Below are positions 1 through 64,000 of a stretch of DNA of 64,000 nucleotides, in pieces (position 1 is the stretch's first letter; each line of letters begins with the position of its first letter). This DNA comes from a virus: IMG/VR virus record IMGVR_UViG_3300037189_002988, positions 16,722-80,721 of that record; one strand, written 5' to 3'. The translations under genes and the position numbers were made by a program. The notes under the pieces were generated by a model. That model did no database searches. It was given only the letters and a program-made list of their open reading frames with translations, and was not told the origin of the DNA.

Positions 1-856
1 CACAGGAACAGTAGCAAGTGTTTCAGGTATTCAAGTTGGTCAAAGAGTTATTAGTGCAGATTTTCCAGATGGAACTTATGTTGCAGCAATTAGTGGAACA
101 ACATTAACATTTACTCAGGCATCAACTGCAACAAACCCTACAGGTGTACTATTTGCACCAATGGGTATGGCTAGTCCACAATCATTTACAATTTCTGCTA
201 CATCGCCAACAATGGTTGAATTAGCATTCCCATCATATTCATCTCAAATTTCACATTGGGGCACATCTGTAATTATGGATGGTAGATATGATGATGATAA
301 ATCTTTGGTATTTACATATGGACAAACAGCATTTACCACTATTGCATCAGGTGCTTCAAGAGCACTATTTTCAATTCGTGTAGCACCATCTGTAGATAAC
401 GGTATTGCTGCAAACTTTGGAACACGTGAACTTGTTAATAGAATGCAGTTAGTTCTTCGTGCTCTAGATGTTTCTACAAAAAGTGCCTCTGCAAACATGC
501 TTGTAACAGCAGTTCTTAATGGAACTCCAAGTTCTGCAACTGCATGGACAAATGCAATTAATAACGCTACAGGATTAGCAAATTCAAGTCTTGCACAAAT
601 TGCAAACTATGCAGCAGGATCAACAACAATTTCTGGTGGTGAAGTAACTGGAGGTTTCTTTGTTACTGGAACAACAAGCGTTGACTTAGAACGAGTTCGT
701 GATCTTGGAAATAGCATTCTTGGCGGCGGCGGTACAAATGCAAATACAAACATATATCCAGATGGACCAGATGTTCTTACAATTGTTGTAACAAATACTG
801 GTGCAGCAGCAGTAGATGTACTAGGAAGACTTTCTTGGACCGAAGCCCAGGCATAA
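1..856 (+). CDS. Tail-fibre-like structural protein, 5' end outside the window
   Basis: The reading frame is open from base 2 to the TAA at 854-856, so this is the C-terminal 284 or so codons of a larger gene; the first internal ATG (161) is unlikely to be its true start. The visible part is rich in Ser, Thr, Ala and Gly with alternating hydrophobic residues and no catalytic motif. Its first 50 residues (GIQVGQRVISADFPDGTYV followed by ISGTTLTFTQ) resemble small beta-sandwich units of phage fibres and echo the start of the protein at 12112-12756. It heads the run of adhesin genes. The exact role (fibre shaft or receptor-binding tip) cannot be told. Confidence 0.7.
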   Translation, partial: TGTVASVSGIQVGQRVISADFPDGTYVAAISGTTLTFTQASTATNPTGVLFAPMGMASPQSFTISATSPTMVELAFPSYSSQISHWGTSVIMDGRYDDDKSLVFTYGQTAFTTIASGASRALFSIRVAPSVDNGIAANFGTRELVNRMQLVLRALDVSTKSASANMLVTAVLNGTPSSATAWTNAINNATGLANSSLAQIANYAAGSTTISGGEVTGGFFVTGTTSVDLERVRDLGNSILGGGGTNANTNIYPDGPDVLTIVVTNTGAAAVDVLGRLSWTEAQA

Positions 857-865
857 GGGGCGGGT

Positions 866-1435
866 ATGGGATTAAATAAACTCAATCATCAATATGATTA
901 TGAATTAAACGTTCCTATATTATCATCAGGTAATAATTCAACTATTGTTAATAATACAATTGGTACTAATAATATATCTGGTGTAAGTAATATTTCTAGC
1001 CCCCCTGCAACTACAGCCTCAGCATCTTTTACAAATACAGTTGACATTACTGGAAGACTTGATGTATCTGAAATATCAGAAAGAATTACTGATGTAGTTG
1101 TAACCCCAAGTGGTCTTTGTTATACAAACTTTAATCTTTCTAGCATATTTTATTTATCAAATAGTCCAACATCAAATTTTGCAATGAATGTTGATAATGT
1201 TCCAACAACCAATTTAAAATCAAATGTAGCATCTTTAATAATTCCACAAGGTGCAACAGGCTACGGAGTTTCAACTTTTCAAATTAATGGAGTTACTCAA
1301 ACAATTAGATGGTTAGGTGGAACAGGACCAACTCCAACTAACGGTGCTGGAAGAATAGATATATATAACTTTACTATGATTAGAAGATCAAATTCTTGGA
1401 TAGTTATAGGTAACGCTAACCAAAATATTATTTAG
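866..1435 (+). CDS. Tail fibre module protein with a duplicated C-terminal beta domain
   Basis: 189 residues. A GGGGCGGG stretch lies just before the ATG, and the gene starts nine bases after its upstream neighbour. The first 90 residues are Asn/Ser/Thr-rich and low in complexity. The last 95 or so (NVPTTN, QTIRWLGGTGPTPT, SNSWIVIGN) match the C-terminal part of the protein at 8153-9085 closely enough to call them paralogs. Both copies are followed within about 10 bases by a glycine-rich adhesin gene, which suggests that this domain carries or docks the adhesin. No enzyme motif is visible. Assignment as a virion fibre component rests on composition and context. Confidence 0.65.
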   Translation: MGLNKLNHQYDYELNVPILSSGNNSTIVNNTIGTNNISGVSNISSPPATTASASFTNTVDITGRLDVSEISERITDVVVTPSGLCYTNFNLSSIFYLSNSPTSNFAMNVDNVPTTNLKSNVASLIIPQGATGYGVSTFQINGVTQTIRWLGGTGPTPTNGAGRIDIYNFTMIRRSNSWIVIGNANQNII

Positions 1436-1442
1436 GAGTTAT

Positions 1443-2195
1443 ATGCCAGCAACTAGTATATTATCTGGAAACTTTGGAGTAATTGGAAAAAGATCTGGTA
1501 GCGGTGGTGGATCTTTTAATGCATCTGGTGGAAATCAAACTATAGATAGTGGCGGATATAGAATTCATAAATTTACAGCAACTGGTTCATTTACTGCAGT
1601 TGGAACAAAGTCAATACAATGTTTTGTTTTGGCAGGTGGAGGACCAGGTTCTTTAGCAACAGGGTCAAATGGCGGTGGTGGAGGTGGTGCTGGAGGATTA
1701 ATTATTTCTTCTTTTAATAATGTAGGAACAAACGTATATACAATTACTGTTGGTGGTGCTGGTTCAAGTTCTTCAATTGATAGTATAAAAGTTGCACAAC
1801 CTGGTGGTGCTGGTGGAGCATTAAGTTCAAGCGGCACACCTGGACCATCTGGTGGCGGTGGAGGTGGATACGGAAGTGGTGCATTTGGTGGATACAATGA
1901 TGATCTTGATGCAGAAACATTTGGAAATGCAGGTGGAAATGGAAATTCTTCTGGTACACCATTAGGTGGTGGAGGAGGAGGTGCTGGTGGTCCTGGAGGA
2001 AATGCAAGTAGTTCGTTTGGTGGCTCTGGCGGATTAGCATACACATCATCATTTGATGGAACATCAAGAGAGTATGGTCGTGGTGGTGCTGGATTTAATG
2101 GATCAAATAGTGGAAATGCTGCTAACACTGGAAATGGTGGAACATATCTTAGTGCAGGCGGTAGTGGAATTGTAATGTTAAGATATGCAATTTAA
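1443..2195 (+). CDS. Glycine-rich adhesin-like tail tip protein, copy 1
   Basis: 250 residues. The N-terminal third holds a short beta region (YRIHKFTATGSF, residues 40-51) followed by long Gly-rich stretches with GGGGG and GGAGG runs. The protein ends in GGSGIVMLRYAI. The same plan, HKF/HTF motif then poly-Gly then SGIV-x-x-RY, recurs at 4054-4929, 9095-9874 and 13086-13832. Gly-rich domains of this kind occur in bacterial and phage surface proteins; in T-even phages, Gly-rich gp38 adhesins bind the receptor at the fibre tip. A host-recognition role is inferred from that analogy and from position. GGAG at 1436-1439 precedes the ATG. Confidence 0.7.
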   Translation: MPATSILSGNFGVIGKRSGSGGGSFNASGGNQTIDSGGYRIHKFTATGSFTAVGTKSIQCFVLAGGGPGSLATGSNGGGGGGAGGLIISSFNNVGTNVYTITVGGAGSSSSIDSIKVAQPGGAGGALSSSGTPGPSGGGGGGYGSGAFGGYNDDLDAETFGNAGGNGNSSGTPLGGGGGGAGGPGGNASSSFGGSGGLAYTSSFDGTSREYGRGGAGFNGSNSGNAANTGNGGTYLSAGGSGIVMLRYAI

Positions 2196-2208
2196 TAAAT
2201 TACTACAA

Positions 2209-2217
2209 TGCTATAAT
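2209..2217 (+). promoter_or_regulatory. Extended -10 promoter box (TGCTATAAT)
   Basis: TGCTATAAT lies in the gap between the first glycine-rich gene and the next fibre gene, 16 bases before the ATG at 2234. No convincing -35 element is seen. It belongs to a set of TGnTATAAT boxes at gene junctions in this genome. Confidence 0.5.
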
Positions 2218-2233
2218 TAAAAAGGTGAATTAA

Positions 2234-3718
2234 ATGACAAAACCAATGTATATTTGGGACGGATTATCTTGGCAACCAGCCGTTGATAATTTACTTGGAA
2301 CAACTGCAAAAGTTGTTTATCAAGCATCTGAGCCAGATATTGTAGAAATTGGTACTGTATGGGTAAATAGTGCTGCGTCTGCAGTTCCAGACTATACGGC
2401 CACAAGTGCAACTCAAATTGCATATAGCCCTTCAATTTATACTTCAGCAAGTGCAACTAATGTTCAATTAGGACTAGATTATTTAAGACTTAATCCTTTT
2501 GTTTACGTTACTTCTGTAACAAGACCAGGGTATCCAAATATTGGAATGGTTATATATGAAACAGATACTAAAAAAACATATATGTGGAATGGACTAAAGT
2601 GGGCAAATGTAAGTGATAGTGCTGCAATATATCAATCAGCAGACCCATCTATATCAGATCCATTTATAAACGTTGGAACGTTTTGGGTTGATTCAGACAA
2701 CGGTGTTTTAAAATATTTTAATGGTACATCTTTTGTTGAACCAGAATTTCTTGATTATTTAACATTATCTTCAGCATCGTCAACATACTTAACAAGATCT
2801 TCGGCATCGTCAACATACTTAACTCAATCTTCAGCATCCTCAACATATACCACCCCAGCACAAATAGCACAAGACTATTTATCTAAAGCCTCAGCATCAT
2901 CAACATACTTAACACAGTCTTCAGCGTCATCAACCTATCTAACTCAATTTGTTGCAAGCACTGATTACTTAACAATTGCAAACGCAACCAATAACTACCT
3001 TCCTAAAACTGCAAGCATGGCATTCACTAGGTGGAGAAAGACATATTCTGCTTCAGCAACTGCTATAACAGGCTCTGATGATAATCTATATAGTTTACAA
3101 TATAATCCAGGGTATGAACAAGTATTCATAAATGGAGTATTACTTGCTAATAATGAATATACTACTACTAACTCAAACTTAATTACTTTAAATCAACCAG
3201 TATTACCTAATGAAATTATAGATATATATGCATATCAAAATTCAACGAATGTTAATACATATACCCAGGGTCAAATAGACTCTAAATATAATGAGTATTC
3301 AAGATGGAGAAAAGCATTTTTATCAAGTGCTTCTGTAATTACAGGAATAGATGACCTTGGAAATACTTTAAACTATACCCCTGGATATGAACAAGTATAT
3401 TTAAATGGTATTTTATTAACTCCAATTATTGACTATACAAGACTAGCAAATACTGTTATAACATTGCCTACCTCAATAGTTTCTGGAGATATATTAGAAA
3501 TAGTTGGACTCAAACCATTTAATGTAGCAAGTCTTGATTTTGAGCCAAACATACCTTATGTATCAGCATCACCTACTTCTCCAGTACCTGGTACTTTATG
3601 GATTGACTCAACAACTATCACTTCACCCAAATTGAAAGTGTATAATGGAACTAAGTGGATCGCTGTCTCTGGTGGTGGAGGAGACTCTGGTTTCCATCCA
3701 TTCTTTGGAGCGTACTAA
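2234..3718 (+). CDS. Tail fibre protein with tandem peptide repeats and a duplicated domain
   Basis: 494 residues, ribosome site AAAGGTG. The N-terminal 165 residues contain short motifs repeated in other fibre genes here (YIWDGLSW, YMWNGLKW, KYFNGTSF), typical of small beta units that cap fibres. Residues about 178-240 are a repetitive stretch (SSASSTYLT units). Two consecutive copies of a roughly 90-residue domain follow, beginning RWRKTYSASA near residue 263 and RWRKAFLSSA near 355, each with GYEQV and NG-[IV]-LL motifs. The C-terminus again has YNGTKWIAV and then a Gly-rich tail. The next gene starts directly after its stop. A structural fibre role is likely; the binding target is unknown. 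Confidence 0.7.
   Translation: MTKPMYIWDGLSWQPAVDNLLGTTAKVVYQASEPDIVEIGTVWVNSAASAVPDYTATSATQIAYSPSIYTSASATNVQLGLDYLRLNPFVYVTSVTRPGYPNIGMVIYETDTKKTYMWNGLKWANVSDSAAIYQSADPSISDPFINVGTFWVDSDNGVLKYFNGTSFVEPEFLDYLTLSSASSTYLTRSSASSTYLTQSSASSTYTTPAQIAQDYLSKASASSTYLTQSSASSTYLTQFVASTDYLTIANATNNYLPKTASMAFTRWRKTYSASATAITGSDDNLYSLQYNPGYEQVFINGVLLANNEYTTTNSNLITLNQPVLPNEIIDIYAYQNSTNVNTYTQGQIDSKYNEYSRWRKAFLSSASVITGIDDLGNTLNYTPGYEQVYLNGILLTPIIDYTRLANTVITLPTSIVSGDILEIVGLKPFNVASLDFEPNIPYVSASPTSPVPGTLWIDSTTITSPKLKVYNGTKWIAVSGGGGDSGFHPFFGAY
2768..2950 (+). repeat. Tandem 30-base coding repeat in a fibre gene
   Basis: Five near-copies of a unit containing TCAGCATCGTCAACATA start near 2768, 2798, 2828, 2888 and 2918, with one interrupted position. 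They encode SSASSTYLT-type peptides, so this is a protein-coding repeat within the shaft region of the fibre gene. Confidence 0.8.
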
Positions 3719-4054
3719 ATGCCTAATGTTTATAAGTCACCAGCACAGGTAATACCTGTTGCAGAAACCTTAACAACTCTTTATTCTGTACCAGCAAGTA
3801 CTCAAACAGTTATATCAAATATACACGTTTGTAATCTTGGAACAACATCTGCATCAATAAGAATTGCAGTTAGACCACTTGGTGCACAGATTGCAAATCA
3901 ACACTACTTATTTTACGGACTAACAGTAACTGCTTATGATACTATTGAATTAGGTCATGGAATTACCATGGGTGCATCAGATGTATTATCAGTGCATGCA
4001 TCTAGTGGTAGTGTAAGTTTTACTTTATCATATGCCGAGGTGACTGCAGACTAA
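3719..4054 (+). CDS. Small beta-rich adhesin partner, copy 1
   Basis: 111 residues, starting immediately after the upstream stop and sharing one base (TAATG) with the downstream glycine-rich gene, so translation is probably coupled. It is clearly paralogous to the protein at 12757-13086: shared TTLYSVP/TTLYTVP, VCN, RIA-[VI]-RP, AN-x-HY and the closing DVLSVHAS-x-SVSF pattern. The alternating hydrophobic pattern predicts an all-beta fold. Because each copy lies directly before a glycine-rich adhesin, it may be a trimeric cap, chaperone or adaptor for that adhesin; this is inferred from linkage only. Confidence 0.65.
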   Translation: MPNVYKSPAQVIPVAETLTTLYSVPASTQTVISNIHVCNLGTTSASIRIAVRPLGAQIANQHYLFYGLTVTAYDTIELGHGITMGASDVLSVHASSGSVSFTLSYAEVTAD

Positions 4055-4929
4055 TGCCAATAAGTTCATTAAACTCAATTGCAAGAAATCCAAATGTTCA
4101 ATTATTAACTGCAAATGGAGGAAACTCATTTTCAGATATAGTTGTGGGGCAACAAACATTTAGAGTTCATACATTTTTATCATCATCAAATTTTACAATA
4201 ACTGCTGGACAAGGGGTTATTGAATATACTATTGTTGCTGGAGGTGGTGCTGGAGGTGGTGTTAATAACACAACTCCATCTGGCGGTGGAGGTGGTGCTG
4301 GAGGAATGTTGAGTGGTGTAACAAATATATTAGTTGCTGGAACTTATCCAGTTGTTGTTGGTTCAGGTGGACCAGCAAATAGTTATGTGGGAAACCCTGG
4401 AGGAAATTCAAGTTTTAACAACGTTACATGCTTTGGCGGTGGACAAGGTGGTGCTCATGGTGCAGATGGTGGATACCAAGGAGGATCTGGTGGAGGTGCT
4501 TCTCATTGGGGCCAAGGTGCTGCTGGTGTTGCTGGACAAGGATTTAGAGGTGGTAACGCTAATGCATCAAGTGGACATTTAGGTGGAGGCGGAGGCGGTG
4601 CTGGTGGTACTGGTGGAGACGCTAGCGGACAAGTTGCTGGAGCAGGCGGAAGTGGTGCTTCGACAACAATAACTGGAACTTCAATAACACACGCAGGTGG
4701 TGGTGGAGGTGGATCAGATAATCGTGGTTCATCAAATCAAGTAGGTGGTCCTGCAGGTTCAGGTGGTGGAGGAACTGGTGGAGGTGGTCCAAATAACTGG
4801 CAAGGTCAAGCAGCCCAAATAAATACTGGATCAGGCGGTGGCGGTGGTTCTGGTTGGACAAGTGGTGTTACAAGAACTGGTGGTAACGGCGGCAGTGGAA
4901 TAGTTTATATTCGCTATAGGATAGCCTAA
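4054..4929 (+). CDS. Glycine-rich adhesin-like tail tip protein, copy 2
   Basis: 291 residues, the longest of the four glycine-rich paralogs. It has the conserved N-terminal beta motif FRVHTFLSSSNF near residues 33-44, an AGGGAGGG start to the Gly-rich body, several asparagine, histidine and tryptophan residues interspersed between Gly runs (positions where receptor specificity could vary), and the family ending GGSGIVYIRYRIA. No signal peptide or catalytic motif. It is coupled to the preceding small beta protein by TAATG. Function as receptor-binding tip is inferred from the Gly-rich fold class and location. Confidence 0.7.
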   Translation: MPISSLNSIARNPNVQLLTANGGNSFSDIVVGQQTFRVHTFLSSSNFTITAGQGVIEYTIVAGGGAGGGVNNTTPSGGGGGAGGMLSGVTNILVAGTYPVVVGSGGPANSYVGNPGGNSSFNNVTCFGGGQGGAHGADGGYQGGSGGGASHWGQGAAGVAGQGFRGGNANASSGHLGGGGGGAGGTGGDASGQVAGAGGSGASTTITGTSITHAGGGGGGSDNRGSSNQVGGPAGSGGGGTGGGGPNNWQGQAAQINTGSGGGGGSGWTSGVTRTGGNGGSGIVYIRYRIA

Positions 4930-4930
4930 A

Positions 4931-5977
4931 ATGGGTAGAGCAAGAGATATTGCTAGTTTATTCACAACAAGTAGTGCATTAGCAACAGATAGTGAAGTTG
5001 CTTCTTTATATACCCCGCTATCTTCTCCAGTAACATCATATAAAAATAAATTAATTAATGGAGAATTTGATATTTGGCAAAGAGGAACTACCTTTAGTGC
5101 TGGTGGCTATACTGCAGATAGATGGCTTCTACAGGTAAACGGATCAGGTGCAACAAGGTCAGTATCTCAACAAACACTTACTCCAGGCTCTATAACTGGA
5201 TATGAATCAGCATTCTTTTTAAGATATAATCAGTCAGTTGCTGGTACTAGTGCTACGTTTAATATTATCGACCAAAGAATTGAAGATGTTAGAACTCTTG
5301 CAGGTCAAACTGTAACAGTATCATTTTGGGCTAAAGCAGATTCAACAAGAACTATCACCTCATCTATTCAACAAGTATTTGGAACTGGTGGGTCATCAGA
5401 AGTTGCTGGATTAGCAAGTGGTAACATAAACATTACAACATCTTGGACTAGATATTCTTATACTGGAACTTTATCAAGTATATCTGGAAAAACAATTGGT
5501 ACAGATAGTTATGCAGCATTTAGAATTAATTTTCCAATAAATGCTACATTTACCGTAGATATTTGGGGGGTACAAGTAGAAAATGGATCTATTGCTACTG
5601 AATTTGAACAAAGATTTATAGGTGATGAATTAAGAATGTGTCAAAGATATTATGAAAAATCTTATGCATTAACAACAAATCCAGGAACAATAAATGTTGG
5701 AATTACTGTAAATGGATTTAGCACATCTTCTGCTCAAAAGTGCATATTTCCTGGTCCTTGGAAAGTTCAAAAAAGAACAACTCCGTCAAACGTAATAGTA
5801 TATGACGAAGCAGGTAACTCAAATAGAATATCAACTTTAGATGCTGGCGGAACTGCTACAAACAATGTTGCTGTTGCAATTAGTATTTTTGATGATTCTT
5901 GTTTTCGTGCTTTAGGTTCAAATAATGGAACACAAGCAGGATATAAATATTCTTGGACCGCTGATGCAGAATTATAA
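4931..5977 (+). CDS. Tail fibre protein with carbohydrate-binding-like domain
   Basis: 348 residues, starting two bases after the previous stop. Residues 1-30 (ARDIASLFTT, ATDSEVAS) form a short anchoring segment also found in the next gene. From residue 38 the sequence NKLINGEFDIWQRG, then ADRWLL, FWAKA near 130 and VDIWGVQVE near 215 match the pattern of carbohydrate-binding jelly-roll domains common in phage and bacterial fibre proteins. The ELRMCQRYYEKS motif near 235 marks the start of a C-terminal domain frequently paired with this fold. A glycan-binding fibre is the best reading; the actual sugar is unknown. Confidence 0.7.
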   Translation: MGRARDIASLFTTSSALATDSEVASLYTPLSSPVTSYKNKLINGEFDIWQRGTTFSAGGYTADRWLLQVNGSGATRSVSQQTLTPGSITGYESAFFLRYNQSVAGTSATFNIIDQRIEDVRTLAGQTVTVSFWAKADSTRTITSSIQQVFGTGGSSEVAGLASGNINITTSWTRYSYTGTLSSISGKTIGTDSYAAFRINFPINATFTVDIWGVQVENGSIATEFEQRFIGDELRMCQRYYEKSYALTTNPGTINVGITVNGFSTSSAQKCIFPGPWKVQKRTTPSNVIVYDEAGNSNRISTLDAGGTATNNVAVAISIFDDSCFRALGSNNGTQAGYKYSWTADAEL

Positions 5978-5997
5978 AATGGAGGGTATAGAATAAT

Positions 5998-6522
5998 ATG
6001 GGTATAACAAGAGAAATGTCAAAGATCTTATCAACAAGTACTGCTATTACCACAGATGCAGAAATATCTGCATATAACTATTTATCACAAACATCTGCTA
6101 GTACAACATACGCTACAATTTCTAACTTTCCATCAAGTGCCTGGACATCTTTTAATCCTCAATTAGACCAGGGTACAACAAATATTAGTAAAACTATCAA
6201 CTATTGTAAATATATTAAGTTAGGTAAAACTGTTATTGCAAATGGATATATTGCAGTCACTGCAAATGGAACTGCAGGAGCAAACGTTACTTTAACCCTT
6301 CCATTACTAGCAGCAAGTGCTGGTCAGCCAATTGGTAGTTTTATAATTTATGGATCAAGTGGCAACGTAAACTTTGCTGGAACAGCCTGGGCTTTAACAA
6401 CAAGCCAAATGGCATTTAGATCAGATGCCTCTAACTTTGAATCATATTTTGGAAATCAACCAAATAGGGCTATAGTAAACATAGACTCAATTGCTTTTTC
6501 AATTGCCTATGAAGTGGCTTAA
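5998..6522 (+). CDS. Small tail fibre protein sharing an anchor with its upstream neighbour
   Basis: 174 residues. GGAGGG at 5981-5986 lies 11 bases before the ATG. The first 30 residues (MGITREMSKILSTSTAITTD) repeat the N-terminal pattern of the gene at 4931-5977, so both proteins probably attach to the same place on the tail. The rest is a beta-rich domain (YIKLGKTVIANGYIAVT, then VTLTLPLLAAS) like those seen in small C-terminal fibre domains. No enzymatic motif. Likely an alternative or additional fibre arm; the pairing argument is inference from the shared N-terminus. Confidence 0.6.
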   Translation: MGITREMSKILSTSTAITTDAEISAYNYLSQTSASTTYATISNFPSSAWTSFNPQLDQGTTNISKTINYCKYIKLGKTVIANGYIAVTANGTAGANVTLTLPLLAASAGQPIGSFIIYGSSGNVNFAGTAWALTTSQMAFRSDASNFESYFGNQPNRAIVNIDSIAFSIAYEVA

Positions 6523-6552
6523 TAGGATATAATATAACGAGGAGGTAGTAAA

Positions 6553-6921
6553 ATGGCACATTTTGCAGAATTAAATGAAGATAATATTGTTCAAAGAGTA
6601 ATTGTTGTTAATAATGAAGACTGTCTAGACGCTAATGGCGTTGAGTCAGAAGAAGTTGGTTCAGCATTTTGTCACAATTTATTAGGTGGCACCTGGAAAC
6701 AAACATCATATAGTGGTAGTTTTAGAAAAAACTATGCTGGTAATGGATATAAATATGATGCTGAAAAAGATGCTTTTATTTCACCAAAACCATTTAGTAA
6801 GTGGATTCTTAATGAAGATACTTGTCAGTGGGAACCACCAGTAGCATATCCAGATGATGATAAGTTTTATGTATGGAATGATAACAAAGGAGTATGGGAA
6901 GAGTCTGATCTTTCTAACTAA
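6553..6921 (+). CDS. Small fibre-associated protein (MAHFAEL type), copy 1
   Basis: 122 residues with a strong ribosome site (GAGGAGG). It belongs to a small-protein type often found next to tail fibres in T4-like cyanophages and other aquatic phages: N-terminal MAHFAEL and QRVIVVNNEDC, central GTWKQTSY and NYAGNGYKYD, then SKWILNEDTCQWEPP and a WNDNKGVWEE end. A shorter relative lies at 13832-14149. Its function is not settled in general; an accessory fibre subunit or assembly factor fits the location. A TATAAT at 6528-6533 lies before it but lacks the TG extension. Confidence 0.6.
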   Translation: MAHFAELNEDNIVQRVIVVNNEDCLDANGVESEEVGSAFCHNLLGGTWKQTSYSGSFRKNYAGNGYKYDAEKDAFISPKPFSKWILNEDTCQWEPPVAYPDDDKFYVWNDNKGVWEESDLSN

Positions 6922-7178
6922 TGCCTAACATATCAGCAAATTCTAGACCAGCACAAGTTTGGAATGGAACCGAATGGGTTCCAATTGCTGGCGTTCAACC
7001 AAACTATGAATTTGGTGCAGCAGATCCAACACATGCTGCAAAAGAAGGAACCGTCTACTTTAAATTAAGCGGGGAATTAAATGAAGTAGTAGGTTTATAT
7101 GTAGTTATTAATGGAACTTGGATAGAATTTAAGTCAGTATTTAATTTACAGAATGTAACATGGGGCGACCTTGCTTGA
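6921..7178 (+). CDS. Short tail-fibre-region protein of unknown role
   Basis: 85 residues, ATG overlapping the upstream stop by one base (TAATG). The sequence contains QVWNGTEWVPI near the N-terminus, the same short WNG-x-x-W unit found in the fibre proteins at 2234 and 12112, and a second TVYFKLSG, VVINGTWIEF repeat-like segment. It therefore looks like a free-standing copy of a small fibre cap domain. No other motif is recognisable. Confidence 0.5.
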   Translation: MPNISANSRPAQVWNGTEWVPIAGVQPNYEFGAADPTHAAKEGTVYFKLSGELNEVVGLYVVINGTWIEFKSVFNLQNVTWGDLA

Positions 7179-7181
7179 CAA

Positions 7182-7190
7182 TGATATAAT
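7182..7190 (+). promoter_or_regulatory. Extended -10 promoter box (TGATATAAT)
   Basis: TGATATAAT lies 16 bases before the ATG at 7207. A TTGACA at 7174-7179 is only five bases upstream of the hexamer, too close to act as its -35 element, so the box would work as an extended -10. Confidence 0.45.
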
Positions 7191-7206
7191 AAAAAGGGTG
7201 ATATAA

Positions 7207-7557
7207 ATGGCATTTCCAGCAACATATAATTTCAATTACTACCGTGGTGATAGTTACGAGTTCGTTATTTATCCAAAGAATGCTAATGGAACTGCATTTG
7301 ATTTATCATCTTACAATTCTAATTTATTTACAGTAGCAACAGATAGAGGTACTGGTGCAACTCTAGTAGGAACTGGTACAGTAACAAAGTCTGGCTCTAC
7401 AGCACTAATATGTAAAATAACTCCAACACTTGGAGATTTAATGTCTTTAGCAACATATGTTTATGATGTTCAAATTAATAATACAACAGCGTCAACTAAG
7501 TACACACTACTAACAGGAAACATCAGCGTAACACAAGACGTATCTGGCAGGGTATAA
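7207..7557 (+). CDS. LtfC/BppU-like N-terminal fibre attachment protein
   Basis: 116 residues; ribosome site AAGGGTGA. The sequence starts with NYYRGDSYEF, has FDLSSYNSNLF in the middle and ends with YVYDVQINN, YTLLTGNISVTQDVS. This order (RGD-x-x-x-F, DLS, YDVQ, LLTG-x-x-x-V-x-x-D) is the pattern of the small beta-sandwich domain at the N-terminus of lactococcal-type baseplate upper proteins and of LtfC-like proteins of actinophages, which bind fibres to the tail tip. It is encoded as a separate short protein and the next gene follows without a gap. Structural role fairly likely. Confidence 0.6.
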   Translation: MAFPATYNFNYYRGDSYEFVIYPKNANGTAFDLSSYNSNLFTVATDRGTGATLVGTGTVTKSGSTALICKITPTLGDLMSLATYVYDVQINNTTASTKYTLLTGNISVTQDVSGRV

Positions 7558-8133
7558 ATGGCAATTAACTCAGTAGTTCAAACTGATTCAATCACAGTGT
7601 TTGGTCCACCAGCAGCAATTGATGTTGCTTTAGACATTGGCCCATCTGGAGAAAGAGGAAGTTTAATATATTCTGGATCTGGTGATCCAAACATTAATAC
7701 AGGTGCATTTGTTAACGAAAGTCCAAAAGTAAGCGACCTATATGTTAGAACAGACGCTGGTGGAGACTATGGTGTTGTATACCAATATAATACAGTTCCT
7801 GGCGGTAATGAATGGCAATCAGTATTAAAGTTTCAGCCAATATTATTTAGTAAAATAGAAACATTAAATTTTGCTTCAGGTAGTGCAAGTGTTTCTATAC
7901 CACTAAGTGAAATTTATCAAGATGCACCAGCATCATTATTGGCAGAAAATATTTCAATTCAACTTACACCACAACACTCTGAGGCTATCGCACACTCAAT
8001 TTCAGCAAAGGCTTTAAGTGTATCTGGAACAAGGGCACTACTATTTACAGTCAAGGCAAAACAAATAGCGGGTAGTATAACTGATTTATCAGGCAATATA
8101 GCCTTTAACATATCTATTACTATCGTGTTATAA
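7558..8133 (+). CDS. Minor tail protein with LDIGPSGERGS motif
   Basis: 191 residues, starting directly after the upstream stop. Residues 22-36 contain ALDIGPSGERGS, a short collagen-like turn often seen after the N-terminal segment of minor tail proteins of actinophages. SDLYVRTD and VVYQYN resemble fibre cap units, and the C-terminal half (residues 90-190) is a beta-rich domain ending in FNISITIVL. Together with the LtfC-like gene before it, it probably forms the base of a fibre. Its stop codon overlaps a TGTTATAAT box. Confidence 0.55.
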   Translation: MAINSVVQTDSITVFGPPAAIDVALDIGPSGERGSLIYSGSGDPNINTGAFVNESPKVSDLYVRTDAGGDYGVVYQYNTVPGGNEWQSVLKFQPILFSKIETLNFASGSASVSIPLSEIYQDAPASLLAENISIQLTPQHSEAIAHSISAKALSVSGTRALLFTVKAKQIAGSITDLSGNIAFNISITIVL

Positions 8134-8134
8134 T
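8126..8134 (+). promoter_or_regulatory. Extended -10 promoter box (TGTTATAAT)
   Basis: TGTTATAAT spans the stop codon of the preceding gene and lies 18 bases before the ATG at 8153. No clear -35 element is seen. Confidence 0.45.
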
Positions 8135-8152
8135 TTAAGAAGGTGAAGCAAA

Positions 8153-9085
8153 ATGGCAGGTCAATTTTTAAGTGATGCATCTGGATACGGTGCTACAGAA
8201 TTTGATACAAAGATTCCCTCACTAAACGATCAAGCAAATATCGTAGAGGCTTTTAAACTTTATCACTATGGACTAGATAACTATACAGGTGCAGAAGCAC
8301 CAGCAGCAGACAGCATCCACGCTCATTTATCAGACTTTAACACAAGACTAGAATTACAAGAAAGCACACCATCTGGCGGTGGAGTTGTTCAAACAGCAAT
8401 TCCTCATTTACTAGTTAGAGCAGATAATACAACAACTATTCTTCCAGAAGGATACATCTGGGTTGATCAAGATGGAACAGTTCCAAGTGTTACAGCCGCT
8501 GGAGTTGTATCATACTTAAATGATGAACCATCACCAGCAACACATGGTCAAGTTTGGATTGACAAAGACTACAATATTGCACCAGTAAATATTTCAGCAT
8601 ATGCACCTACTGCAAATCCTACTTTTACAGGAACAGTAATTGCTCCAACACTAAACTCAACAACTTTAACAGCAACAACAGCAAACTTAACAAACTTAAC
8701 AGTTACTGGAGCAGCAAACATTGCTGAAGTTACAGAAACTGTAAACACCTTGTCATTTGTATCTGGCTCAGTAACTGGAAATTATAATGATAGTGCAATT
8801 TTTTACACATCATCAGGAACAATTGCAAACTTTGGAGTAATTCTTACAAACATTCCAACAACAAATAATAGAGTAACAACAATGTCATTTATGATAACTC
8901 AAGCATCAACTGGATATATTCCAAATGCAATAAGTGTTAACGGATCAAATCAAACAATTAGATGGGTTGGTGGAACCGCTCCAACTCCAACAAGTTCTGT
9001 AGGGAAAATTGATATCTTCATATTTTCACTTTTAAGAATATCCGATTCTTGGATAGTTCTTGGAAGTTCTAATTTAAATATTTAA
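8153..9085 (+). CDS. Tail fibre module protein with a duplicated C-terminal beta domain, longer copy
   Basis: 310 residues, ribosome site GAAGGTGA. Residues 1-70 (AGQFLSDASGYG, LNDQANIVEAFKLYHYG) are a segment found at the N-terminus of many phage fibre proteins. Residues 95-145 hold ILPEGYIWVDQDGTV and QVWIDKDYNI repeats. Residues 150-200 are a Thr/Ala/Asn-rich shaft, and the final 95 residues pair with those of the gene at 866-1435 (IPTTNN, QTIRWVGGTAPTPT, SDSWIVLGS). Followed nine bases later by a glycine-rich adhesin, as in the other copy. Interpreted as a full-length fibre of which 866-1435 is a short paralog. Confidence 0.65.
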   Translation: MAGQFLSDASGYGATEFDTKIPSLNDQANIVEAFKLYHYGLDNYTGAEAPAADSIHAHLSDFNTRLELQESTPSGGGVVQTAIPHLLVRADNTTTILPEGYIWVDQDGTVPSVTAAGVVSYLNDEPSPATHGQVWIDKDYNIAPVNISAYAPTANPTFTGTVIAPTLNSTTLTATTANLTNLTVTGAANIAEVTETVNTLSFVSGSVTGNYNDSAIFYTSSGTIANFGVILTNIPTTNNRVTTMSFMITQASTGYIPNAISVNGSNQTIRWVGGTAPTPTSSVGKIDIFIFSLLRISDSWIVLGSSNLNI

Positions 9086-9094
9086 GGAAAACCT

Positions 9095-9874
9095 ATGCCA
9101 ATATTATCATCATTCAGTGGCTCTAGGGGCGTAACAGGAAGACAACAACAAAGTCCATTTACCGCAACTGGTGGAACAATGACAGAAGCCACTATTAGTG
9201 GAACAATATATAAAGTTCATACATTTACAACTAGCGGAATTTTTCAAGTTTTAAGCGGTAAATCAGATATTAGTTATTTAGTAATTGCAGGTGGTGGATC
9301 AGGTGGTGGTCCAAATACTAACTTTGGTGGATCAGGTGGTGGTGGAGGTGCTGGAGGTTTACTACAAGGATCAGCATCTAATATAACACCTGCTTCATAT
9401 ACAGTTACAGTTGGAAATGGTGGAACATCAGTACCAAGTTCTGGAGGTATATCATCTATTTCTGGAATTGTAAGTACAGTTGGTGGAGGTCATGGTGGTA
9501 GAGGAGACGGTGTTTATAGCGGAACTACTGGTGGATCTGGTGGAGGTGCTGGACGAGGAACTGGTGCAGGAAGTGGTACTTCTGGACAAGGACATGCTGG
9601 AGGTGCTGCTCAATATTTAAGTTGGGGTGCTGGTTCAGGTGGAGGTGCTGGAGGTGCTGGTATTCAAGGTGGAGGAGATCTTTCTTCTCAACCAGGTGGA
9701 GCAAGTGTTACTATAAACTTTAATGGAACTTCAACAGAATATGCTAGAGGTGGTGCTGGAGGATCAAGAGACAGTGGAGGTACTACATACCTTGGTGAAA
9801 ATACTGGTGCAGGTGGCGGTGGCGGTGCTGCTGGAAGATCTGGTATTGTTATGATAAGATATGTTAAACCATAA
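9095..9874 (+). CDS. Glycine-rich adhesin-like tail tip protein, copy 3
   Basis: 259 residues, ribosome site AGGAAAA. It has the paralog signature: YKVHTFTTSGIF near residues 38-49, LVIAGGGSGGG at the start of the Gly-rich body, many GGGAGG tracts, EYARGG near residue 214 (matching EYGRGG of copy 1), and the terminal GRSGIVMIRY. Copies 1 and 3 share more of these features than copies 2 and 4, matching the fact that both follow the same type of partner gene. Receptor-binding role inferred. Confidence 0.7.
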   Translation: MPILSSFSGSRGVTGRQQQSPFTATGGTMTEATISGTIYKVHTFTTSGIFQVLSGKSDISYLVIAGGGSGGGPNTNFGGSGGGGGAGGLLQGSASNITPASYTVTVGNGGTSVPSSGGISSISGIVSTVGGGHGGRGDGVYSGTTGGSGGGAGRGTGAGSGTSGQGHAGGAAQYLSWGAGSGGGAGGAGIQGGGDLSSQPGGASVTINFNGTSTEYARGGAGGSRDSGGTTYLGENTGAGGGGGAAGRSGIVMIRYVKP

Positions 9875-9882
9875 GGAAAAAT

Positions 9883-10131
9883 ATGAATTATAAATTTAAA
9901 CCACTAAGCCCTATTGCAGAAAATAGTGGGGTTGTAAAAAAGGTAGATCTTGGAACTCATTATTCAACCTTTATAAGTCCATTTGATTTTGAAGTAGATG
10001 AATCTAATGATATGTATGTATGTGGAAAAGAATATAGCATTAATGAATCAAAAGCCGAAGAACTATTCTTATCTGGATATGGACATTTTTTAGACCCAGC
10101 ATTTATTCAAGATATTGAAGAAGAAGTTTAA
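9883..10131 (+). CDS. Hypothetical small acidic protein
   Basis: 82 residues, AAGGAAAA just before the ATG. The C-terminus is strongly acidic (IQDIEEEV). I do not recognise the family. It contains YVCGKEYSINESKAEELFLSGYGHFLDP, which looks like a compact alpha/beta domain. The stop codon overlaps the stop of the minus-strand carbamoyltransferase by four bases, so the two genes converge with no room for a terminator between them. Position suggests the last gene of a fibre operon. Confidence 0.5.
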   Translation: MNYKFKPLSPIAENSGVVKKVDLGTHYSTFISPFDFEVDESNDMYVCGKEYSINESKAEELFLSGYGHFLDPAFIQDIEEEV

Positions 10132-11678
10132 AACAATAATCCTTTTTTAGGAAACCAAATAGCATCTAATGCTGTAGATCTTAATACATTAATAGCCTCT
10201 TCTGGAGTTTCAACTAATGGCATTCCTGCTGTATTAAAACTAGTATTTAATAATATTCCTATACCAGTATTTTTCTTAAACTCTTTTAATAGTTCGTAGA
10301 TATGTCCTGAGTTAACTGTTTGAATTCTAGAAGTATTATCAACATGAACAACAGATGGAATCATAGAAGATACCCCATCTTTACATTTATAAGCAACAGT
10401 CATATATTCATTCTTAGTATCACTATTTGTATGAAAGTATTCTTGAAAATCTTCTTCTAGCATTACTGCACCAAATGGTCTATACCATTCTCTATTCTTT
10501 ATTTTGTTTACAATATCTTTACCATCTTTGTTTCTTGGGTCAAATAGTATTGATCTATTTCCTAATGCTCTAGGTCCAGCCTCGGATTTACCATTAAAGA
10601 CACCAATAGTTTTTTGATCTAGTAAAATTTTAACAATATCAGCATATAAGGCGTTTACTGTATTAATATCTAGGTCATAGTCAAATCCTTGAAAAAAGGT
10701 ATCTTTTAGGGGATATATAGACTTGTCTAAGGTCATATCCCTATAAACATTCATTGCAGCACCAATACTATTTCCACTATCGTCAGCAATTGGTTCAAAA
10801 TAAAAATTAATACCCTCACAATTTTCAAGGTAGTAATTATTTGCTATTACATTTAAACCATACCCACCAGTAATACATACATTGTTAATACCAGTTTCTT
10901 TGGTAAATTTTTTTATAAGTTTTAGTACCTGCTCTTGTGTTTGCTTTTGGACTTGATGTGCATAATCGGCATAAGGTTGATAGTTTTCTTTTGTAACACC
11001 GTCTACTCTAATGTTTTTATTCTTCTTTAGTATAGATACGCTTGTATCAAATCTATCCATAAGTAAACCTTCAAAAAGATGATTTTTAACTTTGCCATCT
11101 TCATAAAAGAAATCATCTGACTTGGATGAGTTTCCGTATGACGACAGTCCCATAGTTTTTCCATTCTCTAAAGGATGTTGACCAATAAGGGTAGTGGCTG
11201 ATTCATATACCTTTACAATTCCTAAACCATTATTATCCCAATATCTTTTATGCAGCGTCTTAAATACGCTAGGATATTCTGCTACTAAAACAGTTTCACA
11301 TTCATGACCTTTATTATTAACATAAGATCCATTTCTATCAACTATGATTACAAGACTTTTTTCAAACCCACTATTATAAAATGCCAAAGAAGCGTGTTGC
11401 TGATGGTGCATATGAGAAAGACTTAATATATCTTTTGAATACATTTTTGAAAGGTATGTAGATAGATAACTATCATAGTTATTATAGAATGGATTAGCAA
11501 CTACTATATGGTCTATAGAATTCTTATATCTATCTTTTACTATATCTAAAGATTTCCAGGGATACATGTCCCTTTTTACACCAGTAAATCTTTCTTCTTT
11601 ATAAAATTCTTTTACTTTGCCATTTTCTACAAGTGCAACTGAACTATCGTGCATAGAACTTACACCTAAAATTATCAT
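10128..11678 (-). CDS. Carbamoyltransferase of the NodU/CmcH/TobZ family
   Basis: 516 residues, close to the usual size of the family. Enzymes of this family transfer a carbamoyl group from carbamoyl phosphate through a carbamoyl-adenylate to a hydroxyl of a sugar or similar acceptor. Visible motifs: N-terminal ILGVSSMHDSS (residues 3-13), the metal-binding HHQQH at 91-95, ITGGYGLN and the YFEPIADDSG region in the centre, and the signature GPRALGNRSILFDPR near residues 366-380, followed by YRPFGA and the C-terminal LNTSFN. Both domains are complete. It is expressed from its own minus-strand promoter, alone among plus-strand fibre genes. Likely substrate: a glycan of the virion or host envelope; DNA base carbamoylation is possible but no base-modifying partner is visible in the window. 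Confidence 0.88.
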   Translation of the reverse strand: MIILGVSSMHDSSVALVENGKVKEFYKEERFTGVKRDMYPWKSLDIVKDRYKNSIDHIVVANPFYNNYDSYLSTYLSKMYSKDILSLSHMHHQQHASLAFYNSGFEKSLVIIVDRNGSYVNNKGHECETVLVAEYPSVFKTLHKRYWDNNGLGIVKVYESATTLIGQHPLENGKTMGLSSYGNSSKSDDFFYEDGKVKNHLFEGLLMDRFDTSVSILKKNKNIRVDGVTKENYQPYADYAHQVQKQTQEQVLKLIKKFTKETGINNVCITGGYGLNVIANNYYLENCEGINFYFEPIADDSGNSIGAAMNVYRDMTLDKSIYPLKDTFFQGFDYDLDINTVNALYADIVKILLDQKTIGVFNGKSEAGPRALGNRSILFDPRNKDGKDIVNKIKNREWYRPFGAVMLEEDFQEYFHTNSDTKNEYMTVAYKCKDGVSSMIPSVVHVDNTSRIQTVNSGHIYELLKEFKKNTGIGILLNTSFNTAGMPLVETPEEAINVLRSTALDAIWFPKKGLLF

Positions 11679-11684
11679 TTGACA

Positions 11685-11713
11685 AGTATATCAACTAAGG
11701 CTTATTTAATCAA
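11685..11713 (-). promoter_or_regulatory. Minus-strand promoter of the carbamoyltransferase gene
   Basis: Read on the minus strand: TTGATT (11708-11713), a 17-base spacer, then TATACT (11685-11690) with an upstream TGA giving an extended -10. Only six bases separate the -10 from the ATG at 11678, so transcription would start at or next to the start codon, giving a leaderless message. The same TTGATT-17-TATACT pair precedes the minus-strand transglycosylase gene. Confidence 0.65.
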
Positions 11714-11725
11714 TAGTGCATCTAC

Positions 11726-11755
11726 TTGACACCACTTGGATAATAGGTGTATAAT
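11726..11755 (+). promoter_or_regulatory. Strong plus-strand promoter of the putative holin gene
   Basis: TTGACA (11726-11731), 18-base spacer, TATAAT (11750-11755). It diverges from the carbamoyltransferase promoter in the same intergenic space. The ATG at 11785 follows after 29 bases with AGGAGG in between. Confidence 0.75.
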
Positions 11756-11784
11756 TTTACCTATGTTCTAAAAGGAGGACATTA

Positions 11785-12030
11785 ATGGAATCAGTACTAA
11801 ATAAGAAGGTTCTTAGTTCAGCATTGAACGCCTTCGTAATCGCACTAGTAACACAATTTGTTGATTCAGGAGCAGATGTATCTGCTCTTACAGGTGATGC
11901 TCTAGGCACCATCTTGAATTCAGCAGTTGCTGCAGCAGCATGGGTTGTAATCCGTGCAGTTAATCCAAAAGATACTAAGTTTGGTATCGGTGCAGTAGCA
12001 GATAAGGTTGCTGCAAAGAAAAAGAAATAA
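11785..12030 (+). CDS. Putative holin (two-helix small membrane protein)
   Basis: 81 residues with an ideal ribosome site (AAAGGAGG). Two hydrophobic segments are visible, about residues 9-26 (VLSSALNAFVIALVTQF) and 41-58 (GTILNSAVAAAAWVVIRA), separated by a short acidic loop, then NPKDTKFG and a lysine-rich tail ending KKKK. This size, topology and charged tail fit small holins such as the r1t-like type of Gram-positive phages. The gene stands alone between a consensus promoter and a strong terminator, suggesting independent, high-level timing control. No endolysin is adjacent; lysozyme-like and M23 genes lie elsewhere in the window. Other small membrane proteins cannot be excluded. Confidence 0.5.
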   Translation: MESVLNKKVLSSALNAFVIALVTQFVDSGADVSALTGDALGTILNSAVAAAAWVVIRAVNPKDTKFGIGAVADKVAAKKKK

Positions 12031-12045
12031 GCATTTAAAAACATT

Positions 12046-12076
12046 GGGGGTTGCTTAAAAGGCAGCCCCCTTTTTT
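12046..12076 (+). terminator. Rho-independent terminator after the putative holin gene
   Basis: GGGGGTTGC pairs with GCAGCCCCC across a seven-base loop, followed directly by TTTTTT (12071-12076). This is the clearest intrinsic terminator in the window. Confidence 0.85.
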
Positions 12077-12077
12077 A

Positions 12078-12086
12078 TGTTATAAT
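12078..12086 (+). promoter_or_regulatory. Extended -10 promoter box (TGTTATAAT)
   Basis: TGTTATAAT begins two bases after the terminator T-run and restarts transcription into the fibre genes; the ATG at 12112 follows after 25 bases with GGAGGG between. Confidence 0.6.
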
Positions 12087-12111
12087 TAAAAACATGGAGG
12101 GCTTATAAAAT

Positions 12112-12756
12112 ATGCCTTTAAGATTAGTCACAAATAAAGCACTTACAGACAATGTAGCAACACTCACTACATCAGCAAGTCATAGCCTATCAGCAGGCAC
12201 ATACATTACAATTAGTGGTGTAGATTCAACATTTAATGGATCCTATACAGTAACAGGAACTCCAACAACAACAAGTTTTACTTATGCAAAGACAGCAACA
12301 AATGTTCCTTCAGCAGTTGTGTCACCATCAGGTAGTGCAATTTATGCAACTATAGATGATACAGGAAGACCAGCATATATGTACGATGCTGGAACAGATA
12401 CTTGGTTTGCAGTTGCAGGAAAAGTAGATACTGGAAGAAATTATACTTGGACAGGAACACATACATTTTCTGCACCAGTTTCAGCATCAGACACATTTAC
12501 TGTCAATGCTCAACTTAGATCAACTTCAGCAAGTGTTTCTGGAGCCTTAACAGTCTCTGGAGATGTTGTTGCTAAAAAAGGTATAAATGCTTTTGCTAAT
12601 ACAACTGCAAGAGACGCAGCAATTCCTTCTCCAACTGTTGGTACAATAGTATATATCACTGCATTAAACCAACAACTAGTGTGGAATGGCACAGCCTGGA
12701 TAGCAATTGAAGGCGGCAGTGGCATGGAAGACATATTTTTAATGATGGGGGCATAA
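12112..12756 (+). CDS. Tail fibre protein preceding the fourth adhesin module
   Basis: 214 residues. The first 60 residues (LTTSASHSLSAGTYITISG, FNGSYTVTG) form a small beta unit like the one visible at the left edge of the window. YMYDAGTDTWFAVAG near residue 85 is a fibre cap motif. The centre is a Thr/Ser/Ala-rich shaft (FTVNAQLRSTSASVSG), and residues 160-200 (NTTARDAAIPSPTVGTIVYI, LVWNGTAWIAI) are a unit common at phage fibre ends. It begins the module whose later members are 12757, 13086 and 13832; the next gene follows without a gap. Structural fibre role is likely. Confidence 0.6.
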   Translation: MPLRLVTNKALTDNVATLTTSASHSLSAGTYITISGVDSTFNGSYTVTGTPTTTSFTYAKTATNVPSAVVSPSGSAIYATIDDTGRPAYMYDAGTDTWFAVAGKVDTGRNYTWTGTHTFSAPVSASDTFTVNAQLRSTSASVSGALTVSGDVVAKKGINAFANTTARDAAIPSPTVGTIVYITALNQQLVWNGTAWIAIEGGSGMEDIFLMMGA

Positions 12757-13086
12757 ATGGCTAGAAGTTATAAAGTCCTAGGACAAAATAATCCTGCTGC
12801 AACAACAGCAACAACTTTGTACACAGTACCAGGAGCAACACAATCTGTACTATCAACAATATCAGTTTGTAATTTTGCAAATACTGCTGCTACATATCGT
12901 ATTGCAATTAGACCTGCTGGCGAAACATTGGCAAACAAACACTATGTTGCATACGATTCATCACTACCAGCAAACGATACTGCAGTATTAACATTAGGAT
13001 TAACAATGAATACAACAGATATTCTTACAGTATACGCATCAACAGCATCTGTATCATTTGGAGTATTTGGTTCGGAGATTTCCTAA
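12757..13086 (+). CDS. Small beta-rich adhesin partner, copy 2
   Basis: 109 residues, paralog of 3719-4054: TTLYTVPGATQSV against TTLYSVPASTQTV, SVCN, YRIAIRPAGE, ANKHYVAYD, and DILTVYASTASVSFGV at the end. It begins right after the stop of the fibre gene and shares one base (TAATG) with the glycine-rich gene downstream, the same arrangement as in copy 1. The conservation of both sequence and order suggests that the protein acts with the adhesin, for example as trimerisation base or folding partner; that is inference. Confidence 0.65.
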   Translation: MARSYKVLGQNNPAATTATTLYTVPGATQSVLSTISVCNFANTAATYRIAIRPAGETLANKHYVAYDSSLPANDTAVLTLGLTMNTTDILTVYASTASVSFGVFGSEIS

Positions 13087-13832
13087 TGGCAATATCAACA
13101 GTTGCAAATACATTACTAAGTAATAATGCAAAATCTAATAGAAGTAATAAATTTGCAAAAGTAACCGCTAGTGGAGGTACTGAAACTACTGGTGGTGGAT
13201 ATAAGGTTCATACATTTACTAGTAGTTCTACTTTTAACGTAACAGTTGGTGGACCAGTGGAAGTTTTTGCAATTGGTGGAGGTGCAGGTGGTGGACACGG
13301 ACAGTGTGGTACAGGTGGTGGAGCAGGCGGTGTTCAGTTTGTTGCAAATCAACAGTTTATATCAAACTCCTCTTACACAGTAACAATTGGAAATTTTGGT
13401 GGTACAAATAGTGGTGGTGGAAACACAACAATTGTTGGAACAAATGTTTCTATCACGGCAGGTGGTGGAGGTATTCCTACAACTGGAACTCCAGATAACT
13501 TTACAAACTCTGGTTCACAAGGACACGCTGGTGGTGCAGGTGCTGGTGGAAATACAGCAAGTTTAAGTGGTGGTCCTGGAAGACTTTATTTAGGAAATCA
13601 TTATGGTGGTGGCGGTGGAGCAGGTGGAAGAGATGAAGGTGGATGTGAAGGTTTTGCTAGAGCAGGTGGTACTGGTGGCGGAGGTACAGGAATTAATGGT
13701 GATGGAACTGGTGGAAGTGCTAGTGGTCACGGATCAGGTGGCGGCGGTGGCGGTAGAGTAAATCATCAAAATAGAAATACTCCAGGTGGAAATGGATCTT
13801 CTGGAATTGTAATTTTGAGGTATTTAATATAA
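13086..13832 (+). CDS. Glycine-rich adhesin-like tail tip protein, copy 4
   Basis: 248 residues. Family marks: YKVHTFTSSSTF near residues 39-50, EVFAIGGGAGGGHG, extensive GGGG tracts with interspersed His, Asn and Arg, and the end GSSGIVILRYLI. Unlike the other copies it has two cysteines in the Gly-rich part (GQCGTGGG near residue 76 and GGCEGF near 191). TAATG overlaps tie it to genes on both sides. Receptor recognition is inferred as for the other copies. Confidence 0.7.
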   Translation: MAISTVANTLLSNNAKSNRSNKFAKVTASGGTETTGGGYKVHTFTSSSTFNVTVGGPVEVFAIGGGAGGGHGQCGTGGGAGGVQFVANQQFISNSSYTVTIGNFGGTNSGGGNTTIVGTNVSITAGGGGIPTTGTPDNFTNSGSQGHAGGAGAGGNTASLSGGPGRLYLGNHYGGGGGAGGRDEGGCEGFARAGGTGGGGTGINGDGTGGSASGHGSGGGGGGRVNHQNRNTPGGNGSSGIVILRYLI

Positions 13833-14149
13833 TGGCTAACTTTGCAGTAATTGATTCAGAAAATATGGTTGTAAATATCGTAGCATCAGACTATGATTTT
13901 ATAGAAATTTTAAAACAACAAAACCCAGATCTTAAATATATTGAATATCATGATAATAATCATGCAACTCCTGGGTACCCATATAATCCAGAAAAAGAAA
14001 AGTTTTTATTACCACCATCATATTATTCATGGGTATTAAATGAAGAAAAATGGGAATACGAAGCACCAATTCCAATGCCAAATGATGGTAAATACTACAG
14101 TTGGGACGAAACACAAGTTACTTGGGTTGAAGTAACCCCAGTGGTATAA
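13832..14149 (+). CDS. Small fibre-associated protein (MANFAVI type), copy 2
   Basis: 105 residues, relative of the protein at 6553-6921. Shared features are the MANFAVID start, an early VVNIVA segment, YPYNPEKEKFLLPP, SWVLNEEKWEYEAPIPMPNDGKYYSWDE and a TWVEV end; the central GTWKQTSY part of copy 1 is missing. The start overlaps the end of the glycine-rich gene (TAATG), placing it last in that module. Probably an accessory fibre or assembly protein. Confidence 0.6.
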   Translation: MANFAVIDSENMVVNIVASDYDFIEILKQQNPDLKYIEYHDNNHATPGYPYNPEKEKFLLPPSYYSWVLNEEKWEYEAPIPMPNDGKYYSWDETQVTWVEVTPVV

Positions 14150-14150
14150 T
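14142..14150 (+). promoter_or_regulatory. Extended -10 promoter box (TGGTATAAT)
   Basis: TGGTATAAT includes the stop codon of the preceding gene and lies 15 bases before the ATG at 14166, with AAAGGAG between. Confidence 0.45.
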
Positions 14151-14165
14151 TTAAAAGGAGAAACA

Positions 14166-14369
14166 ATGGCAACAATAAATGATAGCATAGGGAAATTAGC
14201 AAGAGTTTACGACTCTGCAACTGACACTTGGGTTCCTCTAATTGGTGCACCAGCACCACACACACATGATTTATCCAGTTTAGGATTAGTAATTATAACT
14301 AACCCACAAAATGGTCAAGTATTAAAATATAGTTCAAGTGCAAGTGCTTGGACTAATCAAAATCCATAA
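14166..14369 (+). CDS. Small tail-fibre-region protein
   Basis: 67 residues; ribosome site AAAGGAG. YDSATDTWVPLIG near the N-terminus and QNGQVLKYSSSASAWTNQ at the C-terminus are both of the type found at the end of phage fibre proteins, where a short V-L-x-Y-x-x-x-x-x-x-W unit is common. PHTHDLSSLG in the middle resembles histidine-containing trimeric fibre turns. It may be a separately encoded fibre tip or a remnant of a longer fibre gene. Confidence 0.45.
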   Translation: MATINDSIGKLARVYDSATDTWVPLIGAPAPHTHDLSSLGLVIITNPQNGQVLKYSSSASAWTNQNP

Positions 14370-14398
14370 TTGACATAAAGTCATTACCCTGATATAAT
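14370..14398 (+). promoter_or_regulatory. Consensus promoter of the glycosyltransferase gene
   Basis: TTGACA (14370-14375), exactly 17 bases, then TATAAT (14393-14398), with TGA before the -10, so all consensus elements including the extended -10 are present. The ATG at 14423 follows after 24 bases. This is the best promoter match seen in the window. Confidence 0.85.
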
Positions 14399-14422
14399 TT
14401 ATTTAATTAAAGAAAGAGAATA

Positions 14423-15514
14423 ATGTCAAAACCTACCCTTTGTTATTTGACCTACGATTGGTCATGGGGAACTAAACCACTACAACCTAATGGCTGTGCA
14501 TGGTATCGATGCTTTCTTCCAATGGAAGAGTTAAAGAAAAAGGACTGGGAAGTTGGAATGGGATTTCCTGGATTTCACCCAGAACACGGATTTGGATTAT
14601 TAATACCTGAATCAAAAGCAGTACATGGTTGGGATATTGTTGTATTAAAACTAATGATGTTAGATAGCATTGTTGAAAATATTCCAAAGGCTAAAGAGGC
14701 TGGTCAAAAAATAGTTATTGATATTGATGATCATCATGCTGGATTAGAACCAACAAATATGGCCTATATAGCAACAGATCCAAAAACTAATCCAAAAAAT
14801 AATAGAGAGCATTACTTTAAGTCAATGGACTTAGCAGATGCACTTATTACTTCAACTCCATTCCTACATGATTTTTATAAAAAGAAATATCCAGACAAAC
14901 CAATATATCTTGTTCGTAATGCTGTAGATCTACAATACTTTGGAATGAGAAAAGATAAGTCTGGAGCATTTCCAACAGTTGGGTGGGTTGGTGCAACACC
15001 TTGGCGTTCAAGTGATTTAGAAACACTTAATCCTTTTGTAGGAGAATTTATTGAAAAGAATAATCTTAGATTCCATCACTCTGGATCTATTATTAATGCT
15101 CCAACAGTTCAAGAACAAATGGGTATTCCTGTAAAAAGTTTTTCATCTCAACCAATGAAGCCAATATTAACATATAAAGAACTATTTAATAGAATCGACA
15201 TCGGACTAGTTCCATTAAATGAGGTTGAGTTTAATCGTGCAAAATCTTTTATTAAAGGACTTGAATACGCTGCTGCTGGAATACCATTTATTGCAGAGGA
15301 CATGGAAGAATACTCACATCTTTATAATGAATACGGAATAGGCAGGGTAGCAAAAACAAAAGACCAATGGCTATCTCATTTAGAAGATTTAAAGAATCCT
15401 AAGACAAGAAATATTGAAAGACAAAATAACTATAAATTAATAAAACAATTCCACAGTATGGAAGTAAGAGGGGAAGACTGGGATAAAGTTTTTAGAGAGA
15501 TTAGAGAACTTTAG
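14423..15514 (+). CDS. GT-B fold glycosyltransferase (GT4-like)
   Basis: 363 residues. The N-terminal half has an acceptor-type Rossmann pattern (DIVVLKLM, IVIDIDDHHAG near residues 97-107, VRNAVDLQYFG near 172). The C-terminal half carries FPTVGWVGATPW near 192-203 (start of the nucleotide-sugar domain), DIGLVPLNE and KGLEYAAAGIPFIAED near 279-294, the Glu-containing motif that contacts the donor in GT4 enzymes. No membrane segment is seen. It would move a sugar from an activated donor to an unknown acceptor such as a virion protein, a host envelope glycan or modified DNA. It has its own strong promoter and converges with the transglycosylase gene, their stops overlapping by four bases. Confidence 0.8.
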   Translation: MSKPTLCYLTYDWSWGTKPLQPNGCAWYRCFLPMEELKKKDWEVGMGFPGFHPEHGFGLLIPESKAVHGWDIVVLKLMMLDSIVENIPKAKEAGQKIVIDIDDHHAGLEPTNMAYIATDPKTNPKNNREHYFKSMDLADALITSTPFLHDFYKKKYPDKPIYLVRNAVDLQYFGMRKDKSGAFPTVGWVGATPWRSSDLETLNPFVGEFIEKNNLRFHHSGSIINAPTVQEQMGIPVKSFSSQPMKPILTYKELFNRIDIGLVPLNEVEFNRAKSFIKGLEYAAAGIPFIAEDMEEYSHLYNEYGIGRVAKTKDQWLSHLEDLKNPKTRNIERQNNYKLIKQFHSMEVRGEDWDKVFREIREL

Positions 15515-16020
15515 TACCAACCATGCTGGCTTTTAAAATGCCAAGCATTGCAACCATCACCATAAATTAATTTTACATATTTAGCCATAGCATCAATTTG
15601 ATCATATGGGTTTTTAGTCTTCTTATAATCAACTAAACCCCATGTGCTATTTAAGAATTGACCGATACCAAATGCTGTTGATCTAGGATTTTGAGCAAGT
15701 GGGTTCCAATCACTTTCTTTATCAATAATATTAAAATAACAAGTTTCTTCATTATCTGGAACTATATCTTTTAAATACTCTTGATAAGCAGCAATTGCCT
15801 TATCTGATTTAGGATCTTCAAATCTAGCCTTAGAACGTGCTGCAATGGTGCTAGAAGCCTCTCTAGCGGCCTGTACAGCCCCTAAAACACTTGAAGTGGT
15901 CTGCCCTTCTGGGACGACCACTAACGGTTCTGCGGGGTATTGAATATACGATCTATCCAGTCGATTTGAATATGTTCCAATAATAATAAATACCATTAAT
16001 GCTAATAATACTTTCTTCAT
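15511..16020 (-). CDS. Secreted lysozyme-fold transglycosylase (SLT-like)
   Basis: 169 residues. Residues 1-16 (KKVLLALMVFIIIGTY) form a signal sequence or membrane anchor, residues 20-90 are a linker, and residues 94-169 are a compact lysozyme-like domain: IIDKESDWNP with catalytic Glu102, STAFGIGQFLNSTWG, and a helical NPYDQIDAMAKYVKLIYGDGCNAWHF end. Cys94 and Cys157 could form a disulfide, as in actinobacterial relatives. It should cleave the glycan strand of peptidoglycan. A secreted enzyme on the minus strand with its own promoter may act in lysis or in wall remodelling during infection. Ribosome site AGGAGG is well placed. Confidence 0.75.
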   Translation of the reverse strand: MKKVLLALMVFIIIGTYSNRLDRSYIQYPAEPLVVVPEGQTTSSVLGAVQAAREASSTIAARSKARFEDPKSDKAIAAYQEYLKDIVPDNEETCYFNIIDKESDWNPLAQNPRSTAFGIGQFLNSTWGLVDYKKTKNPYDQIDAMAKYVKLIYGDGCNAWHFKSQHGWY

Positions 16021-16060
16021 AAGTTACCTCCTTGAAGAAGCCATTTTTAGTTACTATACT

Positions 16061-16089
16061 AGTATAACCCTTTTATTCCCGAAAATCAA
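16061..16089 (-). promoter_or_regulatory. Minus-strand promoter of the transglycosylase gene
   Basis: On the minus strand: TTGATT (16084-16089), 17-base spacer, TATACT (16061-16066), about 40 bases before the ATG at 16020. The two hexamers and spacing are identical to the carbamoyltransferase promoter at 11685-11713. Confidence 0.65.
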
Positions 16090-16141
16090 CTTTTTATAAA
16101 TATTTGTTATATTTGACATTTTTTGTATTATATGATAATAA

Positions 16142-16366
16142 TTATTTACTAGAAGTAAATTTTTTAATAGTATTCTTAATAGTGTTTGTAACTTTAATTC
16201 CTGGATAAAATACAGAATCACATGTTATGCATTCAAAGTAAACCTGATCTTGAGAGTTAACTCTAGTAACAACAGTATCATCTATATCAAAAGGACAGTT
16301 TATTTTTCCAACCAATCCCTTATTAACTAAATCATTATAAAATGTTACTTCCTGGACTGATAACAT
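16142..16366 (-). CDS. Small zinc-ribbon-like protein
   Basis: 74 residues on the minus strand. One cysteine lies in KINCPFDIDD (residue 24) and a pair in FECITCDSVFYPG (residues 46 and 49), a pattern like an incomplete treble-clef or zinc-ribbon. The C-terminus is lysine-rich (NTIKNTIKKFTSSK). GAGGAAGG lies eight bases before the start. It diverges from the ribonucleotide reductase gene. I do not recognise a specific family; nucleic-acid binding is possible from charge and cysteines only. Confidence 0.5.
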   Translation of the reverse strand: MLSVQEVTFYNDLVNKGLVGKINCPFDIDDTVVTRVNSQDQVYFECITCDSVFYPGIKVTNTIKNTIKKFTSSK

Positions 16367-16369
16367 GTA

Positions 16370-16398
16370 TTGACCTTCCTCATAAACTCGTGTAGAAT
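16370..16398 (+). promoter_or_regulatory. Promoter of the ribonucleotide reductase gene
   Basis: TTGACC (16370-16375), 17-base spacer, TAGAAT (16393-16398) preceded by TG. It lies in the divergent space between the minus-strand zinc-ribbon gene and the reductase. Confidence 0.6.
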
Positions 16399-16441
16399 AC
16401 TATTATCCCATAAAATCAAAAACTAGGAGTTGTATTTATTT

Positions 16442-18382
16442 ATGTCATTTATTAACGAAAACGGATCAATTACAGATCCATATAAGAATTTTATTCATAT
16501 CTCAAGATATGCAAGGTGGGTTGAAGACAAAGGTCGTAGAGAAACTTGGGTTGAAACCGTAGATCGCTATATCAACTTTATGAAAGACTTTTTAATATTA
16601 AATTATGGCTATAGCCCAAATGCAAAAATATTTGATGAAGTAAAAGACGCAATCTTAAATCATAGAATCATGCCTTCAATGAGAGCATTGATGACAGCAG
16701 GTCCAGCATTAGAACGCGATCATATTGCAGCATATAATTGTTCATTTATTGCAGTTGACAGTCTACGTGCATTTGACGAAGCAATGTACGTTCTAATGAA
16801 TGGAACAGGTGTTGGATTCAGTGTTGAATCAAAGTACACAGATGAACTTCCAGTTATTGCAGAATCATTTAATAAAACAGAAACTACCATTGTGGTAGAA
16901 GATTCTAAACTTGGATGGGCAAAAGCATTTAAAGAATTAATTGCACTATTGTCACAAGGACAAGTTCCTCAATGGGATATGTCAAAGGTTCGTCCAGCAG
17001 GTGCAAGATTAAAAACTTTTGGTGGACGTGCATCTGGTCCAGGACCACTTAGCATTCTATTTACATTTACGGTAGACACATTTAAAAATGCTGCTGGTCG
17101 TAGATTAAAGCCAGTAGAAGCACATGACTTAATGTGTAAGGTAGGTGAAGTTGTAGTAGTAGGTGGAGTACGCCGTTCTGCTTTGATATCACTATCAAAC
17201 CTTGATGATTTTGAAATGGCAAAGGCAAAGAGTGGACAATGGTGGGAAACTCAACCACAACGTGCCTTAGCAAATAACTCAGCAGTTTATAACGCTAAGC
17301 CAAATACTGCTCAATTCTTACGTGAGTGGAGAAATCTTTACGAATCAAAATCTGGTGAAAGAGGAATTTACAATATAGGATCAGTTCGCAAACATGTTGA
17401 ATCATTCGGAAGAAGAGATGCATCTTTGGTATCTGGAACCAATCCATGTGGAGAAATCATCCTTCGTCCAAATGAATTTTGCAATTTAACAGAAGTTGTT
17501 ATTTCAGCAGACGATACAAGAGAAGACCTTTTAGAAAAAGTTAGATTAGCCACAATTCTTGGAACATGGCAATCAACACTAACTAACTTTAAATACCTCC
17601 GTAAAACATGGAAAGATAATTGCGAAGAAGAAAGATTGCTTGGCGTATCTTTAACAGGAATTTATGGAAACAAAATAACTTCAACTGCAGGAAAAGCATT
17701 AGAACAGTTGTTGACTGACATGAGGTTAGAATCAGTTAGGGTAAATGAACATGAAGCAAAGAAACTAAACATTAATCCATCTGTATCTATTACATGTGTT
17801 AAGCCTTCTGGCACTGTAAGTCAACTGGTCGGGGTATCAAGTGGTATTCATCCATGGTATTCAGAATATTACTTAAGAAGTGTTCGTGGAGATAATAAAG
17901 ATCCATTAACACAATTTTTAAAAGATTCAGGAGTTGCATACGAACCTGATTTTATGAAGCCAGAAGAAACTACAGTATTTTATTTTCCTCAAAAGGCTCC
18001 AAAGAATGCAACTGTAACAAAAGATTTAACAGCCATAGATCATCTAGAAATGTGGAAGACATACAGAACTTATTGGACAGAACATAACCCTAGCGTTACT
18101 ATCAATGTTCATGAAGATGAATGGCTAAAGGTTGGTGCATGGGTTTTTGATAACTTTGATTCAATTGGTGGTGTATCTTTCTTACCAGCGAGTGAACATA
18201 CTTATAAGCAAGCCCCATATCAAGAAATTTCTAAAGATGAATATGAAGAGTGGGTAAAGAAATCACCTTCAAATATTCAATGGGAAATGCTTTCTATCTA
18301 CGAAAAAGAGGACGGCACAACTGGAACACAGGAACTTTCATGTGTTGCTGGGGTATGCGAAATAGTTGATATTACTAAATAG
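16442..18382 (+). CDS. nrdJ: Adenosylcobalamin-dependent ribonucleoside-triphosphate reductase (class II)
   Basis: 646 residues from the ATG at 16442 (AGGAG at 16425-16429; a TTG at 16430 in the same frame is too close to that site). Reduces ribonucleotides to deoxyribonucleotides using vitamin B12 coenzyme. Key residues: Cys in AYNCSF near residue 99, the radical-site motif NPCGEI near 333-338, and the C-terminal redox pair Cys634/Cys639 in CVAGVC, the Cys-x4-Cys arrangement of Lactobacillus-type monomeric enzymes. It is shorter than the roughly 740 residues of that enzyme but all key motifs are present. It needs no second subunit and works with or without oxygen. Flanked by virion genes, away from the replication genes, with its own promoter. 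Confidence 0.9.
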   Translation: MSFINENGSITDPYKNFIHISRYARWVEDKGRRETWVETVDRYINFMKDFLILNYGYSPNAKIFDEVKDAILNHRIMPSMRALMTAGPALERDHIAAYNCSFIAVDSLRAFDEAMYVLMNGTGVGFSVESKYTDELPVIAESFNKTETTIVVEDSKLGWAKAFKELIALLSQGQVPQWDMSKVRPAGARLKTFGGRASGPGPLSILFTFTVDTFKNAAGRRLKPVEAHDLMCKVGEVVVVGGVRRSALISLSNLDDFEMAKAKSGQWWETQPQRALANNSAVYNAKPNTAQFLREWRNLYESKSGERGIYNIGSVRKHVESFGRRDASLVSGTNPCGEIILRPNEFCNLTEVVISADDTREDLLEKVRLATILGTWQSTLTNFKYLRKTWKDNCEEERLLGVSLTGIYGNKITSTAGKALEQLLTDMRLESVRVNEHEAKKLNINPSVSITCVKPSGTVSQLVGVSSGIHPWYSEYYLRSVRGDNKDPLTQFLKDSGVAYEPDFMKPEETTVFYFPQKAPKNATVTKDLTAIDHLEMWKTYRTYWTEHNPSVTINVHEDEWLKVGAWVFDNFDSIGGVSFLPASEHTYKQAPYQEISKDEYEEWVKKSPSNIQWEMLSIYEKEDGTTGTQELSCVAGVCEIVDITK

Positions 18383-18396
18383 CAACGTGCTAAAAT
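18366..18396 (+). promoter_or_regulatory. Candidate promoter before the giant virion protein gene
   Basis: TTGATA (18366-18371) and TAAAAT (18391-18396) preceded by TGC, with a 19-base spacer. It overlaps the end of the reductase gene; the ATG at 18412 follows with AGAGGTTG between. Confidence 0.4.
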
Positions 18397-18411
18397 AGAT
18401 TAGAGGTTGCT

Positions 18412-21400
18412 ATGTCTCATAATTTCTCAAATATTTACGCTGCTAGGGTATTCGCAGAACACCCATTAGCCCTTTGGTCACTAGACGATGAAATCTACTA
18501 CGTTTCAACTTTAGATGAAAATTATAAAGATGTTGAAAATTGGTTGATCGAAGGCTCAAATGCTCAATGGTTAAACTCATACTCTACTCCAACAAACATA
18601 CCTCTAAAGAATGAATCAAAAGGGGTATTAAGAAAAAACTCTAGTGCCAGTGTTACATATAGCAAAATCAACTCTGCATCAATAGCATACTCATCACTTG
18701 ATTCAACCAAAGATACAATTTGTATATCTGCCTTTGTATACCCATATAGTGCTCTTGTTGATAGTTATGAATTAGGATTTATATATTCAAATGGAACTAC
18801 TAGCAAGAGTAGTCTAAATTCTATTGGATCATCAGAATGGCAAATAATTCAACATACATCTACGATTCCTGTAGGTGCATCGGCTATGCCATATTTAAAG
18901 GTTAACTATATAGAAGGTGGATCTTTATCTGACTATGACGTTATGATAAATTCAATCTCAGTTGGACAATGGTCAGAATTATTTTTATACGATAGTTCTG
19001 GAATAGTTCCTACTGCACTAACAGATGTCTCATTAGAATCTTTAGTTCCAAGAACAGACTACTCTGTAGTTTCTGTAGACTCATATGGATTTAACGATAG
19101 TGATAATGGATATGTATTTATAGATAACGACAAACTTCTTTCTTATAACACTAGCCTTCCAATGGTATTTGGATCAGGAAATCTTACAGAAATATTAAGT
19201 CCAATAACACCAGGTATGCCATCACTTGCAATTCCTGGAAAAGGATTTTTAAATAAGACTGGTCAATATAGCGAAATGACTATGGAGTTTTGGCTAAGAG
19301 TAAACCCTAACGTATTTGAAGAAGTAAAAATATTTGGGCCACTTGCTTCAGATGATGGACTGTATGTTGATGACGACTATCTAACTTTAAAAATTGGAAG
19401 ATATACAAAATCATATTTTATAGGTAAGTGGTATAGACCTATGCTAGTTCATATAAGATACTCACAAGATTTTGCTAGTGTACTAATCAATGGAGATGTT
19501 GTAATTGAAATAGAACTAGATAGTTTGCTAATTGACTTTCCACCAAACAATGTTGATTGGCTAGGATTTTTTGGTAATGAAAATATTTATCCTTTCCAAC
19601 TAGATTGTATAGCAATATATCCATACATAGTTCCAGATCAACTAGCAAAGAAAAGATTTATCTTTGGCCAAGCAGTTCCAAATGCTGAGGCAGTAACAAA
19701 TAATTTCGGAGGAGAATCTTCATACATTGATTTTCCATTTGCACAATATACATCAACAATAAACTATCCAGATATGAATGCTTGGAACTCTGGATATTTT
19801 AATAATCTAAATGCCAACTCAAAATATATAGGTTTTCAAAATTATGATCTTCCAGAGTTTAGATTTAGTGGTCAAACAGGAATTTTTACAACTTCGGTAG
19901 ATATACGTGATTGGTCAGAGTTTGAACAAAAGAACTGGTTAGAATGGCTTTCATATTCTTGGCTAGGAATACAAACAGAAGAAGCATCAGACATCCTTAC
20001 TGATAATTTCTTAAAACAAGTAGAGGGAGAATATCCATTTATTAAGATGAGGCCGAATGACGCATACAATAACGTAGATGGGTCTATAGAGTTTGATTCA
20101 ATAAATCCAATAACTGACAGAGTAGCATCTGTTTACGCAGTATTTCAAGCACCACCAATATTATCAGCAAGTTCTCAAGTAATCATGCACTTTAAGAACT
20201 CTATCAATAATAATACTTTTGAAGTAACCCTTGACAACTCTGGACTAAAGTACGCCTATAACGATATAGTATTATCAACAGCATCAGTCGCAGCAAGTGC
20301 TAACTTTGCAGTAGGTATAGACATAGATAAACTTTCAATTAATTATGGAAATGTATTAGGAAACTTTTTTTCAAGTCCTCAAAATATATCATTAAGTTTG
20401 ATGGGCTATGCAAATTCAACATTCCTAGGAAAGTTCTTTAATATAACCTTTAACAATAGTTTCTTTAATCAAAAGGACATGTCTTCAATTTTTAATGAAC
20501 AAGGGTTTGCCAGCACTACAGTAACTAACCAATCTTTTGAATACACAGGAAATTATACGCTAAAGCCTCTGCTTGGCCCATCATCTATGACTCTTGATAT
20601 ATGTTCTGCTGGGTATTGGGAAGATTCAATACCACTTTCATACTTTGGTAAGTTAGTTAAAAGCAAGGGTGGATTAGAATATTATGATCTAGATATGATT
20701 CAATTTAATATAGAATACCCATCTCAGGTATTAACAAATCCTTCATCTAGTGCAAATTATCATAATCATGATAACCTAAAGTCATATATAACTCTTCAAA
20801 GTTTTGATGAGGTAGGAAAAGTTTCATATTCTAAATATATTAATACTCAAGAACTAACAAACAACAGAGTGCTTGATTTTGATAATACAACAGACGTTAT
20901 TGAGACAAAGTTTGAAGTAGCAGATGGAACAGTTATTTTTCCACCAAAAGAGTTAGTTGACTTTTCAAACTACTACATAACTATCCATCTAGAACTAAAA
21001 GTTCAGGGGGTAAATTCAAAGCCACTACAAATTAAAAGAATGAGCCTATCTTCACTGGCTAATGATGAAAGTGATTTCTTCTCTATTAATACAAGAACTG
21101 GTAACAAAATATATCCTGTTTCAAGATACGACAGGGCATACTCTTATAAAGATAAAAACCCATTTACTATTTATAAAGACTCTACACCATATCTATATTT
21201 AACAGGAGACTCTGGAATATCAATACTTCCTTATACTTCACAGAGCACCAGAGCCTTTTCTATACCTATAAATAATAAGAAGGTATCATCCTTTTCCCTT
21301 GGCGGTTTTCAATTATGGTGTATGTACAATGAAGATGCTATTGTAGGATCTGTTAAAAAGGTAGGAAGAGTCTCAACTCCAGATAGAACCTATGACATAT

Positions 21401-21957
21401 ATCTTGACCCAATTGATAATGGAAAACGTGCATTACTAAAAGTATTTGATGCCGAAACAGGTTTTGAAGACGATGCTTTAACTTTTTATCAAAACGGTGT
21501 AAAGATAAATCATCCAGTTATATATCCAATGGTATGGTCATCTATAGTATTCTCATTTGGAGAAACTATCTTACTAGACGGTGTGTCTGGCCAACTAGAA
21601 CTGTATCAGGGATTTTTATACAACAACATTACTGTATATCAAAAATCAACAGAAATTTTAGGTCAAAGAACAGATGCAAGAACATGGCAAGAGGTTAGAG
21701 CATCAGAAGCAATTATCGGAGAAGAAATTGTTACAATCCAACTACAATGGGAAGACTGGAGCCCAACACAGTGGGGAATTGTTTATGCACCAACTACTTC
21801 TATTACATTTACAATAGATGGTCAAAGCATTATGGGTTCATACTTAGGAACCTCTAGTATAGTTTCTGATGATTCTTCAGTAATAGAGTTAAATTCAGAT
21901 GGTGTAGATATAATTTCTGACGTTACATGGGACACAACTCTTGTCAAACCAGTATAA
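18412..21957 (+). CDS. Very large LamG-like virion protein
   Basis: 1181 residues, mostly beta-strand-like, with few cysteines and no signal peptide. Residues about 285-420 read as a concanavalin-A/LamG-type domain (MTMEFWLRVNP, YLTLKIGRYTK, FIGKWYRPMLVHIRYS, VLINGDVVIEIE, DWLGFFG). The first 60 residues (ARVFAEHPLALWSLDDE) resemble the entry to another such domain. The rest, including a C-terminal part with WQEVRASEAIIG, is not recognised. LamG domains bind sugars or proteins, so a surface-exposed tail or capsid fibre is likely. It sits directly before the head genes but after the reductase, so head or tail location cannot be decided from order alone. Confidence 0.65.
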   Translation: MSHNFSNIYAARVFAEHPLALWSLDDEIYYVSTLDENYKDVENWLIEGSNAQWLNSYSTPTNIPLKNESKGVLRKNSSASVTYSKINSASIAYSSLDSTKDTICISAFVYPYSALVDSYELGFIYSNGTTSKSSLNSIGSSEWQIIQHTSTIPVGASAMPYLKVNYIEGGSLSDYDVMINSISVGQWSELFLYDSSGIVPTALTDVSLESLVPRTDYSVVSVDSYGFNDSDNGYVFIDNDKLLSYNTSLPMVFGSGNLTEILSPITPGMPSLAIPGKGFLNKTGQYSEMTMEFWLRVNPNVFEEVKIFGPLASDDGLYVDDDYLTLKIGRYTKSYFIGKWYRPMLVHIRYSQDFASVLINGDVVIEIELDSLLIDFPPNNVDWLGFFGNENIYPFQLDCIAIYPYIVPDQLAKKRFIFGQAVPNAEAVTNNFGGESSYIDFPFAQYTSTINYPDMNAWNSGYFNNLNANSKYIGFQNYDLPEFRFSGQTGIFTTSVDIRDWSEFEQKNWLEWLSYSWLGIQTEEASDILTDNFLKQVEGEYPFIKMRPNDAYNNVDGSIEFDSINPITDRVASVYAVFQAPPILSASSQVIMHFKNSINNNTFEVTLDNSGLKYAYNDIVLSTASVAASANFAVGIDIDKLSINYGNVLGNFFSSPQNISLSLMGYANSTFLGKFFNITFNNSFFNQKDMSSIFNEQGFASTTVTNQSFEYTGNYTLKPLLGPSSMTLDICSAGYWEDSIPLSYFGKLVKSKGGLEYYDLDMIQFNIEYPSQVLTNPSSSANYHNHDNLKSYITLQSFDEVGKVSYSKYINTQELTNNRVLDFDNTTDVIETKFEVADGTVIFPPKELVDFSNYYITIHLELKVQGVNSKPLQIKRMSLSSLANDESDFFSINTRTGNKIYPVSRYDRAYSYKDKNPFTIYKDSTPYLYLTGDSGISILPYTSQSTRAFSIPINNKKVSSFSLGGFQLWCMYNEDAIVGSVKKVGRVSTPDRTYDIYLDPIDNGKRALLKVFDAETGFEDDALTFYQNGVKINHPVIYPMVWSSIVFSFGETILLDGVSGQLELYQGFLYNNITVYQKSTEILGQRTDARTWQEVRASEAIIGEEIVTIQLQWEDWSPTQWGIVYAPTTSITFTIDGQSIMGSYLGTSSIVSDDSSVIELNSDGVDIISDVTWDTTLVKPV

Positions 21958-21968
21958 TATGGTATACT
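21941..21968 (+). promoter_or_regulatory. Promoter of the portal operon, apparently leaderless
   Basis: TTGTCA (21941-21946), 16-base spacer, TATACT (21963-21968) with TGG before it (extended -10). Seven bases separate the -10 from the ATG at 21976, which has no ribosome site, so transcription probably starts at the start codon. Confidence 0.65.
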
Positions 21969-21975
21969 TGTTGAC

Positions 21976-22341
21976 ATGAATCCAAAAAAACTTAAGAATA
22001 ATGGCAAGCCTAAGATCACATTAGTAGAAAAAAAATCAGACTGGGGCATCTATGTATGGATGTGTGACCTAGATAACAAACCTTTCGGAGATGGTAACGG
22101 AAATATTATGAATATTCCTGGCCGTCCATATGATTTAGAAAAAATGGCTAAGATCAGACAAGCAGCAGAACACTATGGTGCACCTGCAGGAAAGGTTCAG
22201 TTCATGGCTGGCGTAAATAGAGTTACAGATGAAGAACACTCTGAACAAATAGAAAGAATGAAATCAGGACTAATTCCAAGCGAAACAGATATTGGTGCTT
22301 GGATGGCGGCAGAAAAGGGATTCAATAAATATGGAAGATGA
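21976..22341 (+). CDS. Hypothetical protein preceding the portal gene
   Basis: 121 residues. Basic N-terminus (NPKKLKNNGKPK), then WGIYVWMCDLDNKPFGDGNG, IPGRPYDLEKMAKIRQAAEHYG and a C-terminal ETDIGAWMAAEKGF. I do not know a function, but its placement immediately before, and overlapping by 11 bases, the portal gene suggests a head-related role. It appears to be the first gene of a leaderless transcript. Confidence 0.55.
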   Translation: MNPKKLKNNGKPKITLVEKKSDWGIYVWMCDLDNKPFGDGNGNIMNIPGRPYDLEKMAKIRQAAEHYGAPAGKVQFMAGVNRVTDEEHSEQIERMKSGLIPSETDIGAWMAAEKGFNKYGR

Positions 22342-23887
22342 AGGCGTAATAGCAAGAATAGATAATTTAGACAAGGCAGAAAAGCCTGAAAAAATAGATC
22401 CATTTAATACTGATGGAGAACTAGTAAAGTCTTATGATGGAATACATCAAAATTTTAAACGTAAAATAGCAAGAACTGTTAACAAGGTATATCAAGGTGT
22501 TGATGATGCAAAGTCAAAACAACTATTTCCAGAACAGGATATGGTTACAGCCTATGGTCTTTTTGACGTAGTTATTCCACCATACAACCTAGATGAACTT
22601 GCATATTTTTATGAAAACTCATTTGCTAACCACGCAGCAATCCAAGCAAAGGTTGCAAACATAGTAGGGTTAGGATATTCATTTGAAATGACAGACTCTA
22701 CAGTTGCAAGACTTGAAGAGGCTCCAGACGATGCGTCATTGATGAGGGCACAAAGAAAAATTCAAAGACTAAAGGCAGACCTAACTTCTTGGGTAGAAAG
22801 TTTAAATGATGAAGATACCTTTACACATGTATTAGAAAAGGTATACACAGATGTTGAAACTGTAGGTAATGGATATATTGAAATTGGAAGAAAGGTAAAT
22901 GGAGATATTGGATATATTGGCCATATCCCAGCAACCACAATTCGTGTTCGCCGTATGCGTGATGGATATATTCAAATAGTAAATCAAAAGGTAGTATATT
23001 TTAGAAACTTTCAAGAGTCAAGAAATATTAACCCAGTAACAAACGATAATAGACCAAACGAGTTAATTCATATTAAAAAGTACTCACCAAAGAATTCATA
23101 CTATGGAGTTCCAGACACAGTAGCAGCAGCCACATCAATGGTTGGTAACGAATTAGCAGCAAAGTATAATGTTGACTATTTTGAAAACAAAGCAGTGCCT
23201 AGATATATTGCTGTAGTAAAGGGTGCAAAGTTAAGTTCAGAAGCAGAAGACAAATTCTTTAGATTTATGCAAGCAGGACTAAAGGGTCAAAACCATAGAA
23301 CTCTTTATATCCCACTTCCTGGAGATGGACCAGATAGTAAGGTAGATTTTAAATTAGAGCCAATTGAAAATGGAATTCAAGATGGATCATTTGATAGTTA
23401 TCGCAAAGCAAACCGTGATGACATCCTTATGGCACATCAAGTTCCATACTCAAAGGTTGGCGGTGGTGCAGGAATTTCTATCGCATCAGCATTAGTAGCG
23501 GATAGAACATTTAAGGAGCAGGTTGCAAGACCATCACAGAGAAATCTAGAAAAGACCATTAACAAGATTGTTAAGGAAAAGACAGATATGCTCTCCCTTA
23601 AATTTAATGAACTAACATTGACAGATGAACAAACTCAAAGTCAAATAGACGAGAGATACCTACGTATGCAGGTAGTTGTTCCAAATGAGGTTCGTGAAAG
23701 ATTGGGATACCCAGTAAGACCTGGTGGATCAGAACCAATTGTTCTCAATGCTCAGGCAAGGGCAGAACAAACTTCCCAAGCAACTGGCAATAGAAATAGG
23801 GATCAACAAAGAACTAACAATGCATCAGATTCAACCTCAACCACCACTGGACGAAATGCTCAGGGTGAAGGTAGATCTCAACAATAA
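22331..23887 (+). CDS. Portal protein
   Basis: 518 residues from ATG 22331; an upstream in-frame start at 22292 would lengthen the overlap with the previous gene and lacks a ribosome site. Portal proteins form the dodecameric ring at one capsid vertex through which DNA enters and leaves. Evidence: ENSFANHAAIQAKVANIVG near residue 95, GNGYIEIGRK and IPATTIRVRR (residues 175-205), HIKKYSPKNSYYGVP near 245 and VPYSKVGGGAG near 370, in the order found in PBSX/HK97-type portals. The C-terminal 60 residues are Gln/Asn/Thr-rich and probably disordered. Followed by the protease and capsid genes. Confidence 0.87.
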   Translation: MEDEGVIARIDNLDKAEKPEKIDPFNTDGELVKSYDGIHQNFKRKIARTVNKVYQGVDDAKSKQLFPEQDMVTAYGLFDVVIPPYNLDELAYFYENSFANHAAIQAKVANIVGLGYSFEMTDSTVARLEEAPDDASLMRAQRKIQRLKADLTSWVESLNDEDTFTHVLEKVYTDVETVGNGYIEIGRKVNGDIGYIGHIPATTIRVRRMRDGYIQIVNQKVVYFRNFQESRNINPVTNDNRPNELIHIKKYSPKNSYYGVPDTVAAATSMVGNELAAKYNVDYFENKAVPRYIAVVKGAKLSSEAEDKFFRFMQAGLKGQNHRTLYIPLPGDGPDSKVDFKLEPIENGIQDGSFDSYRKANRDDILMAHQVPYSKVGGGAGISIASALVADRTFKEQVARPSQRNLEKTINKIVKEKTDMLSLKFNELTLTDEQTQSQIDERYLRMQVVVPNEVRERLGYPVRPGGSEPIVLNAQARAEQTSQATGNRNRDQQRTNNASDSTSTTTGRNAQGEGRSQQ

Positions 23888-23923
23888 TTGTTATAAACTT
23901 TTAAATCACCTATAAACACTTAT

Positions 23924-23929
23924 TATAAT
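23924..23929 (+). promoter_or_regulatory. Candidate -10 box before the protease gene
   Basis: TATAAT lies nine bases before the ATG at 23939 in the 51-base gap after the portal gene. The GAGGTAGC between them could serve as a weak ribosome site. No clear -35. Confidence 0.35.
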
Positions 23930-23938
23930 AGAGGTAGC

Positions 23939-25342
23939 ATGACTAATTTAAATAAGGCCTTTTGGCACTCTGAAGAAAACAGCATCAAGTTATCGATGCC
24001 GATTGCCAAGGTAGACAAAGAAAAGCGTATGGTTTCAGGGTTCGCGACCCTTGATAATATTGACAAGCAATCAGACATTGTTCCAACAGATGTTAGCGTA
24101 AAAGCATTCGAAAGATTCCGTGGAAACCTTCGTGAAATGCACATGCCAATTGCGGTGGGTAGAGTGGTATCATTTAAATCAGATAAGTTTTATAATAAAG
24201 AAGAAGATAGATTCTATAATGGAGTTTTTGTAAATGCATATATTTCTAAAGGTGCTCAAGATACTTGGGAAAAAGTTCTTGATGGTACTCTTTCTGGCTT
24301 TTCTATTGGTGGTAGCATCAAAGATTCTGACCAGATCTACGATGCCGAGATGGATAAATCAGTTCGCGTTATTAAAGACTATGACCTACACGAACTCTCA
24401 TTAGTAGACAATCCAGCAAATCAATTTGCAAATATTGTGTCTATCGAAAAAATGGCAGACGGTCAAAACAAAATTGATGGTATTATTAGTAAAGTAGATC
24501 TTGAAAATGTTTACTGGTGTGAATCAGATTCACTAATTAGACTTTCTCAAGAAGAAGATTCTTCATGCCCATCATGCGATAAAGGTATGACAAATATTGG
24601 CTTTGTAGAATCAAACGATTCAGAAAAGAATTCTGTGGTAAAAGGCTTACTAGCGTCACAGAAAAATAGACTTGGTAACAAAATCACCAAGGCTGAAAAT
24701 CCTGATAAGGAGGGAAATAATATGGCAGAAGAAAATGTAGAAGTAGCACCAGCAACTGAAGAAGTTGTTGAAACACCAGCAGCAGATGCACCAGCAGCAG
24801 CAGAAGAAGTTGCAGCAGAAGCACCAGCAGCAGAAGAAGTTGCTACAGATGAAAACATTGAAAAATCAGCAGATGCAGAAGAAGTTGCACCAGCAGAAGC
24901 AGCACCAGCCGAAGATGCACCAGTTGCACCAGAAGCACCAGCAGCAGACGCACCAGCAGCAGAAGATGCACCAGCAGAAGATGCCGTCACTCCTGCTAAC
25001 GAAAGCGATAACGCTGAATTAGCAAAGGCTGTAGATACAGTACAAGAATCAGTAGATGAGGTTCAAAATACAGTTGCTTCAGCACTTGGAGACTTGGTGA
25101 CAACAGTAAAATCACTAAACGACAAAATGGCAGAACTGCAAAAAAGCATTGCTTCCGCACAAGAGGAAATTAAAGGCATTAAAGGCAATGTAGATAATTT
25201 TGGAAAGCGTGTTGACTCACTAGAAGATGACACCGCTATCCGTAAGTCTGGCGATCTCGGCGGGATCGTTCAGGAAACACAAATAACAAAAAAATCGATG
25301 TGGGGCGGGCGTTTCCTCAATTCCGCTGACCTATATCGCTAA
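23939..25342 (+). CDS. Prohead protease fused to a scaffold-like domain
   Basis: 467 residues. Residues 1-170 are an HK97-type prohead protease: SGFATLDNIDKQSDIV (33-48), His68 in LREMHMP, Ser122 in SGFSIGGSI and the HELSLVDNPAN motif at 151-161. It would cleave scaffold and capsid proteins during head maturation. Residues 190-217 insert a zinc-ribbon-like element (Cys194, Cys210, Cys213). From 262 on the protein is Ala/Glu/Pro-rich and then a coiled coil (about 360-430) like a scaffold. A strong ribosome site inside the gene marks a nested start for that part. The fusion resembles the lambda C/Nu3 arrangement. Confidence 0.8.
   Translation: MTNLNKAFWHSEENSIKLSMPIAKVDKEKRMVSGFATLDNIDKQSDIVPTDVSVKAFERFRGNLREMHMPIAVGRVVSFKSDKFYNKEEDRFYNGVFVNAYISKGAQDTWEKVLDGTLSGFSIGGSIKDSDQIYDAEMDKSVRVIKDYDLHELSLVDNPANQFANIVSIEKMADGQNKIDGIISKVDLENVYWCESDSLIRLSQEEDSSCPSCDKGMTNIGFVESNDSEKNSVVKGLLASQKNRLGNKITKAENPDKEGNNMAEENVEVAPATEEVVETPAADAPAAAEEVAAEAPAAEEVATDENIEKSADAEEVAPAEAAPAEDAPVAPEAPAADAPAAEDAPAEDAVTPANESDNAELAKAVDTVQESVDEVQNTVASALGDLVTTVKSLNDKMAELQKSIASAQEEIKGIKGNVDNFGKRVDSLEDDTAIRKSGDLGGIVQETQITKKSMWGGRFLNSADLYR
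24722..25342 (+). CDS. Nested scaffold protein (internal start within the protease gene)
   Basis: 206 residues, in frame with the protease gene. AAGGAGGG at 24707-24714 ends seven bases before the ATG at 24722, one of the best ribosome sites in the window and without purpose unless used. The product starts MAEENVEVAPATEE, runs through about 90 residues of Ala/Glu/Pro repeats, and ends with a coiled coil (VQESVDEVQNTVAS, MAELQKSIASAQEEIKGI) and the tail FLNSADLYR. Acidic, helical scaffold proteins of this size guide assembly of HK97-fold capsids and are then cleaved out. Internal initiation is inferred from the site. Confidence 0.65.
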   Translation: MAEENVEVAPATEEVVETPAADAPAAAEEVAAEAPAAEEVATDENIEKSADAEEVAPAEAAPAEDAPVAPEAPAADAPAAEDAPAEDAVTPANESDNAELAKAVDTVQESVDEVQNTVASALGDLVTTVKSLNDKMAELQKSIASAQEEIKGIKGNVDNFGKRVDSLEDDTAIRKSGDLGGIVQETQITKKSMWGGRFLNSADLYR

Positions 25343-25370
25343 AACAAAATTCACTGGGAGGTGAAATATT

Positions 25371-26351
25371 ATGGCAGATGAAATTTTAGAAAAGGCAGTA
25401 AGTACAGGATCAATCGTTTCTGGAGGTGTTGGTGGAGTAGTTAACCCAAACGCTGGAGACCTTGGTGTATATGGTGCTACCACAAATGATGGTGGTATCT
25501 TATCTCCTGAACAATCACGCCAATTCATCGAATATATTTTCGAACAACAAGTACTAGCACGTGACGGACGCAGAGTAACAATGCGTACAAACGCTGCAGA
25601 ACTTGAAAAATTAAACGTAGGCGAACGTGTAATTCGTGCTGCTGCTCAAGCAGATAACGCATACACAAATGCTGGCGTAACATTTACAAAGGTTGAACTT
25701 TCAACAAAAAAGATTCGTCTTGATTGGGAAGTATCAACAGAAGCATTAGAAGATAACCTTGAAGGTGCTGGATTAGAAGATCACTTAGTTCGCGTAATGA
25801 CTCGTGCATTCGCAAACGATCTTGAAGATCTTGCAATCAATGGTACAGGAACTGGTTCAAACGCATTCCTAAACATCCTTGAAGGCTTTACAACAAAAGA
25901 AAATAATGGTGCAAGTGCAACATACGGCACAACTGTAGAATCCTTACAAGCATTGGTATTAAAAATGCCACGTAAGTATCGTGCAGCACGTGCTAACATG
26001 AAGTTCTACGCAGATACAGAAACAGTATCTGACATCATTAATGGTCTTGGATCTAACGGTAACTTAAACAGCGAAAGAATCGTTGAAAGAGTTATTGGTG
26101 GAACAGAACCACAACTTGTTGGTGCACCTATTGCTTACCGCGTTCTAGGCCTTCCTTTATTGGAAGTTCCTTTGATGCCTGCAAACCGTGTCGTTTTGAC
26201 ATTCCCTGAAAACCGTATTTGGGGTTTCCAAAGAGACATTACAGTTCATCGTGAGTTCCAACCAAAGAAAGACACTGTAGAATATACAGTATTCCTACGC
26301 TTTGGTGTACAAATCGAAGAAACAGCAGCAGTAGCAAGAATGCAAGGATAA
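25371..26351 (+). CDS. Major capsid protein, HK97 fold
   Basis: 326 residues, ribosome site GGGAGGTGA. The N-terminus (ADEILEKAVSTGS) is followed by a Gly-rich arm, then the HK97-fold pattern: LSPEQSRQFIEYIFEQQ, KLNVGERVIRAAAQ, VTFTKVELSTKKIRLDWEVSTEALED near residues 100-125, a long helix with DHLVRVMTRAFANDLEDLAINGTG, a P-domain with RKYRAARANMKFYADTETV, and VLTFPENRIWGFQRDI near the end. Codons end in C (TTC, CGC, GAC) more often than in neighbouring genes, as expected of an abundant protein. A strong terminator follows directly. Confidence 0.9.
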   Translation: MADEILEKAVSTGSIVSGGVGGVVNPNAGDLGVYGATTNDGGILSPEQSRQFIEYIFEQQVLARDGRRVTMRTNAAELEKLNVGERVIRAAAQADNAYTNAGVTFTKVELSTKKIRLDWEVSTEALEDNLEGAGLEDHLVRVMTRAFANDLEDLAINGTGTGSNAFLNILEGFTTKENNGASATYGTTVESLQALVLKMPRKYRAARANMKFYADTETVSDIINGLGSNGNLNSERIVERVIGGTEPQLVGAPIAYRVLGLPLLEVPLMPANRVVLTFPENRIWGFQRDITVHREFQPKKDTVEYTVFLRFGVQIEETAAVARMQG

Positions 26352-26368
26352 TATCCTTAAAATAATTA

Positions 26369-26398
26369 GAGAGGGGCATTTATTTGTCCCTCTCTTTT
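26369..26398 (+). terminator. Rho-independent terminator after the capsid gene
   Basis: GAGAGGGGCA (26369-26378) pairs with TGTCCCTCTC (26385-26394) over a short loop, and is followed by TTTTCTTTT. One G-T pair; otherwise a perfect ten-base stem. Confidence 0.85.
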
Positions 26399-26407
26399 CT
26401 TTTATAG

Positions 26408-26413
26408 TATAAT
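26408..26413 (+). promoter_or_regulatory. Candidate -10 box downstream of the capsid terminator
   Basis: TATAAT starts 13 bases after the terminator stem and lies 17 bases before the ATG at 26431, with AGAGGTG in between. It would restart transcription for the connector genes. Confidence 0.5.
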
Positions 26414-26430
26414 TAAATAGAGGTGCACAC

Positions 26431-27315
26431 ATGGAAATTTTAAATTATAACAGTGGTTCACTAAGTGCATCTGTTTCAGGTTTAACTGCAAGCACAAACT
26501 ACCTAATAGAATTAAATGACTTAATTACAGGAAATGAATACTCAGCATCAGCAACATCTAATGGATCTGGAACTGTAGTATTTACAATGCCTTCAAACTT
26601 TAAAGAATATACAGCAAAACTTGCTGCATCAGTTAAGAAAATATCAAATGATGATTTAGTTAAGATATTTAATATAGATATAGTAAGACCGTACACTAAC
26701 ATATCCTCAATCGTAACAGCACTTAAAGTTACAAATACCCAGGCTACAGAATATGAAAGACTTGCAAGATATATCATAGATTCACATACTGGCGGGTTTG
26801 AATATATGCGTAAAAAGAAAGAGTTTGTTGGAGATAACTCAGATCAACTTTTAATAGATGAACCAATCACTGGCAAGATTTATAGCATTTTGGAAAATAA
26901 CGAGGTAATGTTTGAAAGAGATGAAGACTTATCAAACAATGATCAAGAATTTGTATATAAGAAACAATTAAGTGCAATAGTTCAAAATCTACCAAATGGC
27001 AATAACAGAGTAAACTATTCAAAGGTATGGAGAGATAGATACTTAGATGTAGAATTCTACGATGGTTATGAATACCTTGTAGATGCAGACTTTGGATGGA
27101 AGGTTATTCCACAAGATATTCAAGATGCAGCAGATATGCTTATTCAAGATATTGCATCAGATAGTTTAAAGTATGTTAACAGATATATTGAATCATTTGA
27201 TAATGATGACTTTAAGATTAAGTTCTCTAAGAATTGGACAGCAAGCACAGGTAATCGTGTAGTAGATAGAATCCTGGAGAAATATCAGAAACCCATTCGT
27301 GTCGGGGTGTTCTAA
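26431..27315 (+). CDS. Head-tail adaptor protein with an Fn3-like N-terminus
   Basis: 294 residues, first gene after the capsid. Residues 1-60 (SLSASVSGLTASTNYLIELND, SNGSGTVVFTMPSN) look like a small Ig/Fn3-like decoration domain. Residues 95-294 are helical and acidic: SSIVTALKVTNTQATEYERLARYIIDSHTG is the pattern of gp6-type adaptors that sit under the portal, and VIPQDIQDAADMLIQDIA continues it. Position after the capsid and before the closure and tail terminator genes supports the call. The Fn3-like addition is unusual and might be exposed at the neck. Confidence 0.65.
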   Translation: MEILNYNSGSLSASVSGLTASTNYLIELNDLITGNEYSASATSNGSGTVVFTMPSNFKEYTAKLAASVKKISNDDLVKIFNIDIVRPYTNISSIVTALKVTNTQATEYERLARYIIDSHTGGFEYMRKKKEFVGDNSDQLLIDEPITGKIYSILENNEVMFERDEDLSNNDQEFVYKKQLSAIVQNLPNGNNRVNYSKVWRDRYLDVEFYDGYEYLVDADFGWKVIPQDIQDAADMLIQDIASDSLKYVNRYIESFDNDDFKIKFSKNWTASTGNRVVDRILEKYQKPIRVGVF

Positions 27316-27768
27316 ATGTTTAGTGCATCTGGATTAACAGATATTTACTATCCAATGTCTGCTGAATTATATTATGCCGAAAGCAAACAAGATGAACTAG
27401 GCGTTATACAAAAAACGTGGGTATTAGACAGGGTAATAAGATGTTCTATTATATCCTCTATGTCAGATAAGACTCTTACTGGAGAATTAAAGAATAGTGG
27501 ACCTATGTTTCAATATAACTCAGATGTTCTTCTAAGAACCAATGAAGATATTCAAAAGAAAAAGAATGGTAGCATATTTTCAATAACTGAGATTTTAATA
27601 ACAAATGTAAAAGATCCTGCTGGTAAAATAGTATGGCTAGAAAAGAATCAAAAGCCAACTCAATATGAAATAAAAACTTTTGTGCCATCCTACAATGGAT
27701 TTCATGAAGTAGAGTTCTATCGTGGATATCTTGCAAGATCAGTAAGACAAAACGAGGTATTATACTAA
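27316..27768 (+). CDS. Putative head-closure (stopper) protein
   Basis: 150 residues, directly following the adaptor gene. YYPMSAELYYAESKQDELG, KTWVLDRVIRCSI and EYFYRGY-like C-terminal strands suggest a small beta-barrel as in head closure proteins. I base the call mainly on order: adaptor, closure, tail completion, tail terminator, tube. No individual motif is diagnostic. Its stop and the next ATG overlap by one base (TAATG). Confidence 0.5.
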   Translation: MFSASGLTDIYYPMSAELYYAESKQDELGVIQKTWVLDRVIRCSIISSMSDKTLTGELKNSGPMFQYNSDVLLRTNEDIQKKKNGSIFSITEILITNVKDPAGKIVWLEKNQKPTQYEIKTFVPSYNGFHEVEFYRGYLARSVRQNEVLY

Positions 27769-28469
27769 TGGGTGCTATAGCAGTAAAATTTGATACAGTT
27801 AAACTAAATAGAACAATAAGCAACATTGTAAAGTACTCAGATGGATTTCTAAGTGAAACAAAACAGAGTAAAAACAAGATAGCACTAAAGATGGCTAATA
27901 CAAGCGTTAATGCTTTTTATCAATACCTTGATGGCGTGGCTAGAATGCATCCAGCAATGCTTCATCATATATATGAATGGGGAGAAGTTGGAAACCCATT
28001 TGCAAGACTTGTAGAACTTAACATCAAGGCTGGTCAAGGTGGCGTTATAGTTGGTGCAAACTTTTTACAATCAAATAGCAGTCCTAAGAGTGGTAGTGAA
28101 CCATTTTACAATAAGGCTGAAGTGATGGAAGATGGAGAGCCAATCACTGTTCAAGAAAAAGATGCAGAGGCTTTATTTTTTGAAATTGATGGCAAAGAGT
28201 TTTTTAGAAAAGGTCCTATTATAATTGAGAATCCTGGTGGAGAAGCAGTTAGAGGATCATTTGTAAGAACATTCAATGAATTCTATGGATCATATTTTTC
28301 TCAAGTATACTTAAGATCTATAAAGTTTTATGAGCATTTTCAAAACCCTAAGTCATATGCTAGAAACTTTAGATCAGCAGTTAAAGGTAGTAATGCAAAA
28401 AATGCTGGTAAGGCTGCTGCTATGCAGTGGATAAACAGTATTCCAGGAGATGATCAGATTGGCCTATAG
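27768..28469 (+). CDS. Putative tail completion/neck protein (HK97 gp10-like by order)
   Basis: 233 residues. The N-terminal half contains KLNRTISNIVKYSDGFLSETK and FYQYLDGVARMHPAMLHHIYEWG, typical of HK97 gp10-like neck proteins, in which a helix is followed by an H-x-x-E-W segment. The C-terminal part (RSFVRTFNEFYGSYF, VYLRSIKFYEHFQNPKSYARNF) is helical and basic. It lies between the closure and terminator candidates. The exact role at the neck is inferred from order and the general pattern. Confidence 0.5.
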   Translation: MGAIAVKFDTVKLNRTISNIVKYSDGFLSETKQSKNKIALKMANTSVNAFYQYLDGVARMHPAMLHHIYEWGEVGNPFARLVELNIKAGQGGVIVGANFLQSNSSPKSGSEPFYNKAEVMEDGEPITVQEKDAEALFFEIDGKEFFRKGPIIIENPGGEAVRGSFVRTFNEFYGSYFSQVYLRSIKFYEHFQNPKSYARNFRSAVKGSNAKNAGKAAAMQWINSIPGDDQIGL

Positions 28470-29025
28470 TGCAGCAAGTGTAATGCTATTTACACCAACA
28501 GCAAACATATTAAAATACGCATTTGATGAAATTATTCAATTACCAGAATTTGACTATTTAAATAAAATAATTGATCAAGAAGGAAATAAACTTAGTCCAA
28601 TAGTTCCGTTAACAATCATTAACTCTGGTGCAGATGCTTTACCATTTAATACACTAACTAATCCACAACAAGTCTCAATTGTTCATGATGAATTTATTAA
28701 ACAAAGAAGTGGACAGTATAAATACTTTTATCCAATAAAGGGTGTTCAGTCTAGAGTTAAAATAAGCCACGGCAATTTAGCAGACCTAATGGCTTTAAAG
28801 TGGAAATTTTTAGAGATTATAGATAGAGATGATGCAGCAGCAGAAGACATTAATGCCTGGATGCAAGATACTTATGGCGGGGATCAAAAAATCTACTTCC
28901 ATTGTGTAAATGCCTATGAAACTACATATATGGCAGATGCTACTAATTTAGATGACCAAAGAAACGTATTTTCTGGGGATATTATAATTAAGGCTGATTA
29001 TCATACAATATCAGACTACCGATAA
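28459..29025 (+). CDS. Putative tail terminator protein
   Basis: 188 residues from TTG 28459, chosen because GGAG at 28446-28449 lies nine bases before it; the ATG at 28450 in the same frame would touch the ribosome site. The sequence (MLFTPTANILKYAFDEIIQLPEFDYLN; VSIVHDEFIKQRSGQYKYFYPIKG; FHCVNAYETTYM; SGDIIIKADYHT) has the alpha/beta character of tail terminator proteins that cap the tube. Its location right before the tube gene supports this. The gene overlaps the end of the previous one. Confidence 0.5.
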   Translation: MAYSAASVMLFTPTANILKYAFDEIIQLPEFDYLNKIIDQEGNKLSPIVPLTIINSGADALPFNTLTNPQQVSIVHDEFIKQRSGQYKYFYPIKGVQSRVKISHGNLADLMALKWKFLEIIDRDDAAAEDINAWMQDTYGGDQKIYFHCVNAYETTYMADATNLDDQRNVFSGDIIIKADYHTISDYR

Positions 29026-29091
29026 ACAAGACTTATAATTGTATTGAGGAACGCCCCCACTATCAACAAAATATAGAGGAGGGAAATAAAT

Positions 29092-29739
29092 ATGGCATAT
29101 ACTCGTGGTAATTCTAAGCAAATTATCGTAGGTGCAGCAGCATTATTCGTTGCAGACGATTCACTCGATTACTTTGACTCAGTAGGACAATACAGATTCT
29201 CATCTGCATCAACTACAGGAGTCCCAGCATTCGCAAACGGAGTCGACTTCAAAACAACAATGAGTGCTTGTACAGCATTTACAAACGTAGGCTACACAAT
29301 GAATGGTTTGGAATTACAATTCCAACCAGACTTTGGTGAAGTTCAAGTAGACCAATTGCTAGACGTTGCACGTCTGTACAAACAAGGTATGTCCGTAAGT
29401 TTAGTTACAGCATTTGCTGAAGCAACTTTGGACAACTTGATTACAGCAATCGCAGCGAAAGAAGCAGATAAAACAACATCAGGATCAACCGTAACACTAG
29501 AACTAAAATCTGGTGACATCGGTGACGTTCCAGTTGAACGTGCTCTTGTTGCAGTAGGTCCAGGAACAGGTGACCCAAACATTACTAAGGAACGCGTTTA
29601 CGTTGCAAACCGTGCACTTTCAATCGAAAGTGTAACAGTATCAGCAAAACGTGACACACCTTCAATGTTTGAAGTAACTTTCCGCTTGCTTTCAGCATCA
29701 AACGGATCTTACGGAAAAATTGTTGACCGCACAGTCTAA
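29092..29739 (+). CDS. Major tail tube protein
   Basis: 215 residues, strong ribosome site GAGGAGGG. The protein is beta-rich with a central LQFQPDFGEVQVDQLLDVARLY and a C-terminal YVANRALSIESVTVSAKRDTPSMFEVTFRLL, the pattern of tube-forming proteins. It lies between the terminator candidate and the tail assembly chaperone, the standard siphovirus order, and is followed by a strong terminator as is the capsid gene. C-ending codons are enriched compared with neighbours, consistent with very high expression. Confidence 0.8.
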   Translation: MAYTRGNSKQIIVGAAALFVADDSLDYFDSVGQYRFSSASTTGVPAFANGVDFKTTMSACTAFTNVGYTMNGLELQFQPDFGEVQVDQLLDVARLYKQGMSVSLVTAFAEATLDNLITAIAAKEADKTTSGSTVTLELKSGDIGDVPVERALVAVGPGTGDPNITKERVYVANRALSIESVTVSAKRDTPSMFEVTFRLLSASNGSYGKIVDRTV

Positions 29740-29760
29740 ACAATAATTTCATAAACACTT

Positions 29761-29791
29761 AGCCCACTTCCCTTTACAGGGGGTGGGTTTT
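29761..29791 (+). terminator. Rho-independent terminator after the tail tube gene
   Basis: AGCCCACTTCC (29761-29771) pairs with GGGGGTGGGTT (29779-29789) with a few G-T pairs, seven-base loop, then TTTT. It lies 21 bases after the tube stop codon. Confidence 0.75.
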
Positions 29792-29792
29792 G

Positions 29793-29801
29793 TGCTATAA
29801 T
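29793..29801 (+). promoter_or_regulatory. Extended -10 promoter box after the tube terminator (TGCTATAAT)
   Basis: TGCTATAAT begins right after the terminator T-run. The ATG at 29827 follows after 25 bases with AAGGAGG between, so this box would drive the chaperone and tape measure genes. Confidence 0.6.
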
Positions 29802-29826
29802 TTTAATGAGTCTTAAGGAGGCTTGA

Positions 29827-30162
29827 ATGGCAACAAGTGTTTATGAACCAGTTGAAATTGAACTACAAAACGGAACAAAAATTACTATGGCTCCTTTAAA
29901 AATTACTCTATTAAGAGAATTTATGAAAGAGTTTCAAAAGATTTCTGATCCAAAAATTGCAGAAGACAATATCAAATCAATGGATTTATTAGTAAGTTGT
30001 GCAGCAATTGCAATGAAACAGTATGATCCAGAACTATCTGATCCAGCAAAGTTTGAAGAAGTTATTGATCTTCCAACAGTTTACAAAATCATCGAAGTGG
30101 CAGCGGGTATTAAGTTGAACGACCCAAACGCACTAGCGGCGGCTCTAGTTGGGACGAACTAG
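29827..30162 (+). CDS. Tail assembly chaperone, short (unshifted) form
   Basis: 111 residues; ribosome site AAGGAGG. It corresponds to lambda gpG and its relatives, which coat the tape measure during tail assembly. YEPVEIELQNGTKITMAPLKITLLREFMKEFQKI is a short beta entry followed by helices; SMDLLVSCAAIAMKQYD and FEEVIDLPTVYKIIEVAAGIKL complete the helical part. The gene ends at TAG 30160-30162 in the unshifted frame. A CCCAAAC heptamer near the end allows a -1 shift into the next reading frame, giving the longer form. Location directly before the tape measure fits. Confidence 0.8.
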   Translation: MATSVYEPVEIELQNGTKITMAPLKITLLREFMKEFQKISDPKIAEDNIKSMDLLVSCAAIAMKQYDPELSDPAKFEEVIDLPTVYKIIEVAAGIKLNDPNALAAALVGTN

Positions 30163-30163
30163 A
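30123..30163 (+). promoter_or_regulatory. Programmed -1 ribosomal frameshift signal
   Basis: CCCAAAC at 30123-30129 is read as C CCA AAC in the chaperone frame, an X-XXY-YYZ heptamer. After a 14-base spacer, TCTAGTT (30144-30150) can pair with AACTAGA (30157-30163) across a six-base loop, with GGC/GCC pairing possible outside it. Slippage by -1 joins the first 101 codons to the downstream frame that is open to 30500. Confidence 0.8.
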
Positions 30164-30500
30164 TCTAGCCGAGATAGAGTCTAAAGTATTTCTTTTAGGA
30201 TTCTGGAAGAATTACAAAGATATGGAAGACTCTATATCAATGCCTGAGTTAGTAGCAATACTAAACGCAAAGAGTAAGCAAGAATATGAAGATAGAAAGT
30301 TCTTTGCTGCTCTTCAAGGCGTAGATATGGATAAAGACAATTCGTCTGAAGGTCAAGAGGCTTGGGAAAGAATTAAAGCCAAAGCCTTTAGTGGTGGAAA
30401 GACCACTGACCCTAACGATATAGTATCACTGCAAGGCAATGCCGCAAGAAAAGCAGGATTCGGTATCGGTGAGGGATTAGACTACGAGGTGATTGATTAG
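30129..30500 (+). CDS. Tail assembly chaperone, C-terminal extension reached by -1 frameshift
   Basis: About 123 residues in the -1 frame relative to 29827-30162, counterpart of lambda gpT. The reading frame is open well upstream of its first ATG (30222), and the section before that ATG already looks like real protein: SWDELDLAEIESKVFLLGFWKNYKDMED. It continues with SMPELVAILNAKSKQEYEDRKFFAALQGVD, the helical end that recruits tail tube protein in such chaperones. The full frameshift product would be near 224 residues. It ends in TAGTG overlapping the tape measure start. An independent start at 30222 is less likely, as no ribosome site precedes it. Confidence 0.78.
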   Translation, partial: RTSGGSSWDELDLAEIESKVFLLGFWKNYKDMEDSISMPELVAILNAKSKQEYEDRKFFAALQGVDMDKDNSSEGQEAWERIKAKAFSGGKTTDPNDIVSLQGNAARKAGFGIGEGLDYEVID

Positions 30501-33500
30501 TGGCTGAAGTTGTCAAGGGTATAGTTGATATTGAAATCAACACTGGCACTGCTGCAAAAGAATTAAAAGCATTACAACAACAAATTAATGCTTTCAATCT
30601 TGCTATTAATAAAGGTAACACTTTTCAAACAGCCGCTGCTGCAAAATATTCATCTGAATTAAAAGATGTAATTAATGCAAGTAAATTCTTTACTGCTGAA
30701 ACAGTAAGAATGCAAACTGCCGCAGGAGCACTTGACTCAACACTTAAAAAGGGTCAATCAACTCTTGGTAATTTCTTTAGTGCCAAATTCAACCGTAACA
30801 GTGCTTTATTTGCTGAAACAATGGGTCTTGCTGCAGAACGTGCAAGAACCATGCAAACTCAGTTTATTGCCACTTCTGGGTCCGCTAAAGGCATGCAAGA
30901 GGCTCTTGCTATTAGACCACTTGCTGCATTTAATTCTGAAATGGCTGTTGCAGCCCAAAGATCTCAAATTCTTAGCACAATGTTCCGTCAGGGGACTACA
31001 CATTTAATTAACTTTGGTAAAAACGTTCAGTGGGCTGGTCGCCAACTTATGGTTGGTTTTACATTACCACTTACTTCATTTGGGATAGTTGCTGGAAAAA
31101 CATTTGCAGACTTAGAAAAACAGGTGGTCTCATTTAAAAAGGTTTATGGAGATATTTTTACAACTCCAGGAGAATTGCAAGGAAACCTAGATGCTGTAAT
31201 GGCTTTAGGAAAAGAATATACAAAATATGGAATTGCAGTAAAAGATACAGTAGGCTTGGCTGCACAAGCAGCAGCCGCTGGTCGTAGAAACAAAGACTTA
31301 ACAGATGCAGTAACTGAAGCAACTAGATTATCAACTCTTGGTCAAATGGATCAAAACGAAGCATTAAAAACTACAATAGCATTACAAAGTGCTTTTAAAT
31401 TATCTGGTCAAGAATTAACAAATGCAATTAACTTTTTAAACATTGTAGAAAACCAAACAGTAGTAAGCCTACAGGACTTGGCTGCAGCAATTCCTCGTGT
31501 AGCACCAGTAATTGTAGGTTTAGGTGGTGACGTAAAAGATTTATCAGTATTTTTAGCCGCTATGCAAGAAGGTGGTGTGTCAGCAGAACAAGGTGCTAAC
31601 GCACTAAAGTCTGGTCTTGCATCTTTAATTAATCCTTCTAGAGCAGCAAAAGAAACTTTGGGTCAACTAGGAATTAACATGGAATATATTGTTAATCAAA
31701 ATAGAGGCGACCTAATGGGTACAGTTACGGCATTCAGTAGAGCATTGTCAACACTTGATGATTTTACAAGACAGCAAGCACTAGAAAAAATATTTGGTAA
31801 ATATCAATACGCAAGACTTGGTGCGTTGTTTGATAATCTAACTCGTCAAGGATCACAAGCACAGCAGGTGATGGATGCAGCAGGTTTTTCAGTAGAACAA
31901 ATGGCATCATCTGCGGATAAAGAATTAAAAACAATTGAAGAATCATTTGGTGTTCAACTTACTGCCGCTATTGAAAAATTTAAATTAGCAATCGCCCCAG
32001 TTGGTCAAATGTTCTTACAAATGGCAATTCCAGTAGTAAATTTCTTCACAAAGATAGTAGAAGGATTTAATAATCTACCAGATTTTACTAAAAGATTTGC
32101 AGCATTAGCAACAATTATTACAGGACTTGTAATTCCAGCAGGAACTATGTTCTTTGGTTTATTAATGAACTTAAGTGGTACCCTTGCAAAATTAATGCAG
32201 GGTGTTGGAATATTTACTAAAGGAACACTTAAAGGTGGAATTCTTGGTGGTATTCAGGCTGTAAGTCAGTCCATGAAGTATATGTCACTTCAAGAATTAG
32301 ATTCAGCACTTGCTGCTAAACAACTAGGTACAGCAACTATGTCAGTCAATGATGCATTACTTGCTCAAGTAAATTCAGCACAAGGTGCTCGTCAAGCAAT
32401 TAATGGACTGGCAGATACATATGGGATATTGATTACAAGAATGGCAGAAGCAGCATCTATGTCTAAGTTTACACTTGGTACACCAGGTGCAGCAATGCAA
32501 ATGGCACAAACAAGAAATATTAAAGGTGGATTCCCAACAAAGAAATTTGCAAGTGGTGGAGTTGTTCCAGGAACTGGAAATCAAGATACTGTACCAGCAA
32601 TGCTTACACCAGGTGAGTTTGTTGTAAATAAAAAAGCAACTAGTTCAATTGGAACAAGTTTCTTAAGAATGTTAAATGGTGGAAAAGTTCGTGGGTATAA
32701 TGATGGTGGATTCTTTAGTGATTATGAAAATATGCAAAAAGAAAATAATGGTGTAGGAAATAAATATACAAAGATTATTTCAGGTCAATATAGTGATCCA
32801 AATGTTTCATTTAGTCAACAACCATTTGAAATTGGAAATGCTCCTTCAGCATTGCTAGATGAAATGTTAAAAGAACTAAACTTAACACATAATAAATATA
32901 CAAGATTTATATCTCCTATGCCTAGATTTAAACCAGCAGCAGGAAGTTTAGCAAAAAGTTTAATCGGTGCAAGTAAAGAATATGATTTTAATAATAGATT
33001 AAGAACAGGTACAGCAACAAGAGCAGAAGTTGGTGGATTCTTTTTAGGAAATAGAAGAGTTCATGGAGGGTCATCAGCAATAGTTAGTCCATTCAAATAC
33101 CTTCTAGATGAAGCAGGAATAACAGATCCAAAGGTTGAAAAAGAATTAGGAAGAATGGCACACAAAATATTACTGCAAAAGGTAAAGGCTGGTCAAACCG
33201 TAGATGATAAAATGTTTTCTAAAATATTTAATCAAGCAGTAGATAGAGTAGGTGCAAGTGTTCCAGATAAACAAAAATTAGGATTTGCTAGAGCAGCACT
33301 TGGCCAACAAACTGGAGAATCAAGAGTAAGTGGACGAGTTGCTGGATTATTAAAAGTTTTGCCAAATAAAATTAGAAGAATTCCTGGAATGAGAAGAAGC
33401 ACCTATGTTTATACTGGCAGTTCAGGAAGCATTAAATTTAGTCCAGGTCAAACTAGGTCATCTGGTGGATCTGGATATCAAACAATGCCTCAGTATGAGG

Positions 33501-36451
33501 GTTATAACAAAGGACATGTGCAAACATTTGCCAAAGGTGGATCAGTACCTTCACTATTAACACCTGGAGAATTTGTAGTAGGAAAAGAAGCAGCAGCAAA
33601 AAATAGACCATTCTTAGAAGCATTAAATAGTGGAATGATAAACAAGTATGCAGTTGGTGGAGATGTTATGTATGGTCCACAAACAAGACGTCAAGCAGCA
33701 ATTACATCATTTAAGGGTGGACTAGGAACTGCAGGAACAGTAGCAGCAGGTGCATCAATACCATTAATGTTTGCTGGACAAATAATGGCACAAAGTTCAA
33801 ATCAATTTGCTGCATCAATAGGAAGTTTTGTAAATTCAATGACTCCAGCACTATTTGGATTGCAGGTGCTCGGACCACTTCTTCCTAAGTTAGCAAATCC
33901 AATTGGCCTTGCAATCGGTGCTACCGCAGCACTTGCTTATGGAACATATAAAGTAGTAGCACAAATTAAAAAGTTAGAAGACTCTGGTGCTGCATTAACT
34001 AGAGCAATGTATGGCTCATCAAAAACAGTTGATCAAATGGCTGCAGCATTTGGAAGACAAACAGCAACTCAACAAGTTACATCTACATTGGCACAAAGAG
34101 TTGGTGGTGCAGTTAGTCAACCAGCAGCAGAGGCTGCTAATCAATTTGTTGGAACTGATGCAGGAAAACAATTGATTGCTGATATTGAATTAGTTAAAAA
34201 GGCTGGTGGAGATACTATTGCCGCTCTAAAGAATCAACTAGCAAGAAGCGTTGTATCTGGTGCTATTACAGCAGAGGAAGCCAGGGGTGTAGCAATTGAA
34301 ATTGGAAAAACTCTTAATGATCAACAATTAGCAGTAAATGTATCTGCTCAATTAACACAATTAATAGGACAAAATGGTGAATTAATTAAGGGTAATGAAA
34401 TAGATATTATTGGAAAAATAACTCCTACAGTTGATATGACACAGGTAAATGCAATTACTGAACAAATGTTTGCTCAAAATACTTCTGGATTCTGGGGTGG
34501 TCTTGCAAAAATATTTACTGATGATGATGTAGCAAAGAATAAAATTGCTGTTAATTTAATTGCAGAAAGCACAATTCAAGCATTTAAAACATCAGAAGAA
34601 TCAGTGTCAAACTTTAAACTCGCAGTTTTAGATGGATCAATGAGTCTTGAAGAATATAATAGAAAAACAAATGAATTAGGAAGAACAAGTCAACAAACAG
34701 CACAAGGTGGACTTGATGCAATTGCAAATAAACTTAAAGTTACAAAAGGTGAATTAAATAATCTTGCAAATCAAAAAAGTGTAGTTGGTGGAAGAGGTGG
34801 CTCTGCACTTGTTCCAACTGGAACTGCTAAGTTATTAGAGGCAGAATTAAAGAAAACAAAAACAGCAGCACAGTCAGCATTAAAGAATATGGGTCTTACA
34901 GACACCATGGTTGAACAAATTAGCAAAGGTCTTTCTTCTGAAAACTTTGTAACCCAAATGGAACAATTTGGAATGCTTGCTGGCGGAGCATTAACTGATG
35001 AAATGGAAATTAAACTTGCAGAAATGCTTGGAAAAGGAAAATATTATTTTGACAACTTATTAAACCCAGGAGGAAAAGGTGGTATCCCAGGAGCAGATAC
35101 TGGAGGAGGACTTGGTGGAGATGGCACAGAAGGGGAAAAGTCAGCACTTCAACTATTATTAGAACGTATTGCATTAACAAAAAAACAAACCGCTGCAATA
35201 TCTGGATTAGTTGCTAATGGATTAAAACCAGAAGCAGCCGCTGCATTGAGTGCTGAAGAAGCAACACAACTTTATAATAAATCTAAAAAAGAACAATCAA
35301 AAATTATTGAAACAATAAATAATGATTCTATTAGACAAAGAGTATTAGCAGCAGCAGCATTAACTGATGATCAAAAATCAATTAATTTAAATAATCTTAA
35401 AATTCAAGGTATGAACTTAGAAATTGCACAAAATCAAAAACAAATTGATCAAGTAACTAGATTAAATGAATTAGATACTAGACAAGTATCTATTAGACAA
35501 CGTGCATTAGATATTTTAGGAAAGAAAGAAAAATCAGTAAATGATTTATATGCTAATAGAACAAAGGCTTTAGACGCAGTTGCTCAAGCAAATGAAAGAG
35601 CAAATCAACAACAAAGAAATTCTATTGCACTTGCTAATGCTTTAACCAGTGGAGACTTTGGTGCTGCTGCTACAGCCGCTGCACAGATGACATCAGACTC
35701 AGCATCAAATCAAATTCAAGATGCAAAGACAGCATTAGAAGCACAACGTCAAGCAGAACTTAATGCACTTACTACAGAAGTTAATGGTAAATTATTAACA
35801 AGGGCAGAAATAGAAGCACAAATAGATACATATAATGAAAATATTTATCAAAGAACACAAAGCACACTTCAATATGAAGATAATATATATACTATAAAAT
35901 CTAAAATGGCAGAACTTGAAAGAGAAAATGATTTAATTCAACAAAGAGTTGCAACTGCACAAGTTCAAGCAGAAGCATCTATGGCTAATCAAGAAAAATA
36001 TTCAAAGAGTATTAGAGACTATTATGCACAAGTTCTTGAAATTATGAATAAGATGGGTGGAAAAGGAAAAGGTCAAACAGCAGCCTATGGTGGAACAATT
36101 AAAAAAATGGCTTTTGGAAATGTAGTTCCAGGAACTGGAATGACAGATAAAGTTCCAGCACTACTAACACCTGGAGAGTTTGTTGTTAGAAAGTCTGTTG
36201 CAGAAGCAAATATGCCATTATTAAAGTCATTAAACAGTAATGTATTTGGTGCAGGAATGAGTGTTGGATCTCCAAACATATCACCAGTTGATGCTACAAC
36301 GTCTGTTTCAAACGTATCGGCACCAGTGTATAATTATAATGTAAACGTTAATGTTGCAGATACAAATGCATCTCCAAATGAAATTGCAGATGTTGTAATG
36401 AATAGAATTAGAATGACAAAAGATAGAAGCGTCAGAGGAAACAGATACTAA
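30500..36451 (+). CDS. Tape measure protein
   Basis: 1983 residues from GTG 30500 (GAGGTGA upstream), the longest gene here. It fixes tail length and is ejected during infection. Residues 1-500 form a helical TP901-type core: LAAQAAAAGRRNKDL, MQEGGVSAEQGANALKSGLASL, FGKYQYARLGAL. Hydrophobic stretches lie near 535-567, 1075-1095 and 1115-1150 and may cross the membrane at ejection. The motif VPxLLTPGEFVV occurs three times, near residues 695, 1020 and 1880, with Gly-rich flanks. The C-terminal third is coiled coil. At about 0.15 nm per residue the tail would be near 300 nm long. Stop and next start overlap (TAATG). Confidence 0.9.
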   Translation: MAEVVKGIVDIEINTGTAAKELKALQQQINAFNLAINKGNTFQTAAAAKYSSELKDVINASKFFTAETVRMQTAAGALDSTLKKGQSTLGNFFSAKFNRNSALFAETMGLAAERARTMQTQFIATSGSAKGMQEALAIRPLAAFNSEMAVAAQRSQILSTMFRQGTTHLINFGKNVQWAGRQLMVGFTLPLTSFGIVAGKTFADLEKQVVSFKKVYGDIFTTPGELQGNLDAVMALGKEYTKYGIAVKDTVGLAAQAAAAGRRNKDLTDAVTEATRLSTLGQMDQNEALKTTIALQSAFKLSGQELTNAINFLNIVENQTVVSLQDLAAAIPRVAPVIVGLGGDVKDLSVFLAAMQEGGVSAEQGANALKSGLASLINPSRAAKETLGQLGINMEYIVNQNRGDLMGTVTAFSRALSTLDDFTRQQALEKIFGKYQYARLGALFDNLTRQGSQAQQVMDAAGFSVEQMASSADKELKTIEESFGVQLTAAIEKFKLAIAPVGQMFLQMAIPVVNFFTKIVEGFNNLPDFTKRFAALATIITGLVIPAGTMFFGLLMNLSGTLAKLMQGVGIFTKGTLKGGILGGIQAVSQSMKYMSLQELDSALAAKQLGTATMSVNDALLAQVNSAQGARQAINGLADTYGILITRMAEAASMSKFTLGTPGAAMQMAQTRNIKGGFPTKKFASGGVVPGTGNQDTVPAMLTPGEFVVNKKATSSIGTSFLRMLNGGKVRGYNDGGFFSDYENMQKENNGVGNKYTKIISGQYSDPNVSFSQQPFEIGNAPSALLDEMLKELNLTHNKYTRFISPMPRFKPAAGSLAKSLIGASKEYDFNNRLRTGTATRAEVGGFFLGNRRVHGGSSAIVSPFKYLLDEAGITDPKVEKELGRMAHKILLQKVKAGQTVDDKMFSKIFNQAVDRVGASVPDKQKLGFARAALGQQTGESRVSGRVAGLLKVLPNKIRRIPGMRRSTYVYTGSSGSIKFSPGQTRSSGGSGYQTMPQYEGYNKGHVQTFAKGGSVPSLLTPGEFVVGKEAAAKNRPFLEALNSGMINKYAVGGDVMYGPQTRRQAAITSFKGGLGTAGTVAAGASIPLMFAGQIMAQSSNQFAASIGSFVNSMTPALFGLQVLGPLLPKLANPIGLAIGATAALAYGTYKVVAQIKKLEDSGAALTRAMYGSSKTVDQMAAAFGRQTATQQVTSTLAQRVGGAVSQPAAEAANQFVGTDAGKQLIADIELVKKAGGDTIAALKNQLARSVVSGAITAEEARGVAIEIGKTLNDQQLAVNVSAQLTQLIGQNGELIKGNEIDIIGKITPTVDMTQVNAITEQMFAQNTSGFWGGLAKIFTDDDVAKNKIAVNLIAESTIQAFKTSEESVSNFKLAVLDGSMSLEEYNRKTNELGRTSQQTAQGGLDAIANKLKVTKGELNNLANQKSVVGGRGGSALVPTGTAKLLEAELKKTKTAAQSALKNMGLTDTMVEQISKGLSSENFVTQMEQFGMLAGGALTDEMEIKLAEMLGKGKYYFDNLLNPGGKGGIPGADTGGGLGGDGTEGEKSALQLLLERIALTKKQTAAISGLVANGLKPEAAAALSAEEATQLYNKSKKEQSKIIETINNDSIRQRVLAAAALTDDQKSINLNNLKIQGMNLEIAQNQKQIDQVTRLNELDTRQVSIRQRALDILGKKEKSVNDLYANRTKALDAVAQANERANQQQRNSIALANALTSGDFGAAATAAAQMTSDSASNQIQDAKTALEAQRQAELNALTTEVNGKLLTRAEIEAQIDTYNENIYQRTQSTLQYEDNIYTIKSKMAELERENDLIQQRVATAQVQAEASMANQEKYSKSIRDYYAQVLEIMNKMGGKGKGQTAAYGGTIKKMAFGNVVPGTGMTDKVPALLTPGEFVVRKSVAEANMPLLKSLNSNVFGAGMSVGSPNISPVDATTSVSNVSAPVYNYNVNVNVADTNASPNEIADVVMNRIRMTKDRSVRGNRY

Positions 36452-37041
36452 TGGCTACAAGTACTTATATTCAAAATAGATGGGCTTATACTAGACCACA
36501 GGCTATTGCATGGGCTAATAATAGCGGCAGTGTTAATGGTGGTCTCCTTGTGCCTGGGGGTACTGAATTAGAAGATTTTATTATATTATCAGATCATAAT
36601 CGTGGAGAAATATCAATAGGTCAAAATAGAATTGAAAATAGAAAAAGAATGATTAATGGAACAATGCGTTCATATCATATTGCAGATAAATTAAATATCT
36701 CATTAGACTGGGAAATGCTTCCTTCAAGATCACATAGTGGAAACCCAGCATACAACGCATATGGCAATGCAGCGTCTGGATTAACTGAATATACTGCTGA
36801 CGGTGGTGCAGGAGGTGCAGACATAGTATCTTGGTACGAATCAAACCCTGGATCATTTTATATGTTTATGTCTTATGATAGACACGATAAGTTTAGTGGA
36901 CAGGTTGATAGATTTGATCATTTACATCAATATAATGATGTAGTAGAAGTTTATTTCTCTTCATTTTCTTTTAACATAGTAAAACGTGGTGGATCTAATC
37001 ACGACTTTTGGAATATCTCATTATCTCTTGAGGAAGTATAA
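36451..37041 (+). CDS. Putative distal tail protein
   Basis: 196 residues, directly after the tape measure where siphoviruses place the distal tail (Dit) gene. RPQAIAWANNSGSVNGGLLVPGG, LSDHNRGEISIGQNRIENRKRMINGTMRSYHIADKLNISLDWEMLPSR is a beta-rich N-terminal part compatible with the ring-forming belt domain. The C-terminal VEVYFSSFSFNIVKRGG completes it. Sequence alone does not prove it; order and size do most of the work. TAATG links it to the hub gene. Confidence 0.5.
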   Translation: MATSTYIQNRWAYTRPQAIAWANNSGSVNGGLLVPGGTELEDFIILSDHNRGEISIGQNRIENRKRMINGTMRSYHIADKLNISLDWEMLPSRSHSGNPAYNAYGNAASGLTEYTADGGAGGADIVSWYESNPGSFYMFMSYDRHDKFSGQVDRFDHLHQYNDVVEVYFSSFSFNIVKRGGSNHDFWNISLSLEEV

Positions 37042-40000
37042 TGTTTGTAGATTCCGACTTAAACACACATCTTAAAACTAATAATACATTAAAATCAGAA
37101 TCATTAGTAATTGCAGAATGGAATCTTAATGATTTTGAAAATATATTAAACTTTGGTAATTACCGATATAGGGCTAATGATGCAGCATCTTCTATATATG
37201 CTAATTTACCTAATTCATACGACCCCGATGATTTAGGAGATTATTATACAGACGCACTTGTTTCAAGTATAGAATCAGAAACGCTTGTTGATGAAAATGA
37301 TGCATCATTAATTTTTACTACACCAGAAGTAGACAGACAACTTTACTATGACTTAAAACAATGCTTTAATTCTTTTAGACCTAGATCTGGAATTAATAAA
37401 CCATTGTTCTTTGAAACAGGAAAGTATGTAGATAATATTAAGTCTGCAAGAAGACCTAGATACTACATGGCATCTAGAAATGACTACTTTAAATACTGGA
37501 ACTCATTTAGAATTGAAAATAATATTGAAAGAGGAAGGTCTGAAAGAGTAGACTCAACCGCAATTGGATACAGCATTACAGATGCATGCCCATTTGTTGT
37601 ATACAAAGAGCAGGTTGCCTCTAACAGAATTGTTGTTAAACTACAAACAAATCTTGCAGAAAGTGCTGGGGTAACAATAAAAGATATAAATAACAATGTA
37701 ATTACAGATCCACTTACAGATATAACAAAGTCTAGTATTCCAAAAAGATGGTCTGTGCAATACCTAGACAACAACAATAATTGGATAACAGCAATTGAAT
37801 TTAACGAAGACTCATTAAGAAGAGATGGATCAAACATTGTTAAATGGGATGGATATGTAGAATTATTTTATGGTATCAATATTCCAGATAAATATAAAGG
37901 ATCATTTTATTATGTTGATAAACTAAATAGCGTAGGAGATCTTCCATCAGCACAAGCAATAAATGGAGAGGCATATCTTGTTGGCTCTTCAGCAACATCT
38001 GCTGGAACTGTTTATGTTTGGAATTCATCAAATATTGAATGGGAATCCTTTGCTGCAGAATATAAGTTTCAATTATTAGAAGATGATGATACAAAAAGAA
38101 TTGGTGTTGTATCTTCCTTAACAGATCCAGACTACTTTATCAGTGGTGGAAAAACAACATTTAGAGAAATTGTATTATTAAAAGGACTAAGGGTAAAAGT
38201 TGAAACCCTGTATGGACCAGACAACACATTTGACTTGATTGAACTAAGCCCAAGACTTACAGCAAACATATCAGACTACGTACTTGGCTTTGACGTAACA
38301 AAAACAATTCCAAATGATACTTCTGGCATTCCAGTAGGAAGCCTTGTAGCATCTAATGGAACTATGACTTTAATGAATCATGATTTTGCATTTAGCGAAC
38401 AGAATGTGTTTGAAAATAATCAGGGTAGTATTATAGCCAATATATTAAATCCCAATACAAGAGTAGACTTCTATGATGTTATAAAGAATGTAAATGAGTT
38501 TGATAAATTTATACCAGTTAAAAGTATGTATATTGAAGACTTTCCAAAAGGCGGAAGTGCCTTAGTTGACATATCAGTAAATACTAGAGACTCGTTCTTT
38601 AGATTAGAAACTCAATCTTGCCCACCATTATTTTTACAAAATGTTTCATTAACATACGCAGTAGCGGTACTATTAGATAATATAGGATTTAGCAACTACG
38701 TATTTAAAAATATAACAGATAAAAATGATCCAGTTATTCCATACTTTTTTGTTGAGCCAGATGCAAACGTTGCTGAGGTATTACAAAGACTGGCAGTAGC
38801 AACACAGTCTGCAATGTTCTTTGATGAATATAATAACTTTGTTGTAATGTCAAAAGAATATCTGTTACCCGCTACTGGTGAAAGACCAACAGACGTTACA
38901 CTATATGGTCAAAAAACAGATAATAATCTTCCTAATATTATTGAGATTAAAAGTGGAGAAACAAAGGTTATAAATGATGGAAAGATTAATTACATTACTA
39001 GATATATTCAAAGAGCACCTGCCTCATTAAAGCAAGCCACATATTTAGACGAAGATAGAACCTATGGATATCAACCAGTAGTTTTGTGGGAAGTTCCAAG
39101 CCAAACAAACAGCAAAACAATAAATGAAAAGTCAAAGACTGGATCATTTACTTTAGGTGCAGTTGCTTTGAATACAACCCTTAATAACTTAGATCCATAT
39201 GTAGAAAATAATACACTAGTCAACAACATTATAGACATAGGTGAAAATGTATACTGGCTTCCAAGAATGCAGGGGTATTTATATGCAAATGGTGAAATAA
39301 TTAAATATGATGCTGTTCAATATACAGTTCCAGCAATAGGAAATGTTTGGGTATCTGATGAAATAGAATATCAAAAATATTTTAGTCAACTACCATTTAA
39401 TGGAAAGATGTATCCTACAGGATTAATAAGAATTTATGCAGAGCCATACTATGAAGATAATATAAATAACTTAGGAACATATACTACTTTGTATAAGAAT
39501 GGACCTGTAAAGAAAAGTGGAAGAGCACAATTTGGAACTAGCATAACTGAACACTCTGCAGGCTTAAATGATTTTTGGTCCAACAATAATAATGTTGATG
39601 GATACACTATGGACTCTAGTTATTTATTTACCACAACACCAACAGGATCTATTATTAGACCAGCCTTCGGAAATGCTTCAGAAAAACTTTGGCAAACAGG
39701 AAAGGCAAACGCAGTTCAGTCAAGTCGTAATGGAATCATATCAAACTTTTTAAGAGAAACAATTCCATCAGATGACATTGTTAAAACACAAAAAACAACA
39801 TCTAAAGGAACTGTCCAATCATCTGCACTAGTATTTACAGGACCATCTACAACAGTAGATAAAAACCAAATAACACATGTTAAGAAAACGTTAGATTCAG
39901 ACTACAAACATTTTGGAACTAGGATGAGAATTATAGGAAAGAAAGAAGCAAGTACTAGAATTCAAACACCTACAAACGCAACAGAGTACTATGTAGTTTC

Positions 40001-41360
40001 TTCACAGACTGGAGATCAGACAACAACACTTACTGGTGGATCTGGTGGCATATCTATTATGTTAGACTCAGACGGTGTAACTGGCTACTACTTTGAAATA
40101 TGTTCTTTAAGTTCTGATAACTTAGAAAACTACAATACTGTAGATTCTAATACAGGAGTAGAGAGTTCAGTGTTGCACAATGTCTTATTTTATAAAGTAG
40201 TTAACGCAGTAAAAGACGGAAAAGAAATTGCTCTTCCTGTTAAACTTTGGGGTGGGTTGTCAAAGATATTAGTAGACGAAGGAAGATTTGTTGGACAAGA
40301 CAGACTTTCAAATGAAGCAAATCCAACTGTATATGATATATCTATTGAATATAAAGAAATAGGATCTACAAGAAGATTCTATCTATACATCAATGGAACG
40401 CAGATTGCAACAGTAGACGATACAAATCCTCTATCACAAAAATATAACAATATGGCAGTTTTTGTGAGGGGTGGATCAAAATGTATGTTTGAAAATGTAT
40501 ATGCCCTAAAAAATCAATATTCTCAAGAAACAAAAAGTACTGTTATAGAGAATGTATCAAATGCCTTTGGAAAGAAAGAAATAAACTCTTCAGATGCTTT
40601 AAGAAAGTATGCAGTGTCTGGATTTGTTCAAGCAACATATCTATCTGGAATAGGTGCACAGAATGCACCAAAGTATGCAATGTACTACGAAGAGTTTGGA
40701 ACCATCTTTAGAGAGTGTGCATATTTTAATGTCAAATATGATAAGGCCTATCCAGCATTTAGAGCAATGCTAAAACCTACATTTAATAATGAAAAAACAT
40801 ATACCTCATCAGGATTTTACGCAGATGCCTATGGTGCAGAGTTTTTAGTATTCAACTCAACAGATAAACTTATTACACTTGATGAGACATCTGGTAACTA
40901 CTTACAGATTATAGGAATTACCTTTACTCAAAATACATCTAACACTCTTACAGCAGATAAGTTTTATCAAGATAGATCAAACTTTGCAGATCCAATAATT
41001 GTTAACAATGCAATACTTTCACCATCTAAACAAGATAAAATATATCAAGACGTAAAAATTAGTAGATCAAAATATGGAAGAAGAGACTTTACACTAGACT
41101 CAATTTATATACAAAGTGAAGATCAGGCTAACGGACTTATGGATTGGATACTTTCTAAAACAATAAAACCTAGAAAGATTATACTCCTAGAAGTGTTTGG
41201 AGTTCCACATATCCAACTTGGAGACATTGTCAATATAGACTATACGATGCCAAGTGATGATAAGTTTGTTGAAATAGATAAGCAGTTTGTTGTTAGTGAA
41301 ATTCAATACGGAAGATCTGAACAGGGTCCATCTAGTATAATTAAGGTGGTTGAGGTATAA
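37041..41360 (+). CDS. Tail hub / tail-associated minor tail protein
   Basis: 1439 residues. The N-terminus (TNNTLKSESLVIAEWNLNDFENILNFGNYRYR) and residues 400-640 (TANISDYVLGFDVTKTIPN; FIPVKSMYIEDF; VAEVLQRLAVATQSAMFFDEYNNFVVM) follow the hub pattern of gp27/Tal-like proteins that close the tail tube. Residues about 940-1180 contain a LamG-like insertion (FGTRMRIIGKK, ISIMLDSDGVTGYYFEI, RRFYLYINGTQIATV). The last 110 residues (NGLMDWILSKTIKPRKIILLEVFGVPHIQLGDIVNIDY) return to a hub-type domain found at the end of such proteins. No lytic domain is visible. Probably the central spike base and a fibre attachment point. Confidence 0.7.
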   Translation: MFVDSDLNTHLKTNNTLKSESLVIAEWNLNDFENILNFGNYRYRANDAASSIYANLPNSYDPDDLGDYYTDALVSSIESETLVDENDASLIFTTPEVDRQLYYDLKQCFNSFRPRSGINKPLFFETGKYVDNIKSARRPRYYMASRNDYFKYWNSFRIENNIERGRSERVDSTAIGYSITDACPFVVYKEQVASNRIVVKLQTNLAESAGVTIKDINNNVITDPLTDITKSSIPKRWSVQYLDNNNNWITAIEFNEDSLRRDGSNIVKWDGYVELFYGINIPDKYKGSFYYVDKLNSVGDLPSAQAINGEAYLVGSSATSAGTVYVWNSSNIEWESFAAEYKFQLLEDDDTKRIGVVSSLTDPDYFISGGKTTFREIVLLKGLRVKVETLYGPDNTFDLIELSPRLTANISDYVLGFDVTKTIPNDTSGIPVGSLVASNGTMTLMNHDFAFSEQNVFENNQGSIIANILNPNTRVDFYDVIKNVNEFDKFIPVKSMYIEDFPKGGSALVDISVNTRDSFFRLETQSCPPLFLQNVSLTYAVAVLLDNIGFSNYVFKNITDKNDPVIPYFFVEPDANVAEVLQRLAVATQSAMFFDEYNNFVVMSKEYLLPATGERPTDVTLYGQKTDNNLPNIIEIKSGETKVINDGKINYITRYIQRAPASLKQATYLDEDRTYGYQPVVLWEVPSQTNSKTINEKSKTGSFTLGAVALNTTLNNLDPYVENNTLVNNIIDIGENVYWLPRMQGYLYANGEIIKYDAVQYTVPAIGNVWVSDEIEYQKYFSQLPFNGKMYPTGLIRIYAEPYYEDNINNLGTYTTLYKNGPVKKSGRAQFGTSITEHSAGLNDFWSNNNNVDGYTMDSSYLFTTTPTGSIIRPAFGNASEKLWQTGKANAVQSSRNGIISNFLRETIPSDDIVKTQKTTSKGTVQSSALVFTGPSTTVDKNQITHVKKTLDSDYKHFGTRMRIIGKKEASTRIQTPTNATEYYVVSSQTGDQTTTLTGGSGGISIMLDSDGVTGYYFEICSLSSDNLENYNTVDSNTGVESSVLHNVLFYKVVNAVKDGKEIALPVKLWGGLSKILVDEGRFVGQDRLSNEANPTVYDISIEYKEIGSTRRFYLYINGTQIATVDDTNPLSQKYNNMAVFVRGGSKCMFENVYALKNQYSQETKSTVIENVSNAFGKKEINSSDALRKYAVSGFVQATYLSGIGAQNAPKYAMYYEEFGTIFRECAYFNVKYDKAYPAFRAMLKPTFNNEKTYTSSGFYADAYGAEFLVFNSTDKLITLDETSGNYLQIIGITFTQNTSNTLTADKFYQDRSNFADPIIVNNAILSPSKQDKIYQDVKISRSKYGRRDFTLDSIYIQSEDQANGLMDWILSKTIKPRKIILLEVFGVPHIQLGDIVNIDYTMPSDDKFVEIDKQFVVSEIQYGRSEQGPSSIIKVVEV

Positions 41361-42040
41361 TGGCAAAAAAAGATAAAGAAAAGTCTGTAGCATCTAACGC
41401 GATTGCTGCTGCCTCGCTTACAGAAAAACAAAGAACTAACCTTCAAAAAGATCTAAAAAAATATGCTAAGTCTGGTAATAATGTTACAAAGGCAGAACTT
41501 GCTAAGATTCAATCAAAGATAAATAAGTATACAAAAGCACTTACTGCAGAAGCAACAGTTTCAGTGCCTTCACTTCCTTCATTTCCAGATATTTCATCTA
41601 CAGGAACAACATCTATAAAACTTCCAGAAAAAGATAATGTTCTTTCCCTTACGAATAACAATGTTGATGAAGCAACAATTATAGCGATGGTTTTTGAAAA
41701 ACTAGGTGCTGTAGAGTTAACTAAGTTTACAAGAACTGACACGGTAGAGGGAATAAATCCTTATTACAATATAATATCTAATCTAAGTACTATTAAGAAA
41801 GAGTTTGATCCTTCAAACCTTGTTGCATCTCAAAAATCAGATACCTCTTTATATAATGCATTTTCTATTAAACTATCTAATAAAATACCTGGAGATCAAT
41901 ACCTAGCAGATAGAGCGTTAGATAACTATATCTACATAGATGCAGATGGAAATCTAATTATTGAACTAGACAATATGACTCCAGACGAACTGGTAGAAGT
42001 AGAAATAGACACAAATGGTACAATTGTAGAGGTGAGATAA
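41360..42040 (+). CDS. Minor tail protein of unknown role, lysine-rich start
   Basis: 226 residues. The first 60 are basic and helical (KKDKEKSVASNAIAAASLTEKQRTNLQKDLKKYAK), followed by a Pro/Ser-rich linker (VSVPSLPSFPDISS), then an acidic, possibly beta-rich C-terminal part (YIDADGNLIIELDNMTPDELVEVEI). No family recognised. The gene is linked by TAATG overlaps to the hub upstream and the collar-fibre-like protein downstream, so it is probably a baseplate component. Confidence 0.5.
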   Translation: MAKKDKEKSVASNAIAAASLTEKQRTNLQKDLKKYAKSGNNVTKAELAKIQSKINKYTKALTAEATVSVPSLPSFPDISSTGTTSIKLPEKDNVLSLTNNNVDEATIIAMVFEKLGAVELTKFTRTDTVEGINPYYNIISNLSTIKKEFDPSNLVASQKSDTSLYNAFSIKLSNKIPGDQYLADRALDNYIYIDADGNLIIELDNMTPDELVEVEIDTNGTIVEVR

Positions 42041-43152
42041 TGATAACTAATGATGGAAAACAAATCGTAGCAAAGTTTATGCTTGGTCAAGCACCTACCT
42101 TTGCCTCATATATCGCAGCAGGATGCGGTCCAGAGCCACTAATTACTGGAGAGTCAGCATCTGTATCACTGACAAAAAAGTCACTAGATTTTGAGGTTTT
42201 TAGAGTTCCTATTTTATCAAAAGGTTTTATTAAAGAAGATGGGGTAGAAAAACTAGTTTTTAAAGCAGAAATGCCAAACGATCAAAGATATAAGATATCT
42301 GAAGTAGGAGTATATCCTGGTGCAAACAATGCTGTTGCTGGAAGATATGATAGTAAATTACTTATAACATTTTCAACAGCAGAAGCATGGACATATTCAG
42401 ATGGTTCAAGTTCTTCAGCAGTTCCTTATCCAAACATTCCAATTGACAATGGAAATACAAGTGCAAGTATAAATGCAAGCACTGAAAAGTTTTTATTTAT
42501 TAACTCAGATTCTACAATATTTAATGATCAGTCAAGACAGAATAGACAAGAGCCACCAAGGTATCTAAATAGATCATTGCTAGTTTCTGGTAGTTCATCA
42601 TACATAGGTTCAGGATATACTGTAAATGCTGGATCAAAATATTTAGAAAACTCTGCAATATCTTTTGATTTAAGTCAAAACCTTCCAGATGATGAAGTAA
42701 AACTTGCTTTTAGTTTATTAAGTAGACAAGCAGCAACCAATACAAATCCAGACAGTGTAAAAATTATTCTACAATTTATTAATAACCTATCTGGTATAAA
42801 TACAGCACCACCTGCTGCAACAGCAAAAATAGATTTAACATCTGCCAATATCGGGTCAAATAGGTATCAGGTTGTAACTAGGACAATATCTCAATTTGCT
42901 GCTGACCAATCATTTTCATGGGCGAATATCAACATGGTTAGAATTTATGTTTCTACACTGGTAGGTGGAGTGCCATCTAATGACTACTTTGTTTTACTTG
43001 ATGGAATGAGAATAGATAACGTTACGGCAATTAACCCATTATACTCACTGGTCGGGTATAACATAATTAAGACAGACGATGGACTACCAATTTTAAAGGG
43101 TGAAAATACAAATAACTATATTGAATATAGATTTGGCATAGGTGTCTCCTAA
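42040..43152 (+). CDS. Tail-collar-fibre-like baseplate protein
   Basis: 370 residues. The N-terminal 110 residues (TNDGKQIVAKFMLGQAPTFASYIAAGCG; KLVFKAEMPNDQRYKISEVGVYPG) match the pattern of tail-collar fibre N-terminal domains, in which an A-x-G-x-G turn is followed by a Y-x-I-x-E-[VI]-G-[VI] strand, that attach proteins to the baseplate. Residues 180-340 form a second beta-rich domain ending in FVLLDGMRIDNV, typical of carbohydrate-binding-like sandwich domains. It probably links fibres to the hub. Overlaps at both ends with TAATG. Confidence 0.6.
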   Translation: MITNDGKQIVAKFMLGQAPTFASYIAAGCGPEPLITGESASVSLTKKSLDFEVFRVPILSKGFIKEDGVEKLVFKAEMPNDQRYKISEVGVYPGANNAVAGRYDSKLLITFSTAEAWTYSDGSSSSAVPYPNIPIDNGNTSASINASTEKFLFINSDSTIFNDQSRQNRQEPPRYLNRSLLVSGSSSYIGSGYTVNAGSKYLENSAISFDLSQNLPDDEVKLAFSLLSRQAATNTNPDSVKIILQFINNLSGINTAPPAATAKIDLTSANIGSNRYQVVTRTISQFAADQSFSWANINMVRIYVSTLVGGVPSNDYFVLLDGMRIDNVTAINPLYSLVGYNIIKTDDGLPILKGENTNNYIEYRFGIGVS

Positions 43153-43601
43153 TGGCAAAAGTTATTATTCCTGTAGATAAACTTCCATTTCCAGGAAAAG
43201 ACGGTAAGCATAAAATCAGATTTAGAATTACAACAAAAGATTATAATGAAATTTCTGAATGGTCTCCAATAGTATTGTTAAATAGTTCTGGCCAAGTCGT
43301 ATCAGCAAGTGCTGGATATTCATATGACGTATCAACCTCAACATCTGGAACAAAGATGATCAATATAACATGGCAAGATGTTCATTCCAGTGTTGATAAA
43401 AATAGTCATGATGTATTTGTCAAATGGAGTTATTCATCTGTATTTCAATATATCGGAAGAGAGGCTGGAAATACAACTACCATAATGGTTCCAGTAACAG
43501 CCTCAACTGCAGTTGTTAAGGTTCAATTACCTTCGTACCCAACCCCACCAGAAGAAAGCAACTTATTTAAACTTTTTCAGACACCAGTAATAACCCTATA
43601 G
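43152..43601 (+). CDS. Minor tail protein, fibronectin-III-like
   Basis: 149 residues. PFPGKDGKHKIRFRITTKDYNEISEWSPIVLL and MINITWQDVHSSVDKNSHDVFVKWSYSSVFQYIG look like two Fn3/Ig-like strands sets: a K-x-R-x-R-x-x-T-x-D-x-x-x-x-S-x-W-S segment is frequent in Fn3 repeats of phage tails. The closing SYPTPPEESNLFKLFQTP is unstructured. Such domains bind surface sugars weakly or act as spacers. A TGATATAAT box follows its end. Confidence 0.5.
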   Translation: MAKVIIPVDKLPFPGKDGKHKIRFRITTKDYNEISEWSPIVLLNSSGQVVSASAGYSYDVSTSTSGTKMINITWQDVHSSVDKNSHDVFVKWSYSSVFQYIGREAGNTTTIMVPVTASTAVVKVQLPSYPTPPEESNLFKLFQTPVITL

Positions 43602-43610
43602 TGATATAAT
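43602..43610 (+). promoter_or_regulatory. Extended -10 promoter box (TGATATAAT)
   Basis: TGATATAAT begins right after the preceding stop and ends nine bases before the ATG at 43620; GGAGAG lies between. Confidence 0.45.
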
Positions 43611-43619
43611 GGAGAGAAT

Positions 43620-44042
43620 ATGGCAACGATAATTACACCAACAAGAGGTCAACCTATAGATGTTACTCTTATTTCATCTTTAGTAGAAGCAGTAAGTGAT
43701 CTTCAAAACTCTCAAATAACATCTACTCAGTCTAGAGTAAATGGTGCTGCCGCAAATACTACGTCTTTAAAGTTTTATGCAGAGACTAAGTCTATTACAA
43801 TTAATAACATTACAACCTCACCAGAAGAAAAATTCTTCTTTACATACCCAAATTTTACAACAACTCCTGTTGCCATAGCAGGACTAACCAATACTACAAG
43901 TACTGTTTCTGGCGGTAACGCTGCAACTGTAGTATTAACATCAGTAACAAAAGATCGTGTTGATGGAATTATCAAGTTTCCATCTGGATCAACAGGTTCT
44001 GTAACTATGCAGATTAACCTAATAGTACTCGGAATAGCCTAG
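43620..44042 (+). CDS. Minor structural protein, last gene of the tail region
   Basis: 140 residues; GGAGAG precedes the ATG. The start (TPTRGQPIDVTLISSLVEAVSDLQNSQ) is a helix that could trimerise, and the C-terminal 80 residues (SITINNITTSPEEKFFFTYPNFTTTPVAIAGLTN; VDGIIKFPSGSTGSVTMQINLIVLGIA) form a beta domain of the type that ends short fibres or head decoration proteins. The family is not recognised. The next genes start the replication region, so this is the boundary of the structural block. Confidence 0.5.
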   Translation: MATIITPTRGQPIDVTLISSLVEAVSDLQNSQITSTQSRVNGAAANTTSLKFYAETKSITINNITTSPEEKFFFTYPNFTTTPVAIAGLTNTTSTVSGGNAATVVLTSVTKDRVDGIIKFPSGSTGSVTMQINLIVLGIA

Positions 44043-44046
44043 ATTC

Positions 44047-44055
44047 TGGTATAAT
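44047..44055 (+). promoter_or_regulatory. Extended -10 promoter opening the replication region, leaderless
   Basis: TGGTATAAT (44047-44055) lies eight bases before the ATG at 44064 and no ribosome site is between them, suggesting a leaderless transcript. It would be the main promoter at the structural/replication boundary. No -35 is visible. Confidence 0.55.
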
Positions 44056-44063
44056 TTTTCACT

Positions 44064-44273
44064 ATGAATATAAAAGAAGCCTTGACATGTAGGAAGTGTT
44101 CTGCTAAAATATTTGTGGATAGAGTATTTTTAACACACGATCATCTTGAATTATACTGTTTAAGATGCGGGAAAAGAGAGATGTATCACAACCCAGAAAA
44201 GTTTGATGAAAGAATAAGATGGATAATGTCACAGGAAAGAATCAGGGCAAAAAAGAGTGGAAATCCTCTGTAG
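44064..44273 (+). CDS. Small zinc-ribbon protein
   Basis: 69 residues. Two cysteine pairs, CRKC (residues 9-12) and CLRC (residues 32-35), spaced as in a classical four-cysteine zinc ribbon, then a basic C-terminal helix (ERIRWIMSQERIRAKKSGN). Such proteins bind nucleic acid or mediate protein contacts. As the first gene of the replication region and probably translated from a leaderless message, it could be an early regulator; that is inference. The start of the next gene overlaps its end by 55 bases. Confidence 0.6.
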   Translation: MNIKEALTCRKCSAKIFVDRVFLTHDHLELYCLRCGKREMYHNPEKFDERIRWIMSQERIRAKKSGNPL

Positions 44274-44764
44274 CCCCTAGTTCTATTATATTTTTTTTAA
44301 ATAATGAATTAGTCAGGGTAGTACATTCTAATAGAGCAAATAACATTGTTGTAATTTATAATTATATACATAATAAAGATCAAACACTTTTATTGTCTGA
44401 TTTTAAAAAACATAGAAAAAGAGCATACAACATAACAAATACACTTCAGATATTTAAAAGATCTAGAATGCAACTTGAAAGACTTATTAAAAGTGAAACA
44501 ATACCATCCCCAACAGGTGCTACGATTGGTGGAACAAGGGCTTGGCAAAAAATGTCCTACTATTCTGAAGATGATTTATTTAAAATAAGAGATGGCTTAG
44601 CAAGCATACATGCTGGTAGACCAAGGCGAGATGGAAGAGTTACTCCAAGAAAAGGAATTCCTACCGAAAAGGAGTTGCGTTCTTTAATTGGAGACGCTAT
44701 AATGTTATATACGCAAAACAAAGATGGGGAATTCGTCCCTGTCTGGGCAGAAGAAACGTGGTGA
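44219..44764 (+). CDS. Putative MerR-like winged-helix DNA-binding protein
   Basis: 181 residues from ATG 44219, which overlaps the previous gene by 55 bases; no later ATG, GTG or TTG precedes the conserved part, so the real start is uncertain. Residues 60-110 (KHRKRAYNITNTLQIFKRSRMQLERLIKSETIPSPTGATIGG; SYYSEDDLFKIRDGLASI) read as a MerR/excisionase-like helix-turn-helix: two helices, a proline-containing turn, then a Y-[ST]-x-x-D-[LI] helix. The end, VTPRKGIPTEKELRSLIGDAIMLYTQNKDGEFVPVW, is helical. Likely a transcription factor or an origin-binding protein. Confidence 0.55.
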   Translation: MDNVTGKNQGKKEWKSSVAPSSIIFFLNNELVRVVHSNRANNIVVIYNYIHNKDQTLLLSDFKKHRKRAYNITNTLQIFKRSRMQLERLIKSETIPSPTGATIGGTRAWQKMSYYSEDDLFKIRDGLASIHAGRPRRDGRVTPRKGIPTEKELRSLIGDAIMLYTQNKDGEFVPVWAEETW

Positions 44765-44767
44765 ATT

Positions 44768-44968
44768 ATGTCTGACAAGACAACAGTATCAGCAACACTT
44801 GGCTATACATTAAACCTAGGAAATTTTCAAAGTCTAAGAGTAGATCTTGGATGTACAGATTTTCTTCGTGAAGGTGAAACAATGGACATGGCAATGCAAC
44901 GTGTTTATAAATTTGTTGAAGAGCAAGTTATTGCAAAAGTAGATGAGGCTAAGAAAGAACTAGAGTAG
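44768..44968 (+). CDS. Small conserved phage protein of unknown function
   Basis: 66 residues. SATLGYTLNLGNFQSLRVDLGCTDFLREGETMDMAMQRVYKFVEEQV: a beta hairpin followed by a helix, a type of small protein found near replication genes in several actinophages. Function unknown. TAGTG overlap with the following gene suggests co-translation. Confidence 0.55.
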   Translation: MSDKTTVSATLGYTLNLGNFQSLRVDLGCTDFLREGETMDMAMQRVYKFVEEQVIAKVDEAKKELE

Positions 44969-45327
44969 TGCCTACAGCAAAAGAACCAAAAAAGAAAAAA
45001 GAACTTAAAGATATACTAGAAGAAAAACCAGTCTGGGATGTTGATGAAATATACAGACTGTTTATCAAACGTTTAAAAGAACGTAGTATATATAGCAAGT
45101 TTGGCATAGGCAAAGCAAAGTTTTTTATTAAAGAACTATATCAATCGTATGGTGTTGAAGAGTCTAAAGAATTAGTAGAGTATTACTTTAAGACATATCA
45201 TAGCCCAGATTGGGATCATTTTGTAAGAAATTCTGAAACTTTTTATAAGGCATTGCAACTTAGAAAAGAAGATGATAGAATTAGAGCGTTACTTCGCGAG
45301 CAAGCAAAAGAATGGTTGGATAAATAA
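44968..45327 (+). CDS. Small basic protein next to the helicase, possible helicase loader
   Basis: 119 residues from GTG 44968. Lysine-rich start (AKEPKKKKELKDILEEKP), then helices: DEIYRLFIKRLKERSIYSKFGIGKAKFFIKELYQSYGVEESKELVEYYFKTY and DWDHFVRNSETFYKALQLRKEDDRIRALLREQAKEWLDK. Its location directly before and overlapping (TAATG) the DnaB-like helicase gene is where phages often encode a helicase loader or origin protein. No ATPase motif is visible, so that role is a guess from position. Confidence 0.45.
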   Translation: MPTAKEPKKKKELKDILEEKPVWDVDEIYRLFIKRLKERSIYSKFGIGKAKFFIKELYQSYGVEESKELVEYYFKTYHSPDWDHFVRNSETFYKALQLRKEDDRIRALLREQAKEWLDK

Positions 45328-46553
45328 TGTCTGCAGAATTAGAGGCAAAAGTACTTTCTGCAGTATTAAAAGATAAGCAACTACACGTTTTACTTCAAGC
45401 AAACCCAGATACTCTTTTTAGAACACATAAAGATGTTTGGGACTTTATTAAACAATATAGTGAACAAAATTCAGTAGTTCCATCAATTCCATTAGTTATA
45501 GAAAAGTTTAGAGACTTTAGCCCAATAGGGGAAATAGGAAATACAAAGTATCATCTTGAAGAATTAAGAACTTCATATTTACAAGATAGTTTAAGCGGTG
45601 TCTTAATGTCTACTGCAAAGCAATTACAGGAAAATAAACCAAATGATGCTTTAAACAATTTGATTGGTAAGACTGCTGAGTTAAAAAAGATCACAGCAGA
45701 TATTAGAGACGTAGATGCTACAGACATAGATGATGCTGTTGCACACTTTAAACATATTAAGGAGTTAAATGAAAAAGGTCATCACGGCATTAAAACAGGT
45801 CTTGCAGGTTTTGATAACTATCTTCCAGCGGGCATTACTCCTGGTCAGTTTGGCATTTTGCTTGCCTATCCTGCTATTGGTAAGTCTTGGCTCGCATTAT
45901 TTATGGCTGTTCAAGCGTGGAAGAATGGAAGAAAGCCATTAGTTATTTCTCTTGAAATGACAGAGACTGAAGTTAGAAATCGTGTATATACAATTATGGG
46001 TCAAGGAATGTTTTCACATAGAAAACTAACATCTGGAGAAGTTGACGAAGACTCTTTTAATCTTTGGGGAAAACAACACCTTGAAAATATGCCATCATTT
46101 CATATTGTCTCAAACGATGGGGTAGGAGAATTATCTACTTCTGTATTAAGAGGAAAGATAGATCAATATGCACCTGATATTGTGTTTGTAGATTATATTC
46201 AATTAATGCAATCAAACGTTCCAACAGATAATGAAGTTGTAAAAATTAAAAGTATTTCTAGAGAGTTAAAAGTTCTTGCAATATCTGCACAAGTTCCAAT
46301 TGTTGCAATTGCATCAGCAACTCCAGACGATGCAACAGATATGAACAGTGTTCCATCACTTGGACAAGTTGCTTGGTCTAAACAATTAGCATATGATGCT
46401 GACTGGGTTCTTGCATTAGGTCGTGCACAAGGAACTACAATTCTTGAATGTGCATTTAGAAAGAACCGTCATGGGTTCTCTGGAGAGTTTATGGTTGATG
46501 TCGACTTTGATTCTGGTAGATTCTTGTATAAAGATTTTGAGGATAAAACATAA
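45327..46553 (+). CDS. DnaB-like replicative helicase
   Basis: 408 residues. Unwinds DNA at the fork as a hexamer. Residues 1-150 match the helical N-terminal domain; residues 165-400 are the RecA-like ATPase: Walker A AYPAIGKS (about 180-187, beginning with Ala instead of Gly), Walker B IVFVDYIQLM (about 286-295), SLEMTETEVRNR, LKVLAISAQVPIVAIASA, and the LGQVAWSKQLAYDADWVLAL segment with an acidic finger region. Shorter than cellular DnaB (about 470). Next to primase, SSB-like and polymerase genes, so a phage-encoded replisome is likely. Confidence 0.85.
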   Translation: MSAELEAKVLSAVLKDKQLHVLLQANPDTLFRTHKDVWDFIKQYSEQNSVVPSIPLVIEKFRDFSPIGEIGNTKYHLEELRTSYLQDSLSGVLMSTAKQLQENKPNDALNNLIGKTAELKKITADIRDVDATDIDDAVAHFKHIKELNEKGHHGIKTGLAGFDNYLPAGITPGQFGILLAYPAIGKSWLALFMAVQAWKNGRKPLVISLEMTETEVRNRVYTIMGQGMFSHRKLTSGEVDEDSFNLWGKQHLENMPSFHIVSNDGVGELSTSVLRGKIDQYAPDIVFVDYIQLMQSNVPTDNEVVKIKSISRELKVLAISAQVPIVAIASATPDDATDMNSVPSLGQVAWSKQLAYDADWVLALGRAQGTTILECAFRKNRHGFSGEFMVDVDFDSGRFLYKDFEDKT

Positions 46554-46573
46554 TATAACGATATAATTGTTGT

Positions 46574-46885
46574 ATGTATAGCCACAAACCTATCAAACGG
46601 TTTGGTCTTGAAGGCGAAATATACGATGACTCTTATATTACAAGACTCAAAGACCAATATATATCTATGATCACCTCAGTAATGAGAAATCATGGATATG
46701 TACCAAGATATGATATTGACACAGATTTTACTATTGGGTACAATGGTAGAACATTTGATTTTCAGTTATCAGTATATGGAGTGTATGTTGGAAAAGATAG
46801 GGCAAAGTGGATACTAGGAATAGACAAAGACAAACCAATAATGTCACATACTACTCAGAAGAACAAGTCAAGCGAAGTCTCATAG
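46574..46885 (+). CDS. Hypothetical protein between helicase and primase
   Basis: 103 residues. The ATG lies six bases after a TATAAT (46562-46567) and has no ribosome site, which again suggests leaderless initiation. The sequence contains KRFGLEGEIYDDSYITRLKDQYISMITSVMRNHGYVPRYDIDTDFTIGYNGRTFDFQLSVYGVYVG, an alpha/beta fold with no family that I recognise. It overlaps the primase gene by 79 bases. Confidence 0.5.
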   Translation: MYSHKPIKRFGLEGEIYDDSYITRLKDQYISMITSVMRNHGYVPRYDIDTDFTIGYNGRTFDFQLSVYGVYVGKDRAKWILGIDKDKPIMSHTTQKNKSSEVS

Positions 46886-47763
46886 CCGCTGGCATAGATA
46901 TTAAATTTGAACTAGATAATGATTTAATGATATTTTGTCCTTTTCATAATAACTATAGATCTCCAGCAGGAGAAGTTTCAAAAGAAACAGGTATCTTCTG
47001 GTGCTTCTCATGCCAAGAAGCAAAAGAGTTAGTAGAAGTTATAATGCAGGCAACAAAAAGATCTTATTTTGAATCGATGAGATTGATAGACTCAAAGGCA
47101 GATAAAAGAAATCTAGTTGATCAACTAAATAGCACACTTGATAAAGTAACAACATTTGTTCAGTATGATTTAGAGATGATTGAAAAGTTACATAAAAATG
47201 TTTTTGAAAATGAAAGGGCCATAGAATATTTTAAATCCAGGGGTATAACAAAAGATAGTGTAGAAAGATATAAGTTGGGATATTCTACTACCCAAGATAT
47301 GGTTACAATTCCTGTTTATTCTCCAGATGGAATATGTTTAGGATTTGTTGGAAGATCCATAGAGGGAAAAAGATTTAAAAATTCAACAGACTTGCCTAAA
47401 AGCAAAACCCTATTTAATCTATCTAGGAATAAAAGAGTTGACAAGATTTTTGTTGTTGAGTCATCTTTTGATGCTATTAGAATAGAACAGGCTGGTGGTC
47501 ATGCTGTTGCAACACTAGGTGCCACAATATCTAAAGAGCAAAGAAAACTTCTTAAACAATACTTTAATCAAGTAATAGCACTAGGTGATAACGATGAGGC
47601 TGGTCAAAACATGTCTAATAAACTACTAACTGATCTTGGATATGAAAAATGTATTATTGCTAAACTTCCAGAAAGAGTAAAAGATGTTTCTGATTTAAGC
47701 GATAAAGAATTAAAAGATTTTGTGGCTCAGTTTGACAATATAGTAGCCGCAATGCTACAATAG
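46807..47763 (+). CDS. DnaG-type primase
   Basis: 318 residues from GTG 46807, the only possible start codon before the conserved part. Makes RNA primers. N-terminal zinc domain: CPFH (residues 44-47) and CFSC (66-69). Then a DnaG core with KNVFENERAIEYFKSRGITKDSVERYKLGYST, and a TOPRIM domain: VVESSFDAIR near 215-225 (catalytic Glu) and LGDNDEAG near 258-265 (Asp pair). The C-terminal helicase-binding domain of bacterial DnaG is missing, so the length is about half of cellular primase. The gene lies in the helicase-polymerase cluster. Confidence 0.85.
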   Translation: MDTRNRQRQTNNVTYYSEEQVKRSLIAAGIDIKFELDNDLMIFCPFHNNYRSPAGEVSKETGIFWCFSCQEAKELVEVIMQATKRSYFESMRLIDSKADKRNLVDQLNSTLDKVTTFVQYDLEMIEKLHKNVFENERAIEYFKSRGITKDSVERYKLGYSTTQDMVTIPVYSPDGICLGFVGRSIEGKRFKNSTDLPKSKTLFNLSRNKRVDKIFVVESSFDAIRIEQAGGHAVATLGATISKEQRKLLKQYFNQVIALGDNDEAGQNMSNKLLTDLGYEKCIIAKLPERVKDVSDLSDKELKDFVAQFDNIVAAMLQ

Positions 47764-47764
47764 A

Positions 47765-47793
47765 TTGACGCTCATATACAGAGCAAATATTAA
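47765..47793 (+). promoter_or_regulatory. Candidate promoter of the gp32-like gene
   Basis: TTGACG (47765-47770), 17-base spacer, TATTAA (47788-47793), in the gap before the gp32-like gene; AAGGAGAAA follows. The -10 deviates at two positions. Confidence 0.45.
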
Positions 47794-47805
47794 GGAGAAA
47801 TACAT

Positions 47806-48456
47806 ATGTCAATTATAAAAGGTATCAAGAATATTGAAGCAGTTCTTGATAAAACAAAAACAGAAAATAGTGGTGCAAAAGTCAACTGGTTAAAACTAGA
47901 TGACGGAGAAAGTGCACAAATTCGCTTTGTAAGCGAACTCGATGCTGACTCACCAACGTATGATGAAAAACGTGGAGTAGCAATTGTAATTAGTGAACAT
48001 ACAAATCCAGAAGACTACAAGCGTAAAGCAGCATGTACTGCAGATACTCAAGGTCGTTGCTTTGGTTGTGAAATGTATCGCAAAGAACCTAAGAGCGGCT
48101 GGAGGGCACGTCTTCGTTTTTATTGCAACGTACTAGTTGACAATGGAACAGATGAGCCAAAAGTTGCAGTATGGAGTATGGGTGTAAGCAAGACTGCTAC
48201 ATTTAGTACAATCCGTGAATTTGCAGCAGACTCACCAAGCATTAGCAATATGGTCTGGAAATTAAAACGTAATGGAAAAGGAACAGAAACAAACTATGTT
48301 CTTCTTCCAGGAAAACAAGATTCAGAACCATTTAACTGGGGATCACACGAAGCATTTAACTTAGACAAAGTTGTTCGTGATGTTCCATACGCTGAACAAG
48401 AATCATTCTATCTTGGATTCAGCAACCCAACTACTTCTGCAGCAGCAGAGTGGTAA
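47806..48456 (+). CDS. gp32-like single-stranded DNA-binding protein
   Basis: 216 residues. The core (VNWLKLDDGESAQIRFVSELD) and zinc site, a His followed by Cys-x7-Cys-x2-Cys (SEHTNPEDYKRKAACT, GRCFGCEMYR), parallel the zinc-containing ssDNA-binding domain of T4 gp32, where the spacing is His-x12-Cys-x9-Cys-x2-Cys; here it is His-x11-Cys-x7-Cys-x2-Cys. It should coat ssDNA at the fork. C-ending codons (CGC, AAC, TTC) are more common than in neighbours, consistent with high expression. It lies between primase and polymerase; a separate OB-fold SSB is at 61610. Confidence 0.65.
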   Translation: MSIIKGIKNIEAVLDKTKTENSGAKVNWLKLDDGESAQIRFVSELDADSPTYDEKRGVAIVISEHTNPEDYKRKAACTADTQGRCFGCEMYRKEPKSGWRARLRFYCNVLVDNGTDEPKVAVWSMGVSKTATFSTIREFAADSPSISNMVWKLKRNGKGTETNYVLLPGKQDSEPFNWGSHEAFNLDKVVRDVPYAEQESFYLGFSNPTTSAAAEW

Positions 48457-48483
48457 TAGAAAAATAATCTGAAAGGCTATGGC

Positions 48484-51400
48484 TTGAATTACGTTCCACT
48501 ACACGTTCATACACACTATTCATTAATGGATGGTGTTGCAACTCCAGAAGAGTATTGCAAGCGTGCAAAAGAAAACGGTATGACAGCCATAGCCATTACA
48601 GATCATGGTGCACTATCTGGACACCGTCCAATGTATCGTGCAGCAAAAGCCGAGGGTATAAAGCCAATTCTTGGCATAGAAGGCTATATTACTCATGATA
48701 GATTTGATAGAAGAGATAAGGCAGAAAGAGGAGATAATCCTCTAGACTTAGTTTATAACCATATTGTTATTCTTGCAAAGAATCAGCAAGGTTTAGAAAA
48801 TCTAAATAGATTAAATGAAATAGGTTGGACAGAAGGATTCTATAAAAAACCTAGAATTGATTTTGAAGTATTAGAAAAGCACAAAGAGGGTTTGATTGTT
48901 TTATCAGCCTGTATGTCTGGACTTATTGCAAAAGCATTAGAACACAAAGAGTATGCAGAGGCCAAAAGATTATTAAAGTGGTTTAAAGATGTATTTAAAG
49001 ATGATTTTTATGTAGAGGTAATGCCACATAACTCAAAAGAATTAAACAACGAATTATTAGAAATTGCAGATAGTATGGAGATTAAGTCAGTTGTTACCCC
49101 AGATTGTCATCATTCTACTGTTGATCAAAAAGTTGTACAAGAAATTATGCTTCTTTTAAATACACATGCAAAGTTAGATAGGGAAGCAAAGTTTGAGAAA
49201 TCTCAAAAGATAGATGATATGATGAAGCGTCTTGACTATCTATACGGTGCAGATAGACCTATGTCATTTAGATCATTTGATATTCACTTGCTTTCATATG
49301 AAGAAATGAAGCAACAGATGAATATGCAGGGTATAAAGAGAGAAGATATCTATACTAATTCACTAGAGATAGCAGATAAGATAGAAGAATATGATGTTAA
49401 ATCTGGATTAGATTTATTACCTACAAAAGTAGAAAACCCACAAGAATCTTTAAAAGAATTAGTATTTAAAGGTTTGGTTAACAAAGGACTTGCACATAAT
49501 GATGAGTATCTAGATAGAGCATTAGAAGAGTTAAATATCATTGAACAAAAGAATTTTGCTCCATACTTTTTAATTGTAAGTAACATGCTTAATTGGGCTA
49601 AAGAACAAAACATTCTTGTTGGTCCAGGTCGTGGATCTGCAGCAGGATCTTTAGTTTGCTACGCACTTGGAATTACAGATGTTGATCCAATTGAACATGG
49701 ACTACTATTTTTTAGATTTGTTAATCCAGAACGTAACGACTTTCCAGATATCGACTCAGACATTGCAGATTCAAGACGTGATGAAGTAAAAACATATCTT
49801 GAAGAAGAATATAAGAATGTTGCATCAATTGCTACATTTTTAGAGTTTAGAGGAAAAGGAATTGTAAGAGATGTTTCTAGAGCATTTAATATACCACTAT
49901 CTGATGTAAATAAAGTATTAAAGACTGTAGATGATTGGGATGACTTTACATCAAGTAAGTCTGCACAATGGTTTAGATTAAAGTACCCAGAAGTAGTTAA
50001 ATATGGAGAACAGTTACGTGGTCGTATTCGTGGTACTGGCATCCATGCTGCTGGTGTAGTTACTGCAAAAGATTCTATTTTTAAATACGCACCTATGGAA
50101 ACAAGATTAGCACCTGGAACAAAAGACAGAATTCCAGTAGTAGCAGTTGATATGAATGAAGCAGCAGATATTGGATTGATTAAACTAGATGTTCTTGGAT
50201 TAAAAACATTAACAGTAATTGATGAAACAATTAAAACAATTAAGAAGCGTCATAAAATAGATATTGTATTAAATGATATTGATCTTAATGATAAAAAAGT
50301 TTATGAAATGCTTTCTGATGGAAGAACTAAAGGTGTGTTTCAGTGTGAAGCAACTCCATATACAAATCTTCTAGTTAAAATGGGTGTAAGCAATCTTGAT
50401 GAACTTGCTGCCTCTAATGCATTAGTTCGTCCAGGTGCTATGAATACAATTGGAAAACTTTATCTTGCAAGAAAACATGGAAAAGCAATTACTGAATATA
50501 TTCATCCAATTATGCAAGAGTTTACTATGGATACATACGGATGTGTTTTATATCAAGAACAGGTAATGCAAGCATGTGTTCACCTTGGTGGAATGACAAT
50601 GGCAGAAGCAGATAAGGTGCGTAAAATTATTGGTAAGAAAAAAGATGCAAAAGAATTTGATGAGTTTAAAGATAGATTCGTTGTTGGTGCATCAAAGCAT
50701 ATTACACCTTTCAAAGCAGAAGGGTTGTGGCATGACTTTGAAGCACATGCTGGCTACTCATTTAATAAGTCACACGCTGTTGCATACTCAATGCTTTCCT
50801 ACTGGACGGCTTGGTTAAAGTACTACTACCCAATTGAATTTATGTATTGCTTATTAAAGAATGAACAAGACAAAGATGCGAGAACAGAATACTTGATTGA
50901 AGCAAAAAGAATGGGAATATCAGTTAAACTACCACACGTTAATGAATCAGATTCTGATTTTACAATTGAAGGCAAAGGTATTAGAATGGGATTGTCATCG
51001 ATAAAATGGATTTCTGAAAATGTTGCAAGCAAGATTATGATTAAAAGACCATACAGGTCTTATCAAGAGTTTAATGCTATTGCTTCAAGAAAAGGAAGCG
51101 GTATAAACAGTAGGGCAGTCCAAGGACTAAATGCTATCGGAGCATTAGCATTTCCTGACAACCCTAGACAGGAAAGTGTTGTAAAAGAAAATCTTTACGA
51201 GTATTTAAATCTTCCAGAATTTACAACAAGCGTTCCGCCACATTATTATGCATATATTGATGACATTGAAGATTTTGATGAACAAGGTGTATTTATTTTA
51301 ATGGGTGTTGTAAAAAATATTAAAAGAGGCAAGGGGTGGTCACGTGTAGAAATTATGGACTCTACAGGGCTGCTTGGTGTGTTTGACGATGAGGAAACAA

Positions 51401-51762
51401 AGATTGAACAAGGAAAAACTTATTTATTCTTAGTTGGTGCCAACAGAATTAGTGAAGCAATTATAATAGATGAAATAAAAAACTTTCCAACAAATAGTTT
51501 AGTTAAGTTTTTAAATTATAAATCTTTACCGTATAGCGGAGAAGAGTATTATGTGCTATCATTTAAGCCAAGAGTTACTAAGGCTGGAAAGAAAATGGCA
51601 CACATGATTGTAGCAAATGCTGATCGTGAAATGAAACCAGTAATAGTTTTCCCTCGACAATTTTCTGAGGGTTATATGAAATGCGAACCAGGAACTGCAA
51701 CCAAAATGATATTTGGCCAGTCAGACGATGGTTCTTTGATACTGAATGAGGTAGTTAAGTAA
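48484..51762 (+). CDS. dnaE: DNA polymerase III alpha subunit (DnaE-type, C-family)
   Basis: 1092 residues from TTG 48484 with GAAAGG upstream; the first residues YVPLHVHTHYSLMDG are the PHP domain entry. C-family replicative polymerase. PHP histidines are present (HVHTH near 7-11, TDHGALSGH near 39, PDCHHS). Palm motifs: GPGRGSAAGS near 380-389, PDIDSDI near 421-427 (two catalytic Asp) and KLDVLGLKTL near 562 (third Asp). Also YQEQVMQ, SYWTAWLKYYYPIEF and an OB-fold near 920-980. Somewhat shorter than bacterial DnaE (about 1160), lacking part of the C-terminal region that binds tau. Next gene overlaps by TAATG. Confidence 0.92.
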   Translation: MNYVPLHVHTHYSLMDGVATPEEYCKRAKENGMTAIAITDHGALSGHRPMYRAAKAEGIKPILGIEGYITHDRFDRRDKAERGDNPLDLVYNHIVILAKNQQGLENLNRLNEIGWTEGFYKKPRIDFEVLEKHKEGLIVLSACMSGLIAKALEHKEYAEAKRLLKWFKDVFKDDFYVEVMPHNSKELNNELLEIADSMEIKSVVTPDCHHSTVDQKVVQEIMLLLNTHAKLDREAKFEKSQKIDDMMKRLDYLYGADRPMSFRSFDIHLLSYEEMKQQMNMQGIKREDIYTNSLEIADKIEEYDVKSGLDLLPTKVENPQESLKELVFKGLVNKGLAHNDEYLDRALEELNIIEQKNFAPYFLIVSNMLNWAKEQNILVGPGRGSAAGSLVCYALGITDVDPIEHGLLFFRFVNPERNDFPDIDSDIADSRRDEVKTYLEEEYKNVASIATFLEFRGKGIVRDVSRAFNIPLSDVNKVLKTVDDWDDFTSSKSAQWFRLKYPEVVKYGEQLRGRIRGTGIHAAGVVTAKDSIFKYAPMETRLAPGTKDRIPVVAVDMNEAADIGLIKLDVLGLKTLTVIDETIKTIKKRHKIDIVLNDIDLNDKKVYEMLSDGRTKGVFQCEATPYTNLLVKMGVSNLDELAASNALVRPGAMNTIGKLYLARKHGKAITEYIHPIMQEFTMDTYGCVLYQEQVMQACVHLGGMTMAEADKVRKIIGKKKDAKEFDEFKDRFVVGASKHITPFKAEGLWHDFEAHAGYSFNKSHAVAYSMLSYWTAWLKYYYPIEFMYCLLKNEQDKDARTEYLIEAKRMGISVKLPHVNESDSDFTIEGKGIRMGLSSIKWISENVASKIMIKRPYRSYQEFNAIASRKGSGINSRAVQGLNAIGALAFPDNPRQESVVKENLYEYLNLPEFTTSVPPHYYAYIDDIEDFDEQGVFILMGVVKNIKRGKGWSRVEIMDSTGLLGVFDDEETKIEQGKTYLFLVGANRISEAIIIDEIKNFPTNSLVKFLNYKSLPYSGEEYYVLSFKPRVTKAGKKMAHMIVANADREMKPVIVFPRQFSEGYMKCEPGTATKMIFGQSDDGSLILNEVVK

Positions 51763-52769
51763 TGTCAATACAAATTGAAGAGTTTTTATCACAACTAGAT
51801 CCTAGTTTAAGAAAAAGACTAAGTAATGCAACAGATGTAGAAGTTCACAAGCAAAAGACACCAAGCATAAGTCTTAACAATGCACTTAAAGGTGGATTTG
51901 CCTACGGAAGACAAGTAATGATTTGGGGTAATAAGTCTGCTGGCAAATCATCATTCTGTTTACAAATGATTGGTGAGGCACAAAAAGAAGGAAAACTTTG
52001 TGCATGGATCGATGCGGAGCAGTCTTTTGATCCAGAGTGGGCTAAAAAACTTGGGGTAGACACAGATAAGTTAGTATATTCATCTGCTAAAACTATTAAT
52101 GATATGGTTGATGTTGCTACTCAATTAATGAAAGCAAAGATAGACATTATTATAGTAGATTCAATATCTGCTTTATTGCCTGCAATTTACTTTGAAAAAG
52201 ATTCAGAAGAGTTAAAAGCATTAGAGAATACTAAGCAGATTGGTGCAGAGGCTAAAGATATGACTAATGCAGTTAAGATGCTTAACTATGCAAACAACCA
52301 AGATGGCCAAACATTATTGGTTTTGATATCCCAACTAAGAAATAATATTGGTGCTATGTATGCATCACATATGCCAACAGGGGGGTTAGCAGTTAAATTT
52401 TTCTCAAGTACAGTAGTTAAACTATGGTCAAGTGATTCTGACAATAATGCATTAAAGTCAAAAATTACAGTAGGAGATAAATTAATTGAAGGAAAAGTAG
52501 GTAGGAAAGTTAACTGGCATATTGACTTTAACAAGACTGGTCCAGGATTCCTTGCTGGTGAATACGACTTCTACTTTGAAGGAGATACTATCGGAGTGGA
52601 TAAGGTAGCCGATCTTGTAGACACTGCAGAACTTTTAGGAGTTATTGAAAAGGGTGGTGCTTGGTATACAGTGCTAGGTGAAAGACTGCAAGGTAGAGCA
52701 AAAGTAATTGAATACCTAAAAGAAAATCCAGAGAAACTAAAAGAACTTGAATCAACAATCAACGCCTAA
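51762..52769 (+). CDS. recA: RecA-like recombinase
   Basis: 335 residues. Strand exchange and recombination-dependent replication or repair. Walker A GNKSAGKS at about 56-63, IDAEQSFDPEWAKKLGV near 85-101, Walker B IIIVDSISAL near 128-137, LLVLISQLRNNIG (L1 area) near 188-200, MPTGGLAVKFFSS (L2 area) near 206-218. The usual RecA MAW motif and the C-terminal domain are reduced. It overlaps DnaE upstream by one base. Codons are typical of the surrounding genes. Confidence 0.88.
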   Translation: MSIQIEEFLSQLDPSLRKRLSNATDVEVHKQKTPSISLNNALKGGFAYGRQVMIWGNKSAGKSSFCLQMIGEAQKEGKLCAWIDAEQSFDPEWAKKLGVDTDKLVYSSAKTINDMVDVATQLMKAKIDIIIVDSISALLPAIYFEKDSEELKALENTKQIGAEAKDMTNAVKMLNYANNQDGQTLLVLISQLRNNIGAMYASHMPTGGLAVKFFSSTVVKLWSSDSDNNALKSKITVGDKLIEGKVGRKVNWHIDFNKTGPGFLAGEYDFYFEGDTIGVDKVADLVDTAELLGVIEKGGAWYTVLGERLQGRAKVIEYLKENPEKLKELESTINA

Positions 52770-52917
52770 ATATACTTTGTATCCTGGCAAATTTATTTGT
52801 CACACTTGCAAAGAAGAAGTTCCAAAAGCAAGAATGTATGTAGAAACAGGAAATCTTACTTGGATGTGTACTAAAAAGCATATGTCTAAAGTAACTTTTC
52901 CACAGAAGGGATACTGA
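52747..52917 (+). CDS. Small zinc-ribbon-like protein, TTG start
   Basis: 56 residues, starting inside the end of the recA-like gene at TTG 52747 and ending where the next gene begins (TGATG). It reads NQQSTPKYTLYPGKFICHTCKEEVPKAR, then LTWMCTKKHMSKVTF: a CHTC pair and a later Cys with a nearby His, consistent with one zinc site (three Cys and one His). Only a weak ribosome site precedes it. Its frame stays open exactly between two coupled genes, which supports it being real. Confidence 0.55.
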   Translation: MNQQSTPKYTLYPGKFICHTCKEEVPKARMYVETGNLTWMCTKKHMSKVTFPQKGY

Positions 52918-53207
52918 TGAGTGAGCGTGGAGAATTAAAGCGTATTGGTGCAAAGCCACACGTTAATTCTGGCAGAGGTCCAGTTAAAGGTGATGGATCA
53001 TTAGATGACTTTGTTATTGATGTAAAAGAATATTCAAAGTCTTATTCAGTAAATCAAGACTCCTGGGCAAAAATTGTGTCAGACACAATGAGGGTAGATA
53101 GAAAAAAGAATCCAGCACTTATGTTAGTACTTGGATCAGGGCATAAAAAGGTAAGACTTGCTATAATTGAGTGGGAAGTATTTGAACAACTAAGAGAGAA
53201 AGAATAA
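52917..53207 (+). CDS. Putative Hjc/PD-(D/E)XK-type Holliday junction nuclease
   Basis: 96 residues, overlapping its neighbours at both ends. RGELKRIGAKPHVNSGRGPVKGDGSLDDFVIDVKEYSKSYSVNQDSWAKIVSDTMRVDRKKNPALMLVLG follows the layout of Hjc-like resolvases: early Arg/Lys-rich start, an Asp in KGD and D-D, the strand FVIDVKEY carrying D-x-K, then S-x-x-x-x-x-x-W and a central helix. Short proteins of this type cut branched DNA. The call rests on motif order; the D-V-K is the key piece. The neighbouring RecA- and Cas4-like genes fit a recombination role. Confidence 0.55.
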   Translation: MSERGELKRIGAKPHVNSGRGPVKGDGSLDDFVIDVKEYSKSYSVNQDSWAKIVSDTMRVDRKKNPALMLVLGSGHKKVRLAIIEWEVFEQLREKE

Positions 53208-53518
53208 TGGAAACTACAGTAGAATTATTAAATAGGCTAACATCTTTTAATGAGATGTCTGAATATATGAAAGATGAAGAGTTTGAAAAGACTCTTGGAA
53301 TTGTTGCAAAGTTAATAGTAAACCCAGATGTTCCAGCAGCAAAGGCTACATTATTAATTACACAGTTACAAGCCTACTCTGCAAAATTTGCAATGATGGC
53401 TGCATGGTACTCACATGTAAAAAAAGACGATAGGTCAAAGAAAAATATGTATTATGCAATTAGAGAAGCAACAGACAAACTTGTTGATGCACTTAAATAT
53501 AGCGTAAGGAACTTCTAA
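53207..53518 (+). CDS. Hypothetical helical protein
   Basis: 103 residues, mostly predicted helix (VELLNRLTSFNEMSEYMKDEEFEKTLGIVAKLI; KATLLITQLQAYSAKFAMMAAWYSHV; YAIREATDKLVDALKYSVRNF). It starts one base before the end of the upstream gene and ends in TAATG with the Cas4-like gene. Family not recognised. Its fixed place between two nuclease genes suggests a partner in DNA processing. Confidence 0.5.
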   Translation: METTVELLNRLTSFNEMSEYMKDEEFEKTLGIVAKLIVNPDVPAAKATLLITQLQAYSAKFAMMAAWYSHVKKDDRSKKNMYYAIREATDKLVDALKYSVRNF

Positions 53519-54291
53519 TGACAAAAGGATTAGTTAAAAAAATGGTAAAGAAACAGGAGCCAACACTGGATTTATCAAAGATTGTTGATCATATTCATGA
53601 AGGCCATATAAAAATGCAAGACAGTAAAACTGGCATTATAAAAAAGAAATCATTTAGTCCATCAACTTTAGTTTTTGGCAATGGTCATTGTGCAAGGTAC
53701 TGGTATTTGGCATTTGAAGGTAATGAATGGGAAGAAAAAAATACAGGTATCAACTATGCAAATATGAATACAGGGTCTAGTAGTCACGAAAGAATTCAAG
53801 GTGCACTTGAGGCACAAGGAATATTAGAGTGGAAAGAACAGACAATAGTAAATAATGATCCACCAATTTTTGGATATGCAGATGCTATGGTTAAACTAGA
53901 AGAAAAACTAGTTCTTCTTGAAATTAAAACAACAAAGAATGAAGCATTTGAATACCATAAAGCAAAAGGTACAGCAAGTTCATATCACATAGAGCAACTA
54001 TTAATTTATATGAAAATCTTAAAACAACAAATAGGTGCTATTGTTTATGAAAATAAAAATACTCATGAAATACTAGTAATACCTGTTGTTGCAACTCAAG
54101 ATCATGTTGATTTTATCGAATACTTTTTTGACTGGATGAGAAAAGTTAAAAAAACATTTGATGATAAACAACTTCCAGAAAGAGCATATAGGAAAGATTC
54201 TAAAGTGTGTGCATCTTGTCCTGTAGAAAAAGTATGTGATTCAAGAGAAAAGGGTGTTATTAAGATTGAAAGAAGGAAAGAACTTGAATGA
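53518..54291 (+). CDS. Cas4/AddB-like Fe-S PD-(D/E)XK exonuclease
   Basis: 257 residues. Single-strand or end-resecting nuclease with an iron-sulfur cluster. Nuclease motifs: His90 in SSHERIQ, Asp122 in GYAD, Glu135 and Lys137 in LLEIKTTK, Gln160 in EQLLIYMK. Cluster cysteines: Cys58 in GNGHCARYW and Cys231/Cys234/Cys240 in CASCPVEKVC, the Cas4 arrangement of one N-terminal and three C-terminal cysteines. No CRISPR genes are nearby, so this is likely a phage recombination nuclease that would feed ends to the RecA-like protein. Confidence 0.82.
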   Translation: MTKGLVKKMVKKQEPTLDLSKIVDHIHEGHIKMQDSKTGIIKKKSFSPSTLVFGNGHCARYWYLAFEGNEWEEKNTGINYANMNTGSSSHERIQGALEAQGILEWKEQTIVNNDPPIFGYADAMVKLEEKLVLLEIKTTKNEAFEYHKAKGTASSYHIEQLLIYMKILKQQIGAIVYENKNTHEILVIPVVATQDHVDFIEYFFDWMRKVKKTFDDKQLPERAYRKDSKVCASCPVEKVCDSREKGVIKIERRKELE

Positions 54292-54581
54292 TAAAGCATT
54301 GTCAATGGTGCGATGACTCATTTAACACCGAAAGTAAAAATCAAATTTATTGCTCTAGTAAATGCAGGTCTGAAGCAACTAAACAAAAGATTGTACAAAG
54401 ATATAAAATCACCAAGTCTAAAGAACGAATTGGCAAGGATAGGCTTTGTGCTGGTGGTTGTGGTACCAATCTTAGCATTTATAATGACAATACTTTTTGC
54501 GACACTTGCTTGGTTAATAACAAAAGGGTAGATAGATTTCTAAAAGAGATAAAAGGATTTTTTGATTATGAGCAAAAATAA
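54288..54581 (+). CDS. Double zinc-finger protein
   Basis: 97 residues, overlapping the Cas4-like gene by four bases (ATGA). Finger one: HCQWC and YCSSKCRSEA (residues 5-8 and 22-26), finger two: LCAGGCG and TFCDTC (54-58 and 70-73), separated by a lysine-rich stretch (KQKIVQRYKITKSKERIGKDR). The pattern is like HNH or restriction-associated zinc fingers but no HNH motif is seen. Probably binds DNA. The RuvC-like gene starts inside its last codons. Confidence 0.6.
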   Translation: MIKHCQWCDDSFNTESKNQIYCSSKCRSEATKQKIVQRYKITKSKERIGKDRLCAGGCGTNLSIYNDNTFCDTCLVNNKRVDRFLKEIKGFFDYEQK

Positions 54582-55179
54582 ATTAAGATATATTGGTAAT
54601 CCAAAAACTATCTTAGCAATAGATGCTTCTACAAACTCTATGGCATTTTCTGTTTTTAAAGAAAGACAATTGGTTAAGTTTGGAAAAGTTCATTTCTATG
54701 GAAACCACGTATATGAAAGAACTGGTGATGCTACCAAAAAGGTATCAGCGTTTTTAAAAGACTATGACATTGATGCGATAGTAATTGAATCTGCAATATA
54801 TACGAACTCTCAAAATACTGCAATAACATTGTCTCTTGTACAAGGTGCAATTCTTGGAGCAAGTCAAATGTATCACAGAGCACCAATAGTATCATGCTCT
54901 CCAGTTTCCTGGCAGTCTTGGATTGGAAATGGTAGATTAAAAAAAGAAGAGAAGTTAGCAATAAAAGATCTTTATGGCCCAGATAAGTCATACTCTTTTT
55001 ATAAATCAAAAGAAAGAGAATTTAGAAAAGCAAGAACAATTAAAAAAGTTAATATTGAGTTTAGTTTAGAAGTAGATGATGATGATGTTGCTGACTCAAT
55101 TGCAATCGGCTGGTATGCTTCAGAAAATTGGCATAAGTTAGTTGATCAGCCACATAACCTTGACAAGGGCAAGGGGTAG
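54568..55179 (+). CDS. RuvC-like Holliday junction resolvase
   Basis: 203 residues from ATG 54568 (AAAGGA 11 bases upstream; a TTG at 54562 is an alternative). RNase H fold: Asp19 in LAIDASTNS, Glu74 in IVIESAIYT, and the acidic DDDDVADS near 173-180, which supply the four carboxylates needed to cut junctions. GAILGASQMYHRAPIVSCSPVSWQSWIG matches the central helix/strand of RuvC. It resolves recombination or replication intermediates before packaging. It is the second candidate resolvase in this cluster. Confidence 0.8.
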   Translation: MSKNKLRYIGNPKTILAIDASTNSMAFSVFKERQLVKFGKVHFYGNHVYERTGDATKKVSAFLKDYDIDAIVIESAIYTNSQNTAITLSLVQGAILGASQMYHRAPIVSCSPVSWQSWIGNGRLKKEEKLAIKDLYGPDKSYSFYKSKEREFRKARTIKKVNIEFSLEVDDDDVADSIAIGWYASENWHKLVDQPHNLDKGKG

Positions 55180-55188
55180 TGATAAAAT
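55160..55188 (+). promoter_or_regulatory. Candidate promoter upstream of the terminase genes
   Basis: TTGACA (55160-55165), 17-base spacer, TAAAAT (55183-55188) with TGA before it. It sits in the end of the RuvC-like gene and overlaps the ATG of the small helix-turn-helix gene, so its transcript would begin inside that gene and cover 55339 onward. Confidence 0.45.
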
Positions 55189-55336
55189 GAAGTTATATAC
55201 AAGTGAAGCATGGTTAAGAAAAAGGTATTTAGTTGATAAGAAAAGTCCTGAACAAATTGCAAAAGAGTGTGGAGCATCTGTTGAAACTATATACGTATAT
55301 CTTGCCAAGTTTGGTCTTAGAAAGTCAAAGAGGTAA
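55187..55336 (+). CDS. Small helix-turn-helix protein
   Basis: 49 residues from ATG 55187, preceded by AAGGGG; an upstream start at 55142 would add 15 residues without a better ribosome site. KLYTSEAWLRKRYLVDKKSPEQIAKECGASVETIYVYLAKFGLRKSKR is a classical helix-turn-helix: helix with SPEQIAKECG, turn, recognition helix VETIYVYLAKFG, basic tail. Such mini-proteins act as DNA-binding regulators. It precedes the MazG-like and terminase genes. Confidence 0.65.
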   Translation: MKLYTSEAWLRKRYLVDKKSPEQIAKECGASVETIYVYLAKFGLRKSKR

Positions 55337-55338
55337 AA

Positions 55339-55674
55339 ATGGCTGAATATCCACATATGAATATTGAAAAACAACTTGAAGATAGAATGAAGTTTGTTCG
55401 AGACATTTCAACGCAAGCACCAGCGGGTAGAAAAATCTTGGATGAATGTCTAGATATAGCAGAATTACTTATCAATAAGAATAACTCATATGGTAGTTCA
55501 TATAGTCATCCTATAAATATATTTAGCAAATCTACCCCAAAAGAACAAATTTATATTCGTATTGATGATAAACTTAATAGAATACATAAAGGTAAAGAAT
55601 ATGCATCTGAAGATACTATTCTAGATCTAATAGGATATCTTGTATTATTAAGGACACTAGACAATGAACGATGA
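55339..55674 (+). CDS. MazG/DUF1599-like nucleotide-associated protein
   Basis: 111 residues. ECLDIAELLINKNNSYGSSYSHPINIFSKSTPKEQIYIRIDDKLNRIHKGKEY and EDTILDLIGYLVLLRTL follow the pattern of the all-alpha NTP-pyrophosphohydrolase-like families in phages: N-x-x-Y-G, I-F-S-K, RIDDKL-x-RI, then an EDT-x-x-DL-x-GY helix. The acidic residues (E/D in E-D-T and D-L) would bind metal. It may clean up modified nucleotides. It overlaps the terminase small subunit gene by 11 bases. Confidence 0.55.
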   Translation: MAEYPHMNIEKQLEDRMKFVRDISTQAPAGRKILDECLDIAELLINKNNSYGSSYSHPINIFSKSTPKEQIYIRIDDKLNRIHKGKEYASEDTILDLIGYLVLLRTLDNER

Positions 55675-56179
55675 TTTAGTCAAACATTTAGACTTGGTTA
55701 ATCAGGTTGCTTCAGAATATTTAAAAGGTTCTGATGCTTCTCAAATATCAAAAGATTTAGATATTCCACGTCAAAAGGTTTTAAATCTATTAAGTGATTG
55801 GCGTTCAATGGTTTCTAATAACCAAGCCATTCATGCACGTGCTAAAGAAGCACTCGCTGGTGCTGATCAACATTACTCATCTTTAATTAAAAAAACATAC
55901 GAAGTTATTGATGCTGCAGATTCTACTGCAAATCTTACAGCAAAGACAACCGCTATCAAACTGATAGCAGATATCGAAAGTAAAAGACTTGAAATGCTAC
56001 AAAAAGCAGGGCTATTAGATAATAAAGAAATAGCAGAACAAATTATTGAAATGGAACGTAAACAAGGTATTCTAATTAATATATTGAAAGAGGTAGCCAC
56101 AAAGTACCCAGAAATACGTGAAGAAATTATGCGTAAACTTTCTGAAGTACAAACTGAGGTGGTAGTAATTGACAATTGA
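55664..56179 (+). CDS. Putative terminase small subunit
   Basis: 171 residues. Residues 15-50 (EYLKGSDASQISKDLDIPRQKVLNLLSDWRSM) are a helix-turn-helix; the rest is a long helical hairpin (LIKKTYEVIDAADSTANLTAKTTAIKLIADIESKRLEMLQKAGLLDN; IIEMERKQGILINILKEVATKYPEIREEIMRKL). Small terminase subunits have this DNA-binding head and oligomerising core, and the large subunit gene follows with an 11-base overlap. Recognises the packaging site; that site is not located. Confidence 0.65.
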   Translation: MNDDLVKHLDLVNQVASEYLKGSDASQISKDLDIPRQKVLNLLSDWRSMVSNNQAIHARAKEALAGADQHYSSLIKKTYEVIDAADSTANLTAKTTAIKLIADIESKRLEMLQKAGLLDNKEIAEQIIEMERKQGILINILKEVATKYPEIREEIMRKLSEVQTEVVVIDN

Positions 56180-57965
56180 TTTTAGTGACTTTCTAGAAGC
56201 ATTAGATGAAAGTCCATTTGAAGAAATACCAGTAGATGTTAAAACTTTTGTAAGAAGTAAAGACTATCTTAATATGCCAGAACTTTCTGAATATCAATAT
56301 ACACTTGTAGAATGTATGAGTCAAATTTATAAAAAAGAAGATGTTGAAAGATGGCTAGGAAAAGAAAAAGGAAACGAACATTACAAAAAATACACTAAAC
56401 AAGAAGTTATTCTTATGTGTGGAAAAGGTAGTGGTAAAGACCATACTTCTACCATTGGCTGTGCTTATCTTGTCTATAAACTTTTGTGCCTCAAAGATCC
56501 ATCAAGGTATTTTGGAAAACCATCAAATGATGCAATAGACTTGATTAACGTTGCAGTAAACGCACAACAAGCAAAGAACGTATTTTTTAAAGGATTTAAA
56601 TCAAAGATTGAAGGAGCACCTTGGTTTGCTGGAAAATATAAAGAACCAAAGATAGATAGTATTGAGTTTAACAAATCAATAACTGTATACTCTGGACATT
56701 CTGAACGTGAATCTGCAGAAGGTCTAAACTTAATGCTTGCAGTACTTGATGAAATATCTGGTTTTGCAATGGAGGGTGCTGGAGGAAACGATCAAGGAAA
56801 AACTGCTGATAACTTATATAAAGCATTTCGTGGATCTGTGGACTCTCGCTTTCCTGACTATGGAAAAGTTATCCTACTATCATTTCCTAGATTTAAAGGA
56901 GACTTTATCTCTCAAAGATATGAAGATGTTGTTGCAGAAAAAGAAACAATAGTTAGAAATCATGAATTTATAATTAACCCATTGATGTCTGAAGATGACC
57001 CATCTAATAAATTTACAATAGAGTGGGAAGAAGATGCTATCCTATCTTATAAATTCCCTGGAGTATTTGCTCTTCGTAGACCAACTTGGGAAATGAATCC
57101 AACTAGAAAGATTGAAGATTTTAAAATTGCATTCTTTACAGATGCTGCAGATGCACTTATGCGTTTTGCTTGTATGCCAACAGTTTCATCAGATGCATTT
57201 TTTAAATCAAGAGAAAAAGTTGAAAGAGCATTGTCAAATAGAAATCCATTAGACAATAATAGAAGATTTGATTTAACATTTAAACCAAAAGAGGATGTTG
57301 AATATTTTGTTCATGCTGATCTTGCACAAAAACATGACAAATGTGCTGTATCTATTGCACACGTTGACAAGTGGGTAAGTGTTCAGTCTTTTAATAACTA
57401 TGAGCAAATTGTTCCATTTGTTGTTGTTGATGCAATAGCATGGTGGGAACCTAAAAGAGAAGGGCCAGTAGACTTAAGTGAAGTTAAAAACTGGATTATT
57501 GATTTAAGAAGAATGGGATTTAATCTAGGATTAGTCACCTTTGATCGTTGGCAATCATTTGATATTCAACAAGAATTAAAGCAAGTAGGAATTAAAACAG
57601 ATACATTATCTGTTGCTAAAAAACATTATGAAGATTTATCTATGTTAATTTATGAGGATAGGGTGGTTGCCCCACACATTGATATTTTACTTGAAGAAAT
57701 GTTAGAACTAAGAATTATGGGTAATAACAAGGTTGATCATCCTAGAAAAAAGTCTAAAGACTTAGCAGATGCTATGTGCGGCTCTGTATACAATGCAATT
57801 GTCCATGCTCAAAGAGATAGAATGAAAGAGATAGATATTCATACCTGGTCTCGTGGTGGAGTAGATAGAGACACTATAAATGATGATGACGATGACTTTG
57901 GATTTCCAAAAGAAAAAATTAGAGGAAAAATTGGCGACTTTGGCGGGGGGTACAGATTAATATGA
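56169..57965 (+). CDS. Terminase large subunit
   Basis: 598 residues from TTG 56169 (GAGGTGG upstream). The ATP-driven packaging motor and headful or site-specific nuclease. Walker A CGKGSGKD near 83-90, Walker B LAVLDEIS near 190-197, coupling motif near VILLSFPR. The C-terminal RNase H-like nuclease shows Asp in HADLAQKHD near 379, FDRWQSFD near 457 and KDLADAMCG near 535. Length fits phage large terminases. The portal gene lies at 22331, far from here, so packaging and head genes are split. Confidence 0.87.
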   Translation: MTIDFSDFLEALDESPFEEIPVDVKTFVRSKDYLNMPELSEYQYTLVECMSQIYKKEDVERWLGKEKGNEHYKKYTKQEVILMCGKGSGKDHTSTIGCAYLVYKLLCLKDPSRYFGKPSNDAIDLINVAVNAQQAKNVFFKGFKSKIEGAPWFAGKYKEPKIDSIEFNKSITVYSGHSERESAEGLNLMLAVLDEISGFAMEGAGGNDQGKTADNLYKAFRGSVDSRFPDYGKVILLSFPRFKGDFISQRYEDVVAEKETIVRNHEFIINPLMSEDDPSNKFTIEWEEDAILSYKFPGVFALRRPTWEMNPTRKIEDFKIAFFTDAADALMRFACMPTVSSDAFFKSREKVERALSNRNPLDNNRRFDLTFKPKEDVEYFVHADLAQKHDKCAVSIAHVDKWVSVQSFNNYEQIVPFVVVDAIAWWEPKREGPVDLSEVKNWIIDLRRMGFNLGLVTFDRWQSFDIQQELKQVGIKTDTLSVAKKHYEDLSMLIYEDRVVAPHIDILLEEMLELRIMGNNKVDHPRKKSKDLADAMCGSVYNAIVHAQRDRMKEIDIHTWSRGGVDRDTINDDDDDFGFPKEKIRGKIGDFGGGYRLI

Positions 57966-58312
57966 TAGATCCTACTGAAGAAGAATATAATGAACTAATG
58001 GCAAAACTATTAGAAATGGGTGTTTTAGAATTAACTGGGTATGACTCTATATCTGGACAATTTACATATAATATAACTCCTAAATGCGAAGAGTTGCTTC
58101 CTGAGTTATGGGAAGAGCATTTTAAATTTGTCAATGAACTAGCCTTTAAAATGTGGGACAAAGGTTTGATAGAGATGTCGTTTGATAAAGATGGAACCCC
58201 TATGGTAATGCTAAAGCCAGAAACTGTGACAATTAAAGATACTCTTCCAGATGAAGAAAGATTCTTTATAGAAAACATGATTAACAAGCATAACAAAGAT
58301 GGTATACTTTAG
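57962..58312 (+). CDS. Hypothetical protein after the terminase
   Basis: 116 residues, start overlapping the terminase stop by four bases. MIDPTEEEYNELMAKLLEMGVLEL; ITPKCEELLPELWEEHFKFVNELAFKMWDKGLIEMSFD; TVTIKDTLPDEERFFIENMI: acidic and helical, similar in style to small proteins found next to terminases. No known function. Might be a packaging accessory. Confidence 0.5.
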   Translation: MIDPTEEEYNELMAKLLEMGVLELTGYDSISGQFTYNITPKCEELLPELWEEHFKFVNELAFKMWDKGLIEMSFDKDGTPMVMLKPETVTIKDTLPDEERFFIENMINKHNKDGIL

Positions 58313-58314
58313 AT

Positions 58315-58836
58315 ATGCCTTATGATATTAAAAGAAACTATGGTGGTTGCAAGGGTTATGCAGTAGTTGGCCCAAGTGGTTCAAAGGGATGTCACCCATC
58401 ACGTAAAAAAGCAATTGAGCAACAAAGAGCATTATATGCTGCTGAGGCAGATAGTAAAAAAGTTGACGGAAGCATTATTACAAATGAAGATGTTCCACAA
58501 TCTTACCCACATTCATTAGAGGATTGTCCAAGTCCACAAAATTGTCCAGATCATATGAATGAAAATATGGATAAAAAGAAAAAGAAAGATGAAAACGAAC
58601 GTAAAGATAAAAATAAAAACGAAATGCATAAAGATGAAGAAGTAGATAAAAAGTCCCCATGTTGGGATGGATATGTTCAAAGAGGAATGAAGCCAGGAAA
58701 AGATGGAGCCATGGTTCCTAACTGTGTACCAGTTAAAAAATCAGAAGAATTACAAGAATGTTGCCCAGATCAAGTTATGAAAAAACAACTTACCAATAGA
58801 CAAACGGATACTTTCCTACCAAGTCTTGGAATATAA
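58315..58836 (+). CDS. Cysteine- and lysine-rich head-associated protein
   Basis: 173 residues. The N-terminal part CKGYAVVGPSGSKGCHPSRKKAIEQQRALYAAEA resembles a short module that some phages carry at the end of the portal or protease protein. Then come a cysteine cluster (EDCPSPQNCPDHMNE), a highly charged Lys/Asp/Glu linker, a second module SPCWDGYVQRGMKPGKDGAMVPNCVP, and ECCPDQVM. Seven cysteines could bind metal or form cross-links. Possibly a minor head or maturation component; the family is not known to me. Confidence 0.5.
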   Translation: MPYDIKRNYGGCKGYAVVGPSGSKGCHPSRKKAIEQQRALYAAEADSKKVDGSIITNEDVPQSYPHSLEDCPSPQNCPDHMNENMDKKKKKDENERKDKNKNEMHKDEEVDKKSPCWDGYVQRGMKPGKDGAMVPNCVPVKKSEELQECCPDQVMKKQLTNRQTDTFLPSLGI

Positions 58837-58837
58837 A

Positions 58838-59578
58838 ATGATTAAAGAAGATATGTGGGAAGGTAAGCCCCTATACGATGAATTATCAAATGAAGAAAGA
58901 GCATTGGCAGATTCATTGCTTGCATTGTCAAATAAAGTTGGACCATTAGATAAAGCAAAAGGTATTTGGGTTGGATACGAAGATGCATACAATAATGAAA
59001 ATGCAGAAATAGGTGTTAAATGTGGCAACTGTGCACTACATAAATCTTCTGTAGCGTGTGCAATATTAGAAGCAGCAATTGAAGAAGAAGGTGCTTGTAG
59101 ATTTGCTGTTATTCCAGACGGATACGTAACAGTTGGTAGTGATGTTCAAGACGATATGGATAATCCAGATCATGAAGATGATATGTCAAAAGCATCAATT
59201 GAAAGTTTAAATTTAAAACCAACAGAATCTATGGCAAACAATGCACGTAGAGGTTTAGAACTAAGAAGAAAATTTGGTCGTGGTGGAACAGCAGTTGGAG
59301 TTGCTCGTGCAAGAGATTTAGCAAATAGAAAAGAACTAAGTCCAGAAACTGTAGCCAGAATGTATTCTTTCTTTTCTCGTCACGAGGTAGATAAAAAAGG
59401 TAAAGATTGGAATAATTCTGAAAGACCTTCTAATGGTAAGATTGCCTGGCTGCTGTGGGGTGGAGATTCTGGATACGCATGGGCCAGATCAAAATGGAAT
59501 GCAATTCAAAGAGTAAGAGCACAAAAATCAGTTTGGACAGATAGTCCATTATCATTTAACAAACATATTGACAACTAA
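58838..59578 (+). CDS. Conserved head-associated protein with Fe-S-like cysteine motif
   Basis: 246 residues from ATG 58838; a TTG at 58826 in the same frame overlaps the previous gene. Residues 55-95 (IGVKCGNCALHKSSVACAILEAAIEEEGACRFAVIPDGYV) hold four cysteines in a pattern reminiscent of small high-potential iron-sulfur or metal-binding proteins. Residues 140-235 (MANNARRGLELRRKFGRGGTAVGVARARDLANRKELSPETVARMYSFFSRH; NGKIAWLLWGGDSGYAWARSKW) form a module often seen fused to or near prohead proteases and portals in aquatic phages. Probably a head assembly accessory. Confidence 0.55.
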   Translation: MIKEDMWEGKPLYDELSNEERALADSLLALSNKVGPLDKAKGIWVGYEDAYNNENAEIGVKCGNCALHKSSVACAILEAAIEEEGACRFAVIPDGYVTVGSDVQDDMDNPDHEDDMSKASIESLNLKPTESMANNARRGLELRRKFGRGGTAVGVARARDLANRKELSPETVARMYSFFSRHEVDKKGKDWNNSERPSNGKIAWLLWGGDSGYAWARSKWNAIQRVRAQKSVWTDSPLSFNKHIDN

Positions 59579-59596
59579 ATATAATTAGTGTAAAAT
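59568..59596 (+). promoter_or_regulatory. Promoter of the late small-gene cluster
   Basis: TTGACA (59568-59573), 17-base spacer, TAAAAT (59591-59596), with a TATAAT also present at 59580-59585 but badly spaced. The ATG at 59613 follows with AAAGGAG between. Confidence 0.6.
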
Positions 59597-59612
59597 TATA
59601 AAAGGAGTTGTG

Positions 59613-59828
59613 ATGAATGAAAATAAAATCGACCCAGAAGTTTTACAGTTTATGCTTGGTTATTATAGGAACAAGTGCTCTCAACTTGAGTATGAATTTT
59701 TATTATTTAAAGCATCTGTCGACAAACAGATTAAGACAATTCAATCAGTTGCAAACAGTGGATCAAATCTTAAAGACTCCTCAAATGCAACAAAAGAAAA
59801 AAGAAAGCCAAATGGACAGGGTAATTAA
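59613..59828 (+). CDS. Small coiled-coil protein
   Basis: 71 residues from ATG 59613 (GTG 59610 is too close to the ribosome site AAAGGAG). NENKIDPEVLQFMLGYYRNKCSQLEYEFLLFKASVDKQIKTIQSVANSG: a long amphipathic helix, one cysteine, then a charged tail (SNATKEKRKPNGQGN). Function unknown. The next gene starts 17 bases before its end. Confidence 0.5.
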   Translation: MNENKIDPEVLQFMLGYYRNKCSQLEYEFLLFKASVDKQIKTIQSVANSGSNLKDSSNATKEKRKPNGQGN

Positions 59829-60018
59829 CGAAACCAGGGTAAATATAGCAATAATGAATAATAAGGCTTATTGGATTCGTAATAATACAGTATTCTCATC
59901 TAAATTAGATGAAGAAGGAAATGTTGATATATCAAATGCAGAAAAGGTAGATGTATTCTCTCTTTCTGAAAAAGAAATGAAAACAATTATAAGTATCATA
60001 GATAGTTTGAATAAATAA
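59812..60018 (+). CDS. Small NKAYW-type protein, soluble copy
   Basis: 68 residues from ATG 59812; the frame is open farther upstream, but that part overlaps the coiled-coil gene and looks like its shadow. MDRVINETRVNIAIMNNKAYWIRNNTVFSSKLDEEGNVDISNAEKVDVFSLSEKEM: a beta hairpin with an N-[KR]-AYW motif and an EEGNVD turn. The next gene shares NRAYWVYDGVIYYADVIDNKID, suggesting paralogs. No ribosome site stands out. Function unknown. Confidence 0.45.
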   Translation: MDRVINETRVNIAIMNNKAYWIRNNTVFSSKLDEEGNVDISNAEKVDVFSLSEKEMKTIISIIDSLNK

Positions 60019-60019
60019 C

Positions 60020-60238
60020 GTGTCTCAATATTTAACTATGCTTCTTTCTATATTATCCTTTATACTTATGATCCTTTGGTTTAACAAGGCATATAAAGAA
60101 TTTAAATCAAATCCAGAGATAATAAATATAGACATTGTTGACAATAGGGCGTATTGGGTGTATGATGGTGTGATATATTATGCTGATGTTATTGATAATA
60201 AGATCGATAACGCAACAAGAAGAAAGATAAAGATATAA
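60020..60238 (+). CDS. Small NRAYW-type protein, membrane-anchored copy
   Basis: 72 residues from GTG 60020. Residues 4-22 (YLTMLLSILSFILMILWFN) are a membrane anchor; residues 35-66 (INIDIVDNRAYWVYDGVIYYADVIDNKID) repeat the hairpin of the preceding gene. Thus one paralog would be soluble and one tethered. The orientation by the positive-inside rule, with KAYKEFK right after the helix, is ambiguous. Function unknown. Confidence 0.5.
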   Translation: MSQYLTMLLSILSFILMILWFNKAYKEFKSNPEIINIDIVDNRAYWVYDGVIYYADVIDNKIDNATRRKIKI

Positions 60239-60589
60239 ATGATTATTGCAGTAGAGGGAACAAAAGAGTTTCAAGACTATGAAACTTTCATGAGGGCTAT
60301 GGGTGTTGCACTTTCTAATCCAAGCCTTGATTCCGATATTCAAGTATGGTCATTAGGACCACATAAAATAAATAGTTTTACTGCTGCATTTTGTAATTCA
60401 TCAGAACACTTTCTAAAATTAAAAGGATTTAAAATATCATTTTATAAAGTATCACATCAATGGGTAGCAGAAAATCTTAATAGCGTTAATTATTATGGAT
60501 TCTTTGGTTTATTAAAGGATAGCGAGTCTAGAATGTGCAAGGCTGCACAATTAGTAGAAGGGTGCGAAGTTGGTATCTTTAGAAATTAG
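60239..60589 (+). CDS. Putative SLOG/DUF2493-like nucleotide-binding protein
   Basis: 116 residues, starting directly after the previous stop. IIAVEGTKEFQDYETFMRAMGVALSN, DSDIQVWSLGPHKINSFTAAFCN, ESRMCKAAQLVEGCEVGIFRN resembles the Rossmann-like SLOG fold of small phage proteins annotated as YspA or DUF2493: first strand with V-x-G-[TS]-[RK], F-x-D-Y helix, and a later GP-x-x-x-x-x-[AS] turn. That fold senses nucleotides. The match is weak and rests mainly on the first 20 residues. Confidence 0.4.
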   Translation: MIIAVEGTKEFQDYETFMRAMGVALSNPSLDSDIQVWSLGPHKINSFTAAFCNSSEHFLKLKGFKISFYKVSHQWVAENLNSVNYYGFFGLLKDSESRMCKAAQLVEGCEVGIFRN

Positions 60590-60869
60590 TTTAACAATTT
60601 GGTCTTTAATAATTTTTGGAATTCAGTCAATATCTTTACTTTCTGTTATGATGGTATTTTTAAATCCAAATGCTAAGGCTGTAATATTTATAATCTTGTT
60701 ATGGATTACAACTCAGGTTACATATATTTTATACGGATACAATACCAAACAAATAGGATTCCTATTACTTGGAATATTTAATATACTTGCCTCTTTTGTT
60801 ACATTATTTTTAAATTTTGGCAAGGTAAGAGAAGATGAAGAAGAAGAGGAAGAGTATGAAGATCAATAG
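60570..60869 (+). CDS. Three-helix membrane protein with acidic tail
   Basis: 99 residues from TTG 60570 (AAGGG upstream), overlapping the previous gene by 20 bases. Three hydrophobic segments: about residues 5-28 (EISLTIWSLIIFGIQSISLL), 37-55 (AVIFIILLWITTQVTYILYG) and 63-82 (FLLLGIFNILASFVTLFLNF), then a very acidic tail (REDEEEEEEYEDQ). Three helices plus a charged tail also suit a class I holin, though the tail is acidic, not basic. Regulator or membrane effector are alternatives. Confidence 0.5.
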   Translation: MVSLEISLTIWSLIIFGIQSISLLSVMMVFLNPNAKAVIFIILLWITTQVTYILYGYNTKQIGFLLLGIFNILASFVTLFLNFGKVREDEEEEEEYEDQ

Positions 60870-61077
60870 TTTAGAACAGATGGAGTTAATTGTTAAAAGC
60901 AATTCACATCTTAGATGGGATGGCGTAACCGTAGTTGCACTAGTTGAAGAAGATGGTTACTACACAAAAAATGGTGTATTTGATAATGGTAAGTGGAAGA
61001 CTGAATATAGGTTTGACATGGTGGATTACAATGTGTGGAACATACCAGATAGGTATCTAGCACATGTACAAGTTTGA
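60856..61077 (+). CDS. Hypothetical protein upstream of WhiB
   Basis: 73 residues from ATG 60856 (GAGGAAG just before it; a start at 60835 would add seven basic residues). KINSLEQMELIVKSNSHLRWDGVTVVALVEEDGYYTKNGVFDNGKWKTEYRFDMVDYNVWNIPDRYLAH is a beta-rich small protein with W-x-x-x-x-RFD-M-x-x-YN-x-W. The type occurs in several actinophages near regulators; function is not known to me. The WhiB gene starts in its last codons. Confidence 0.45.
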   Translation: MKINSLEQMELIVKSNSHLRWDGVTVVALVEEDGYYTKNGVFDNGKWKTEYRFDMVDYNVWNIPDRYLAHVQV

Positions 61078-61348
61078 TGAAAATAGATCATGTCTTGGAA
61101 TGGATACTAATCTATTCTTTGATAAGTATGAAGAAGATTCAATTGTTCAAGAAAGTGTTGACACACTTTGCTCACAATGTCCGTCACAAAGAAAGTGTTT
61201 GGCATATGGTGTGAGTAATCAAGAGTGGGGAGTTTGGGGTGGAGTTTATTTAGAATCTGGAAAAATATCTAAAGAATTTAATAAACATAAAACAAACGAA
61301 ACATGGTTTAAGGTTTGGTCTGGAGCAACAATGGATAAAAATGTATAA
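61064..61348 (+). CDS. whiB: WhiB-family iron-sulfur transcription regulator
   Basis: 94 residues. Cys10, Cys36, Cys39 and Cys45 form the family's C-x(n)-C-x2-C-x5-C pattern that holds a [4Fe-4S] cluster, followed by the GVWGG turn (residues 56-60) and a basic C-terminus. WhiB proteins bind the sigma factor and act on transcription; they occur only in Actinobacteria and their phages, which gives the host clue. A phage WhiB could shift host or phage promoters. It overlaps both neighbours (14 and 8 bases). Confidence 0.88.
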   Translation: MYKFDENRSCLGMDTNLFFDKYEEDSIVQESVDTLCSQCPSQRKCLAYGVSNQEWGVWGGVYLESGKISKEFNKHKTNETWFKVWSGATMDKNV

Positions 61349-61610
61349 CGCAGAAATGCAAAAAGCATTTAGATCAATCAGAGTTCCAAAAGATTTTAAA
61401 GCACATATTGTAGATTATGAAAAGTTTCTTACAATAAGGTTTTATGAAAGTCAGTGGAGAAACTACACTGAAGCAGAAAGGTTTAAGTGTGTTCAATACA
61501 TGATGAATGTAAAGAAAACACTTGAAAGTCTAGGAGCGGTTGTGGCAATTGACCCAGTACTAGATTTGGAAACACCAGAAGATAGATTACAGAGAAGAAG
61601 GAGAACGTAA
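61341..61610 (+). CDS. Hypothetical small basic protein
   Basis: 89 residues, overlapping the WhiB gene by eight bases and the SSB gene by one (TAATG). YNAEMQKAFRSIRVPKDFKAHIVDYEKFLTIRFYESQWRNYTEAERFKCVQYMMNVKKTLESLGAVVAIDPVLDLETPEDRLQRRRR is mixed alpha/beta with an arginine-rich end. Not recognised; it may bind nucleic acid. Its coupling to SSB suggests a DNA-related role. Confidence 0.45.
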   Translation: MYNAEMQKAFRSIRVPKDFKAHIVDYEKFLTIRFYESQWRNYTEAERFKCVQYMMNVKKTLESLGAVVAIDPVLDLETPEDRLQRRRRT

Positions 61611-61999
61611 TGCCACAAAATATAACAGCAGTTGGAAACCTAGTTAAGGATCCAGAAGTTAAAACATTTGAAAAAGGTGCTTTAACTAAACTACGTATTG
61701 CATGTACAGATAGAATGTCTGACGGCAATGGCGGTTGGAAAGATGGAGATACAAACTACTATGATGTAGCCGTCTGGAAGACACTTGGAGAATATGCCGC
61801 ATCAACTCTCAAAAAGGGAGATAAGGTAATTGTTCAGGGTAAATTAAAATATCGTGAATTTAAACGTAACGATGGAACAAATGGCAGTGCATACGAAATT
61901 GATGCAACAGATTTAGGAATTTACCTAACTAAAAAGACTGCTACAGGTGGTACTACAACTATCAGTATTCCAAAAGACGCTGCAACCGTCTGGGGATAA
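61610..61999 (+). CDS. ssb: Single-stranded DNA-binding protein, OB-fold SSB
   Basis: 129 residues. NITAVGNLVKDPEVKTFEKGALTKLRIACTDRM; WKDGDTNYYDVAVWKTLGEYAASTLKKGDKVIVQGKLKYREFKRNDGTNGSAYEIDATDLG is the bacterial SSB OB fold (G-N-L-x-x-D-P, Y-x-x-V-x-x-[WF], K-G-D-x-V-x-[VI]-x-G). The Gly/Gln-rich linker and acidic tip of cellular SSB are missing; it ends KDAATVWG. It binds ssDNA as a tetramer. A second, gp32-like ssDNA-binding protein is at 47806. Confidence 0.85.
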   Translation: MPQNITAVGNLVKDPEVKTFEKGALTKLRIACTDRMSDGNGGWKDGDTNYYDVAVWKTLGEYAASTLKKGDKVIVQGKLKYREFKRNDGTNGSAYEIDATDLGIYLTKKTATGGTTTISIPKDAATVWG

Positions 62000-62007
62000 T
62001 TAGATAG

Positions 62008-62050
62008 TATAATTAAAATTGGGGGGTGGAGAAATCTACCCCTCATTTTT
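62008..62050 (+). promoter_or_regulatory. -10 box and hairpin in the leader of the M23 gene
   Basis: TATAAT at 62008-62013 is followed by a strong hairpin: GGGGGGTGGA (62021-62030) pairs with TCTACCCCTC (62035-62044) over a GAAA loop, then ATTTTTA. It can act as terminator of the SSB operon or, if transcription starts at the -10, as a 5' leader stem. The two readings cannot be separated from sequence. Confidence 0.6.
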
Positions 62051-62070
62051 ATATATTAGGAGAAATAATA

Positions 62071-62460
62071 ATGGGATTACCAATCAAGGATGGAAAAATC
62101 ACAACACCTTACAAAAAATTAGGTAAGATGTGGTCTAAAGGCTATCATACAGGGATCGACATGGCAGTCAAAACAGGAACTCCAGTCATTGCCGTTGCAG
62201 ATGGAAAAATTGAACCAGCAAATTGGGGCAAGTCATATGGAATCCAAGCCGTACAAAAAGTTGAAGGTGGATGGGTAATTTATGCACATCTTTCTAAACT
62301 TGATGTAAAGCCTGGAGATAAAGTAACTAAAGGACAAGCAATTGGATTAAGTGGAAATACAGGAAATTCTTCTGGCCCACACTTACATTTTGAAATGCGT
62401 GACAACATTCGTTGGTCAGCAGGAAAAGATATAGATCCAACAGCAATTCTTAACTCTTAA
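62071..62460 (+). CDS. M23-family (LytM-like) peptidoglycan endopeptidase
   Basis: 129 residues from ATG 62071 with AGGAG nine or so bases upstream; an in-frame GTG at 62026 lies inside a stable hairpin and is unlikely. Zinc metallopeptidase that cuts peptide cross-links of the wall. Zinc and catalytic residues: His26 and Asp30 in HTGID, His73 in YAHLS, His104 and His106 in GPHLHFE. The whole fold is present with no signal peptide and no separate wall-binding domain, so it is either an endolysin that needs a holin or a virion-associated wall enzyme. Confidence 0.85.
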   Translation: MGLPIKDGKITTPYKKLGKMWSKGYHTGIDMAVKTGTPVIAVADGKIEPANWGKSYGIQAVQKVEGGWVIYAHLSKLDVKPGDKVTKGQAIGLSGNTGNSSGPHLHFEMRDNIRWSAGKDIDPTAILNS

Positions 62461-62532
62461 TACTGTATATTATAAAGAAATTGTATAATATATGTAGGCT
62501 TATTATATATAAGTCTTCTGGAGAAAGAAGGA

Positions 62533-64000
62533 TTGTCTAAACGTCTTAAGATAAGAATAATGCTTTTAACACCTATGTTATTAGCGTTATTCTTTTCTTT
62601 TATACCCCAAACTAATGCAAATGTAGCACCATGTGATACCTATCAGGTTAATGGTGGAGACCAAGCCTTCTTAATGAATTTAAATACTCCTCTTAAATGG
62701 GGAAATACAGTTTATACAAATAATATTTATGTAAGTCCAAAAGGAACTATTACATTTGGTGCAGGAGATTATACATTTTGGGATTATCCACCTACTCCGT
62801 CTATATCAATTGGATCTTTTGATTATCATGCATTTCCAAATAGTGCAGCAGGCGGATGGAGTCCAGGATGGGGTTATGGAAATAATTTATATGTTAGATA
62901 TGGATCTACGGCAACTTCTATATGTGTAGATTGGAAGGTAATGATATGGGGACAAAGTTCTGGAAATCCAATCTATATAAGAATGTTAGCAGAAGTAAAT
63001 CCAATAAATTATACATGGACACCAACTTATGAAGTAAGTGCTAACGCACCTGCTAACGCAAGATATGGTGCTAGATATACTCAGAATGGGCCAATTCAAC
63101 CATTAAGTGTTCAAACTATTACTCAGCCACCAGTAGCAAGTCCAACACCTTCTCCAACTGCTACACCAACTCCTACACCAACTCCTACACCAACTCCTAC
63201 ACCAACTCCTACACCAACTCCTACAGAAACCCCTACACCAACAGAGACACCAACACCTACACCAACACCTACACCAACGCCTACAGAAACTTTAACACCA
63301 ACTCCTGAGCCTACTCCAACTCAAACTCAAGATCCTGATCCAGTTCAGCCAACTCAAGATCCTGAGCCAGTTGTCGAACCAGAACCAGAAGTGACACAGG
63401 AACCAGAACCAGAAGTGACAGAAGAGCCACAAGCAGAACCTGTAATCGAACCTTCACCTGAACCAACCCCTTCAGAAGAAATTATACCAGTTGAGGAAGA
63501 AGTAAATAATGCAATTGAAGATTTATTGATTAATGAAGAAATAATTTCTAGTGAACAATTAGAAAACATTGCTGATTTATTACAAGAAAATTATACAGTA
63601 GATGAAGCAATGCCAGTATCAGACTTAGTTGAAGAACTAAGTAGTGAACAATTAATAGAATTTCTAGAACAACTAGATCCAAATCAAGAAATTGAATATA
63701 AGGAAGGAGTTGTTTTAGAAGCAGGGGTAGTGGTTATATTTGAACAACTATCAGACCCTGCAGCATTGGTAGGAGAGTTATTTTCAAATCCAAGCCAAAC
63801 ATTAGAAGCACTAGGACAACTTGGTGCTGATATGACAGAAGAAGAGAGAGAAGAATCACAAGATGTTATCGTTGCAGCAGTTGTTGCTACACAGGCAATT
63901 TCAGCAGCAATGACAGCAATACCACCTACCTCAAGTGCACCATCTAGTCCATCAGGTCCATCAGGATCTGGCGGAGGAAGTGGTGGAGAAGGAGGTGGCG
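62533..64000 (+). CDS. Secreted proline-threonine-rich surface protein, 3' end outside the window
   Basis: At least 489 codons, open to the last base. Starts at TTG 62533 with GGAG at 62520-62523; an in-frame stop at 62473 limits the upstream frame. Residues 1-29 are a signal peptide: basic SKRLKIR, hydrophobic MLLTPMLLALFFSFIP, then QTNA before the mature end. Residues 30-195 are a beta-rich domain with Trp/Tyr/Gly (WGNTVYTNNIYVSPKG, RYGSTATSICVDWKVMIWG). Residues 199-263 are a PT repeat, then an acidic Glu/Pro stretch, an acidic helical region (about 320-450), a VVAAVVATQAISAAMTAI segment that could be a membrane helix, and a Gly/Ser tail. Exported surface effector or adhesin likely; true role unknown. 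Confidence 0.7.
   Translation, partial: MSKRLKIRIMLLTPMLLALFFSFIPQTNANVAPCDTYQVNGGDQAFLMNLNTPLKWGNTVYTNNIYVSPKGTITFGAGDYTFWDYPPTPSISIGSFDYHAFPNSAAGGWSPGWGYGNNLYVRYGSTATSICVDWKVMIWGQSSGNPIYIRMLAEVNPINYTWTPTYEVSANAPANARYGARYTQNGPIQPLSVQTITQPPVASPTPSPTATPTPTPTPTPTPTPTPTPTPTETPTPTETPTPTPTPTPTPTETLTPTPEPTPTQTQDPDPVQPTQDPEPVVEPEPEVTQEPEPEVTEEPQAEPVIEPSPEPTPSEEIIPVEEEVNNAIEDLLINEEIISSEQLENIADLLQENYTVDEAMPVSDLVEELSSEQLIEFLEQLDPNQEIEYKEGVVLEAGVVVIFEQLSDPAALVGELFSNPSQTLEALGQLGADMTEEEREESQDVIVAAVVATQAISAAMTAIPPTSSAPSSPSGPSGSGGGSGGEGGG
63130..63320 (+). repeat. Proline-threonine coding repeat
   Basis: Tandem copies of a 12-base ACACCAACTCCT-type unit, encoding alternating Pro and Thr with a few Glu interruptions. 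It forms the linker after the exported beta domain and is a likely site of copy-number variation. Confidence 0.8.

Follow-up and report, generated by a model that had tools for sequence, protein, structure and literature searches.

For most environmental phages, the receptor-binding proteins have no annotation. In the T-even phages T2, S16 and PP01, the tip protein gp38 is encoded separately, after the gene of its fibre gp37, and its conserved glycine motifs alternate with hypervariable segments. The N-terminal part of gp38 sets the compatibility with its gp37 (PMC12892980; PMC12529663). In S16, gp38 folds into a beta-helix and a polyglycine II sandwich. In the fibre of cyanophage Pam3, gp24 (PDB 7ypx, 7yfw), a TNF-like beta-sandwich domain leads into a glycine-rich lattice with a variable distal tip. 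The structure of this fibre has been solved, and a role in host recognition was proposed for the glycine-rich domain; the fibre's tip and baseplate-docking helices are in one chain, which folds with the chaperone gp25 (PMC9608196). A glycine-rich protein is also a component of the siphovirus tail tip of mycobacteriophage Bxb1 (PDB 9d93, chain Q).

The window analysed here is a stretch of 64,000 nucleotides, bases 16722-80721 of the 80,721-base virus record IMGVR_UViG_3300037189_002988; all features given below lie on its plus strand. The initial annotation described a four-copy adhesin array, and the open reading frames are exactly where it placed them, at 1443..2195 (tip 1, 250 aa), 4054..4929 (tip 2, 291 aa), 9095..9874 (tip 3, 259 aa) and 13086..13832 (tip 4, 248 aa). 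The copies, both types of partner gene and the quoted motifs are all present, but four is an incomplete count. The 16.7 kb of the record 5' of the window contain four further glycine-rich ORFs, three of them in tandem, and the whole record has eight matches to the Gly_rich_2 profile (PF21722). These genes are likely to constitute an eight-copy set of tailed-phage receptor-binding tips, in which socket and plug are fixed and the tips are exchanged with other phages.

The four copies in the window carry the entry motifs YRIHKF, FRVHTF, YKVHTF and YKVHTF and end in SGIVMLRY, SGIVYIRY, SGIVMIRY and SGIVILRY respectively, so that the HKF/HTF entry and SGIV-RY end first noted are seen in every copy. 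Against shuffles that preserve composition, their pairwise alignments scored z = 7.1 to 17.9; the likeness is therefore paralogy, as originally read, and not mere common glycine content. All four belong to PF21722, with profile scores of 34.4, 78.0, 49.3 and 41.1 bits for copies 1-4 against a curated cut-off of 24.3 bits. This was the sole family reported in a Pfam profile search of the copies at E up to 1, which gave no match to the gp38 family. The glycine-rich tips also match PHROG 2295, and a tblastn search of copy 3 against cultured phages, with the low-complexity filter on, returned no match. Across most of the glycine-rich copies dN/dS is below 1. Among tips of the copy-2 type, the glycine islands are 82% identical versus 41% outside the islands, the same alternation of conserved and variable segments as in T-even gp38.

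Two unrelated types of partner precede the tips. Copies 1 and 3 follow the type-B fibres at 866..1435 (189 aa) and 8153..9085 (310 aa), which end in a QTIRW domain (about 1106-1432 and about 8756-9082). The two fibres align at z = 31.5 over shuffles and their QTIRW domains are linked by a 146-nt DNA repeat of 71% identity; the common C-terminal domain reported earlier thus stands, with clear paralogy limited to the last ~109 residues. Copies 2 and 4 follow the small type-A connectors at 3719..4054 (111 aa, TTLYSVP) and 12757..13086 (109 aa, TTLYTVP), both of PHROG 1276, which are paralogous at z = 36.0; cross-type pairs reach z = 0.7 and 0.1. The module 2 connector overlaps tip 2 at TAATG, and the first of the three tandem upstream copies also has a type-A connector. 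The connector is predicted to be a beta-sandwich; its predicted fold gave weak matches to solved structures, none with E < 0.001, and a sequence search for a solved structure related to either partner type found none. The two repeated partner types agree with the duplicated modules of the initial annotation. However, the modules alternate (QTIRW, TTLY, QTIRW, TTLY) with other genes in between, and the array is therefore not head-to-tail tandem.

Each glycine-rich protein would be a distal tip encoded on its own, and its N-terminal plug of about 12-30 residues would fit a matching socket supplied by the gene directly upstream. Socket type B would be the fibre ending in the QTIRW domain (copies 1 and 3), and socket type A the small beta-sandwich connector, used by copies 2 and 4 and by the first copy in the upstream tandem of three. 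The candidate plug of tip 1 is MPATSILSGNFGVIGKR (about 1443-1493). The putative plugs of tips 2, 3 and 4 lie at about 4054-4089, about 9095-9175 and about 13086-13175, and the variable part of tip 2 at about 4264-4893. The tip is modelled as a beta-sandwich, from which glycine-rich strands would extend and stack into a rigid lattice, and the variable segments between the glycine islands are the likely contact surface. Tips would be replaced through exchange with other phages, at times by one of unrelated fold, Laminin_G_3 for example, and socket and plug would be retained. We infer that the tips are present in the virion, bind receptors and affect host range.

The AlphaFold2 monomer model of copy 2 (pLDDT 86.6) has a disordered stretch at residues 1-14 and a beta-sandwich bearing stacked glycine loops, with no helix. 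Its best fold matches in Foldseek were the Bxb1 tail-tip protein (E 5.9e-5, TM 0.42-0.51) and, distantly, the Pam3 fibre (E 6.5e-5, TM 0.40-0.46); overall TM-scores to solved structures were low, at 0.40-0.42. The Pam3 fibre was also the sole match in a sequence search of the PDB (E 0.09). This predicted resemblance to solved phage fibre and tail-tip proteins agrees with the exposed glycine-rich tip first proposed. In contrast to Pam3 gp24, the tip here has a gene of its own and starts with a short plug, and the copy 2 model lacks baseplate-docking helices. S16 gp38 (6F45) was absent from the best 50 Foldseek matches listed for the model, and both sequence and fold spoke against membership of the gp38 family. 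The array may nevertheless work, by analogy, like T-even gp37/gp38. It differs from that system in having several copies per genome and two unrelated socket types, and in that its sockets also bear non-glycine tips.

Comparison with relatives revealed marked variation at copies 1, 2 and 5. At the position of copy 1, the contigs L023 and L032 encode a lectin-type Laminin_G_3 protein (PF13385, E 1.2e-16 and 3.5e-17) behind type-B partners 75-79% identical. The replacements and copy 1 have a similar start, MPxLTTxGGNxxxYxK, and two short motifs hint, weakly, that the copy-1 plug is homologous to the start of the replacements. A fifth module, with a type-B domain and a glycine-rich tip, is found in L013 and L032; here its site holds a 67-aa handle only (14166..14369), and the more distant relative L031 also has a short form. 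The first 27 residues of copy 5 are 100% identical between L032 and L013 (95% in nucleotides), and the tip is 49% identical (55% in nucleotides) with 63 gap columns. For copy 2, the plug is 75-83% identical in relatives, the tip 53%, and the fibre-like protein in front of its connector (2234..3718, 494 aa, with weak matches to tail-fibre PHROGs) 84-95%. The number of PF21722 genes per record ranges from 0 to 8. The modules are thus modular and expandable, as had been suggested, with copy 1 replaced and module 5 present or absent; order and sequence are not identical in all relatives. Exchange, gain or loss, and lectin replacement of tips in close relatives, while the plug is kept, suggest a modular means by which the phage could alter the range of cells it attaches to.

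The tips may instead diversify largely where they stand, with point mutations and small insertions accumulating under diversifying selection, and not through exchange of whole tips; for copy 2 the figures are compatible with this: pS in the tip (0.59) is little above that in the partner (0.55), while pN climbs from 0.15 to 0.36. At the copy 5 boundary, however, pS also climbs, from 0.08-0.24 to 0.54, and neither the whole-domain replacement at copy 1 nor the presence of module 5 in some relatives and its absence in others fits small changes in place, which makes this account unlikely as a whole. The glycine-rich proteins could also be diverged tail decorations or assembly factors that arose by duplication, have drifted and play no part in choosing a receptor. 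Copies 3 and 4, like the three tandem upstream copies, are in place across relatives at 72-96% identity (85-87% for tip 3, 72-74% for tip 4), as would suit structural parts, and composition-biased sequence is prone to drift. This explanation is improbable, as the lectin-type replacement fits exchanged contact domains better, copies 2 and 5 diverge within sharp boundaries, a pattern closer to exchange than to drift, and the predicted fold matches phage host-contact proteins. Least credible is reassortment of tips by homologous recombination among one phage's own copies, for which the common entry and exit motifs and repeated glycine codons could act as crossover points, but copies 3, 4 and the upstream copies are unmoved across relatives and no long or near-identical DNA repeats were found between array copies, the best being short and diverged (about 60-83% identical).

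Exchange with other phages explains the variation better than shuffling inside the array, because the repeats are diverged, copies 3, 4 and the upstream copies are fixed, and no serine resolvase/invertase or reverse transcriptase was found. The recombination first envisaged for the modules accordingly holds for exchange and replacement between relatives and is not supported for the array's own copies, where recent recombination was rejected for lack of near-identical repeats. A diversity-generating retroelement is not supported: no reverse transcriptase (RVT_1) match was found in the 80.7-kb record, although the record may not be complete. An invertase-driven fibre switch is likewise not supported by searches for serine resolvases/invertases (no match to the Resolvase family) and for inverted repeats (no long or strong ones). 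In a tip tree, an origin of tip 5 from a type-A tip by a move to a type-B socket was weakly suggested (support 90/50). Tip movement between the two socket types is not claimed for this phage group, because a single clade of type-B tips was not rejected (p-AU 0.17).

A wider survey of connectors used a narrower profile set, a profile of all 14 connectors being too diverse, and at least 483 connector-encoding stretches were matched in one profile scan. In 90 type-A pairs, with the plug taken as the first 16 residues of the gene downstream, connector similarity correlated with plug similarity (r=0.25, p=0.001) but not with tip similarity (r=-0.07, p=0.77), and in the glycine-rich subset of 68 pairs the values were 0.35 (p=0.001) and 0.05 (p=0.30); these are Mantel tests in which related contigs count as independent observations, and the correlation with the plug is modest. 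That connectors track the plug and not the tip supports an arrangement of socket, plug and interchangeable tip. Contigs L170 and L176 are an extreme case, with similarities of 1.00 for the connector, 0.93 for the plug and 0.03 for the tip. A one-base overlap with the next gene (TAATG or TAGTG) occurs in 78 of 112 connectors versus 18% of neighbouring ORF pairs, and L179 has one natural fusion of a connector with a glycine-rich region.

A tip-socket role is proposed here for PHROG 1276, which carries no functional assignment. Tentatively, and with rather less confidence than for the array itself, the connector may serve aquatic phages generally as a tip socket, receiving unrelated receptor-binding domains through the short N-terminal plug of the translationally coupled next gene, and phages of the present kind may display sockets of several types and as many as eight different tips at once. 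Should the socket-and-plug rule prove correct, any gene that follows a PHROG 1276 connector or QTIRW fibre would be predictable as encoding a host-contact protein of any fold, and, given the number of connector-encoding stretches, such prediction would reach hundreds of uncultured phages. The array would also lend itself to asking how quickly tip exchange alters host contact, and why one phage has eight tips.

Several other genes lie among the modules. The tail fibre at 4931..5977 (PHROG 4492) is absent from L034 and 50% identical in L035; its N-terminal handle, MGRARDIxx, bears glycine-rich tips in related contigs. A similar handle begins the fibre-like protein at 5998..6522, which is 82% identical in L034 and 35% in L035. 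The 214-aa protein preceding connector 4 (12112..12756) has a weak match to a tail-fibre PHROG. Two paralogous proteins of PHROG 7759 are encoded at 6553..6921 and at 13832..14149, the latter overlapping the end of tip 4, and the former is possibly an assembly protein.

The initial annotation placed four glycine-rich genes at 1443, 4054, 9095 and 13086, and these ORFs (copies 1 to 4, spanning 1443-2195, 4054-4929, 9095-9874 and 13086-13832), their partner genes and the quoted motifs were all confirmed at those positions. The proposed paralogy also held: the copies were more similar to one another than expected from composition-preserving shuffles (z 7.1-17.9). All copies belong to PF21722 (Gly_rich_2) and have a match to PHROG 2295. 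Their upstream partners are of two types, a fibre ending in a QTIRW domain (type B, copies 1 and 3) and a small TTLY connector matching PHROG 1276 (type A, copies 2 and 4), which alternate along the window as B, A, B, A. In the same shuffle comparison, the partners were paralogous within each type (z 31.5 and 36.0), and no similarity was found between types.

The window covers bases 16722-80721 of the 80,721-base record, and the upstream stretch (L033; L033 coordinate minus 16721 gives the window coordinate) adds four glycine-rich ORFs. One is the C-terminus of a 1077-aa fibre (L033 5698-8931). The others are three consecutive genes (L033 10214-11236, 11237-12262 and 12262-13263), the first directly preceded by another type-A connector domain (L033 9645-10214). 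A search for the glycine-rich family found eight members in the record, eight in the closest relative, six in a 24-kb fragment, and seven and eight in two other records; three records gave none, zeros that are weak because these records may be fragments.

In the likely mechanism proposed here, the fibre or connector would form a socket into which the N-terminal segment of the next gene's product plugs, the body of the plugged protein being the surface that would touch the host. Exchange of the body, with socket and plug kept, would change the contact surface and leave assembly undisturbed. The same logic is found in T-even gp37/gp38, where the gp38 N-terminus has to match its own gp37 (PMC12892980). 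Membership in the T-even gp38 family was rejected on sequence and fold; thus, the tips may work like gp38 rather than be gp38.

A scan of viral contigs with the type-A connector identified at least 483 relatives. Among 90 usable connectors, the next gene was glycine-rich in 68 and another protein in 22. In rank Mantel tests, more similar connectors were followed by proteins more similar over their first 16 residues (r 0.25, p 0.001), and tip similarity showed no such correlation (r -0.07, p 0.77); the p-values are optimistic because the contigs are related. When only the 68 glycine-rich tips were considered, the respective values were r 0.35, p 0.001 and r 0.05, p 0.30. Tips belonged to different classes in 29 of 123 connector pairs more than 0.85 similar, most clearly for L170 and L176, where similarity is 1.00 between connectors, 0.93 between plugs and 0.03 between tips. 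The connector stop overlaps the next start by one base (TAATG or TAGTG) in 78 of 112 cases, against 18% of neighbouring ORFs at the same loci, which is compatible with coupled translation. In L179, connector and glycine-rich region are fused in one chain (ORF 2262-3986).

The copy 2 model (pLDDT 86.6, pTM 0.87) is disordered at residues 1-14, as would be expected of a plug modelled without its socket. Among solved structures it matched best the tail tip of Bxb1 (5.9e-5) and the fibre of Pam3 (6.5e-5), although TM-scores were low (0.40-0.42 by query), and next the glycine-rich domain of ALK. The Pam3 fibre was also the one match of the tip profile to PDB sequences (E 0.09); its glycine-rich domain has a conserved glycine stem and a hypervariable distal tip, the proposed host binder (PMC9608196). 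Many matches among predicted viral structures are named glycine-rich domain proteins. The type-A connector was modelled as a beta-sandwich (pLDDT 89.1) that had no strong match among solved structures.

Two scans that used neighbouring genes as queries yielded syntenic contigs, and a third scan gave 80 more. Three contigs, 3300044630_001132 (L006, L032, L034), 3300042691_002288 (L023, L035) and 3300042691_011198 (L013), were compared with the record gene by gene, and most of the array was common at 72-99% identity. The exceptions agree with the expandable array envisaged in the initial annotation. At the copy 1 site, L032 and L023 encode a 235-aa Laminin_G_3 protein (E 3.5e-17 and 1.2e-16) behind a partner 75-79% identical to the type-B partner of copy 1, and its starts, MPGLTTFGGNRGIYGK and MPTLTTLGGNNSVYSK, resemble that of copy 1, MPATSILSGNFGVIGK. 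A fifth module, with type-B domain and glycine-rich tip, follows copy 4 in L032 and L013. At this site the window has a 67-aa ORF (14166-14369) that shares its N-terminal handle with the L013 partner and stops after it, a short form also present in L031. The handle in L032 (16560-16900) carries an in-frame stop, either an assembly error or a broken gene. The tail fibre at 4931-5977 is absent from L034, and its L035 counterpart is 50% identical. Several connector-tip pairs occur in different arrangements in each of the more distant contigs L025, L026 and L030.

Between L032 and L013, residues 1-27 of copy 5 are 100% identical (95% at nucleotide level), and the tip is 49% identical in amino acids and 55% in nucleotides, with 63 gap columns; synonymous differences also increase in the tip. 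Among relatives, copy 2 retains 75-83% identity over its first 12 residues and 53% in the tip, and copy-2-type tips are 82% identical in glycine islands versus 41% outside. Turnover is therefore uneven: certain slots vary, and others, namely copies 3 and 4 and those upstream, stay conserved. The dN/dS values, below 1 in most regions of the copies, suggest that the genes are functional. The suggested recombination among copies of one genome left no visible trace, inter-copy repeats being short and 60-83% identical. Searches of the record found no reverse transcriptase, and neither a serine recombinase nor strong inverted repeats were found. A tip move between socket types within the phage group was not supported (p-AU 0.17).

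The portal is 54% identical to that of Streptomyces phages of Francob/Gilson type, a 1002-aa virion protein adjoining the array shares 45% identity with structural proteins of cyanomyoviruses, and G+C is 33-37%; the virus is read here as a mosaic aquatic phage. A carbamoyltransferase gene (PF16861, PF02543; 10128-11678), 92-95% conserved in relatives, lies between modules 3 and 4 on the minus strand, opposite to the modules. A gene resembling flavin-dependent halogenases (weak NCBIfam matches) is found next to or within the tip arrays in several relatives, in varying position and strand (L033 1154-2752, L026 5966-7615, L030 6370-8019, L031 4581-6224), as though it moved with the modules. An adenosylcobalamin-dependent ribonucleotide reductase at 16430-18382 matches TIGR02505 at E 1.3e-94, yet below cut-off. 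A terminator-like hairpin of 11 pairs with a T run (12046-12070) immediately precedes module 4. The sigma-70-type consensus (TTGACA, 17-18 nt, TATAAT) is matched perfectly at 14370-14398 and 11726-11755, in a scan whose overall site number was no higher than in shuffles; the former immediately precedes the glycosyltransferase gene, with similar sequence in L013, L032 and L031. In distant relatives, this gene is preceded by cysteine-/tryptophan-rich proteins of about 270-300 aa (L018 4045-4860, L019 4019-4909, L031 12463-13293). In the tail region of another relative (L025 8526-9425), the C-terminal part of the product appears, judged by sequence alone, to resemble a Hint/intein-type domain (CIDSQTLISV ... 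LVHNK).
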